Positions 1 to 64,000 of a stretch of DNA of 64,000 nt are shown here, one piece after another. The position numbers were made by a program, and so were the translations under genes. Each line of letters opens with the position of its first letter. Within the stretch, counting starts at the first letter, position 1. The stretch spans positions 28,676,408 through 28,740,407 of the forward strand of contig NC_026657.2 in NCBI RefSeq assembly GCF_000004075.3, in the 5' to 3' direction. Below the pieces are notes generated by a model. It was not told the origin of the DNA. It saw nothing but the letters and a program-made list of their open reading frames with translations, and made no database searches. Origin of the DNA: Cucumis sativus. Lineage: Eukaryota > Streptophyta > Magnoliopsida > Cucurbitales > Cucurbitaceae.

Positions 1-61
1 GGAGGAAAGATGATCTCTTGCGTTTCCCTATATTAAATGTATGGCATGACTTAACCTGCAA

Positions 62-2847
62 GCTTCAGTGTCAATCGTTATGTGTTAAACCAGCTAGAGA
101 TGGTTGCTCGACCGGGGTTGCGAGACTATGGTAAAAGATGTAACATGCTGTTGTCTCTTTGCTTTCTCTAAAAATTTGATTAACCACTTGAAATATAGGA
201 AAATTTTCGCTATTGTGTATATCAAATTATACTAGAAAGACATTTTTGCATTTACTTCCATTTGATTTATTTCTTCATGCAGCTGTGCTGATGACCTTGC
301 AGTGTATGTGAAAGCATTAGAGGACTGCCTCGTCAGAATTCCTTCTAATAGTTTGTCAAAGGTACAAATAGTTATGTTCATCCCTAGGAATTTTTCTCCA
401 TGCTATGTTATTCAAAACCAAAAGGACAACATGTTTTCCTGTTTGAGTGCCAGTAGACTACCTTACAGAAATAATAGACATCCGGCATTGAAAGGAAGTT
501 TGTGCCTTAGGGTAGCTATACGAAATGTGGACAATTAATCGCTGTTAAATATGCATCTTTTCCTTATAAGTCAGTTTTCGGTTATAATTGTTGTTTTCAC
601 ATTTTATTTAGTGTTAAGTTATAATGCCATTTTTGAATTATAGGCACATGGCATGATTGAAATGCCAAAACCACCTCCAGAGCTTTTGATTTTTGAACCT
701 TTTATCGAGACCGATGAGATAATTGTTTCATCCAAAACTATCGATGCGTCTGAAAGACTTTTGTGGAAAGGTCAGAGTAGATGGGTGGAAATCACTGTAG
801 GTGTTGTGGGAACACGTGGATCAATGCGCTCATTGAGTCCTAGTGTCACCGTCAAGGAAAGTGGGGATATATTATCTCTTGAGGAGAAATTCCAAGGTGA
901 TCTATTTTTTCCTTTCAAACCAAGATGGAATTTTAATATTTGTTTGTAGTTCTGTTGAATTGGGCCTATACAGAATACAGGCTGTCTGTGAGGGTATCAA
1001 GCAAATATTTATCAGAAACAAGTAAAAATTGCTTAGTTTAATAAACACCAAGTAATTAAACATGACGGGATGCACTTTCAGCATGTGATAGAGAGCTATA
1101 GATGCTTGATTCCTTAACTTTAGTTTCTTGAAGTGGTCAATGACATATGCGCCTAATTGACAGGTGGGACTGGCATCAATTTAACTCCACCACCATTATC
1201 GATTATTAGGTTTGTGGTGATACTTCATTCTTTAACAGAGTCTCGTTTTAATTATTGAAACTAGAGTAGCTTGCTCTGTCTAATGGGTAGCTACTTTTCT
1301 TTTTTATACAACATTAGTTTCTACTACTCAGTACTATTTCATATAATCATATTAGATGCTATACTTCAGCTGCTTCCTCAATTAAACTTTGAAAGCATAA
1401 AATTTCTCCTGTTTGTGAAAAATATATGTTTAATATTTAAACACTACATCAAGTTGCTTCTCGGTTTTCCTTTTTACACTGTATTTATGAAGGTTTTTCT
1501 TTCTACGTAAGTAATGAATCGCTGGGGAAGTGTAAACAACATATTGAACTGATTGCAAACGCACTACAGCTGGAAGGATTTTCCCGAATTGATGCATTTG
1601 TAGATGTTGACAGTGGAAAGGTAATTCATATGATGTTTTCTCCTTGCGTGGCTTTTTCCATTCATCAAATTGTCCCACCAAGACAATATCGAATCGTTTA
1701 AGATTTATAATACATCAGGGGAGGAATTCTTTGCTTTCTCGTTAACCAAAATATCCTACACATTTTATCTCATAAAAACAAGTAAGGGATGCCCTTATTT
1801 GTTAACGAACTTTCAAGGATGTTTGTCCAAGTATTTGGGAACTTAATCAAAAGATTTTGAAACAAAAGTCTCTTTTTGAGTTTAGGCACATTGGAATGCC
1901 TTGAATTCATAATGCTCCTAGTAACTAAGTACGGGTTTAAGGACGGCGTGCGGTAGTAGGGGATTTGGGGGCAACACCCCTAAACCTATTCAACTCTTCA
2001 GTTTTTTTCGTAATATTTAACTTTTATGTATATATACATATATAGTTATAGTTATTTACGATTATGACTTTAGAGTTTAGAAAAGTGTAATATATAAACA
2101 TACACTTTTATATTTAGAAAACGTTGCAATAAATATTATTTTCCTTGACTCCGTAGAGTTAGCTAACACAACTGAATAGTAAACCACGCATCTCTTTTTA
2201 CTTATATAGTATTTTTTACTTGTTAACCACGTATCTCTTTTTACTTATATAGTATTTTTTACTTGTTAATTTTGTGACTTCGTAACAAAATTGATGATGT
2301 TTTAAATTGTCATATTTGCTGACACCCATTGCGGTTGGGCTGTTCTTAGGTTCTAGTTATTGAAGTTAATACAGTCCCTGGAATGACACCTTCCACAGTT
2401 CTCATCCACCAGGTAATCATTAGATTGATGCATTATTTTTCTTTAAGGATTCGTGTTCTGTCAGTCGTAGAACAATCAATATTTTTCGAACACTAGCGAC
2501 CCTTTTAAATTCCAATTTTAATTATTTGACGTGTTCTTCTATTATGATCTAGGCTATCATTATATTATAATTTCTGGTGTAGAAAAAGAAAAACTTGGAA
2601 AAGAATCCTTTAAATATCAAAACTTGTAAACAAGAAATTTAATTTGGAGTTGATCCCCAACATCATTTATGCCGATTTTAGCGCAACCATGATGCATGCA
2701 AACATAGAGCGTTTTCCTCCCAACTTCTGAATGCTAAATAATCATGTGTCGTTCATGCACGCACAGGCACTTGCGGAGACACCACCTGTATACCCCCACC
2801 AGTTCTTTCGCAGATTGCTTGATTTGGCATCGGAGAGGTCAACATAA
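62..2847 (+). CDS. DDL: D-alanine--D-alanine ligase-like protein, 3' part
   Basis: This is the C-terminal part of a plant D-Ala-D-Ala ligase homologue, an ATP-grasp enzyme that joins two D-alanines. Seven exons fit with consistent phases: about 62-130, 283-361, 644-896, 1164-1209, 1512-1620, 2350-2412 and 2767-2847 (TAA). The product contains VKPARDGCSTG, IFEPFIETDE, then GGTGINLTPPP, and the ligase signature EVNTVPGMTPS near the end, where the family has Mg-ATP ligands. Plant versions are usually a fusion of two ligase units and are plastid-targeted. Only the second unit is visible; the gene starts left of the window. In mosses the enzyme serves plastid peptidoglycan; its role in flowering plants is unclear. 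The acceptor of the first visible exon is uncertain by a few bases. Family assignment is very sure. Confidence 0.9.
2182..2267 (+). repeat. 43-bp tandem duplication in a ligase intron
   Basis: Two adjacent 43-bp units (2182-2224 and 2225-2267) differ at one base. They lie in the long intron between the fifth and sixth visible ligase exons. The near identity points to a recent local duplication. No function is suggested. Confidence 0.85.
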
Positions 2848-4166
2848 AGTATGGTCATTTACTCGTGATATTTAAGTGCTCTGATTCAATAAATTCCTTT
2901 CTAGTCCATGCTTTTTCCTTTATTCCCTCTTTTTATCTTTACTTGAAAAAAAGGGGCCTGCGAACGTATTGATGAAATAAGATTGAAAGAAGCATATGAA
3001 ATACCACCCACGCCTTCAAGAAACGGACCGTGCCAGAGACTTGCCATTCTCGACCTAATTCACTCTCATAAGTTGTAACAAAGGATTAGGCGACTCTATG
3101 TGTTCTGGGCCCCTATATCTTTAGCCCATTTAAGCTTTTCTTGTGGTATGCACGTCTGTTCTTGAATGAAGGCATGATTTTCTTTCCATAGGATTCCCCA
3201 TCATTTATTGTATTTATTGTCCTCCCGAAGGTTGTCAATGGACCCTTTCCCTCAACTTGCAAAATTCTATATGATAAAATCGTCTTCTGTTCTGGTATTC
3301 TGATTGGTCCGGATGCGTTAAGTTATATATCTAAATGATTTTATATTTATATTTGAAGGCGTTGAGAATCTTATGATGGTTAGCTAGTCTAGCCTCCTGC
3401 TACATGGATCTATCTAAAATTAAAACATACCAAAGTCTAAATTTCATCTACGGCCCAAAGTGACTTCACATTTTATTTGGGCAAATTTCAAAACCATCGC
3501 AAACAGTAGTGCTTCGTGGTTCCCCAAAATTCTCATACACTGGAGTTTTGACCTTGGACTCTCTCTATCATCAACCTAGGACTAACCAAAAATATCAAAA
3601 CCTCAACCTTAAATTAAGATTGATTTAAATTCAAATCAAAGAGATGAGATAGTGGATTCCACGGATCGTCTAGTTTTTTTCCTTTTTTTTTTGAAATTGT
3701 CTAGTTTGCGTAACTTGTATTTGTTTTACGTAGATGATCCCTCAGATTACTTCTCTTTCCAACATTTACATACAATTTTTAGCGAGAATATTAGGCTGGC
3801 TAAGGAATATCTGGCGTTTATGGCCAATGATACTTGCTAACTTGGTGAAGACTTGTAACTTGTAAGTGGTCGAGTGGTATAAGGCACGTTCGGTCGCAAG
3901 GATTTTCAAATACTACGTTAATAGTTTTGAAAGAAAAAAAAAGGTAAGTCGAATAACGGTTAAGTTGATCCTATGTCCACGTTCAACCCACCAAACTTGA
4001 CCCGACCACCCACATCACATCATCCACCGTCACGACTTGATAGAATGCACAAACAGTGGTTGAAATGGGATGTATTTACATATATTTGGTAGGGAAATTC
4101 TGGGCAGAATGGTAAACCATACAACCCCAACAATTTAACAGAAAACTAAGCAAAACCACATAGAAC
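2848..4166. other. Spacer between two convergent genes
   Basis: No coding exon was found. The stretch holds the 3' flanks of the ligase (+) and of the uncharacterised gene (-). A weak tRNA-like segment at about 3866-3925 has an A-box-like GGTCGAGTGGTATAAGGC, but no proper B-box or cloverleaf could be built. Confidence 0.6.
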
Positions 4167-4805
4167 TTAGTTAGATGCCAAATCATTCCCAAGGCAATTG
4201 TTATCAATAAACCCCCCGTCTTCACCAATTGGAATTATCAACCATTCATCTGCAAGCGAGGTGTGGTCACTCGCTTCTAGAAACAGTGCTTCTCCACTTT
4301 CCAAGCCATCCTGACACCGAGTCAATACCATTGAACTCATCCCTACCGCACTTCCACTCCCTGCATTTTCATACTCCGTGTCGTTGCTGATATTAACATC
4401 CAAAGCCTTCAAAAATCCAAGCCACCAGGCGTAAGAAGCTTGCCCATCTCCCCATTCAAAAATTTCCTGCTCTTCCATTGGCGCCACTGGCGAACGCACC
4501 ACAGAAGGTTCTGTGGTTGACCATGTCGGTTGAGGAACTGGCATAGACTCCATTATCGAATAGCAAAAATGCTGCGAACCTGAGACTATGGGCTTTTTCT
4601 CAAACTGAAAGACATAGCAGCCACTGGGTTCAGCCATAGAAGTCGTCGTGGAAGATGAAGACGACAACGACGATCTATGAAGTTGCAAAGCTTCAGCTAT
4701 CTGTCTTCTAGCCTCCGCCATATTGATTACAGCTTCCGTTGGAACCTTTCTAGTGTGGGACCTTCTTTTCGTAGGCTTTCGGGGAAAACTTGTTCTTTGC
4801 GACAT
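4167..4805 (-). CDS. Uncharacterised plant protein, 212 aa, single exon
   Basis: This is an intact intronless frame of 212 residues starting at ATG (CAT at 4803-4805). I do not recognise the family. The N-terminus is strongly basic (KPTKRRSHTRK, about residues 11-21), which could be a nuclear signal. A predicted helix rich in Ala, Arg and Gln follows (MAEARRQIAEALQLHRSS), then a Ser/Thr-rich linker, and an acidic, Trp-containing C-terminal half with EIFEWGDGQASYAWWLGFL. There are no membrane segments and no catalytic motif. The leader carries a G-box about 215 bp upstream, which suggests a stress-responsive gene. The length, codon use and clean Met start support a real gene; function is unknown. 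Confidence 0.7.
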   Translation of the reverse strand: MSQRTSFPRKPTKRRSHTRKVPTEAVINMAEARRQIAEALQLHRSSLSSSSSTTTSMAEPSGCYVFQFEKKPIVSGSQHFCYSIMESMPVPQPTWSTTEPSVVRSPVAPMEEQEIFEWGDGQASYAWWLGFLKALDVNISNDTEYENAGSGSAVGMSSMVLTRCQDGLESGEALFLEASDHTSLADEWLIIPIGEDGGFIDNNCLGNDLASN

Positions 4806-5016
4806 CGTGGGTTCAAAATAGCGGTTTGAATTGAAAGGAAACTCATTTCGGCATGGCCATGACCATGAGTGAACCAGAAAAGATATGGAATTTAAAGGAT
4901 AAAGACCGAGAGGAAAATAACGTACAAGTATTTGAGAGCCGGAGGGAAGGGAAGGGAGGGATGGGTTGTTTGTTTTAAGACTTAAGAGAGGGTCAGAAAC
5001 AGTAACATGTAAAGCG

Positions 5017-5024
5017 ACACGTGG
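5017..5024. promoter_or_regulatory. G-box / ABRE-like ACACGTGG
   Basis: CACGTG at 5018-5023 lies in an ABRE-like ACACGTGG about 215 bp upstream of the 212-residue gene. bZIP or bHLH factors bind this core. The site is exact; its use is inferred from position only. Confidence 0.45.
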
Positions 5025-7189
5025 GGTACCAAATGGGACACATCAAATCTGACTTTTAAAGTTGAGAGTCATTGTCTCTTCAAACTTTAAAGTGTGTCTG
5101 AAAAATGGGGCTAAAGAGCTAAATCGTACTCTACTGACCTTTTGCCTTTAATGGAGGATGACGATTCTGCTAGAAACGCCTGTGGCTTCGAATCCGAATC
5201 CCACAGCACTGTGTGAGTTCGGAATGCCAATTCTTCCAAGTGTAATCTTTAACTTCTTAACCACCTCTTTTTTCCACTCCACCGCCGTTTCCAATTTGGA
5301 TTGGATTCACTGTTACTATCAGAACAAATTCTGGAAATTAGATGTTCTTCTGATATTTTTTTTCCAGTAACAGTCCCATCATTTGAAATCATTGGTTAAT
5401 TCCCGTTGAACGCTACTGGAATTGTAGCGGTGTTAGTTTTATTTTGTTTAATTATAGAGAAGATTCAAAATTTTATCCCATAGCCATAAGTTGAAACCTT
5501 CTAGATTCGAGACTTAAACATACTTCAAGACATTGAATCGCTTGGATCCTGCATATTAAGTATTAGTAACAGTAACATTTACCCTTTAATATCCTACCAA
5601 ATTTAAGATGTTCAAATAATTGGCCTGCAAGCTTTAATTAAAAAGGCCAAGGAAAAAATCATTAGAAACTTAACTAATCAAAGGTATTGATTTTACCGCT
5701 CACAATTGAGATCAACCAAGCATAGGGTCCAGATTTATTAATTATTATTATTATTCTTATCAATGACAAATACTCAAGACTGTATGATATAATATTACTT
5801 TATTTTGATTTCATGTTATTTTAGAAATCATGAATATTTATAGAAAAAAGTTCAATTACTCAAAATGCTCAAGAGTGTTATAATTGTGCCCTTACATTGG
5901 ATGGTGGTGATTTGTAAAATAGTTATATACGTGGCAAACGGTTACCATTGAATAATTTAAGAAGTTATAGGTTAAAATGATACTTCTAAAATCACTAGGA
6001 ATAAATTAAACTCGAAAATATTCATATTTGTACTTCTTTAATTAATCTCTCACAGTTTTTTAGAGGAATTTTTCAAAGATATATGTGAGTGAGGATGAAG
6101 TATGGTTAAAAAGTACAAACATGAACATGAGTAAGGACGAAGCATGAATTCTAGGATATAAAAAGTATGGTTTAGAAATCTTTAAAATAACTTATTATCA
6201 ATATCGATAATGTGCACATTTTTTTAGTGGTTCAATCATAGGAACTTCAAAATTAAGCATGATTAACTTGAAACAATTGTATATGTCGGGTGATTTAATG
6301 ATTTTTCTATGATACATTTGAACGAAGACAAAGCACATGTTGAAAAAATCAATAGTAGGATCCATTGTTTTCATCAGGTTCGGCTAGAGACCAAAGGTCT
6401 TGAACGACCGATCCGACAGAACGACTCAAAAGATAAAGAAGTATCGTTAATTTCTTCATGCTCATTTCAAGTTCGAAGTACCAGTTGTACAAATAAGAAC
6501 CCCCTCCCCCTCTGTTACATGATTTCTTTTTCGTATAAATTATAGATAGATAGAGGATCTACGAAACAATTACTTATAAGTACATTTTGTGCAAGATCTC
6601 TTTCTATCTGATAGAAAAAGGATCGGTTGTCGAATTCGGATTCTAAATATTGGACCTAGAGTTGTTACAATCTCTCAAACATGTTTCAAATTCATTTAGA
6701 AGAGGAAACCATCTACTAATAGGTCAAAATGAACGTATAAGGATGAAGATCAACAAACATAAGTTTTGGAAGAAAGTGAACAAGTGAAGGGGAAAGATTT
6801 CAATGAATGAAAATTCATATGTACTTGAAGGGATGGTGTTGTATTTTTATCTCTTGGTTCAACACATTTTATGGAATAAAATAGTAATGAATTCGAATAT
6901 GTTGGTGCGAACATGAAACATTTGATTTTTGGAAAGATCGAAGGGACTTCCAATTCCATTATCATAGAACAAAAATGAAATCAAGGAACTTCGGTGACTA
7001 TTATTGAACATTTTGAAGAAGTGGAATAAGCAAACTCATGGGAAGCAAAAGTGGCTCGAACATATTCAAACCTCTTTGTACTTGATACTGCTATTGGAAC
7101 TCGCTTATTTCTGTACCAAGAATAAATATTTAAAAGTAGCCTCTGATGGAGCGTCTACAAAACCTTTTTGTGGAGAGAGTTCTTTTTAG

Positions 7190-7520
7190 CGAGTATTTAC
7201 ACTTGATATTTCCTACCCAACTAGAACTGGCAGGACCTCATAAGTAAATTCACAATTTAGTGTACCTTTCACATGCCTCAAAATACGTTTTGCAACAGTT
7301 TAAGAGCAACACAAGTTTGTTCCTTGAATTGGAAAATTATATCTGCTGAGAAAGTTATATGTATGCAAGTAATGGTTTAGATGCAGCAACTGTATTTCAA
7401 GATTTTGTCAACTCTGCTTAGTCTGGAAATCTAGACCAGTAAATACACTCCATCACAAGATATTGTATCAATATTGGTTCAGCATTTGGTTTGGTTGCAG
7501 CAAAAAGCAAGCTATCCCAC
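7190..7520 (-). mobile_element. Probable Ty1/Copia-like relic
   Basis: On the minus strand near 7255-7300 the conceptual peptide AKRILRHVKGTLN resembles the conserved stretch between reverse transcriptase and RNase H of plant Copia elements. Flanking sequence is too decayed to define LTRs or other parts. It is clearly broken and old. The identification rests on one short motif. Confidence 0.35.
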
Positions 7521-9189
7521 ATTGAATGTGTTTTAGATAACACTTTAATTATGCCTATTTCATATCTCTTAATTCGTTCTAATTTCGTTACACTCATCGA
7601 GCAATTTGGAGTTATTTAGAACACCATGGAAGGATATGGTTCAAATTAAAGATAATTTGACCTAAATTAAGCAACAGAATTATGAAACAGGGGGAGTCTT
7701 TAAGGCAGTAGATTGTCTCAATGTTGAGATTATTGAACTGATGCAAGTTTCTGTATTTCCGTATGTGCTAGCCTAGACATTATTGCTGCTGTTTTCTAAT
7801 TCTAATTAAATAAGGTGTGATATGGGTGATTGTAACAAACTTTTAACTTATGTACACACTGACTGCTTTAGAAGAATCTTGTGATTAGTTTTAGTTATAG
7901 TGTTAGTCAATGTGTATGGCAGTGCAGTCCACGTGGGGTGGCTCATTGTTTCGTCTATAGGTTTTGCAATGACTTTTAGCGTAGCAGAGTTGATTGGATC
8001 TTGAGTCAAGTTCTCTGTTTGCGTAACATGAAAGCAAAAGAAAATGATAGAGACTTGGCTTTCAGATTCTACGGTGCGGTGCCTAAAAAATCTCACTACT
8101 CCCATTATCTCCTGCCCACTAAAATACAAATTCAATTCCATTTTCGATTTCACATATGTTTTCTAAATCACTTCACTAACCTTATTAATCTTCCTCCCTC
8201 CTTTCCCAAGCTGTTACAACTCAAAATCCTAGCAACCTCATCAATTAATTTTGTCCCAAATACTCTACTCTTCCTAACAATAATACTATAATAATTATGC
8301 CACCTAATTTCACGCTGACCTTCTCCCAACTTGCTGGGGCAGCTACGATTTGATCTCTTTTTGTTTAATTAATTAATAACCTAATCTCACTCCCACTTTA
8401 TTTAATTAGAATTTAACTTGTTATTTTGGAATTTGGAGTGGAAGTGTGGGGATTGAATCTTGGTCTGGTGGTAGAATATGTGTTGTGCGTTGATACCAGA
8501 ACCAAAAAGCCCTGACCGAAAGGGGAAATTAAAAGTAGCATTTTCTTCCAAAGCAAGTTGAGATCGGACTCAAAAGGAAGTGGAATATTTGAATTTTCAT
8601 TGGGTCAAAATTCAAAAAGTCTGGAGAGGGAGATGGGGAATTTATTACTAAAGCTGCCTCAAAAATATTGATAATAGGCGCACTTGGAAGAATTAAGAAA
8701 CAAGAACTTGGGCTTGCATTTAGGACTTTTTACAACTTGCATATCTTTCCAACAAAACAGGTTGTCTTTATCATGAGCAATACTTTGGTTTGTGGCATTT
8801 CATGATACATCCCACTCTATACACACACAAAAAAAAAAAATTGTCTGTGTGACAAACTATGATTTAGATAATCAAGTGTGAAATGACAAATGTAGTTTAA
8901 GATGAGAATTTGGTGGACTAACCACATGGATTATCACAGTTACCAAATACAAATACCAAAGTCAGAAATATATTTATGCATCCATGTTGTTAGTGGTAAA
9001 TTGGTCAAATAAATGATTGAATAAATTAATGTCCCCTCCTAGTTCTGAAAAAGGCATGTTTCATACCCTCTCTTTCACACCAAATTTGGCATTTAACATA
9101 ATAATATAATGTTAATTATTTTCTCTCTCGTTTTGCTGTACGACTTCCTGTTTGTTTGTCCACTCGAAAAATACCCCTCAAGGATGTAG

Positions 9190-9224
9190 AGAGATGGAGA
9201 TAGAGATAGAGAGAGAGAGAGAGA
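9190..9224. repeat. GA-rich microsatellite
   Basis: An imperfect GATA/GAGA run ends in a clean (GA)n tract. It is a simple repeat in non-coding sequence, possibly polymorphic. Confidence 0.85.
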
Positions 9225-11064
9225 TCCACTTGACGATGGTCTGGCCTGGGTTATAAAGTATGAGGAGTATTATTTTATGTATTGTCATTTGTTATTTATC
9301 ATTTGTTTTTTTGACTAGCTGTTCAAAACAGAGTACAATTAATCGTAGATGTTAATATTTGTAAGAACCTTTTTGTCTACTTTACTTGTTATTTTAATGT
9401 TTGTGTGTATTGATAAAAAGAGTATTATACTTGGTAGTTCTGGCTGGCATTTCTGACTTTTTCCTTTTCTCCCTCCTTTACATATCTCTCTATCCCCACC
9501 CTGACCTTCCCTCGCTCACTGCCCATTTTGCACTAACCTTTTGCTTCTTTCTATTTCGCTTTCTTCTTCTTCTTTTTCTTTTTAATATTAAACTCCCAAC
9601 GAGGAGCTTTTGCTTGTTACCTTTTCCAAGGAAACTCCAAATGTCCTTCCAATCCTCACAGCCTTCTCTCTTCCTCCATTTTGCCTCTCCTTCCCTTTTC
9701 ATCTTTCCCCCACTTATATTATTTTTCATGAAAATTTCCTACTACTCTATAGTAAACTTTGTTAAACCGATATATGGAACATGTGTGAACTATTTAGATA
9801 TTTATGGTTTGAACTTTCCACTTCTATTGTACCGAAAAAAAATAATTGTCTAAACCAAACATGTTCCTACTACGTGATTCACCTGAACTCCAAAAGTCAA
9901 AGGAGAGGCTAAAAGGTGTGTACAGCACATAGCATTGAAGAAAAAGAAAATACTACAAAAGTTAAAACGCAAAATTTCCTCTTGGTAGAGTCGTAGGCTA
10001 CCAAATCCTTTGTATGCCAATTACGACCTTTCACTTCCATTTTTATTCTATTTATATTTTTGGCATTTGGTTTGGCCCACTTTGATTTCAAACTAAAGGG
10101 GATCCCCTTAACAATTTGGGGAAATTTTCATACTCATGATTTGTGAACAGATTCTCAACGGAACTCATGAATGAACTAGGACAATGATTCATTTACATCT
10201 TCTATTATTGTACTACAAAAATTGTAGTTTTTTCTCTTGGAAAAAAGATTATTATTTTGGAAGGTTTAGTCCTCCTTGTTGATTAGGGATTGTCAGATTG
10301 CAAGTCTCTGGTTGATATGCTTAATCAGTCTCTGGAGTTGTTTTATGGAAAGTCTGATCGGCAGTGGAAAAGATAATTAGAATCAGGTTTCGGTCTTTCC
10401 AAAATAAATGTCAATTCAGGTTTGTCTAAGGGATGACATTTGTACCCAATATCACCTCTCCTCTTGGTTTCCTTTGGGCTCAAGTCCTTTTTACCAAAAT
10501 TTAAAGTTCAAATCCCATTTAAAAGAGTTGGTGCGCTGCGTGACAATAATATTGACTTTATTGTATGGAATCACATGTAATAGTAATATACCCTCTTGCA
10601 GGTAAGGTTTTTTTTTCTAAATTAAATTGAATCATTGACCTCTGAAAAACACCAAAACCAATAGAAACTCTTACTAGTCTAAGAAAACGTCATCCTCAAC
10701 GACAAAGACAATTACTGAACAAGAATCTCTTTCTATTCTATCATACAATTTCTATCTAAAATGATTTTAATTCAATCTCCATCTCTACTGTTCTTCGATG
10801 TTTTATAACTGTGTTCATAAGGAGCAATATTTTGTTTTAAATTTTGGCTTTAGATACAATACAGGTAGAACAACTAACTCTAGTATTTGCATATTCATTC
10901 ATCTATATATATATATTGTACTTCAAATAATTATATAAGAACAAACAAAACAACAATTAAAAAAATAATAATAATAACAATTAATCCTATCCAAAACTAC
11001 CAACCAACAGGCATATCATGAAATACCTGGAGAGAAAAAAAAAAGAAGAAAGAAAGAAGAAAAG

Positions 11065-12101
11065 TTACAAACCAATACAATTCCTAGAAGTGGTAACTCC
11101 ACCATCAACGACGAGATTATGACCACTGATGTACTTGGATTCATCACTGGCGAGGTAAAGGGCGGCTTGGGCTATGTCCTTCGGCTTCAATGTGGGGCCC
11201 TTCAGATTGGCTAGACCCCTAACGAACTCCTCCATTTTGTCCACCTCCGCCGCCGACGGAACCCCATAGTTCATACATTCCTCCTCCTCCTCTACGTCAG
11301 CTCTCCACGCATTCACGAGCATGGACGTGGCAACTCCGAATGGAGAAATGCAGTTGACACGTATGCCGTATCGGCCGAGCTCGCAGGCCGTGTTCTTGGT
11401 GAGTCCGACAATGGCGTGTTTAGATGCGGTGTAGGCGTGCGGGCCCAAGCCTCCCAAGACGCCTGCCACGCTGGCAGTGGAGATTATGCATCCGGTGGCT
11501 CTTGGGATCATGACGCGCGCTGCGTGCTTGATCCCCAAGGCAACCCCCTTCACATTCACGCGCATCACCCGCTCGAACTCGTCGGGGTCAAAGTCAAGGA
11601 TGCTCTTGTGGGAATTTGATTGGTTGCCAAGAACACCGGCGTTGTTGAATATGATGTCCACCTGCCCGTGAAGGCAGACGGTGGTGCTGACTAGATTCTC
11701 CACGTCATCCTCGGAGCTGACGTCACAGTGGACGAAGGATACTGGGGATGGAGAAAGAGTGTTGGCCAAAGCCTGCCCCAGGATATCCTCCACATCGGCG
11801 ATTACTACTTTGGCTCCGTGTTTGGCAAATAGCCTAACTGTAGCTTCTCCGATTCCCTTAGCGCCGCCGGTTACGATGGCCACTTTCCCCTCCAGTCTAT
11901 AATTAACCAAAAACTAAAAAAATTACTACGATCTCTTAAAATAAAAAATAATAATAACAATTGCATTAGTATTACAAATAATGAATGAATGAAAGAAAAA
12001 TTGTACCTTTTGTGGAATGGTGGTGGAGAAGAGCTATTGTCTCTAACCAAGAGGTGAATATTGGACTGAAGGGATTGTTCAGGAAGCACTTGGGCAGTCA
12101 T
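11065..12101 (-). CDS. TS2: TASSELSEED2/SDR2a-like short-chain dehydrogenase
   Basis: This is an NAD(P)-dependent short-chain dehydrogenase of 308 residues in two exons (12007-12101 and 11065-11896; 110-bp intron, GTACAA...TATAG). The upstream exon supplies 31 residues ending PPFHK. The junction restores [12 protein letters not shown], whereas a start read from inside the intron would give a false MVNY- N-terminus. Visible are the cofactor motif TGGAKGIG (41-48), NNAG (116-119) and catalytic Ser174, Tyr187 and Lys191 (YTASK). The C-terminal half, including [22 protein letters not shown] and the end [15 protein letters not shown], matches maize TASSELSEED2 and Arabidopsis SDR2a more closely than ABA2. 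The maize protein removes pistils in tassels; the physiological substrate is unsettled. A TATA-like box lies at 12205-12212. Confidence 0.92.
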
Positions 12102-12204
12102 TATTTTGCTTTACACACGAACTGTAGTCTTAATAGAAAGAAAGGATATGGAGAATTAGGTGGTGGCCGTGGGGGTGGGGGTGGGGGAGAGAAATGGAAA
12201 TGGG

Positions 12205-12212
12205 TATTTATA
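12205..12212 (-). promoter_or_regulatory. TATA box of the TS2-like gene
   Basis: TATAAATA on the minus strand lies about 105 bp upstream of the ATG at 12101. The spacing fits a short leader and supports the two-exon model. Confidence 0.6.
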
Positions 12213-15200
12213 GGAAGAGAGATTTGTGAAAGTTGGTGACTAAATTTTTGTGTTGTGTGTGTTGGGGGTATGGCTTCAAATTTCAACGAAGCTTCCTTTG
12301 TAGTGATTTTTCTTTTCTTTTTCCATTGTTCTTCCAAAAGAAAATGTTGGTAAAACGCTATTATAGTATATAATACAAATATAAAAGTAGTATAAGATAG
12401 GTGGTCCATCTATTTCGTTGAGATGATCAAACAATTGATGTTTGAGACAATCATATCCTTCCCTGTTCATTTCTTCCCATTCTTTTGATTGATTACCTTT
12501 AAACCTATTTAAGTTTTGGAAATTTTTTTAAATTTTACTTCTTATTTTATTATTATTTTTGTATAAAAAAGAAAATCTCCTAAAGTTGTTTAGTTTTTAT
12601 TAACCAAAGAAAATATCTCTCTAGTCAAGTGTAAATTTTCATTGGAGTTTGTGAATTTATGTACCAAAGATGGGTAATAAAATAAGACCACATTGCTCTA
12701 AACTTGGTACATACATAAATTAATTAAAACCTTCTTCTCTCTAGAAATTTCATTTCTAAATTATAAAACTTCAACTTTCACATGGTTATAAAATAATGAC
12801 TTAATCCATCTATATCTCCTCTACTCCTTATTTGTTGAGAAAACGTCCAACCCTTACTTGGTTTCTAAAGATGGGTAACAAAAAGAGAATGATGAACAAT
12901 GGGGGCATTTCCCAAGAATATGATTTATGGTCCTTTTCCTTTGGAAGTTAGGACTTGGGAGGGTGAGGGTTAAGGGGGTTAGGGTTTAGGGGTAATGGAA
13001 AAAGAGATAGGTAATAGAAATATAGAATAGGTGTTGTGTATAATAAAATTGAATATCAGAAGATTCCTTTCCTGTCAACAGCTAAACCCCCCTCTCTGCC
13101 TGCCTGCTTGCCTGCCTCCCTCCATACCCTTTTTCAACTCCCAAACTCCAAAACTCTATAATAATGAATTTTGTACTTTTCCCTAAAATCTCTAACTCAT
13201 TCTATTTTCCATTTTTAATTTAAATAATACTTTTCTCTTTCTTATTCATACTTAACCAAACCAAGATTTCATATCTTACACTTCTATACTTCTTCCATTT
13301 CATTCACATACAATACCCCTTTTCTAAAATTAATTAATGAAGATCCAGCTGTACACCTACAGTATTTCCTATGAAATCCAGTATGTTGTTTTTTCTGCAA
13401 AGCTTGGAGAATATTGCAACAACTCATTCCATTTCATTATATTCAAAATCAAATCTATACTACAATAAGATATAACTTGGCTGCTGCTGCTATATGTTGC
13501 CTTTTAGTATAATAATATTTAATACATCATCCATCCATGAACATGAAACCTTGGGTTGGGAGGAGGGGGGGTGTAGATTTGAAATAGAACAAAAAGGTGG
13601 GGATGAAGGGTAGATCTAGATTTTGTTTGTTTAGCTTAACCTCTACTACTGAGGTATAGCCTATGTTTTGGGTCAACCAGATTGGAATTGGAGTCAGTCA
13701 AATGGGACTTTCGATAAATAAAATAAAATCATATAATATGAATAGTCATTAATTACATGGGACATCCATGATTACGAAATGACAAACTACCCACGACGAC
13801 TAAACTTATGATAATGACAACTACAATATCAACCATCATACGTATAACATATTCTATTCATTGCTATACTTCAAAATTTATTACTATTACAAATACATTT
13901 CATTATTATTGCTGGTGAGTTACCTTTATTTTTTAATTGTTTCATAACATATTAGTCTCAATCTGAAAGTGAATTGAAGAGTTAGGGAGGTAAAAGCCAA
14001 AGGTGGAAACAAGCTACTGTGGGTTGAGAAATGGATTGAAAAGGGAAGTGTTTTTCTTTTTTGCTACCTGAGATTCTCCATAATCTCCCAATTTTCAGCC
14101 TACAAGATTTGATTTCCATAAACTATAACATAAGAAGAAGAAAAGGCTTAATTGTTTATGTTTTTGCAACATTATAATATCCCTTGCTTTTAATTATTTT
14201 ATATCTCCTCCTCCATCATTTCCTCCACACCCTTTTCATTTAGAAAACTCGAACTAAGAGTCATTTAATTTCCACTATCGATAGCAAAGAAAGAAAAATC
14301 ACACATCAATATATGATGATAATGATGATGAAGATGATGTTGGGTCGATTGTAGAAATTAATATACTCTTCACATTTCACGTTTTGTTCATTTATAAATG
14401 TACAATAATGGCCCTACACCAGCCCCAAAAGCTACAACCAATAACGAAATTTATGAAATAAACTAAAAATAATAATACAATAACATAATGTAAAATTGAT
14501 TGATAACAATACTATACATTAAATTCACGTATGTTCAACTAATAACATATGTAATGTAAATATGTAATGGGTAGAGAGATGTGACTGATTGGTTGAAATC
14601 AACCACTTCACTTTACTGATTGTAAGGAAATAATAATATGATAAGGACTGTTTGGCATTTCAAAACTTCATCTTAATATCCAAATGCACCAATCCTTGAA
14701 TCAATTTTTTTTAATTTCAAATTACAAATTGAAGAGTTATAAAATTTGGATCCCAGGCTCATGGTTTTCTTTAGTTGATGGAGATTTAATGTTCTTCCCT
14801 TTTCTTTATTCAATAATTATAAAGTGAAGTCCCAGTGGCTGATAGACTCATAAAAGCTAAGCTAATCCTGAAGATAAAACCAAAATGATCCAAACGATAA
14901 TGATGAACCCTCTCCTCTATCTTCCTTTTCTTATTACTTCTCAATTACTTCAAATTACCATTTTTTTTTAATCACATTTTAAAACTTGTTTGAAATGGTA
15001 TAAATATTATCATATTCAGTGAAAATTGATTTAGTTCTTCAAAACAAAACAAGAATTCAGTATTTAAAATAATAAAATTATTAATTTATGGTAAAAAGAA
15101 CAGATTATTTAGTTTCAAAAGTGACTTTAAAACAAGAGAAGAGGAGGTGATAAATACCTGGATGGATTGGCCCAAGCTTCTGCTGTCAGATGGCTTGCTG

Positions 15201-15593
15201 CTGCTTTTTCCACAAAATAAAGTCATTGATCACATTCATTGTTACCGTTTTTTTTTCTTTCCTTCCTTCCTTCCTTAAACAAACATTAAACACCCCTCCA
15301 CCTCCAGATCGTGGTGTAGTTTTCACACAAATTTGATCTATTTCTGCATGTATTGTATACATAACACATTGAAATTTGATATATGTTCTATATTTGAGAA
15401 AATTATGTCCGGTACTTCATATTCGATTATACACCTAGAAGAATCGAAGAGAAGTTGTTTATTTGATCATCTAAGTATATCATATAGATTTTTAGATATT
15501 ACGATTCCTTTAAACATATCTCTGCACATACACGTTTATATTTCACAGATCAAGTGTTTTATATTAGATTACTCTTACTATATTCAAAACTCT
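12213..15593. other. Long AT-rich spacer
   Basis: About 3.4 kb upstream of the TS2-like gene and downstream of the aldo-keto reductase. It is rich in poly-A/T, AAT and TTCC runs and a TGCC-rich tract near 13.1 kb. A GGTTAGGGTTTAGGGG stretch near 12.98 kb is a telo-box-like element, not a telomere array. No exon, RNA gene or intact transposon was seen. Confidence 0.6.
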
Positions 15594-17218
<1,625 letters not shown>

Positions 17219-17919
17219 TTTTCCACAATATTTCTTTTCTCCGATGCAGATTGACAGGAAAAAATGCACCGAGAAGAACTAGACATAGGCAGTGAAATGA
17301 ATGGGGTGTGTGCATGTTAGACACGTTTTTGGTAAAAAGGTTGTTCGTGGCAATTGTTGGAGATGCTTAGTGGATTGAGCCTAAAAATGGCCATTAAGAA
17401 TTTCGGATTTTCTACACGTGTAAAGATAATGCTTAAAGTTCTCAAGGGTGACGAAGCTTAACGATTGTTTGATTATTTTAGTTGCATTCTTCACTAGGAA
17501 ATAACCAAATCTTTACGCAGTTTCCATACCATTCTTAAATAAGGTAACTTGTGATCAATAATCAACATGGGACACGAAAATCTAAAGCCGCTAATATTGC
17601 AAAATGAGCAAAAGAATTTCAACTTACATTGTATGGTTATATGAACTACTACAAAACTAGTGGTACAAATAGCACTGCTTAAACAAAGGGCGTAATAGCC
17701 CAAATGTGCATCCTACAGTAAACGCATCGTCCCCGATGATAGAAAGTCGAATTTCCCACCAACCACTACCATGTTGTTTTTGCTTTCGATTACGGGGCTT
17801 CATACTTAAACAGAGAAGAATTATTGATGCATGCGTGAAGAAGCAAACATGGTCTTGCAGGTAAATTTTGATTCCCAGCTGTCTGAATCCTGTAAACGAA
17901 CACCCGTGTAGAGACTGAC
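17219..17919. other. Spacer between two minus-strand genes
   Basis: About 700 bp that should hold the 3' UTR of the methyltransferase-like gene and the promoter of the aldo-keto reductase. A CACGTG occurs inside TACACGTGTA near 17415. Nothing coding was seen. Confidence 0.5.
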
Positions 17920-19446
17920 TCACCACCATTGATGAACAAGAACTCCACTTCGCCTCAAGGAAGCAAACAAATCTAAGCATTGGCCATAAGTTTTATCATA
18001 TTTTGCACTTCTCTCGCCTGGGCAACATCTCTGCCACCGATTGTAATGACACTCGAGAAATAACTCATCTATCAAGCAAATAGCACCAGTCTTGAACAAT
18101 CTTGGGATCAAATCGAATTCAGTTCCTTCCACATCCATCTTCATCACTACAAAATCCTTCTCAGTTACAGTATTTTTCAACCAGTCAGCAAAATCAAAGC
18201 CCTGAATCTCATCCACTTCGCCGTCGAAAGCCCTCGTTGATGATACCACCGGTCGAATCCTACCCATTCCCCTCCCCTTATCTTGGACCTTCTGACCTGG
18301 GTCTCTGTTAATTTCAAACGTCAAAGTTTCATTCCTTACCCAAGCTGCGTATGGCAAAAGCTCGACCCCCTTCTTTGAACTATACTGTTCGTGAAAAATT
18401 TTGTCAGCTTCAATGGCGTAAACGTCGAAGGTTTTGTTCTGTTTCGGATACTGCTTCTTGAACCAACTTCCTATGCTAGAGCCGTAACTCCTTGCTCCAA
18501 CATCAACGTAAACGTACCTCTGCTTGAAGCTTACATCAGCCATTGATGGAAGATATCTTATCTTTTGAATATTCCGTTTCAATGTAATCCATGGCTTCAG
18601 TGGCTCCTCTAAGATCAATGGCTCGGCCTTTCGTATCAATTCTTCCTTGAATCCGGGAATAGAACACTTGCCATCAGACTTCGGTTGATGCGTTAGCACA
18701 TCATCATGACCAAAAATGTCATCGCTCCCCTTCGTCAGAACAATCTGGCGAAGGAAAGGCATAGAAGAATCGGGGCCATTTATATCCTGCGACGTAACTA
18801 TTTTGCAGCAATTAAACAAAGCAATGAATGAGTGAAAACTGTACGTATCTTTAGCTCTAATCTGGACAACAGCAAACCCTTCGGGTTTCAGCGTCCGAGC
18901 AATTTCTCTAGCAAAATCCCCCGGCCGGGAAGACTGATCAAGGCGACCAACGCCCAAAAAAATAAAATCAAAAGTATCGTCATCGAACGGGATCTCGTGT
19001 CCTTGGCCCTTTATCACGAGAGGCTTAGAGGCCTTCTTGAATATTCCAATCGAATCCGAAACCCCAATCTGTTTCAAGGAAAATACATCCTGCCCGTTGG
19101 GGGTTTCCACACACAAAGATTTCGATTTATGAGAAAGAAACCCCACAGAGAGAAGATCTTGAAAGATTGAAGAATAAAAGTGAACGGCCTTGATCCAATC
19201 TTTCGTAGTATAAAGATCACGACGCAACAGTTCTTCAGCTGTGGGAGCTGCCCCATCGATGATCGCCGATGCTCTGGGATGTAAACCAGAGGCTCGATAG
19301 TTGGAAATTTTAGGGGAGAAACAGAAATTGCCAGTGATACAAGACTGACCAGTGGTAATGACGACGTAAGAAAAATGAGCAACTAATAGAAATACAGGAA
19401 TAAGGAGAGCCCTAAAAAAATTCCTCAGAGATAGAAAGGTTCGCAT
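17920..19446 (-). CDS. Membrane-anchored methyltransferase-like protein
   Basis: A single-exon gene encoding 508 residues. The first in-frame ATG is at 19446 (MRTFLSLRNFFRALL); the open frame extends five codons further upstream but without an ATG. One N-terminal hydrophobic segment (about residues 10-30) predicts a type II membrane protein, probably in the secretory pathway. The middle has a Methyltransf_11-like region with EIPFDDDTFDFIFLG and a following acidic strand. The C-terminal part has an FkbM-like fold signature, YVDVGARSYGSSIGSWF and MKMDVEGTEFDLIPRL, and ends HQWW. I recall the same architecture in Arabidopsis At5g01710. Substrate is unknown. Close relatives in Arabidopsis are among genes with conserved upstream ORFs, and an upstream ORF is present here. 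Confidence 0.85.
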   Translation of the reverse strand: MRTFLSLRNFFRALLIPVFLLVAHFSYVVITTGQSCITGNFCFSPKISNYRASGLHPRASAIIDGAAPTAEELLRRDLYTTKDWIKAVHFYSSIFQDLLSVGFLSHKSKSLCVETPNGQDVFSLKQIGVSDSIGIFKKASKPLVIKGQGHEIPFDDDTFDFIFLGVGRLDQSSRPGDFAREIARTLKPEGFAVVQIRAKDTYSFHSFIALFNCCKIVTSQDINGPDSSMPFLRQIVLTKGSDDIFGHDDVLTHQPKSDGKCSIPGFKEELIRKAEPLILEEPLKPWITLKRNIQKIRYLPSMADVSFKQRYVYVDVGARSYGSSIGSWFKKQYPKQNKTFDVYAIEADKIFHEQYSSKKGVELLPYAAWVRNETLTFEINRDPGQKVQDKGRGMGRIRPVVSSTRAFDGEVDEIQGFDFADWLKNTVTEKDFVVMKMDVEGTEFDLIPRLFKTGAICLIDELFLECHYNRWQRCCPGERSAKYDKTYGQCLDLFASLRRSGVLVHQWW

Positions 19447-19540
19447 GGCGGAAGCCGTCACCTTAGTAGGACTTGCTAGAGAATCAAGGCTTCAAAATAC
19501 ACAATTACAACCCAGAAAAAAGAAGAAAGCGTATGAAAAA

Positions 19541-19666
19541 TTATCGAGAACAAAATCGAGCAGAAGTATGGTTGGCTCCGATCAAGACATTAGCAGGTCG
19601 AAAATATAGAGAGAAATTAGGGTTAAAGTGAAAAGTCATGGGAGGAGGAAGTTGAGATTGTAGCAT
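19541..19666 (-). promoter_or_regulatory. Upstream ORF in the methyltransferase leader
   Basis: A 41-codon frame starting MLQSQLPPP and ending FCSR ends about 95 bp before the main ATG, with a nested in-frame ATG. Further in-frame ATGs lie upstream, so its true start is open. Whether the transcript begins far enough upstream to include it is not known. It could reduce main-frame translation. Confidence 0.35.
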
Positions 19667-22428
19667 TGGGAGAGAGAGTTTTGTTGTAAGAGAGAATTTG
19701 TGTAAGGTTAAAGAAGAACAATGCATTTGCATAAAGCCATTGATTGAGTTGAAACAGACCGCGTTAAGGGACGTTGAAGGTGGAAGGAAATAAAGCCGAA
19801 TGAGCACCGGGAACCGCGGTTAAAGACTGTTGGCCACGCGGAGAAACAAAGGCAAATCGATGCCTAATTATAAAATGGGGCCCTTTTTTAAATGTTTATT
19901 TCTTTTCATCCTTTCACTAATTGAGGGATTAAATTAAATGATGAAGATTAATGAATAATAATATAACAACAACACTCACCTCACTACCCAACCAAAGCTA
20001 AAAAGCACACACCAAATTAAAAGCATCCCCATTGAATTAAAATGCATAATGATAATTATAGTAAAAGCATCAAAAGAAGAGAATAATGCTATTTTAATCT
20101 AAAATTAAATGATGACGCACATTTTCACACGCATACTTAAATACTTTAATAAATAAATAAATGGATAGGATTTAATGAGCTTTTATGTGTTGAGTTTAGT
20201 GGTTCAAATAATAATTAAATGTGGTTGTTTGTATTTGGTTAATGAAGACAAACGTATTTATGCTTTGCTAACCCCACCTCCCCTTACCAAATGACGTTCA
20301 TATATCAAGTAAGCATTTGATTGATTTCACCAAAATTATTTTGTTAATGTCTATTTGTTTCATTTATAATTTATACCACTTCCACCTATTTTATTAAAAT
20401 ATGTCAGTTTAAGAGGTAAGTAGCTTTTGGGTTTGCCTCCAAATTGACCAATATGGGATGGATCAGCATCACGGGCGAAGAGCGTATGTAGCAAAGCGTA
20501 AGAAGAAGACAAAGTATAGATTGAAGTGACCAAAGGCAGCGGGGAGTGAGCAGTAGACGACTAAACCAAAGCAAAGCAACCGCCGAGTGGTAGCCGTTGG
20601 TAAAACTCCAAACTGCCCCTCTCATATCCGTTTTTCCGTTTGTCTCTTTCTTTTATATACTTTTCTGCACCCAACTTTCCACTGCACAATTTTGTCAGAT
20701 TTAGAATTCTAGAATTGACCTTTTTCGCTTTATATTATATATTCTTCCTGTATCATAGCCACCTAGCTAAGTAATTTAATTCTGTTTATATTGCTAATCA
20801 AATGGCTCTTAAACCATTTTAATGGATAGATACATAGATAGATGATTGTGATGTTTGGTTAAGGGTAAAGGGGCCCAGATGATTGGCTGGCATTGGGCAC
20901 CCATTTTAAAGCCAAAAAAGAAAAAGAAGTTAGGAAAGGAGGGGGGGTGTGAAAATGAAATTGCATTCGCATTCAACGCTCTAATAAACTACTTCCCCTT
21001 CCCCTTGTGGGTCTCTTGCTTATTGCGCCGCTTCTGCGTGCTACTGCTAGGTCTGCCCATCCAAAATATTACAAACATTCTATTATTTACACCCTTTATT
21101 TATTAATAATTCCCTATACTTTTACTCATATTACCCCAACCATCCATTTTTTTTTTTATAAATTACTCTATTTTTATTTTCAAAAAAATCTTTTTTTTTT
21201 TTTGGATCTTATTCCAACAATATAAATTAGATTGATTAATAATGGTTTATTTCCACCTAAAATTTAATATTACTATGTTGTGAAACAAAAATAAAATTAT
21301 AAGTTAGGAAGGTGAGGAGAAGGGGGTAGATGGGTGACCTTTGCACATGCCTTCAATTATTCCGCACTACCAAATTATCATTCACATTGCCCACAAATAT
21401 TTACATTATCATTGGATGGTCGACAAGCCTAATGGTGGTGGGGGTGCCTAAAAATACTGAAAATTAATACAACTCTATTGATTGAGAATTTATTTAGTTT
21501 CAATGTAATTCATTTAATGAGAGATGGTATTTTAGAGATATTTTGATGATTGATAGTAGTAGAAAATTAATAGTGAATATCGTAGCTAGGAATTGTCCTT
21601 CTCATTATCGACTAGTCCATGATGGAAGTATTAAATAGTATAAGATATCGGATTATAATTTGAAAGTATGATAGTCTATGCAAAATAGACACCGAGCTTA
21701 GTCTATAAAGAATATCAAGCATCTTTATGGGCCTTGGACTTTCTATAAGAGCATTGTGGGCTTGAACTCTAAAATGGGAAGTGTTGATCTAGATTTGGGC
21801 CTATTTCTAATTTTGTGCCGACAAAGAGGATTTGAGAATTCCTATTACTTTTGTTGGGATTTCATGGAAACGCTATGGTTGGACATAAACACAAAATTTC
21901 TTCTACATTTATCTTATTCTTTTTTCATATTTCATTATTGAATTGTGCAAATCTACAATATTAATAAAAAGTATAGAGAAAATACAACTAAGAAATAGAA
22001 AAATATATATAATAAGAAACGTACGTGATATTATTTTCGACTATCAACGTATATATACAAATTTATGTGTTTTAGATGGAGAAGTGAAATATTCACATGG
22101 GAAGGGTCCAATATAGAAACGTGGCACCACCAGAAAGATGGCACGTCGGAAAATGGAAACATGTTGATTGGTTCATAGAGCACATTGCGTGGTTATGTTC
22201 AATTCCTACAGAGAAGCTGAGTTGTCGCTTCATAATGCCACCCAGATAGATTTAAAAGAGTAAACAAAAAGGCTAACAAATAACAAAATTTGTTTTCCCT
22301 AAGGAAAAACTTGAAATTCTTTAAACCCATCGATTTTCCAGTTGGTCTGTTCCATCCACACACACAAAAAAGAAGAAAAGAAAAAAAAGAAAAAAAGAGG
22401 AAAAATCCTGATCACTAATCCGATTCTG
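19667..22428. other. Spacer, divergent promoters
   Basis: About 2.8 kb between the divergent methyltransferase-like (-) and CASPL4B (+) genes. It is AT-rich with poly-T runs near 21.15 and 21.2 kb. A compositionally richer patch at 20.4-20.65 kb has an open minus frame but no recognisable protein. Nothing else is supported. Confidence 0.55.
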
Positions 22429-23221
22429 ATGTCAAATCCCGAAGACTCTGCACCGACGCAACAGAATGTGTCGCCACCGTCTACCCCTCCGGCGGCCGAA
22501 TCGAAAAGCCAAAGTCCACCAGCAAGCAGTTTCGGGGTGTCGGAGATCGTGAGCCGGTGGCGGAGGGAGGATGTATTAAAACGACGCGCTTTGGCTCTGA
22601 GAGGATTTGCGTTTATCTTTTCTTTGCTTGCTTTCGTTATTATGGCTAGCAATAAACATGGGGATTGGAAAGATTTCGACAAGTACGAAGAATTCAGGTG
22701 AGGTGTAACTGATAATTTTTTTTTTTTTAATTTTGGAGATTTGGACATGGATTATAATCTGGGTATTGAAAAAGGTACGTGTTGGCAATTGAAATTCTGT
22801 CGACTTTGTACACGGGGGCCCAAGTTTTGCGGCAATTTCACGAACTTTCAACTGGGAAATCTGTGATTCTACCCCAAAAATCTGTCTTTATCGACTTTAT
22901 TGGAGATCAGGTTCGTGTGCCCAACATCATCTTTTTGGTAAATTAGAAATCTAATTAAGTACTTAGTTAGTGTGACTAAAAGTGGAAGTGAAAATAGTTA
23001 ACTAATAATGATGTGGAATGGAAGTGCAGAGTTTGGCGTATTTGCAAATGTCGGCGGCATCTTCAGCAGTTCCGATGACAAACAGAATGAGAGAAGGCTC
23101 TGATTCTTCTTTTACTGATTCATTGGCTGCTTCTGTTACTATGTCTTTTTTTGCCTTCTTGTCTTTGGCTCTATCCTCTACCATTTCTGGATACAAACTC
23201 TCTACTCATTCTTATATTTAA
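22429..23221 (+). CDS. CASPL4B1: CASP-like protein 4B
   Basis: A CASP-like four-helix membrane protein of 198 residues in three exons (22429-22697, 22775-22910, 23030-23221). The N-terminus is Pro/Ser-rich. Helix 1 follows IVSRWRREDVLKRRALALRG (ALRGFAFIFSLLAFVIMAS), the extracellular loop has NKHGDWKDFDKYEEFRYVLA, and later helices include DQSLAYLQMSAASSA and the final FAFLSLALSSTISGYKLSTH. These are the marks of Arabidopsis CASPL4B1 (At2g38480 by recall). Family members sit in the plasma membrane and CASPs organise Casparian strip domains; the 4B role is not well defined. Its 3' end faces the WRKY33-type gene with only about 300 bp between stop codons. In Arabidopsis these two are also neighbours. 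Confidence 0.93.
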
Positions 23222-23522
23222 TTCTTTCTTTTCATCTATTCTTTATTCATTCATTCTTCCACATTTAACCAATTTCTTGATACACTATTCTTTGTTTCCA
23301 ATTCTCAGTCATCATTTCAACTACTATTAATTCATTCATTCATTCATACAACATAAACAAACATCATCATATCTCCTAAAATTCATCTTTATCTATAATA
23401 ATATAACCAATCAACAAATTCATCTCTTGTAAGTTAAATTGATCTATTCTATTCTACTCATCCCATGCATCCCTCCACAACTAAGTTTACAAAGCTACAA
23501 ACGAATAAAAAAGGAGAGAAAT
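23222..23522. other. Convergent 3' ends of CASPL4B and WRKY33
   Basis: 301 bp between two facing stop codons, AT-rich with TTCAT repeats. Both 3' UTRs and their poly(A) signals must fit or overlap here. Confidence 0.6.
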
Positions 23523-26196
23523 CTATGATAGAAATGAGTTGATGAAGTATGTGTCGTCTCTTACTTCTTCCTTGGCTGCTGATCCAAATCCCGAAACTTG
23601 GAAACTTGGAAGCACTCCATGTGATGTTTGAAATGGGAACGATGATGCTTGTGTTCCTGTTTCTGACATGCCTAAATTTCCTGGCCGGAATGCAGCTGGA
23701 AAATTTGCTGGGAAAGAATGGCTGGTGACACTGGATAATGGCCTCAATGCCATTGGAATGTTGGTTGGTATAGGTCTGTTGATGGTGTTGTAGCCACCGC
23801 CACCGCTGCCACGTGCTGCTGGAACTTCATGGTTGTGTTTGCCTTCGTAGGTAGTGATCACAGCCCTCATGTCGTTGGCCGCTCTCTCGATGTGTTTCCT
23901 CACCGGGCAACCTAAAGATGTGCATTTGTAGTAGCTCCTACAAAAGTAAACATGCAAAAATAAATAAATTACAAGTTCCACATACAAGCAAGTCAAAAAG
24001 TATGGATTTAAACTTCAAACTTCACGAGGAGAGAAGTCAATATCTTAACTAAGAGTGAAGCTTATCATATCAACATTGAACCTAAAATGCTTGTAACTAC
24101 TCAGATTGATAGCTACAAATATATATACACATTACTGCTTACAAATACATACTTTCATACTAAGTTTAATCACCACTATGTTGGACTTAAAAGTCAAAAG
24201 TTCTTTTAATTTTCTTAGTTCAAAAATTGGGATGGGGTTAGAGCCTATGATCTCTAATAAGCTCCCAATAACATATACCTTCACTAATTGAATTACAACA
24301 GTTCAAAAGCTCCTTTGATAGATGATAGTAAGATTTAATTCTTTTTCTTTTTCTGAACAATTCTTCAACATGCTCATGTAAGCAGCTCTATCTTATTATT
24401 TTTTTTATTTTGTAGGTTTAGTCATCAAGTTGGTACAATAATTAAATAGATTTAGTTTTATTTAATCCACAACTTTGATTACATCTCTTATAATCTGCAG
24501 TTAGTTGACTTCTCAAATATCTCTACTTAGTTAGTCCTCGACTTTAGGAGGTATATCTCTCAAATATCTCTACTTAATAGATCGTATTAGAGAAAAAGAA
24601 ATTCTATTTAATCTTTGAGGTTTAACAAAATTAATTGAAAACTTCTAAACATCAATTGAAATTAAGACAAAATGAAATTAAAATCTGACCTCAGAAAAAG
24701 AAAAAGAAAAAGAAGAAAAAAAAAAGGTAAAAAGGTGGAATTTTGCAGAAACTTTGAAAAGAGAAAAAACGAAGGTTGAAGGTTGAAGGTAGAAGAAAAG
24801 CAAACCTGGGATTTGGATTTCCTTTGACGACTTTTTGTCCGTATTTCCTCCATCTGTAACCATCAGGCAGTATGTCAATTTCACTTGTTGTTTGAACAAC
24901 AATTCTTGGCTCTTTCACTGTTCTGCTTCCTCCCCCACAATATCCCTCATTCTCATTTTCTCCTTTCCTGCAACAATTCATTCATTCATTCATTATTCAC
25001 CTCAATATCACCCCACCAATCAAATTTCAATAAATTAATTCACTCACCATCTCTTAGCTTCCGGTTCGTTTTCATTGTCCTCAATCGAGTTGCTAAACGG
25101 CGAATTGGGTTCGAATTCCTCCTCCCCCACCGACACCGAACAATCCTCCTGCAACACCCCGGTTTCCGCCGCTGATGGATCGTAAACGCCGGAGTTACTG
25201 GAGCGTCTTGTCGGCTGAGGCTTGGCGTGATTATGGGTTCCCTTATAAACAATCTCAGTAATTTGCCCATCTAATGATCTTTCTACTTTTTTCTTTGTTG
25301 GGCAACTTGGAAACGTGCACTTGTAATAGCTTCGTGGATTTTCGCTTCCTTTCACTTGTTTTTGCCCATATTTTCTCCAATTATATCCATCGTTCTCTGA
25401 TTTTTGTTGTTCTCTGTTGTAAATTGCTAGCTGAGAATTTTGCTTTGATTCAGCTGCCGCCATTTCTGTGTTAACAAATTCTGATTTAGCTCCACTTTCA
25501 TCACACGACAAACCGCTTGGATTCTGCTAAAAAAAAAAAAAAAACAGAAATTGGTTGTTACAGATCCTAATTTTATTTAATTTCCCTCCTCTTTTTTCTA
25601 ATCGACTGACACCTGTTGGATTCTGTTTTTATAATATTAAATATCTTTCAAGTAATAAAGATCATCATCTTGCAAGGAGAGGACAAAGGGTTTGTTTGAA
25701 AATAAAATATTAACAAAGCGACAAACATTTACCAGTAGAGTCAAGTTGGAAGAAGAGGACTGAAAATAAGACGAAACAGAGGATCCTGTTTGTGGGTTAT
25801 ACGCAGAAACAGAGTAATTTTTAACATCTCCCTTCATTTCTTGTTGGTCAACCTCCTCATAATCATTTCTCAAGTTTAAAGCACCGGTAGTAGGAGATGG
25901 AAAAACCTGTAAATGGACAACAAATCATCAAATCACAAAAGAAAAATATCACATTAAGAGAAGTTATAAAATGGGGAATTTGGAAAACTTACACCAAAGG
26001 AGAAGAGAAGAGGGGAATTTAGAATCTCAGTGGGGCTTAAACCAGAAGAGAAAGAGGAAAGGTAAGAAGAAGGAGACATGGGGAATGGAGGAGGTTGAAA
26101 AGACTTGAATTTAGGAACTTCCATGGCGAAATTATTGGTTCTGTTGTCAGAAGATCCCCCAGCGAGTGTATTTATTGTTTGGTTTATGTTACTCAT
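23523..26196 (-). CDS. WRKY33: WRKY33-type group I transcription factor
   Basis: A group I WRKY factor of 477 residues with five in-phase exons: 25993-26196, 25733-25906, 25048-25526, 24806-24967 and 23523-23937. The start is the ATG for [14 protein letters not shown], since the frame further upstream lacks an ATG. The N-terminal region has the SP-rich MAP-kinase target cluster ([23 protein letters not shown]). WRKYGQK occurs at 176-182 and 325-331, each followed by CX4C and HNH zinc ligands. The intron inside the C-terminal domain after NPNPR is the conserved one. The end [15 protein letters not shown] matches the WRKY33 tail. WRKY33 drives camalexin-type defence and resistance to necrotrophs downstream of MPK3/6, and regulates itself through W-boxes, which are present upstream. 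Confidence 0.95.
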
Positions 26197-26300
26197 GTTA
26201 GTTTTCTCTTTTTCTCTATTTCTGTTTTTGTTGGGGGGAAAATAGGTCACTGGAAGAAGAAGGAAGTTGGATTTTGGAAATAAGTTTCAGAATGAAGGCT

Positions 26301-26308
26301 TATTTATA
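26301..26308 (-). promoter_or_regulatory. TATA box of WRKY33
   Basis: TATAAATA on the minus strand lies about 105 bp upstream of the WRKY33 ATG, in the usual position for a short leader. Confidence 0.6.
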
Positions 26309-26447
26309 TCAACAGAAAAAAAAAGATTAAAAATAAAGAGGAGCAGAAAAGAAGCAACGATAGAATAGGAACAGAGGAGTGATTTTGTTTTGAGGGCAAT
26401 TAAGGTTCGTGGAGCTCAGCTACTTTCTTCGAAGCTGAGATGGAAGT

Positions 26448-26558
26448 TTGACTGTGGAATTTTCTCCTTTTTGGTCAAAGCTTGTGGGTTTGACCGGACT
26501 CGTCAGGGCTTTTCTCAGAAGGCGGCTTATCTTTATGTTCCTCAGATCACGCCACGTG
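26448..26558 (-). promoter_or_regulatory. W-box cluster and G-box in the WRKY33 promoter
   Basis: Three W-box cores lie within 48 bp: TTGACT at 26448-26453, GGTCAA (TTGACC on the other strand) at 26473-26478 and TTGACC at 26490-26495. A palindromic GCCACGTGGC (CACGTG at 26553-26558) follows. They are 250-360 bp upstream of the ATG. WRKY factors bind W-boxes, and Arabidopsis WRKY33 is known to be amplified this way, so the cluster likely mediates induction and autoregulation. Confidence 0.7.
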
Positions 26559-27169
26559 GCTCATTTCTGTATACGTGGACAGCACTCGAACAACGCATCT
26601 TATCGAATATGTTCATCTCTCTCTCTCTCTTTCTGATATATATATATATATATTTATATCTTTTCCCCTTTTGTGATGAATAATGATAAATAGTACATGA
26701 AATATTTATTTTAAGCTCTAGTTTTGAATATGATTAGTAATATAATTAAGCAAGAAAGGAGTGACAACGACAGAAGTCTTCATTTCAATTTCGAGAGCTG
26801 CTTCAGCATTACATCTCCATTTAAGAAATTAGAACAGTCAGACATTTCTTTAGGGAGGAAAAGAGGTACTAAGTTTATGGACTCTGTTGATCCAATTTTC
26901 TTTTGGGCCTTACATAATAGCCCACTGCTTTTACAGAGTTGTTTTTTCAGTGGGTCCATCCAGTTTTGGAATTTGCTTGGCCCCATGTTCCCTCATTTTC
27001 AAACTTTGCAAAATGAAACAGTATTAACACATCTTCACTCTTAGTCTAAGCTTCAAACTAGGAGAGAGAAAAGCATCCCATTTGGAGAAGAGCCACTGAA
27101 AATGTTGAATTCACCAAAAACAGAGGCATCCACAAAATCTTCATACATATCAGGTAGGTTAGCTTCATT
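26559..27169. other. Spacer between WRKY33 and FBL3
   Basis: About 600 bp with a (TA)n tract near 26640. It holds the distal WRKY33 promoter and the FBL3 3' UTR. Open frames here show no family resemblance. Confidence 0.5.
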
Positions 27170-30100
27170 CTAGAAGACAATTTGCATCTCATCTTCCAAT
27201 TGCATTTTCCAGCACTTAGGGTCCAACTCAGCCTGCCGATCATGTAAAAAGCTACTTAGGATCCCATAGTAGGGCATAAGATTGTTAAATATCCCCTAAA
27301 CATTGATTCAGGCTCCAATCCTTTTATATTCAACAAAAGAAGAAAAAAGGACAATTTTAATAGCCTAACATTGATTCGAGTTCAAAACTTTTATTCTTGT
27401 CGAGCACAAAATTCCTAAGGTTGATACGTGATTATATAGAAATCAGAATGCATTAACAAGTACCTGAAATATTTTCTCTCTCCACTCGAATGTGCATCCC
27501 CGGACTTCCAAGTGCTTAAGAAGACGTTCGGGTAGCAGAGCTTGAAACAGTGCATGAAGCTTCACTTTTGTTAGAGAACTATTTGCCAACAAGGCAGCTG
27601 CAACTCCACTTGGAGTTAATCTGTTTGTATGCAATACAGTCAAATGCTGAAGGCAGCCAAGGCTGGCGAGAGACAGAAGTCCCAGATCAGTAACCGAGCT
27701 ATAAGACAAATTTATCTGTTGAGAAATTAAAGAAGTTAATTATATGCTTTTCTACCTGTTCTACTTTGGGAAACAGTTAAAAGAGAGCAATGATCACCTG
27801 TCTGAGGTTTTGAGAGAAATGAGCAAGAGGGATCATGCCAGCATCATCAACATTGCAACACTTTTTTAAGTCTAGTCGCCTCAGTAACTTGCATCCTGCC
27901 ACAGCTTCAGCTAAGCCAAAAGATGTTATAAGTGGGCATCCACGAGCTTCTATTGTCTTTAGCCTTGAGCACTTACGAAGAGATGAAAATGACTTGTCGG
28001 TGATGTCCCGACAATATGCTATATTTATCATTTCAAGATCAGGGCAACCATGGATGATTGCCAAAAGGCCAGAATCAGTAATTCCTGCACACCTGATGAG
28101 GAAAAAAGAAGACAAAAACATAAAGTCAGTCCAGGTCCAAGTCCCTTAAATACAGAGAAGAAAAAATCATGAGAAGTCATAAACCTGTATAAATCTAGCT
28201 CCAAAAGCTTGGAGCAGCACGTGCCGATATGGCCAAGTCCCTCGTCATTAAGATTCAGACAAATTCCAAGCTTTAAGATGGAGAGCTTTGAACACCTAGA
28301 TAATGATCTCAAACCTGCATAGATTAGATATTGATGATAAGTATGCCACCAAATGCAGTCCACAATACAAGGAGATTCATAGCCAATAAGAAGAATCTTA
28401 AGGACCTTCATTATCGATTTCGTTGTCAGTTAAATCAAGCTCCTCAAGCAAATGACATCCTCGTCCAATCAGGATAAATCCTTCTCTGCTTACTAAGGAG
28501 CAAGACTCCATTTTTAGAGAAGTTAGGCTGGTACAAGAGTTGGTAAGATTTGAAATAGAAACATCAGTTATCTTGCGACAACAAGTTATGTCAAGCTTCT
28601 TCAAATCTTTGTGTTTCTTCAGGATGGAGATGAGACCTTCATCAGTCACACCAACACATTTGCTTAAGCTCAGGTCACTCAGTGATGCACAGCAATTTCC
28701 TATGGCTTCAAGTCCATCATAAGTAACAACACAGCCATCCAATTTGACTGATTGTAACATGGATAAGTTCTTTAAACTATTAGCCAGAGCAAGAGTCACC
28801 TAAACCATCAACAGAAAACAATATTACTTAATAAACAAGGAAATACAAAGAGGATCTAAAGTTAAAACATAGAGATTAAGTTGAAGGACTTACAGGAGAG
28901 CCATACGCTAATGTAAGCTGCTGTAAAGATGTTGTAGCGCGGGTCAGGGAAGATAGCCCAGTAGGACTAATATTCGGACAACTCGATACATCAAGTTTCT
29001 GTGGAAATTGAAATGTATGCCAATGTCATAATATGCTTTCAAGTGATGCACAAAAACCTGGAACATTATCAGGTTCTAGCAACAACTTTTAATTTTATAA
29101 ATGAGCTACTAAGCCAGAGTCTCTCAAACAAGGCCAATGGTTATATGAGCCAATAGGGAGCACAACTAAAAGAATAACTGCCTAAGTTCATTAAAATTTA
29201 CCTTTAAGGACTTGCATCCATATCTAATAACACCAAGGCAGTCATCATCTATGCCAAAGCATCCCTCTAACACCAAATCTTCAAGATACTTGAGCTTTAA
29301 TATGGATGGTAAACATTTTTCTGTGATCTGACAAGGAAAAAAAGAAAGGAGCACCAATGTTCATATACCTAACGAAAAGTTAAACACTCGTTGAGCATAA
29401 AACTCAGCCACAAGTAACAACTGAAGCCCCAAAAGCCAGGAATTCAATAACAATCAACACAAAGCTAATTCATGAACTGGATATTACGCTGAAAAATGTA
29501 TATATTCTCTCACTCCATAATTAAAAATAAATATATATATATGAAAGAAAAACCCATTCAATGCCAAGACAAAGCAAACTACCTGCATATAGGAGAGATC
29601 CAAACCACGAATTTGTTCACACTTAACAGCGATCAAACCGACCCCCAAATCTCCAATACTCATACACCACTTTAAGCTAATGAATCTCAATTTGGTGCAT
29701 CCAACTGCAATACACCCAATCCCCATATCCGTTATCAATTTACACCTCCCCAACCACAGCTTCTCAAGATTTTTGGCTTTAGCTAAAGCCACCGCCGCGG
29801 CATCTCTAAGCTCCGTTGCGTTGGACAAGTCGATTTCCACCAAATTTGTACAATTCGTAGCCAAACTCAACAACCCAGTAGCCGAAAAGAATTTAGACCT
29901 GGAAAGGTCTAGAGAACGAAGCTTAGAGTTGCAGGCCTTAGAAATGATGACCAAGGAGGCATCGGTGACGCGAGGGGAGAGGGAAAAATCAAGATGGGTT
30001 AATTGCGTATAACGTTGAAGCACAGAAGGAAGATGCTCAGAACGAAGAGGTTTGAGGATTTTGCGGTGCTTTGCTTCGACATAGTAGAATGACTTGCAGG

Positions 30101-30221
30101 TTAAGGAGAAGGATTTGAGATCAATTGGATTAGAGGTGAGTAAGTCGAGGATGGAAAAAATGATTTCATCAGAAATCAGATCAAAAGGGTTTGTGTGTTC
30201 AATGAATTTCTGCCTCTTCAT
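27170..30221 (-). CDS. FBL3: F-box/LRR-repeat protein 3
   Basis: A predicted substrate-recognition subunit of an SCF ubiquitin ligase, 667 residues, eight exons: 29583-30221, 29202-29327, 28894-28998, 28406-28799, 28185-28314, 27798-28092, 27464-27715 and 27170-27232. An F-box is near residues 10-55 ([34 protein letters not shown]). About 18 cysteine-containing LRRs follow, with repeated patterns such as [19 protein letters not shown] and [17 protein letters not shown]. The last 21-codon exon ([15 protein letters not shown]) is easily missed, because reading through its donor gives an early stop. Length and ending agree with Arabidopsis FBL3 (At5g01720, about 665 residues by recall). The target protein is unknown. 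Confidence 0.93.
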
Positions 30222-32861
30222 GGCTTGAGAAGAAGGAAATATTTTTGCGTCTAAACTCTAAAGAAAAGAAAAACCCATATTATAAAACAAAAAAAATGGA
30301 GAAGGAAAAAGAAAGCGAGAAGTCTGTGAAGAACTGGTTGAATCTGAGGCGTTGGCTAGAAAATCGGAATGTTAGGAACCGGGAAGAACGAGACCAACTA
30401 CTTCCTCAGATGGAGCGATTAACTGTTAACGGAAAATACTGATTACAAGGTTTCGGGATACCAACGTCCAATACCCATGGGATTAAGGAAGAGAAAGATT
30501 CCTAATTACGTTACTACCCTCACAACGTCGATGATACGCTAATTTTATAAATATTACTACTCCCATTTTTAATATAATAATAATAACAATAAATAATATC
30601 TAAATTTCTCGGGTGTAAGTAGGAGAGAAATAGAGATTTCTAGAGTAATCAATTTATGAAAAATAATAGTAATAAGAATAAAAATGGAGGAGGGTATGTT
30701 GGTAATTTAAAAGGAGAAGGAGGTCCGTACCGGAGAAAAAGGACAGGAAGGACTGAGTGGAAAGTAGAAGAAAAAAGAAGGTGGGGTTAATAATGTAATT
30801 TGGGAAAGAAGACGTCGTAATCAGGAGGAGTCATCCAGTGGAGGAGTATGCGAGGAAGGAGGGATTCAATTTCAAAGTGCATACAACCTGTACGATCGAA
30901 GAAACGGCAGACCTAACAAAAAAAAAAAAAAAAAGAAAAGGGTTTGAGTTTGATATTATATAAGAATATGAGAGAGAGAATAAAGAAAAGAAAAAAAAAA
31001 AGGAGGAGTTTTAGGGTGGGGGAAGGGGAGAAGGAGAGAAAATGGATGAGTCAAAATGAAAGGGAAAGGGAAAGGGAAAAATGGCCGTACTTATTGTAGT
31101 TGGTGGTGCTGTGGGCAGCCATAGTACCGACCTTACTCAGATAAGAACGGTGAGAGATGAAAGCGTCAAAAGTGGGCTAACATTTGGGCCCCCACCATTT
31201 CCCATTCTCTCTCTCTTAAAATTAAATAAATATATATAATTAATATTCTCTTTTTTTTTTCTTTTTTTACAAAATGTATATATATAAATGTTAGATTAAG
31301 CTGAAACAGGTGTCATTCTAAACAGAATAAATTCTAAAGTAATTCCTACTTTCATGTCACTTTATCATTTTCCATTTCACTAAATTCTTATACTCCTAAT
31401 TTTCTACATGCAAAATAATATAAGAAAGTATCAACAAAACATAAATAATAAACACGTTTTGAAAACTAGTAAATGTTTATTAATTCATTAATTACACTAT
31501 CAACAAACGTTTTTATAAAAAAATCTTGTTTATAATAGTATAATAAATTTTTGCAAATGTAACTTAACTGATTTCAATGTGCGTCAATGAATGAAGATTT
31601 TGAAAGGAGATGGAAGTGTAAAAGGAGATGTGGTGTGGAGATAGATGGGGATTTCTAGATTTTATTCCAACGCCAGACCTGGTGAAGGCACCAACTGCAC
31701 CTCCCGGCCCCAACCTCCCTATCTCTCTATTCATTCTTTTTGCCTTTTCTATTTTTTTCTTCCTCTACCAATATTTTAATGTAACCCCTAATTTCTTCTT
31801 TTTATTACAAATACTATTCATGTCTTTGTCATTCTTTTTTAAATTAATATCACTAATAATCTCTTAACCATTCGATTCAAATTGGTTAATTAATTAAACT
31901 ACTTTTCTTGTTGTACATTTCTTGCAATCTCATCTTCTTCTTCTTTTTTCTTTTTATGAGACATTGCAAATTTTGTAGGAATAATTTTTTTTTGAAGCCA
32001 TGTGATCTCGGTTCTATTCAATTGTTTTATATTTTCAACTTATCTCAATACATTGTCTAATATTAATATTATGATTAATTAATAATAATTCAAAATGCAA
32101 GAATCTTATGTCATGGCTAATCAATTGAAACCATTAATACAGTTTTTTCACATAGCTCAAACAAACACCCTATTAATTAAACCCAAAAGAAATATAATCT
32201 TAATTGTAATTCTTTTTGGATATGGATTTGGATGGTTTCCAATTGATGTGGTAGTGAAGAAGCCACCATGATTGTGTTGTTTTATTTTTTTAATTTCCAA
32301 ATGTACAAAGTCAATGGTCAGCTACGTAATCATTTTTGCCAAAGAGAAATTAGTACGGATAACACCTAGACTATACTCACCCATTTATAATATTATTTTC
32401 ATTCATTTCAATTTTTCATTTTTCTTCTTCAAACTTTATAAACTCAATATTTTAATTTAACTCATAAGGTGTACTGTACGGTTGGAATTAGAAGAGGTCG
32501 TTATGACCGTTCGCTTCTTCTTCCTTCCAACTTCCACACCGTTGGTTTTGGTCTCCCAAGAGCCAATTCAAACCCTTTTCTAAAATAATAATAATAGTAT
32601 GATTGTTGTACCGTACAATTTAATTTAATTTGTTGTAAACAAAGTTTTCAAAAATATATAGCTTGCAGAATAATTTAAGGTTGCACCAATAAAACAAACC
32701 GTTTGGGATTGAATTGATTGTGTTAAAGTAACTTTTTATTACTATCAATGTTGGTATCAAAAATTTGAACAAGGAGGAGGAAAATAAGATATACTACGAT
32801 GACTAAATAGATCCTCCAAACTCTACAAAATTGCATATGAATTAATTTAAGGTGAAAATTT
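30222..32861. other. Spacer and FBL3 promoter
   Basis: About 2.6 kb, purine-rich on the plus strand from 30.6 to 31.1 kb (GGAAAGGGAAAGGG runs), then AT-rich. It contains the FBL3 promoter and the PPR gene 3' flank. A short frame at 30245-30442 lies in the FBL3 leader and is not supported as coding. Confidence 0.55.
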
Positions 32862-34928
32862 TCACCAATAGTCTCTACAAGAACAAGAGCCGTCAATAAA
32901 TGTATGGAACCGATTGGTATCCCTTATGATAATCTCTCTTTTAGTGATCTTAGAAATGAGCTTTATGGCATCGTGGCAATCACCACATACGCGAAGGTTT
33001 TTAACAACGCGAATAACATGATTTGGAGGAGAGGCTATCAAACCAAAAGCCACAGCTAGCTTCTCACTGTGGTAACCAAGGAAATGTTCCTTCTCCTCCT
33101 CTTCTATGTCGAAAAGAACAAACTCTGTAGTTGGTACATGACCAACTGCTTTCAATTCTCTACCTAATTCATCAAGTTTTGCATATATTTTCTCCGATAA
33201 CCAATGTGATTTGTCACCTACCAGAAACTCGTGAACAATTCCATCTATCTCAATCCAACTGCAGGCACGGATCTTCTGAATCTGCTGTTCCTTCATTGTT
33301 GACCGTATCTTTTCGGCTTCCTCCCATCGATGATTTCCAGAGTAAATATTTGATAACTGAACATAGTTTCCTGAGTTCCATGGCTCTAATTCAATAAGCT
33401 TTTTCAGTACTTGCTCAGCCAAGTGGGTATCTTTGTGCAATTTACATCCACCCAACAATGCACCCCAAACAACCGCATTAGGCTTCATTGGCATGTTGTT
33501 TATCAACTGATGAGCCTCATTTAATAACCCTGCACGCCCAAGCAAATCCACCATACATCCGTAATGCTCGATGGAAGGGGTTAATGAGAATACTCGCTTC
33601 ATGTTATTGAAAAATTGACGCCCCTCATTGACAAAACCGCCATGAGTGCACCCACAGAGCAGGCCAATAAAGGTGTTTTCATCAGGCCGAATTCCATGTT
33701 TCTCCACAAGACTGAACAATGAAAATACAGCTTTGGCATGCCCGTTCATGGAGAGACCCACCATCATGGCATTCCAAACTACACGGTCTTTCCTTTTCAT
33801 CGCTGTGAAGATTTCCCAAGCTTGAGTGACGCTACCACATTTGGAGTACATGTCAATCAAAGCTGTACCGAGGACGGGATTTGACAAGAACTCATTTCTA
33901 TCCATCAGGCTGCTAGCCCAGATGCCTAAATCTAAAGCTCCCAATGTTGCACAAGCAGACAGAACACCAACCATCGTATAACAATCAGGCTTCAAATTCT
34001 CAGACTGCATTTGAAAGAAAAGATCTAGCGCTTGTTGAGGCAATCCATTGAATGCATAGCCTTGAATCATTGTACTCCAAGAAACAATATCTTTCTCTGG
34101 CATGGCACTAAAGATAAGATTTGCTCGCTCCAAGTTTCCACACTTGACATACATATCCAACAAAGAAGTAGCCACAAAAACATTCCTCCCCATACCACTA
34201 TCACTTATATATCTATCAATCCACTCGCCACTTGTACAATCACCAAGCCTAGCACAGGCAGCCAGGACCTTGACTAGAGAGAAGCTGTCGGGCTTTAATC
34301 CCATTTCAAGTAGTTTTTTAAATGCACCAATAGCTTCTCTAAAGTGGCCAGAGCTTATATATCCAGTGATTATAGCAGTCCAAGAGACCACATTTTTGTC
34401 AGGAATATCATCAAACACCTTGAGTGCATCGTCAAAATTATCACACTTAACATAGAGAGAAAGCAAACTGGTCTTCACAAACACATCATGATCATAACCT
34501 GCTTTCACCAAGAGGGAGTGAATCTTCAATCCCAATCGAACATCCAATTTCCTAGCACAAGCTTTCAAAACAAAAGGGATTGTGAAATTGTTGGGTAAGA
34601 ATCCCCCTCCACGCATCGACCCATAAAGATGGATAGCGTCATCGAAACAATCCTTGGAAACCAAGCCACGGATCATGGTATTCCAGAGGAAAATGTTGGG
34701 CTCTTTAACTTGAGAAAATACGAGTTTAGAGTAATTTGTGGAACCAAAATCTAAGGCACAACAAAGAATCAGGTTGAGAAGGTAGTTATCTTGGTCGAGG
34801 TGAAGGCGGAGAAGGCGGGCATGGATATGCTTGAGCTGGTTGAAGAAGTTGAGGCCATTGGAGAGGTAATTCTTGATCTCTAATGCCTTGGAGAAGACGG
34901 GAGAAGTTGGACTGGTGAGAATGGTCAT
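32862..34928 (-). CDS. DYW-type pentatricopeptide repeat protein
   Basis: An intronless PLS-class PPR protein of 688 residues. The first ATG is at 34928 ([12 protein letters not shown]). Tandem repeats of the kinds [25 protein letters not shown] and [13 protein letters not shown] run through most of the protein. The E and E+ region follows ([19 protein letters not shown]), then a DYW deaminase domain with [12 protein letters not shown], whose HxE motif supplies a zinc ligand and the catalytic Glu, then [12 protein letters not shown] and the terminal DYW. Such proteins enter plastids or mitochondria and perform C-to-U RNA editing. I recall the closest Arabidopsis protein as At3g08820. No clear transit peptide can be assigned by eye. 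The edited site cannot be told from sequence alone. Confidence 0.93.
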
Positions 34929-36698
34929 CAAGAACCGTGTCGCTTTCAGTGAATCTTACAGCTACAAAACACCTACTGATATATAATTTAAAATTTTAAA
35001 TACATCCCCTTAAATAATCTCTCTTTCTTCAATCCTTTACGGAAATTTCCCAAACATCAACGCACCCCTCAGCCTTTATTTTCAAGGAAAGTTGGGGTTT
35101 TTTTTTTTTTTTTTTAAATAACAATAAATTGTAGAAGCACTTCGTTTATTATTTTTCTTCTTGAGATAATGTTATTTGTATTTCATTTATTTAAGATTTT
35201 AAGTACAATTAAACTTCTAAATCTCTTTAATTAATTAGTCGAGACATGTATATTATTTAGTTAAGTAATGATCAATTATAATATTAATCTATAACCTATT
35301 ACCATTAACTTATATATTAATCAACCCTTATTCTAGAATATCACTGATTTACTGTCACTTAATAAATTACTGATAAATCTTAGCAACGATGATGATAATT
35401 AGCATAACCTCTTATCCTAAAAACGTGTACTTAAAAAAAAAAAGACTTTGGTTTATAGTTGACGATGTCACCTTCACATCTCAAATTCAATTATTTTCCA
35501 GAGGTGGAGCCAAAGCATTGTATGGTAGTGTGGGTTAAATTTTCCACGACTCTCAACTTTTATTTCTAAAATCAATCAGAAACAAAACAATAAATAAATG
35601 CATTTCCCATTTCTTTTAACTTGAATTAAATGCAATATACATATATATAGTGATTAATCTAATCTTGTCTCTCTAGAAAAGGAAAATGACAATAAAAGAA
35701 AGGTGTTACACGGTAGCAAGAAGGAAAAAGGGAAGACAGGTAGAAGCATAGTTGGAAAGACTTAAGGCTGTGCTTAATAGGAGAATTTGAGATAGCAACT
35801 AAAAAAGTTCAAAATTTGGACATGTATGCAAAAATCAAAAGAAAATCTCCTGCAGACAATAAAAAGTGGTAACCTAAACAGAAAATGAAAAATGAATAGA
35901 AGATTTAGGTAATTAGACCACATGAAAGTGTGATAAATTGCTTGAAGAGTAAAGGTAAAATCAAAGCATATTACATCCTTCAAATCCAACAATCAGGAAG
36001 CAACTATGCGTAGAGCTACAAAGATAGCTGACCAAGAAGAGTTTCCACAGTGAAAACCACATCCTACAAAATCAAGAGATAAAAACCCGATCAAAAGTGT
36101 TATTTGAGCAAAGCAATTCGAGGAGAACAGGGCAAGCAAGGTCATTTTCAACCACAGAATCGACCCAGAATTAAAATATCCACCATTAAATCCATAAATA
36201 GAAGAGTTCAACATCAATATCAACAATTTTATTTTTTATAAATATGGGATTGTCTGGGCTAGTTCACACACCTCGACTAATCTCATGGAACAACTAATGT
36301 TAACAATCAATCAGCATGTTTTATTTGTACTCATACAATATTAAAAAATAACAGATATCATCAATTAACCAGCCGAAGTATAGAAACAAATACCTAAGAT
36401 CTATAACTTAATATGAGTAGACATAATTATTAAAGTCAACTGATTCCAATATCCACCATGCAATATTGAAATCCTTATATCATGTGAACATTATAATCCT
36501 TCGAATCAACCATAGCACAGTTTCAACTAATTGCACATTCATATGAAGAGAAAATTACAATCTGTAATAAGTGAATTTGAAGGACTGCAACATATTAAAT
36601 CATAGCAATGTTTTCACCATGCGGCTAAGTTGTCTTAGGAACAGCAGATGGATTGGTAAAAAGACATGAAAACGTATTTAGAGAATAAAACAATCATT
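34929..36698. other. Spacer, AT-rich
   Basis: PPR promoter and distal 3' flank of the Sel1 gene. It contains a long poly-T run near 35.1 kb. Small minus-strand frames at 35.77-36.23 kb are hydrophobic low-complexity and not supported. Confidence 0.5.
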
Positions 36699-37493
36699 CT
36701 TTAGGATCGTCAGCACAAATTGCATAACACGATCAACACCCAAAGGATGTTTAGCATATTGAACAACAAAGAAGTGACACGTAATAAGGTAGAAGATCCT
36801 TTTGTCATCGGAGTTTGTGACCTACAACAATTAACTCCAATGAACTTAATATTCATAATCATCTAAGATCCCTCCCCCAAAATCATCCAAGGAGGTCGGA
36901 ATAATAACAGGATATAGGAAAGAAAAGCTAAAAGTTAAGATTGGTGTGCCCTATCCACATCCTTTAGGATCTTCGGCACAAATTGCATAACATGATCAAT
37001 GCCCAAAGGATGTTTAGCATCTTGAACAATAAACAACTGACACGTAACCTCTAAGGCTCTAGGATAGAAGATCCTTTTGTCGTCAGAGTTTATGACCAAC
37101 AATTATCAACTTCAATGAACTTAATATTCATGATCATCTAAGATACCCTCCCTCAACATCACCCAAGGAGGTTGGAACAATAACTGGATATAGGGAAGCA
37201 AAGCTAAAAATTATGATTCGGGTATCCTATTCATCCTTTAGGATCCTCAGCACGAATTGTATAACACAATCACTGCCCAAAGGATGTTTAGCATCTTGAA
37301 CGGCACACATAACCTCTAAGGCTCTAGGGTAGAAGATCCTTTGCTGCCAGAGTTTATGACCTACAACTATTAACTTTGATGAACTTAATATTCGCATAAT
37401 CATCTAAGATCCCCTCACCCAAAATCATCCAAGGAGGTTGGAACAATAACTAATCTAGGGAAAAAAAGCTAAACATTATGATTGGCGCGTCCA
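36699..37493 (-). repeat. Three tandem copies of a ~265-bp unit
   Basis: Units begin with CTTTAGGATC at about 36699, 36962 and 37236 (periods 263 and 274 bp), each diverged by point changes and small indels. On the minus strand each unit keeps an open frame of about 35 codons with AKHPLG in all three, and FYPRALEV in two. That conserved frame hints at an ancestral exon or gene fragment; no family was recognised. The array lies downstream of the Sel1 gene and may be in its 3' transcript. Confidence 0.8.
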
Positions 37494-37787
37494 AGGGTTT
37501 AGAAGGAAGCACCGAGTGTTTATATATGACACAAACACATAGTAGCATAGTTGTAAAACTTTAATCACTCGAGCTGAATCCCGAAGCACTTGTTCAGTGA
37601 GCAAAAATGTCATATATTGCCAACTTTATCATTTTTATTAGTGCATTTTCACGTGTGCAAGAAAGAATAATTGATGCCACACATAAAGACAAAGAATAAC
37701 AAGTTAAATTGCTAAAAAGACATGTTGTGGAGGAGATACCAGTGGTTGTTTTGACATGACATAGAGAAATCAGCAACACTGGTGTAG

Positions 37788-38520
37788 TTAAGAATCACGA
37801 GTCAATTCATCTGAATCTGAATCACTGGCATTATAGCCTATTGTAATCAATGTGAGCTTATGAAATTAGCAAGAGATGTTCAAGGAGGATGGATAAGATA
37901 AGGAAAAGACATTAACAAATAAGAGATTTATATTGTAACAATCAACCTGGATGTTTATCACTAACTTTCCAGACGGACGATCGACTTCTTGATGCTTTTG
38001 TCATCCAAATTCTTCCCTAAAATCAATAGTAAACAAACTATAAAAAATCCATTAACCCAACTCTCGAACAATTGATGATCTTAAGACATCCTCAAATTCA
38101 CAAAAAAAAAATCTAGAAATTATAAAGAACCAAAAACCACGGAGAAAACTGAGAACTATTTTTAGCCGAAACATAACAGACTTTTACAGTACATACGATA
38201 CACACGGTTGACCAATAATACCCAAAAACATCTACATAAGCGGAAGATTTTCGAGAAGTGAAGTAAATTAGGCATGATTTTTGGAGGAATTGATAAAGCA
38301 ATGGGATCTAAATAAATTGATGGGGGAAGAAATTGACCTTCTGAGCATCTCGAGGAACCCCATAACCGCTATAATACATTTGACCCACCAAGACCTGCAT
38401 GTTGATATCGCCAGCTTTGGCTTCCTTCAAAGTGTCCTTGAACCATCTTTTGACGCAATCAGAAACAACCTCTGATAAAGGAACGCGATTCAAGGCCTCT
38501 GTTGCTCCGCTAATCTCCAT
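37788..38520 (-). CDS. Small Sel1-repeat protein, 100 aa
   Basis: A short protein in three in-phase exons (38338-38520, 37947-38016, 37788-37837) starting MEISGATEALNRVPL. It holds one Sel1-like repeat, with AKAGDINMQVLVGQMYYSGY, GVPRDAQ and GRIWMTKAS across the first splice junction. It ends in an acidic, serine-rich tail (NASDSDSDELTRDS). Sel1 repeats are helical pairs related to TPRs that hold protein partners; this protein has too few to form a solenoid alone. Plant annotations call such genes HCP-like or TPR-like. Partner and location are unknown. The small exons make it easy to miss, but splice sites and phases all agree. Confidence 0.85.
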
Positions 38521-41500
38521 GTATTACAACTTGAACGGCTTCGATTACTGGAACCGAAACCTTGACCTTATGATATGGGGAGATTCTGAAGCGCCGGAAA
38601 CGCTATATTTGGTTAAAACTTAAAAGAAGGGAAATGAATCTCATAAAAAAAGGGAGAAGAAATTGAGAGAAGTGAAGTCGTGTATGAAGGGATTAGTATA
38701 AGAAATTGAGAACGGAAGAAGTTTTTCTTACCTTCCTTCTTCCTGGTACGAAAATCGTTGTCCTCTTGCTGGGTTTTCTTTTATAAAATAAAGAATAAGA
38801 AACCCAGAAAAAAAGAGAAAAAAGAAAATAAAAAAAAAAGGTCGAGCGTTTGGGAGATTTTGAAAATTAAGAAGGATATACCGACGACCGAAGAAGTGGG
38901 ACGGTGGGGTTTGGTTTTCGGATCTACTGCAACGCCGTCGTTTTAATTATCAAATTCCTGTCCACGGCCGCCCCGCTACTTTTCTTTTCCTTTTCCTTTT
39001 CTTTTTCTTTTTCTTTTTAAATCAAAATTCTTTTTTCATTTATTTTTTGTTTCAAATAATTCCAAAATTATTTATCTCCATTTATTATTATATATATAAT
39101 ACTTTAATTCATTTTCCTACATTGATAAACTATTTTAAAATTTTAATTTTTTTTAAAAAAAATTCGTCGGGTGACAAAAATATTTTTTTAAAAATAACAA
39201 ATCCCATCTTTTTTGTCTATTGCAGACGAATATGAGAATTTAGAAAATGTACTGACAATTATTCTATTATTATAATTATTTTTACTGCTTTTTTTTTTTG
39301 CAAGAATTTCTTTCTTTTTTGCAAGAATTTCTTTCTTTTTTGCAATAGAGTATTTTGAGAATCAACCTAATCTAATTAACAAGTTTATATCATTTGACTA
39401 GTAATCAAACATTCTAATAAAAAATCATATCAATTATAAAAATAAAAAAATTAAGAGATTTTAGTCTTGGGGTGGGGGAATTTATGGTGTAATGTGTGTT
39501 GTTTTTCTTAGCTACCGTTGTTTTTTTGGCATAAATAATTAGATGTAAACGATAATTTCTTTTTAATATATTTAATATGTTTAGATCATTAGAAACGATC
39601 TTATATGTATGAAAAGTGTTTGTAGGTTTAATTTTAAGAACAAACCGATTACCGAATAGAGCTTCTATTGTTTACAAACTAACACATCGATGTAAAACTA
39701 CCATGTACATTTTAAACAAATCACCAATCTAAAAATCTCTATCGACTATTGTCGTACAAATGAAATATGCACATCAACACCAATAGTGAATACTATTATA
39801 AAATAACAAGGCAAAAAAGATGGATGAGAGTTTGACTCCATCTAGTATTGTTTAAATTGATTAATAAATAAACAGTGAAAATCACGTTTGAAATTTATTA
39901 CCCATTTACATTTTTACCTTTATTTTGTAGACAAATAATAGGCACGCTCTAACACAAACTTAGTTATTCATACTTAATTCATATCAATCACAACACGACT
40001 TGACAACCTTCGTTCGAGATTAGTTCTAAATAAATTGCATAGGATAACATTTTGATAATAAAATATAACAATTATAGCAAATTGTTTTATAATTTTGCAA
40101 ATATTACAAAATTCTCACTTCTCCATATTAAATTTGTTATTATTCATAAACTATAATTCAATAACCTATTTATCTTCCTATTTTTAATGTTATTATCATT
40201 ATTTATTTATTCTCCCACTTTTTAAGGCTATAATTATTTGTTTATTCTTATTATAGAAAAATTATTTGTTTTTTTTGTTTTAATCTTAATTTTAAAACAT
40301 CAAAACTACAGTAAATGCAATATGAAATATAAAACAATGATTGTTGATCGAAGTAATTTAATTTCAATTGTGATTTTCTTTTTACTTTCTTCGACGTGTA
40401 TTTTGAGTTGTATCATATTTCAAATGATCTTGTTTTGTTTTTTATATTATTTTTTTTGTTTTACTTTTATTTCAGTTTCGTATATTAGTGTTGTGAATAT
40501 TTATATTGTATGTATTAGTTGGTTAATATACTTACTACGTGACTTTTGTTTTTTCAAATTTTATGGAGTCCATTAAAGTATTATTAAGTATATAAATTAT
40601 GTAACTCAGTGTATCATTATCAAGTATACCAACAATATATTTTTAAAACATATCAGTAAAGTGAATCATTATCAAGTATATGAATTAAGTTTACAAATGT
40701 ATATCAATAGTATATCAAGTGTATAAGTAGGACTTCAAGCATATAAAGTGCATTTAATCAATCAATTGTATGAGTGAATAATACTAAATGTATTTGCAGT
40801 GTATTAGGTGTATCAAACATATATTAGTAATATTTAAGGTGTGTATTAAAAGGTATCGAGTGTATTAAAAAGTATCAGATGCATCAAGTGTATCAATCAA
40901 ATGTATCGGATATAGCAAGAAGTATCAATGAGTGAATTATGTGTATCAGACGTGTATAAAGTGTATCAAACATGTATGTTAGTAACGAGAGCATTTGTGA
41001 TGTTTTACCTATTGATGTATGAGCTGAATTTCGTTTTTGCCATTTTCGCAAATAATAAAATGCGTGTGCTATAGACGTAATTATTATAACTTATTTTGTC
41101 ATTTTTGCAACTGTCCGTTACTTCTAAATCTTTCCTCACACCTACAAATCACTCCCACTATTACCCTCAATAATCAATAATTTAATGGCAGTTGTGTAAC
41201 ATTCCTAAAATGTTTGCTGCCCATAGTTTTCCATTTATAGAATGTACAATGTGGGCATCAAAGAAACTGAAAGTACAAAAATACTTCCAATTTTCTTTCA
41301 GCCTTGGACTCTTTTATTTTCTTCATTGCTTTCAATGTTTTTGATCCAGACCGTTGGATTACCAAAGTTGTGCAAATCAACGAAACATATTGCAACACGT
41401 AGCATTCTTCTTGCTCCGTACTATAAGCGCGAAACACTTAATCAACCTCTACGTTTCTTCACTACCTCACTGCGAGGGAAGTGAGAAGTGGGAATTGGGA

Positions 41501-41539
41501 ACTGGGAACTGAGAGCCTCTCCGTGACGCCTCATTTCGC
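38521..41539. other. AT-rich spacer
   Basis: About 3 kb. Poly-A and pyrimidine-rich runs lie near 38.8 and 39.0 kb, and a 21-bp tandem repeat with TTGCAAGAATTTCTTTCTTT units lies at about 39298-39345. From 40.57 kb comes a degenerate GTATC-rich repeat. No coding region is supported. Confidence 0.55.
40570..41112. repeat. GTATC-rich dispersed repeat, copy 1
   Basis: Degenerate iterations of GTATCAAGTGTATC-like words run from about 40570 to 40980, followed by a unique module at 41022-41112 with GCTATAGAC and ATTTTGTCATTTTTGC. The same pairing recurs inside the DCD-Kelch intron. This suggests two copies of one repeat family of unknown class. Confidence 0.55.
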
Positions 41540-42904
41540 GCTCTCTTTTTGAGATTTCACGCATTAATCCATACTCTCCTCTGCTCCTCTTCTCTCTCTC
41601 GCGACTTCACAGAGTTCGCGAGAGAGTGAAAGCGAACTTCATTATCCTGAAACATCTCCGGGAGGAGTTACCAGATATTGATACCTCTATCTCAATCCAT
41701 CGCCTTCATAAACTTCGTTTCTTCCAACGGTGAGGCCTTCATTTTAATCGGTCACCTGCGGAGGAAGGTAAGTGTTTAGATTGTGAGAATCTCGTATGAT
41801 TCTTTGGTTTTGGATTCAAAATGATTCCACATTGTTACTGTTTTATACTTGTAGCGACTATAGATTTTTCTGGTTTATAGTCTCTTAGAAGTTAGTATTC
41901 AATATAACTGGTGATGATCAAATTCAAATCGAAGTGCGTATTCTTATATTGATTCTTGTTCCAAAATCTGGTTATCCGAGTAATGCTCGGGAGTTGTTGC
42001 ATTTAAGATGAGAAGAATAATTGGCGAAGTATTGATTGTACGTGTTTATGAAATGCTCTTTTGGATGAGGGACCTGTTCATATGAGTTATATAATTTCGG
42101 TAATTTAACTATTTTATTCTGAAACAAGTTGTACTTTGAATAAACGCTAATTTGTCGAACGATATGATGGTTTTTTTCTCTACAGCGCTGTATAATTTTA
42201 TATGCTGTTCCTTTTGTAATGATACTGCCATGGATTAAACTTAAGAAACGAGGTTTTGTAAGTCTCGTTATCCACACCATTAGTTTTTTGGTTACTACTT
42301 GTTTCTTTCGTCCACGCTTAGAATTTACACTGTGATTGATGTAGTTTCAGCTGTAATTTTTTGGTCACTAATTTTATATTTCTACTGTGTTGAGAATTTA
42401 CATTGTAATTGTTATCTACACCATTAATTTTTTGGTTCCTACTTCTTTCTTTTGTAATCATACCGTTCCTTATGCATTTTGTCATTTTGAATTAATTTTA
42501 TATTGCTAACTTGTACTCGATGTAGCTTCATCTGTTCCTTTTGTTTTACTCATAAATAGTCCTTTAAGCAATTGAGTGTTTGATTCTACCTTCTTTCTCA
42601 CCTTATCATTTTGACAATATTTTGTTATCATCATTTTTACTTCTCAGTTTTTACACTTTTCCAACGTTTGCTTCTATACCTTCTGTTCCCCCAAATAGTG
42701 CAGTTTTGTAGAGCCATAAGTAAGCAGCAAATAAATTATGTGGACTAAATGTAGTTTACCTCTCAGACAAATAAATTATGTTGGGGTTCCCATTGGATGA
42801 GTTTGTTGTGTGGGATGACATGTGTCTTTTGTTACTATGTTGAGTATATTTTTTTTTCGTTTATGAATTGGACTAGATTTTTTTTCAGTTCTCCATATGA
42901 AAGA
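41540..42904 (+). promoter_or_regulatory. Leader and 5' UTR intron of the DCD-Kelch gene
   Basis: A GC-richer leader ends GAGGAAG before a GTAAGT donor at 41768. The matching acceptor (TTTTTTCAG) ends at 42888, giving an inferred 1.1-kb leader intron. After it, ATGAAAGAATGA at 42897-42908 forms a three-codon upstream ORF whose stop overlaps the main ATG. Confidence 0.6.
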
Positions 42905-45900
42905 ATGAATACAAGAAAGAAGGCTCTAAAGTTCAAACCTGGACCTGCCGCTCGATTTAATGCTGATGCATCGTGTAGAAATTTGAGCAAGTGTCACCTT
43001 GGAGGCGTAATATTTGGATGCACGAACAGCACCATAAAGGAATGTCTTTCCAAACAGCTTTTTGGTTTGTATCCACCACTCAATCAAGATTTTTTCCTTC
43101 TTTGTTTTTTCTCTTTTCTTTCTTGTCTATACTAACATTACTAGGTTTATATTTACCCTTCACCGTTTTGGTAGCTTAGAGAATGTCATTTATTTTGTTG
43201 GAATTGGAAATCAAATAGTGATATCCAGCACTTTGTTGTTCTTACAGTTTTCCTTCCCTCTTCACTCTAGATTATCCTCGTGTTTCATTTCAACTTTTTG
43301 TCCTCTGAACGCTAACATCTTTATTCTCCATTTATGCAGGTTTGCCTTCTCAACACTTTTCATATGTGATGAACATTGATCCTGGTTTGCCTTTGTTTCT
43401 ATTCAACTATAGTGAGAGAAAATTGCATGGCATCTTTGAGGCGGCTAGTTCAGGTCAGATGAATATTAACACATATGGGTGGACTGCTGATGGTTCAGAG
43501 AGAACACCTTATCCAGCTCAGGTTTTACCAGAAAATTCCATGCCTTTATTATTTCTCTTAATTCACATGGCTTTAACAAACACAATGGTTATCACCAAAA
43601 CTAATGCTCTGTTTCTTTTGGTATCTATTTTTTTATTAGGTTCAAATTATGGTTCGGAGGCAGTGCCAACCTTTGTTAGAAAATCAATTCAAACCTATAA
43701 TTACTGACAACTATTATGGACTCAATCATTTCTGGTTTGAGCTTGACCATGCTCAGACAAATAAGTTGATTTCCTTATTAGCATCTCAAGCAATGGCTCC
43801 CAGTGTACGACCATCTACAACGAACCACAGACCTTTCTGTACAGTCCTCCCCTCCTTGGAAACGAGGGAGGGAAGTGAAAAGATTAAACCACAAAATATG
43901 GACGTGCAATGGGACCTGGCAAGTCAAGTAGCGGACACTATAGATGTTACTTCTTCGTTAGATGCAGGAAATAGTGCATTTGAAGTTCACTGTGATGAAA
44001 ATGAGGTCAATGAAGAGGAGAAGAACCGACTATTGCATAAACTACAAGAATTGGCTAGAAATCATCACGAAAGTCCAATGTTGCCTTTAACGAGTGATAC
44101 AGATCATACTGCCTTAAATAAGGACAAAAATTTAGAGAATAGTGATCGTTATGTTGAACCAATTAAGTCCAAAGAGAGCAGTGTGGAGGACTTTGGCTCT
44201 TCGACTGAATTTCCGTCTCTAATTGCCAAGGTAGTGATGGTATTTCATATAAACTGTCTATTTTTATGTGCATATCTTTCTGGATCACGGCTTTTCATGT
44301 GTTTTAATATTTCATGTTCATCTCTCTGCTTGTAGTTGGTTCAAGAGATACACGAGCTAAGGGAATCTAAAGCAGAACAAACTGAGAAAATAGTTTTATT
44401 GGAGGAAAAACTGGTAATTTTTAATGCCTTGCATTCAAAAGTTCACTACTATAAACTTATCCCCTTCCTTCTACATCTCTGGAATTTGGTTCATATTCGA
44501 GAATCCAATGTGTTCATGTTATTTTAATTTAATCTAAATTTTGGTGGGGATAATGGTTGGTGGATAGGACAACATGGTTTGGTTACAATACAAGATGCAT
44601 CCTACCTTGACTTAATTCGTAGATTTATCATTGGTGTTCTAAGTATGCGACTTTATCTAGACGATAAGACATGGCCATGCGCTAAAAAATGCTAACTATG
44701 CCTATGTGTTGCTACTTCTAATGATATTCTACGTTGAGTACAAGTTTTCCTCTCGCTTGTCTAACTGTAAGCAAAGCGAGAGGTTTCCTAGGTAAGCAAG
44801 GGTCGATCACAGTGAATTTCTTATCAAACCTAGTTATAACGCCTAAGTCAATTTCATGCAGTTTGTTTCTGTACATTATTTTATACTCACAGTCGCATAA
44901 AGTAAATTATATTATTTACACTAAGTGCCTCAATAGAAGAGGGAATGGAATGGAAGAACATGGAATGCACGAACTTGCTAAAAAGAATAATGTATGAAAG
45001 CCTTTGTTTTGTATGCGAGCTGAGTTATAAGATACGCTTTGATACGATATAGATAATTTAGCCATTTTTTAATTAAATCAAGCAATCTCGGCACCTAAAA
45101 ACTACACTTGTTCGTCTTTCTGGATACAAGTGATGAAGGAGTAGAATACCAAAATAAATTTAGTTTCCAAAATCCTTTGTGCGTTTAGTGCAGTCTTCGC
45201 CACTTACTCTCTTGAGTAGTTGACTACCATTGCTTGATTCTTTCTTTCAAATAGAATCAAGCGTTTGGATTAAGCTTGGACTAAACGTGCTAATATTCAT
45301 AAATAATGAAACCTTTCAAGGATGTAAAGCAAAAACTCAAATTAATTATAATGCATAGACAGACACATGTAGAGTAAAGAGACGAGAATGATAAAGATAA
45401 AAGACATGCATTGTATTGATTCTCCAACCACCCAAATTTTTCACCACCCAGCTTATCCTTGCAAGCAAGAGCTCGAGTTGCACTTCACGCCCCACTTTCC
45501 TCCAACTCCCTCAACTCCAAAGTCCAAAAATACCCACATCTTTTGCTACCAACTCTCTGCTCCCTTACGCCTACGATCAAGACACTGGCGCCACTCCGCT
45601 TTACGGCGTCAAGGACACCGTGGATCATGTGACCGATTGGAGAGCAATGGAAAAATTTGTTACTTCTCAACTTAGCAATGATCAAGAATTGAAGCAATCC
45701 AACTATTCTCATGGTGCTATTTTTCAAGTATCGCCCAACTCAGGTAGTGCTGCCATCGTGTCGGAGTGTGATTGTAAAGATATGGCACCGGAGTTTGCGC
45801 TGGCATCCCCATCAAGTTGCCAAGTGGATATGTGGAAGTGATAAAAAAAGGAAAAGTTCAAAAAAAAAAAAAAATCTACATGGTGTGTTTAAAAAAATCC

Positions 45901-48482
45901 CAAAAAAAGAAAAGAAAAGCGGTTGAAGAATTATTTTCTGTATGTGTTTACCGTAAAAATTCGATTTGAAGAAGTCTCCAAAGACAAAAGTGGTTGGAGA
46001 AAATCTAGTTTAGATTTTTCCAATATATGGTAAATAATTTTAATTTTGCTTATTATTTTGTTTCTAAAATATTAGAATTTTATTACATCTTCTAACGAAT
46101 TAAATAGATTTTTGTCATGTAATTAAATGAACTAGCCTTGTCATTCAGTCCACGTCAACACTCAACGGTACAGTCAACATTCCATTAGCTGAAAGTTATG
46201 TTAGGGACCATTTAGAATCATTTTGTAAACCTAGGGGACTAAAGTGTATGTTTTTAAACGTTAGGGGCCAAATAGACATCAACTCCAAACTTGAGGGACC
46301 AAAAGTACGTGCATTTTGCCCAAGTGGATATTAGTAGTGTATAAGTGTATATTAGTAGAGTATCGAGTATGTATATGTAGTGTATCACATGAGTTGGACT
46401 TGTTTTTTTGTCATTTTTGCTAAAGTAAATAAGTTTGTGCTATAGACCTAATTTTTAAAACTATTTTGTCAGACGTGCAGGAAGCCCTTTAGGTAAATCT
46501 ATCTTTGTAACTAGTTGATTCTCTATGTTCAGATGCCTGTTGTTTATGTTCCTTCTTCCAGAGATGATAATGGCTTAGGGGAACCAACAACCCTTGCTAA
46601 CTTATATTATTACGATTCATATGAAAATTTTCTTCTTCTTATGGCAGTTGGTTGCAGAAGGTGAAATCATGGAGTTGAAGAGTTTTTTTACGTTGCAAAA
46701 CTCAAATGCACTAGAGGCAAAGAGGGTTGTGGAGGAGGAACAAATTGAAAACTCATGTTTGGATCCTCGTGAATCCATTTTCCTTATTGGAGGATATGAT
46801 GGTGCATCACACTTGTCGACTTTGGAATTATATGATCCTTCCAGGGATATGATCAAATCTCTCAGGGCAATGAGATCTGTACGTGGATATGCTTCTGTTG
46901 CTTGGTTGAATAGTCAGCTTTATGTTTTGGGTGGTGGTAATGGTTGTGTATGGTATAACACTGGTATTAGCTCTTACTAATTTTCTTGGATTTCTTTGTT
47001 TGTGTAATCAGATAATTTCTCATTTATTTTCTTTGTTCTCGAAGTTGAATCCTATAACCTAGAGACCGATCAGTGGACATTGTCCCCTTCCTTAAATTTA
47101 GAGAAGGGAAGCCTCGGAGGAGTTAACATTGGTGACAAATTATTTGCCATTGGTGGCGGAAATGGTATTGAGTCCTTGTCAGATGTTGAAATGCTTGACT
47201 TATATCTTGGACGATGGATTCGGACAAGGTCAATGCTACAAAGGGTAAATGATGGTTTTGACATGTTTTTCATGTTTAATTTGAAGTTGTCCACCTCTAT
47301 GATTATGAGTTATGGTGAACAAATTTGGTTGGAGTTTTCTTTTTTGGATGAATGGTCGGGTTAGGGTATTGCTATGTTTGTATTGATCCTTGGACATAGA
47401 TGCCAACGAATGTAAAAAGTGTGATTTGGCTAATTTTTCATGAGCATTTTGTTTATTGACAAATCTTGATTTTTCTTCAGCGATTTGCTGTTGGTGCAGT
47501 GGAGCTCAATGGCGTACTTTATGCAACTGGGGGGTTTGATGGTAGTGACTATTTGAAGTAAGATACCATGACTTCTTCTTTTATATATACCGATCTCATT
47601 TGTTACATCCTGCATGCTAAAAGTTTAGTTGGCTTGAAAGATTTAAAAGTAGTTTTCGTGGTTTCCCAATTTCTGCCTTCTCAGATCTGCTGAAAGATTT
47701 GACATCCGAGAGCATTCATGGACTCAAATTGCTAGTATGAATGAAAAGCGAGGATGTCATTCATTGGTGACTTTGAACGATAAACTGTAAGCCATTTCTT
47801 CGTTATGGTTAATGGATGACCTTATGGGTTATAATGAGTCAGTTTGTGTTATAATTCCTTTCATCAATTGGGAATGTACATAAGGAAGCACAGTTTATAA
47901 GTTTTCATACCCATGTGGAGTATTCAGCAAACTTCTATCGAATGTTGTTCTGTACTTCATAGTTACGCTCTTGGGGGATTCGATGGACGTTCAATGGTTT
48001 CGAGTGTTGAAGTATACGACCCACGTATGGAATCATGGATCATTGGGGAACCCATGAAAAGGATGCGAGGATATGCAGCAGCTGGAGTTATCAACGAATC
48101 TATATACATAATTGGAGGTGTATTAGTAGATGACAAAATTCTAGACACGGTAAGCTAATGATCTACCATATCTCTTCTCTTGATGATATAGTCTTATACT
48201 TCAAAGCACATTGCTCTGCTTACCATGAGGCCTGAATTTTAATTTCATCTATTTATCTGTATATATATATATATGAAACAACAATGTACTTTTCACTGTT
48301 GTGTTATACTTCCATATTTTTACAAACACAATATATTATATGACTAAACTCAAGGGTTTACGGTTATTATATTCATATCGTGATTTTGCCAGGTTGAGAC
48401 TTATAAAGAAGGGTACGGATGGCAGGAAAAGACATCGAAGGTTCTAAAGAAAAGGTGTTTCCAATCGGCTATCGTTCTTTGA
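42905..48482 (+). CDS. DCD domain-Kelch repeat protein
   Basis: A 660-residue protein in ten in-phase exons: 42905-43064, 43340-43521, 43640-44230, 44336-44413, 46648-46963, 47045-47244, 47481-47557, 47685-47786, 47963-48149 and 48393-48482. The N-terminal DCD domain (about residues 25-145) shows LGGVIFGCTNSTIKEC, LFLFNYSERKLHGIFEA and a basic QVQIMVRRQC. A Glu/Lys-rich coiled coil follows. Six Kelch repeats then form a beta-propeller, with doublet-glycine motifs IFLIGGYDGAS, LYATGGFDGSD and LYALGGFDGRS. DCD proteins respond to development and cell-death signals. I recall the same layout in Arabidopsis At5g01660, named after NS1A-binding protein. The fourth intron is 2.2 kb and carries foreign-looking sequence. 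The biochemical role is unknown. Confidence 0.92.
45416..45841 (+). pseudogene. NAC (VND-like) C-terminal gene fragment in an intron
   Basis: Inside intron 4 of the DCD-Kelch gene an open stretch encodes LQLPQLQSPK, then TDWRAMEKFVTSQLS, and ends SSCQVDMWK. These words match the C-terminal region of VND-type NAC transcription factors. The DNA-binding NAC domain is absent, so the piece cannot act as a factor. An A-rich tract follows the stop by about 20 bases, so a truncated retrocopy is possible. Capture by a transposon is the alternative. The frame is mostly intact, suggesting a fairly recent insertion. Confidence 0.6.
46080..46475. repeat. Repeat-like block in the DCD-Kelch intron, copy 2
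   Basis: The stretch GGGACCAAAAGTACGTGCAT and similar phrases at 46180-46310 look like transposon-derived non-coding sequence. At 46320-46475 a short GTATC-rich run is followed by the module GTGCTATAGACCTAATTTTT also seen at 41022-41112. Element class is unknown. Confidence 0.5.
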
Positions 48483-50197
48483 GCGTGAGATGCTCATCTG
48501 CACGTGCGGTTGGTATGTTGGTAAAATCCATAGCTGCAATGGTGTTTCCTTTTGAATGGTAAATGGTGGGCATAAACCTTTCCAATACACACATCACGCT
48601 ATCAACGAATTTGTAATTTTTTTTTTTTAAATCTAAATCAATTTTTGAAAACTAAAAAAGTGACCTTAGAAAACTTAATTACCACTCCATGTTTAAAGAA
48701 ATAAGGACAATATTTCTAATTTTTTTTTTTTTAAAAAAATGCAAATACTTATCAAATTGAGGCATTAAGAATTTGGCTTCCTAACCTTGTTTTAAAACGA
48801 CTTAATTTTTTTTTTTGCCCCATCTTTGTTCATATTTGAATTTAAATTACTTGGAGTCGATGAGCACGGAGTTTCCTCTGGATTAAACCCCAAATCATAT
48901 AATCCAATGTGCGTTTACTGTTTTGCAGCAAGTATGCGTAAACCCCAAAGCTTGAGAGATCCTTCCGAAGCAATGTAGTTGCAATTAAATATTTTTGGTG
49001 GACTCCTATGAGTATGATTTGTCCAAAACGGGAGATGAAATAGCTACAACTATGGTATGCAATCACCTTCTTACTATCAAATCCAAGTTCCCCGTCAGAT
49101 GCAAAGGTCAAAGTACATGAGTTTTTTCTTCTTCTCTTTGTTAGAAAAAATGAAACATTCAGAGGTATTCAAAGGTGTGAAAGGGGTAAAATTTTGTAAT
49201 AAGCATGGGAAAACTAAGACTATGTATAGTGGGTATGTATAGTTAGCTTTCTAGTTTCTACTAATATACATATACACAAAACATTGAAATACAAAAATGC
49301 TTCTGCCACACGGGATTAGGCAGTATGACACAGCGCACTACTAATGAGTCAGTATATGGCCCAAATACAAATAATTGTAAAATGCTTAATTTACTAAAAT
49401 CCCGAAGTTTCTCTGTTGCTCGCGAAATCATTTGTACAAGTGTAAATGTTAACTCTGCCACGTGTCACATGTGAGTTCACGAATGGTAACATATAATATA
49501 CAATGCAGTTAATTGCACAAGCCTTGCTTTTAGATTAAGGCAAAATAAAATGACTTGTCAATAAAGAAAGCAGCAAAATATTGCAAACCACGGGATTGAG
49601 GCATGACTAAGTGTACATATATCAACTAATTAAAATACTTAACAACAATGAAACACTATTGGATTTTGAATCAATCGTTTCATTTGACTTTTTTTAATTA
49701 TTTATTCGTAGGATTTAATTGTTTAAAGGTTATTTCAACGAAAGTTTAAATTGATAAATAGTTTATTTCTTGAAAAATTTATTGTATTTGCAAAAAAGAA
49801 AAAGAAAAGTAAGATAGATAATCTTTCAAATTGCAAAGGTATAATTTAGCGATCAATATTTAATCGATTGACCCACAAGAAAGATGTATCACTACGGTTG
49901 GTTGACGGATCAAAAGAAAGTTGAATGGACGGTCAGGATGAGAAAGAGAGAGACCAGCGTCGACAAAGAAGGAGCGACCGCAGGGAATAGAAGCTTAACC
50001 CATCCGCGTTTTTCTCGACTATTTATCGGTAGGAGAGGTGTTGTGTTGTTGTTTCGTCGTCAGTTTCCTTCTCCCCCATTTCTTAATATTCATTCATTCA
50101 TCCCTTCCTCTTTTGACTCATTTACACCATTACCATTCTTCCTTCAAACCTCCGTTTCTCTCTCCTTCGATCTCCTTTCCTTCAACATCAACCGACC
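48483..50197. other. Spacer before the PRA1 gene
   Basis: About 1.7 kb of AT-rich sequence with poly-T runs near 48.62 and 48.72 kb. TGCCACGTGTCAC at about 49457 includes a CACGTG. The last 200 bp are pyrimidine-rich and are probably the PRA1 leader. Confidence 0.5.
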
Positions 50198-50875
50198 ATG
50201 TCTTCCTCCTCTCCGGCCATACTTCCCATCTCCAATCCTCAATCCACCGTCGTCCCCGCCCCCACTTCTGGTGGTTCTGTTCAATCTCAAGGCCCTGTCA
50301 CCACCCCCGCCTTTCGCGCTTTCATTAATCACCTATCCGAATATCTCCGTCACGGTCTCTCCCAGCGAAGACCATGGGCCGAACTTGCAGATCGGACGGC
50401 ATTTTCTAAGCCCGAATCCTTCTCCGAAGCCACCCTTCGAATTCGCAAGAATTACTCTTATTTTCGCGTCAATTATCTCGCTGTCATTGCTCTGATCCTC
50501 GGCTTTTCTCTCGTTTCTCATCCGTTTTCTCTGATCCTTCTGGCCGGTCTTTTATCCTCCTGGCTATTCCTCTACCTCTTCCGTCCCTCAGATCAGCCCC
50601 TTGTTCTATTTGGTCGCACATTCAAGGATAGCGAAACCCTAATTCTCCTGGTTGTTCTCAGCGTGTTCGTCGTATTCCTTACGAGCGTTGGATCCGTCCT
50701 CGTTTCGGCTCTTATGGTCGGTGTAGCTCTGGTTTGTGCCCACGGCGCGTTTAGGGTTCCTGAAGATCTCTTCCTAGATGAACAAGAAAATGTATCCACC
50801 GGTTTCCTTTCATTCTTCAGCAGCGCAGCTTCCACCGCTGCCGCCGCCGCCGTGCCTGTGGCTGCTCGCACGTGA
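50198..50875 (+). CDS. PRA1B: PRA1 family protein B
   Basis: An intronless gene for a 225-residue prenylated Rab acceptor family protein. The ATG at 50198 follows a pyrimidine-rich leader and begins MSSSSPAILPIS. The PRA1 core shows RRPWAELADRTAFSKPESFS, ATLRIRKNYSYFRVNYLAV, then two pairs of hydrophobic helices separated by LFRPSDQPLVLFGRTF. The end is AFRVPEDLFLDEQE plus an Ala-rich tail. PRA1 proteins sit in endoplasmic reticulum, Golgi or endosome membranes and help Rab GTPases in vesicle traffic. Plant members are usually single-exon, as here. I recall Arabidopsis PRA1.B4 and B5 (At2g38360, At5g01640) as the counterparts, both near relatives of other genes in this window. Confidence 0.95.
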   Translation: MSSSSPAILPISNPQSTVVPAPTSGGSVQSQGPVTTPAFRAFINHLSEYLRHGLSQRRPWAELADRTAFSKPESFSEATLRIRKNYSYFRVNYLAVIALILGFSLVSHPFSLILLAGLLSSWLFLYLFRPSDQPLVLFGRTFKDSETLILLVVLSVFVVFLTSVGSVLVSALMVGVALVCAHGAFRVPEDLFLDEQENVSTGFLSFFSSAASTAAAAAVPVAART

Positions 50876-53681
50876 TTTGAGTAGATGAGGGTATGGAATC
50901 GCCTTCGCTCTGGTATATCAGTAAAGGCATTAAATATTGAAAATTGGCGTAGACGAAATAAGATGCAGTTTTTTTTCCTTCTTTTGTGCAAAATTTCATA
51001 TTAACTATCCGTTTTCTTACCGTAAGATAGAGCATTATACTACAATACGATGTCTATGGTTCAAATTCTTTCCTCTCTTCTTTAACCATCGAACCTGTTA
51101 TATTCTGTAATTCGAATTTTGCTATAATACACTGAAGTTTTATTCTCTTAATTTCCCCTATTCGATTATTTCTTGCACATTTTACCTGCCAAAGCTTTGT
51201 GATGCTTGATTGAAATCTAGATCTGGGGTCTTTTAGAAAAGAAATTTGGATCTGTTTGAAATGTTATTTCTTCTGAATCGAGAACGCTGGAACTTTTTCC
51301 CAGAACCCAAATCTCTTCCCCCTATGTTATGCACTCAAGTTATGGGTCGTTTATCTATTTGTTTTGAATATATGTGGGTCATCTCCCTATTTAGCAGCTT
51401 GATCTTTGAAGTGAGTGTTGGATTTCAGTTTATTGGTCAATGGATTTCCCTAACTTACATTGGGGTTCGTGGATTTTGCTTGCTCGTCATTAGTATTAAA
51501 TTTGCAAGTTTCATAATCTAATAAATTCGAGTCTGTGGATCATTTGTGTTTGGATTATTGTTGCATGTTTTATTGGTGTAGCCAATTAAACTTGGTCTAA
51601 ATTGTTGAATGCTTGAATTTTTATAACGTTCATGTTGAAAGTCTTGCCTTGTGTACAAACTACAGGGGTTACTTTGGCTCTCATTTCTCATTTCTTCTTG
51701 CTATGTGACCCGAGGATTTGTGAGTAAAATTGATTATCATGGTTTGCGATCTGTATTATTTATGTAAACAATCAATTTATGGTGAGCTACATGTCATGTA
51801 GTAGTCCAGAAATCATTTGTTGTTCAACAATCTTCTTGATTCCTGGAAAATGTTTATGGTCTTTGCATCTTTTGGCCATTAGATTTTCCATTTTAAATTA
51901 TAATGCGTTATTTTCTCCTTTATTCTCTTATTTATTGTTTTTATTTTCTTCTAATTTAGTCACCTTTACACAACATTTGTTCGTGTGCCTTGCGTAGTTC
52001 AAAGCAGGACAGAACTACAGATTCATTTGTGTTTACACATTATTAACTTGAAATTTCTCAAAAAATCATATTATCTTCTATCCAATATCTTCTTATAGGT
52101 TTGTCTTTACCTTTCAATGTAGTGTTTTTCATATGAAGCAACTTTCTTTACATATACATAGGGAGAAAATATAAGTTAGATATTTCTTTCAGTGTTGTTC
52201 TACCTCTTGTTGAACTGGAAAAAAAGCATTATATAAGACTTTGTCTTGTTTGTTTAGTTAACTTTTTTGGTTCAAGTATTTGTATTATTTTCTAAGGTTA
52301 CGAGGTTAAACAGTTCAAAGTTTATGGAAAAGTTAAGCAAACAAATGTAATTCAAAATGATTTAGGGCATGATTTTTTTTTCTTAGACAATAACTTCAAA
52401 CATAACTTTAATTAGTTGCAATTGATTCCATTTAATTTCACTTTTGAACTCGAACGTCATATTTTCAAAATTGATTTTAAATAATTAAAAATATTTTGAT
52501 TCTTAAACTTGGTATCGTCTTCTATTTTAGTTCTTTTGTTTTAGTTTCTAAATTTAAAACGTGTATATTTCTTTTTCGGTTAATTTTGATGATTAGATGG
52601 TCAAAATAAGACAATCACTTGTGGAGTTTTAATTTATATTGAAGGTCCAAAATTTCTTGTGATCCATTGGCTGTTTTTTCGTCTCTTTCTCCCTAAAACT
52701 TATTTGTTTTCTTATTTTTGGATATTGTTGTGAAAATATTTATCAGCAAGTTAATTTTATACATGTGTTTATTTGATTAGTTTTGAATAACAAAATTATT
52801 TTTTAATTTGATTTTATTTGATTCAACCGTGGCCACAAAATACACCGAGTTATGGTAGAATTAATCGGAATCAACAGAAACCATTGAGCTGTTAATAATA
52901 ATAATAATAATCAAACAAGTAATGGTAATTTGTTAAGCAGCAAAAATCGACGTACCAAGATAGGTGTCTTCCAATAGAGCAAAGACGATTAGATTCAATT
53001 GCAATAACTGAGCCTATCTTAAACATTGCAACGCTTAGTCTAGTTTACAATTTTATAATATGGAAAATGATACACATCATAAAATTGAAGGTAAAAGATA
53101 AATTATTCTCTTCTCTGTCTATCTTTATGAGAAAAGGTTAATAATTTAGTCATTATTAATATTAGTACAAAGTCAGAAACGTTGTAGGGCAGGTGGCACC
53201 ACCAACGTACGTTCATAATGTATAATTCCCCATTATACATTATACATTATATATTATCCACCTATTATGCTGACCCAATCAAATATAGCCGTTGGAGGAG
53301 GAGAGAAAGCGTTACAGATGCAAAGAAGAAAAAAAATGTCATTTAGCCTGGAATTAACCCATGAAAAATGTAGCCGTTAACATAAAAGAATGAAGACTCT
53401 GACCCCATTTGTGTAGGCCTTCTCTAAACCTTTTCTTCTCCCTCTCTTCCACCCTAAATTATAATAACATTTCTGAATCCTCACATGCCTCTTCAGACCC
53501 ATTCCAACTTCTTTCTCTCACCTCATCTAATTTTTCCGTTGTTTTCTTTTTCTTTCAAACTTCTTCTTCTTCTTCTTCTCCTATAAAACTTATCTTCCCA
53601 ACTTTCTGTAACCCTAGAATAACCAGAAATAAGAAAACTCGTTCTCTTTTCCCACTTCTTAACTGAAGTTTCTTTTGGTTC
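50876..53681. other. Spacer and IMK2-like promoter
   Basis: About 2.8 kb. The AT-rich middle has an (AAT)n run near 52.9 kb and a small ATTATAC tandem near 53.23 kb. The last 300 bp are pyrimidine-rich with CTT repeats near 53.57 kb, typical of a 5' leader. Nothing coding is supported. Confidence 0.5.
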
Positions 53682-56441
53682 ATGGGAAAGGGTCACTACC
53701 CTCTGAGTGAATTTCAGGTATACCCATTTCAGTTCATGCAGATTCTTCCATCAAAAACTGCTGCTTGGTGCTCTAAATCACCAAATAACAACAGGAAACT
53801 CAAGAACCAACAATGGAGAAGCTGTTCTTCGTACCTCATTGCTCTGGCTTTTGCTCTTCTTTTGGCTTGTTCCTTTCGGCCAGTCACTGGCCAGATGTGG
53901 GATGGAGTGTCTGTTACTCAAGGCGACTTTCAAGCTCTTCAAGCTATAAAACATGAACTCGTTGATCTAAAAGGAGTTTTGCGTAGTTGGAATGGAAGTA
54001 ATGGAGCTTGTTCCGGGCAGTGGGTAGGAATCAAGTGCGTGAAAGGGCAGGTTATTGCTATACAGCTTCCATGGAAGGCCCTTGCCGGCAGGATTTCTGA
54101 TAGGATTGGGCAGCTCCGGGAACTTCGGAAGCTTAGCCTCCATGACAATGTGATCTCTGGCGTGATCCCTCGGTCCATCGGGTTCCTTCCAAATCTCAGA
54201 GGAATTTATCTTTTCAACAACAGATTATCAGGTTCTATTCCTCCTACTATTGGTCATCTTCCCCTACTTCAAACTCTTGATTTGAGCAACAATTTGCTCA
54301 CTGGAGAAATTCCTTTCGGTATAGCAAATTCTACCAAATTGATTAGAGTTAATCTGAGTTACAATTCATTGTCGGGATCTATCCCAACAAGTTTCACGCA
54401 GTCGTTTTCTCTTATAATTCTCGCCCTTCAGCACAATAATATTTCTGGGACTGTCCCAGATTCTTGGGGAAGTCTTGGAAACAAAACTTGCCCACTTGGG
54501 GTTTTGACACTTGATCATAATGCTATATCTGGAGCAATTCCAGCTTCTTTAACTAAATTGGAATGGCTTCAAGAGATTTCCATCAGTGAGAACAAGATCT
54601 CTGGAGCTATACCAGGTGAAATAGGCAGGCTGAAGAGACTTCGTCTTTTGGATTTGTCGAATAACGCCATTAACGGCAGCTTCCCTTCAAGTTTCTCCAA
54701 TCTCTCCTCTCTTCAGTTATTGAAGGTTGAAAATAATCGTCTTGAAAGCCAGATTCCAGAAGATATTGATAGATTGCACAATCTCTCGGTGGTCAAGCTT
54801 GGGAAGAATCGTTTTAGTGGTGAGATTCCTGCAAGTTTTGGGAACATTTCTGCTATTAGCCAACTTGATTTCTCAGAAAATAACTTCACTGGACAGATTC
54901 CAACATCATTGACCCGGTTGTTGAATCTAACCTCTTTCAATGTCTCTTACAACAATCTCTCTGGCCCTGTCCCAGTTCTCCTATCAAATAAGTTCAATGC
55001 GAGCTCTTTTGTAGGGAACCTTCAACTGTGTGGTTTTAGTACTTCAACTCCATGCCTACCTGCATCCTCCCCACAGAATATTACTACTCCATCAACTGAG
55101 GTCCTGAAACCGCGTCACCACCGCAGACTTAGTGTAAAGGACATAATCCTGATAGCGGCAGGAGCTCTGTTGGTGCTTCTTCTTCTTCTCTGCTCAATTT
55201 TGCTCTGTTGTTTATTATCAAAAAGAGCAGCTGCCAGGAAGACTGACAAAACAACTGCCAAGCAAGCTGCTGCCAGAAGCATCGAAAAGGCAGCACCCGG
55301 GAGCACAGAAGTTGGAGCAGGTGAAGCTGGTGGAAAACTAGTTCATTTTGATGGGCCATTCGTTTTCACTGCTGATGATCTTCTGTGTGCGACTGCTGAG
55401 ATCATGGGCAAGAGCACATATGGAACAGCATATAAAGCAACATTGGAAGATGGAAATGAAGTTGCAGTGAAAAGATTGAGAGAGAAAACAACAAAAGGGC
55501 ACAAGGAATTTGAAACCGAAGTTGCAGGCCTCGGAAAAATTCGACATCCAAATCTACTTGCTCTTAGAGCTTACTACTTAGGCCCCAAAGGAGAGAAGCT
55601 CCTGGTCTTTGATTACATGCCTAGAGGAAGCCTCTCTTCCTTCCTTCATGGTAAGTAAACTCAACAGTTGACTGTACAAGTTTTACTATCATCGTTTTCC
55701 TTTTCTTTTTTCCAATTGCAGTTCAAACAGGATCGAGACTCAGAAGCAGCAAGCTCTACTACTTATGAAAGAGGTTATTGATCTAGTTAAGCTATACTCA
55801 TAACTCATATACTTACTTTTGTTTTACTGTATGCAGCTCGTGGACCAGAAACCACAGTCGATTGGCCAACAAGGATGAAAATAGCGATTGGAATCACGCA
55901 AGGCTTGAACTACCTCCACACAGAGGAGAATCTTATTCATGGAAACCTCACGTCCAGCAACATTCTGCTGGATGATCAGAGTAATGCTCGTATTGCAGAT
56001 TTTGGGCTTCCCAAGCTCATGACTTCAGCTGCAGCCACAAATGTGATTGCCACTGCAGGATCACAGGGCTACAATGCACCAGAGCTAACAAAAACCAAAA
56101 AGACCACAACAAAGACAGATGTCTACAGCCTTGGAGTCATAATATTGGAACTCTTGACAGGAAAATCTCCTGGAGAAGCCATGGATGGAATGGACTTACC
56201 ACAGTGGGTGGCCTCAATAGTAAAGGAAGAGTGGACAAATGAAGTGTTTGATTTGGAGCTTATGAAAGATACACAAAATATTGGCGATGAACTGCTGAAC
56301 ACTTTAAAACTAGCCCTGCATTGTGTTGATCCGTCACCAACTGCTCGGCCAGATGTTCAGCAGATTCTCCAGCAACTGGAGGAAATCAATGCTTCTACTT
56401 CTGGTGACGACGGTGCCAAAAATCAACCAGAAAATGAATAG
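53682..56441 (+). CDS. IMK2: IMK2-type LRR receptor-like kinase, atypical kinase
   Basis: A plasma-membrane LRR-RLK of 857 residues, two exons (53682-55650, 55837-56441). A hydrophobic signal segment follows a long basic N-terminus (about residues 48-70); Met19 is an alternative start. The ectodomain has [12 protein letters not shown], an LRR cap with WVGIKC, about ten LRRs (LSGSIP, LTGEIP, ISGAIP) and a closing LSGPVP. The membrane helix is [19 protein letters not shown]. The kinase has [17 protein letters not shown] and ADFGLPKL (711-713), but HGN at 691-693 replaces the catalytic HRD, so it is probably a weak or dead kinase. That is the known state of the IMK2/IMK3 group, linked to inflorescence meristems. 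I recall At3g51740 as the counterpart. Confidence 0.93.
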
Positions 56442-57794
56442 AAGAGCTACATATAATTATAGATTACTTCCAAGATACTGCCAAGATTAGAAGAACATAA
56501 GGGTATTGTGTGGTTGTTTTATTTGTTGTAGGCTTATAGTATAGTACAGATTATAGAAGTATTCTTTTATTTTTGGTTAATTAGTATTTGAATTATTCTT
56601 TTATTCATATATTGATTCTAAGTGCATATATATCGTTGATGATACAAGTATAATGGGGATTCTTCTGTGATGTATTTTAAGCTGATTCTGAGTTTCAGTT
56701 TTCCATTCATTTTTCTCTGTCAATAGACAGCTTAATCCCAAGGCAAAATACTACATTTAGATGGCTTACGCAGTTTAATGGGAGATGCCTTCTTCATTTG
56801 ATCGCCCCTCCCCTAATCAAATCACAGTTCTCATGAATCACCGCCAAGCAGTGTTGTTCATCCCTGATCTCCGGCTCCGAATTGCCGTGGAATTTCAGCT
56901 CAAACATACCAAGCGATGCTGCAAAAGCCTAATTGGTATCATCTCTCAATTTTCCTCTGATCAAGATCTGAGCAAAACCTTAGCCAATTCAAACAATAAA
57001 ATTATTTTGAACAAACAAGTAAATCGAGCTTCGAATACACCGATAGTATTCTGAAAATTAACTTCTGGCAAGAGAATAAAATAAAATCAACCCCTCTTTT
57101 GTTGACTGACTTGTAAAAGAACAGTCAGAGCTTTAAAAGTGTTTGTTTTCCTTTTCACTGTTTCCTTTTTCTACTGACATTAATGTTGCGGGGCCAGGGA
57201 AAAGAAAACACAGTGTTCCTCATTTTTTCCATTAACAAGGTTGGTGACAAAAATGGCGTTAAGTATTTTTCCCCATCTACTACTGATTATGACTGCATTT
57301 ATCATACTTTTCTGTTGAATAAAAAGACTTAACGAAGCAAAAGGCATGTGATTGCTCTACCAACTGAGAAGAAAATATCAGAAGGTTCCAAAATAGCTAA
57401 GATACGCTGCAAAGATTTTGCCTCACATTTCACCCACTTTAAAGCAAGAAAGAAAGTGACAACATCCTAACCCTCGCGCCAGAGTTTAATTTAATTTCAT
57501 GATATTTGGATTTAACCTAACTGTTTGAGTTGTGAATTTAAATAGTTTATTGTTTAAGCTAGGAAGCAAACCTCAAAGAAAATTGAACTCTGAGTTCTAT
57601 TTCCATGAACTGAAACTCTTTAATCAAAACTCTGTTATCAAAAAAATCAATTCAACTTCAGAGACAGAATAATCGTAAAATACTCACTTTCTCATTTGCT
57701 CGTCGAGTGATCGGTCAGTGTATGTCGCAATTAGTGGCATTACTCCGTTACTGCAACCTACATTCATAGAGACGATGACATCCAAAGGCAGAGC
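56442..57794. other. Spacer 3' of the kinase and of MIR390
   Basis: About 1.35 kb holding the kinase 3' UTR and, on the minus strand, the 3' part of the MIR390 transcript. An 89-codon plus frame at 56785-57054 has no recognisable domain. A tRNA A-box-like CTCAGTTGGTAGAGCAA (minus, near 57355) lacks the rest of a tRNA. Confidence 0.5.
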
Positions 57795-57910
57795 AAGAAG
57801 AACCAGTGAAACTCAGGATGGATAGCGCCGCGATAGAGAAATCGCCAACCCGTAAACGGAACCGCCTTCAATCAACGGCGCTATCCCTCCTGAGCTTCAG
57901 AGGATTCTTC
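57795..57910 (-). ncRNA. MIR390: MIR390 precursor hairpin
   Basis: The minus strand carries the full 21-nt miR390 guide at 57877-57897 (starting AAGCTCAGGAGGG) and the known star strand at 57807-57827 (starting CGCTATCCATCC). They pair across a loop of about 49 nt with the two usual mismatches. miR390 loads into AGO7 and triggers cutting of TAS3 transcripts, giving tasiRNAs that silence ARF2/3/4 in leaf polarity, root and phase change. Both arms match the canonical sequences as I remember them. The promoter should lie above 57910, shared with or near BRCA2. In Arabidopsis MIR390A (At2g38325) lies near the WRKY33 and PRA1.B4 genes, so position supports orthology. Confidence 0.96.
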
Positions 57911-58878
57911 TTAACTTCAGTCGATGTTTCCAACAGCGGCAAACCATTGTTATTAAGTAGAGAGAGAAAAAACAAACGTAGGATGATGGGAAACACAGTG
58001 AGAAATGGCAACAGGGAATTGGTTAGAAGATGATATTGTATAATTGATGAAGAATAGTACTCGTAATCTTGATGAAGAGTATGGGAGGACACTGTTTAGC
58101 CTGTGAATGGTCGGAATGTAGTTTCACCCCTTTTCTTCTTTCCTTTTGACTACTCTACACCATCTTGCCGACTACGATGCTTTACACTTTTCTTGCGCTG
58201 CATTCCCCAACGCTGCTGCAAGGCAATGCACGACTGAAATACTAAAGCAGGAGTACTTAACGAAATTAATACCAATTGAAGACTGGGGCAATATTGAGAA
58301 CAGTATCAGCAAAGATTTTGATTATTGGCTGTATTGCTAGAAAAAGGAGAAAGATGTTTTGATCGTGCAATGACAAGGCCGAATAATGCACCACCTGTTT
58401 CAAATGTTAGGTAGTAATTTAAACAACTTTCGTATAGCCATTTTTGAAATTATTGGAACACCGGTGATGGGTCGTTTTAAGTGAATTATGCGTGTGTACT
58501 GAGGTCTAAATTTATAGAATGGAGTTAAATCATATGCAAAAATATGTATACGAATAATAATAGTCGATGGAACAATGAAAGAAGAAAGAGATGGTTTTAA
58601 ATAGATGGGAACTTGGGCTTGGAGCCCAAGCTTGGATCTACTTTACGATCCAAGTGCGGACTGGGGTGGGACAAATGGTTTGAACCCAAACGAACCATTT
58701 TAACTTGAAAAATAGACGAGGTTCCTTGATTCTACGTTGAACCCATTCCCCCCAATCGGATCTTCTTCCCTCCTCAGTTCCGAAATTTCCCGCCACTTAT
58801 TTTGGAAGAACGGTATAGACTCAGCTCAAAAGCCCAAAGCCGACGCTCACTCCGCTGCCTCATTCGGTGCGACGGGGC
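57911..58878. promoter_or_regulatory. Divergent MIR390-BRCA2 intergenic region
   Basis: About 970 bp between the MIR390 hairpin (-) and the BRCA2 ATG (+). It must contain the promoter and leader of both. A hairpin-proximal plus frame at 57.8-58.0 kb is only the antisense of the precursor. No clear TATA box was assigned. Confidence 0.5.
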
Positions 58879-61800
58879 ATGTCGTCTTGGCAGATTTTAT
58901 CCGATTCCGGCAACAATTTTCGGTGGGAACTTTCTGCTCAGCGTCTCGAAGTCAAATCCGAATGCGAACAAAATGGTTCTCTTTCTCGAAGTGACAGCAC
59001 CAACTCCGTCGCCCGTCTCCCATCCATGGCTGACCTCTTGCTTTGCTCAAGGTTCATGCAAAATTCCGAGGATGCAGGTGCGGGCGCTTCGATGTTTCGA
59101 ACCGGATTGGGAAAATCAGTTTCTGTAAAACAGTCTTCAATCGATAAGGCTTTGTCTCTGCTCTCCGATGATAAAGCTCCAGATATAGGTTTTTCTTCAC
59201 TCTCTTAATTCCGTCAATTTATTTAGCTATAGATACCTAATCTCCATTGCTGTGTAGAACTTCTTAACTTGATTACTCAATCAAAATCTATGTAGCTCGC
59301 AATTTTGATTCATATTCCATCTTTGCTATTTTCTTACTTCGCTCTTTTAACATGTTATTGTTCATTTAATCTCACGACCGAGGGAAATTCGTGTGTTTTT
59401 CTAATTAGGTTGCTTATAGTCATAGTTGATGGATAAATCTCTATTAGTTCAATTCATGCAGGTCGATTGCATAATGGAGGTAATTTCTCCAATTCTCTCT
59501 TTCAAACGGGCTCTGGGAAATCGGTCAACGTATCTTCTGAAGGTCTTCTCAGAGCCAAGACATTGTTGGGACTGGAAGAAGATGATACATGTTCCAGTTT
59601 TCAAAGATTCGGACAAGCCATCAGCCCATACGATGTGAAAGGGGAATTTTTGGAATCAAAAGGTGTGTGTGGTATGGAGAACATGAGCGGTGCATCAGTT
59701 TCAATCTCTCCATTGGTCTTTAATACTTGCTTTTCAAGAAGTTCATCAGAGAATCAAGCTAGCCCGTCATTCAGACAAATTGAATTGCCTAATAAGGCTC
59801 CCAAGGCTCCTCCAATAAAGTTTCACACAGCTGGGGGTAGATCCTTATCTGTTTCAAGTGATGCACTACAACGTGCAAGAAGTCTCCTTGGTGACCCAGA
59901 GTTGGGAAGTTTCTTGGATGATGGGGACAGTGATTGCTATAAGAGGAATATGGGAGATGCAACACCGTCAAATGGGGAACATATTTTTCACACTCCTTCA
60001 TTCAACAAGGTAGAGTCAACTACTAAACACACATCCAAAAGCTTTGTTTCCCCATTAAGACCATCTTCAAGAGTTATGCAATCTTCATTGAAGTCAAAAA
60101 GTATATTAGGTAGTAATTTGATGAAGAAATTTGATGCAGCCGAAGAAGAAAGTATTAGTAGGTTTGACGACAATAAATCCTGTTTGGCAGAAACTATTGG
60201 CAGCCAGCCTAATGAGCCATGTACTATAGTGGAGAATGCTCTTGAAAATGGAATTAGATCAGGGATTCATTTGGCTGAACGGTCATTTGGTGAGCCACTG
60301 AATGACATTTCGAATATTGTCGACTCAAGAAGTAGAAGTGATAGAGCTAGTAATAACGAGAAGAGGAAGCTTTGGGGTACAAGTTCCATATCTCCATTCA
60401 AAAGGCCTCGGAATTCCAAGTTTTCCACTCCCTTTAATAAGAATGCATCACTTGTGACTACAAGTCAGTTTACCTTCTTTAGCCTTTCCACATCTTATTT
60501 GTTAGCTTCAGTATTTTTATGGAATCTTGACTATATTTTTGACCAGGTTTATCAACTTCATCGTCTAATAACTTCAGTTGCAAAAGAAGGGTTTCCACTC
60601 GGTATCCACATCAAACTTCAAGGATGTATATGAAGGAGTATTTTGGAAGACCTTCATCAAACCATGACAAGGTACGTAGATCTAAGGTCAGCACACCCTA
60701 AATTTTCTGTTGAATTCCGATACTGAGACGCTATTTTCAACTATGGTGAAATAGTTGGATTACTTGTCAGACGAAGTCAGAAGAATCAAAGCAGAAAATG
60801 CAGAGAAATATAAAGTTCCTGACAACTCTGGCACAAATTGTATTGGAGTAGAAGCTTTTCGTCATATGTTAACCGACTCTGGAGCTTCCCCACAACATGT
60901 TTCTGAATTGTAAATTTTTCTGACTTTTTAATTCTTACACACACTATTATGAAAGGGTGCAATCCAATCAAATACAATTCAGGTCAACCCTTGTGGGTGC
61001 ATGAGAAGTTTGGACTTTTGGAGTAGCTTAGCCTAATAGTCTCACTGTTTGCAGAAGGAGACATATGATCAGTTCTTGCTCCCTATTGAGTTTTCTCAAA
61101 TTTTTTGGGTATGGGTTTAACTTTTGTGGTTCTGGCTGTTTAGGTGGGTTACAAATCACTACAAGTGGATTGTTTGGAAACTGGCCTGCTATGAGAGGCA
61201 GAGTCTGGTCAAATCAAATAGAAATTTTTTGGGAGTTTCCAATGTTCTCGAGGAATTGAAATATAGGTGAATGATTGCATTTATTACTCAAATATGATAG
61301 AATAGAACTACCCTATTTATGAAAAGAGTGAAATAAATTATTTAATGCTTGAAAGGTATGAAAGAGAAGTTAATCAAGGCCACCGTTCTGCAATAAAGAG
61401 AATACTGGAAGGAGATGCACCACCATCTATGTTGTTAACTTTATGTATTTCAGCTATTCGCTCAAAATGCAAATCAAGGGCCCAAGTCTGTTCATCCATG
61501 ATCAGCGAGTCTAATTATGGTGAAGGGGCAAAAGTTGAATTGACTGATGGATGGTATGGAACTGACCCTATAGGATTTTCATTACATATTTTTGATTCTT
61601 TGGCATTGATATTGGATGTGATAGGTATTCCATTGATGCTCTTTTGGATGGGCCACTGTCAAAGCAACTTCTTATGGGAAAACTGTTTGTGGGACAGAAA
61701 CTTCGGGTAATTTATCTATTGTTTATCCAATTCTTTATTCATTGAATGTGCTTCCAGCTAACAGTTTTGCATCTCTTTTGAAGATATGGGGAGCAAGATT

Positions 61801-64000
61801 ATGTGGTTGGATCGGGCCTGTTTCACCTCTTGAGGTTGTTTTTGTTTATTTCTTGATTATATCACATATTTAATTCCCATAATTTCCACGGTGTTAATGG
61901 TTCAAATTATTCCATTTTAGTTTCAACTTTCTTTACTTCAATAATGTTTTATAATAGAAGTCTTTGACTGTTGAGTACTATAAACATAAAAGGACCATGA
62001 AGAAACAAGTTCTAGTATGAAAATATACTATTTGTCTTTCGTTGGTTTAGACTTGCTGATCATTTGTCTACAACTACAGATGCCAGAGACTGTTAATTTG
62101 ATGTTGCACATAAATGGAACTTTTAGAGCTCATTGGGCAGATAGACTGGGATTCTGTGAGTGCCACAGAAATTCTGTTGATAATGCCAATTGTTTACGTG
62201 AGAATACTCAAGCCTATAGTTTACTGGTTTATTCATGCTTGACGCTTCTATTTCTATGTAGGCAAAAATGCTGGTGTCCCATTATCCTTTAAGTGCATCA
62301 AGAGCAGTGGGGGTCCAATTCCTTGGACATTGGTTGGAGTCTCACGGAAATACCCCGTTCTTTATAAGGAGAGGTAATGCAAGATGAGTGTGTCAACTAT
62401 TCTGTATGAAATGCTAACAATGCTTTCATCTTGTTACCTAACTTTGCCATGATTGATAATATAGGTTAAGTGATGGGGCATCCATAGTAAGAACTGAGCG
62501 GATTGAGATGAAGATCAGACAATTATATGAGCAGAGGTGAATCCCCAAGCTGTGTATCTTTCAAATTCTTTGTTTAACGCAGACAATATCTACCATGTAT
62601 TAATTATGTTTGTATGGCATAAGTTATAAATTGAGTATGATTTGGTATAAAAGATCAAATTAAAGAATTGCAGATGGAATAGGGAGGTTTTGCTAAGTTT
62701 GTATTGTGGCTGAATGATGTTTTGACTGTAGGCGCACAGCTATAATAGATGGTATTGTTTCTGAATTCCAGAGAGGGACAAAGAGTAATATCTACAATGA
62801 GAGTGATAGTGAAGAAGGGGCAAAACTCTTTAAGATCCTTGAGACAGCGGCTGAACCTGAACTTTTGATGGCAGAGATGAGTCCTGAACAGTTGACTTCT
62901 TTTGCGAGCTACCAAGCTAAAATAGAGGTTATTCTTATTCTTATTCTTATTCTTATTTTATTTTGTGGGACAGATCAAATCAGATTGTTAATCATGCCTT
63001 TAAATATCAGGCAATCAGGCAATCGGACATGGAAAAATCGATTGAGAGAGCATTGGCAGATGCTGGGTTAAGTGGTAGAGATGTCACTCCATTTATGAGA
63101 GTTAGAGTGGTTGGACTTACAAGCAAAAGCAGCCAAAGAAAAACTCATGGGAAGGAGGGCTTGATTACAATCTGGAATCCATCAGAAAAGCAGGTGAATT
63201 CAATCATTTGGTCCATGTCTTATCCATTCTCATGTCAATTTTCTTTTCCATGTGAGTCATCTGCCCCTCGGGTTCGCCTTCACGCACTTTCTCCACCAAT
63301 GAATAATTTACTCCTTTTTTTTGTTTTATCGAGTTCAATTGCTTGTTTCTATGATGGACGGGTAAGATTTGTTTGTTTTACAAGCATCTAACTGAATATA
63401 CTAAAACAATGTGATAGCAACTCGAGCTGGTTGAGGGGCAGGCATATGCTATTGGAGGACTTGTGCCAATAAATTGTGATGCGGATATTCTTTACTTGCA
63501 AACAAAAGGATCAACCACCAAATGGCAGTCCTTATCTCCCCAGTCCATGAAATGCTTTGAGTACGTCTTTTCATGTCTCTTGTTTTGGTAAAATTGAGGT
63601 GCAAACTCATGCCTCTTCTGCTGCAGGCCCTTTTATAAACCCCGGAAATCTGTTTTGTTATCAAATTTGGGGGAAGTTCCTCTATCCAGGTAAAGCTTGC
63701 AAATAATTCTCTAAAAGGCATCATTCAATTTTTAGACATTCTGTGGTATCACTAACATTTTTTCCTATTATTCACAGTGAATTTGATGTTGTTGCAATTA
63801 TTGTACATGTGGGGGAGGTTTTTGCTACTGCTCAACAGAAGAAACAGTGGATATTTGTGGTAGATGGTTTTGTATCTGAGTCACATTCAGAAGGCATATC
63901 CAATTCGCTCCTTGCTATTAGTTTCTGCTCACAGTATGCGGATGATGATTCATTTGTGCCAATGAACAGCAATCTTACCGGTTCCACCGTATGTAAATTT
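58879..64000 (+). CDS. BRCA2: BRCA2 homologue, partial at the window edge
   Basis: A plant BRCA2, the mediator that loads RAD51/DMC1 on single-stranded DNA in homologous recombination. The ATG at 58879 gives MSSWQILSDSGNNFRWELSA, like Arabidopsis BRCA2. Sixteen exons are in phase: 58879-59188, 59462-60463, 60547-60671, 60755-60909, 61144-61266, 61356-61553, 61625-61706, 61784-61834, 62080-62155, 62262-62373, 62465-62536, 62732-62927, 63011-63193, 63418-63560, 63627-63689 and 63778-63988 or beyond. BRC repeats begin at Phe73 (FRTGLGKSV), Phe117 (FQTGSGKSV) and Phe224 (FHTAGGRSL). The helical domain has WVTNHYKWIVWKLACYE, then OB-fold and tower-region motifs VELTDGWYS, INGTFRAHWADRLGFC and AAEPELLMAEMSPEQLTSF. 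The C-terminus is outside the window. I see no break. Confidence 0.94.
62930..62962 (+). repeat. (TTATTC)n microsatellite in a BRCA2 intron
   Basis: About five TTATTC units sit in the intron after the exon ending 62927. It is a simple repeat, likely length-variable, with no evident role. Confidence 0.85.

Follow-up and report, generated by a model that had tools for sequence, protein, structure and literature searches.

A MIR390 precursor in a 64-kb stretch of the cucumber genome, where at least five loci share its guide

The plant microRNA gene MIR390 is ancient and serves to tune auxin responses. Two features of its product, the 5' A and the mismatch at guide position 11, are read by AGO7, and plant microRNA genes in general are recognized by few mismatches in the duplex and by 2-nt 3' overhangs. 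In cucumber shoot tips, four members of the csa-miR390 family have been reported, with Table 1 of that study giving AAGCTCAGGAGGGATAGCGCC as the dominant 5p sequence (174,310 reads) and CGCTATCCATCCTGAGTTTCA as the dominant 3p sequence (1,220 reads) (PMC6238408). csa-miR390 also appears in a second study, counted 425 times in one of its two tissues and 315 times in the other (PMC3316546). Plant foldbacks that DCL1 processes in the base-to-loop direction are described as having a basal stem of 15 to 17 bp (PMC10602918). In the TAS3 genes of watermelon and pepo, positions 9 to 12 of the 5' miR390 site are described as containing two mismatches and one G:U pair, whereas the 3' site is perfect at these positions (PMC3431224).

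The window analyzed here is a 64-kb stretch of the cucumber genome (C3:28676408-28740407), and the locus of interest within it is referred to as the C3 copy; its features are listed in Table 1. A pattern scan of the window located the 21-nt miR390 guide AAGCTCAGGAGGGATAGCGCC on the minus strand with no mismatches, and the canonical star CGCTATCCATCCTGAGTTTCA was found on the same strand. When up to three mismatches were allowed, the guide pattern matched twice in the 64 kb, against a mean of 0.00 in 100 shuffles; the second match (57809-57829, plus strand, two mismatches) is the star arm read in reverse complement. The minus strand from 57925 to 57780 folded into a single long stem of -69.1 kcal/mol (z score of -6.58), and none of 200 shuffled sequences was equally stable. 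The same fold surpassed all 876 non-overlapping 146-nt tiles of the window (438 per strand, including tiles that cut into the hairpin), for which the minimum was -55.5. The Rfam model RF00689 (MIR390) matched the foldback over positions 1 to 121 of its 121, with a score of 85.4 bits (E value of 1.2e-17) against a curated cutoff of 77 bits, and this was the sole Rfam match at curated cutoffs across the whole window. The C3 copy agrees with the family in its full-length model match, guide, star, and stem structure, whereas its distal loop departs from the model consensus. With the exact guide in the 5' arm and the canonical star in the 3' arm, the locus is a real, ordinary member of an already known microRNA family. 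The initial annotation, made by a reader without tools, had thus placed a microRNA precursor to the base and on the right strand: its positions for guide and star are exact, the hairpin arrangement it proposed was borne out by the fold, and its naming of the gene as MIR390 agrees with the Rfam score and the canonical duplex geometry. The interval it gave for the precursor, 57795-57910, differs by no more than 2 nt from the span of the RF00689 match, 57912-57795.

Table 1. Features of the C3 copy of MIR390 (positions in the 64-kb window)
Feature	Position	Strand	Basis
MIR390 foldback (pre-miRNA)	57795..57912	-	RF00689 match and fold of 57925-57780
miR390 guide (5p), 21 nt, 5' A	57877..57897	-	Exact match
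miR390* (3p), 21 nt	57807..57827	-	Pairing table
Distal stem-loop, 49 nt, weakly conserved among paralogs	57828..57876	-	Fold and paralog alignment
Basal stem, 5' arm, ~15 nt	57898..57912	-	Pairing table
Basal stem, 3' arm	57795..57806	-	Pairing table
Antisense 71-aa open frame over the hairpin, judged spurious	57818..58033	+	ATG ORF

In the predicted fold, guide nucleotide 1 is paired with star nucleotide 19 and guide nucleotide 19 with star nucleotide 1, which yields 2-nt 3' overhangs at the ends of the duplex. The duplex contains one mismatch, the sole unpaired guide base being the G at position 11, and the C3 copy therefore has both the 5' A and the position 11 mismatch of miR390, together with the few mismatches and the overhangs expected of a plant microRNA gene. 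Below the duplex, 57912-57898 pairs with 57795-57808, interrupted by a single-base bulge and a small internal loop, and this basal stem of approximately 15 nt fits the length given for base-to-loop processing. Arabidopsis MIR390a, by its description, is similarly built, with a basal stem of approximately 15 nt, a miR390/miR390* duplex, and a distal stem-loop of variable size (PMC10602918).

RF00689 was also searched against the 226,625,048-base assembly (88 contigs). As only 45 of the 36,773 first-look candidates were scored, the number of loci obtained is a lower bound: at least five MIR390 loci are present, including one each on C1, C3, and C6 and two on C4. The search returned 10 rows, corresponding to five places on both strands, and the cutoff was passed by six of the rows and by all five places; a control search of 14 genomes gave no family match in any of them. 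The guide sequence is identical at all five loci found, while the star sequence of the C3 copy is present at two, C3 and C1. Consequently, although the dominant 5p and 3p sequences published for cucumber are identical to those of the C3 copy, the published reads do not single it out (PMC6238408). A primer for csa-MIR390b (PMC6769560), searched minus its first base, fits the C6 locus and not the C3 copy. The two loci on C4 (at ~15.93 and ~15.97 Mb) are 39,220 bases apart and sit in a duplication that is 99.8% identical over 8,472 aligned bases, which either arose very recently or is an artefact of the assembly. This duplication could be the reason for the difference between the at least five loci identified here and the four members counted in the shoot tip study (PMC6238408); the C3 copy itself might also be a member absent from that count.

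Alignment of the five loci revealed that conservation is concentrated in the arms, with 21 of the 21 guide columns and 19 of the 21 star columns invariant, along with a 3' TTCTTCTT, while the loops differ. Comparison of the surrounding 10-kb blocks gave a similar picture: all five share the hairpin arms, and outside these the C3 block matches only the C1 block, over a single stretch of 25 bases. It could be argued that the C3 copy was recently silenced, its hairpin remaining intact behind a dead promoter while the miRNA comes from the four further loci that carry this guide. Its sense-strand RF00689 score is the lowest of the five (85.4 versus 91.8 to 105.1 bits), and no TATA-like box is close, the only one within 1.1 kb upstream of the guide lying 619 nt from it. 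However, the guide, star, basal stem, and position 11 mismatch of the C3 copy are all intact, and the preservation of these parts, in a locus whose loop and flanks have next to no similarity to those of the paralogs, points to continued selection; we regard silencing as very unlikely. Three auxin-response motifs were also searched for within 1.1 kb upstream of the guide, without a match. A functional MIR390 gene is the reading we prefer; that it is a diverged copy, with a loop and flanks of its own and an expression domain unlike those of the other copies, supplying miR390 in a particular tissue, is a tentative suggestion that we consider unlikely.

The hairpin is crossed on the plus strand by an ATG ORF of 71 amino acids, in a frame that is open from 57779. 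In a rival reading, this is a real protein gene and the hairpin is incidental to it: the frame runs over both the star and guide arms, and ORFs of this size in the window are not all due to chance. ATG ORFs of 71 or more amino acids numbered 66 in the window, whereas a mean of 18.9 (range, 9 to 30) was expected from 60 first-order Markov sequences of the window's length and composition. Some of the window's ORFs of this size are therefore coding, and length alone does not settle the status of this one. Nevertheless, the 71-aa ORF had no Pfam match, in contrast to the other seven of the eight window frames scanned, and no second copy of it was found in the genome, where it recovered only itself at an E value of ≤0.001; nor can an exact guide and star be incidental. 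The ORF was rejected as a gene, and the chance that it encodes a protein is close to nil. The initial annotation had mentioned this frame and called it spurious, a reasonable judgment on these results.

On the sense strand, a 16-aa ORF lies upstream of the guide (57947-57897, minus strand), and the last base of its stop codon is the first base of miR390. This ORF was rejected as a conserved miPEP, as the ATG frames of 8 or more amino acids in the 200 nt preceding the guide at the remaining four loci encode peptides that are, by eye, unrelated to it. The neighboring genes are both on the plus strand. An LRR receptor-like kinase, with frames at 53685-55658 and 55791-56441 carrying the LRR and kinase domains, is convergent with MIR390, and a frame with BRCA2 repeats (59437-60633) is divergent from it. 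Elsewhere in the window, a tandem array was identified at 36694-37483, with a 275-base unit in 3.0 copies (80% matches).

The same genome was searched for the downstream components of the pathway. An exact core pattern of tasiR-ARF was found at nine places, against none for the reversed-pattern control. Five of these sites are antisense to open frames encoding VLQGQE, four of them as KVLQGQE and the one on C1 as RVLQGQE. They fall within three ARF-like frames, at C1:75997 (one site), C6:14.68 Mb (two sites), and C6:29.44 Mb (two sites), and ARF_AD (PF06507) matches lie less than 2 kb from all three. The ARF_AD domain was matched 35 times genome-wide and in none of 14 control genomes. The remaining four sites are arranged as two pairs in tandem, one at C6:16.725 Mb and the other at ~70.5 kb on C20, and represent TAS3. 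The 3-kb loci at these two places are identical, and the C20 copy may be an unplaced duplicate of the C6 locus.

Two miR390 sites flank the tasiR-ARF pair in TAS3. The 5' site, ahead of the pair, is mismatched with the guide at positions 9, 10, and 18 and forms a G:U pair at position 11. The 3' site, after the pair, leaves one guide base bulged near position 9 or 10, and 6 of the other 20 positions are not Watson-Crick, such that the pairing is weak. This 3' site was not found by ungapped scans; it was first spotted by eye in the sequence and then scanned for with one deleted base allowed. In this one-deletion scan of the 3-kb locus it ranked third, with 6 differences in 20 positions (the next best had 8), and the two placements ranked above it were overlapping placements of the 5' site. 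Compared with TAS3 of watermelon and pepo as described in PMC3431224, the 5' sites are alike, whereas the 3' site is bulged in cucumber and perfect at positions 9 to 12 in the other two. On the assumption that miR390 cuts at the 3' site opposite guide positions 10 and 11, the two tasiR-ARFs start exactly 126 and 147 nt upstream of the first 21-nt unit counted from this cut, corresponding to 6.0 and 7.0 registers. The genome therefore contains a TAS3 target in 21-nt register with the inferred cut, through a 3' site that is weak and bulged. We take these 6 and 7 registers to be D7(+) and D8(+), the places of the tasiR-ARFs in Arabidopsis TAS3. The cucumber 3' site is short of one base opposite the guide, yet the D7/D8 register of the tasiR-ARFs is kept.

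Taken with the hairpin, these findings lead us to read the C3 copy as a minus-strand MIR390 gene that is functional, working via the miR390/TAS3/ARF route, with a probability of roughly 0.95. By analogy with the known pathway, the copy would be transcribed from the minus strand and the transcript would fold into the hairpin, from which DCL1 cutting from base to loop would free the miR390/miR390* duplex. AGO7 would presumably load the guide, with its 5' A and position 11 mismatch, and the loaded miR390 would be expected to cut TAS3 at the 3' site. The products of this cut would be 21-nt tasiR-ARFs, by which mRNAs of the ARF2/3/4 type would be silenced, the C3 copy providing a putative share of total miR390. 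The initial annotation stated that this gene controls the TAS3-ARF pathway; TAS3 and three ARF genes with sites are indeed present in the genome, but the statement is too strong for one of at least five loci carrying the same guide. The biological gain is at most one more locus for a pathway that is already well studied, and anyone who edits miR390 in cucumber has at least five loci to take into account, of which two are near-identical.
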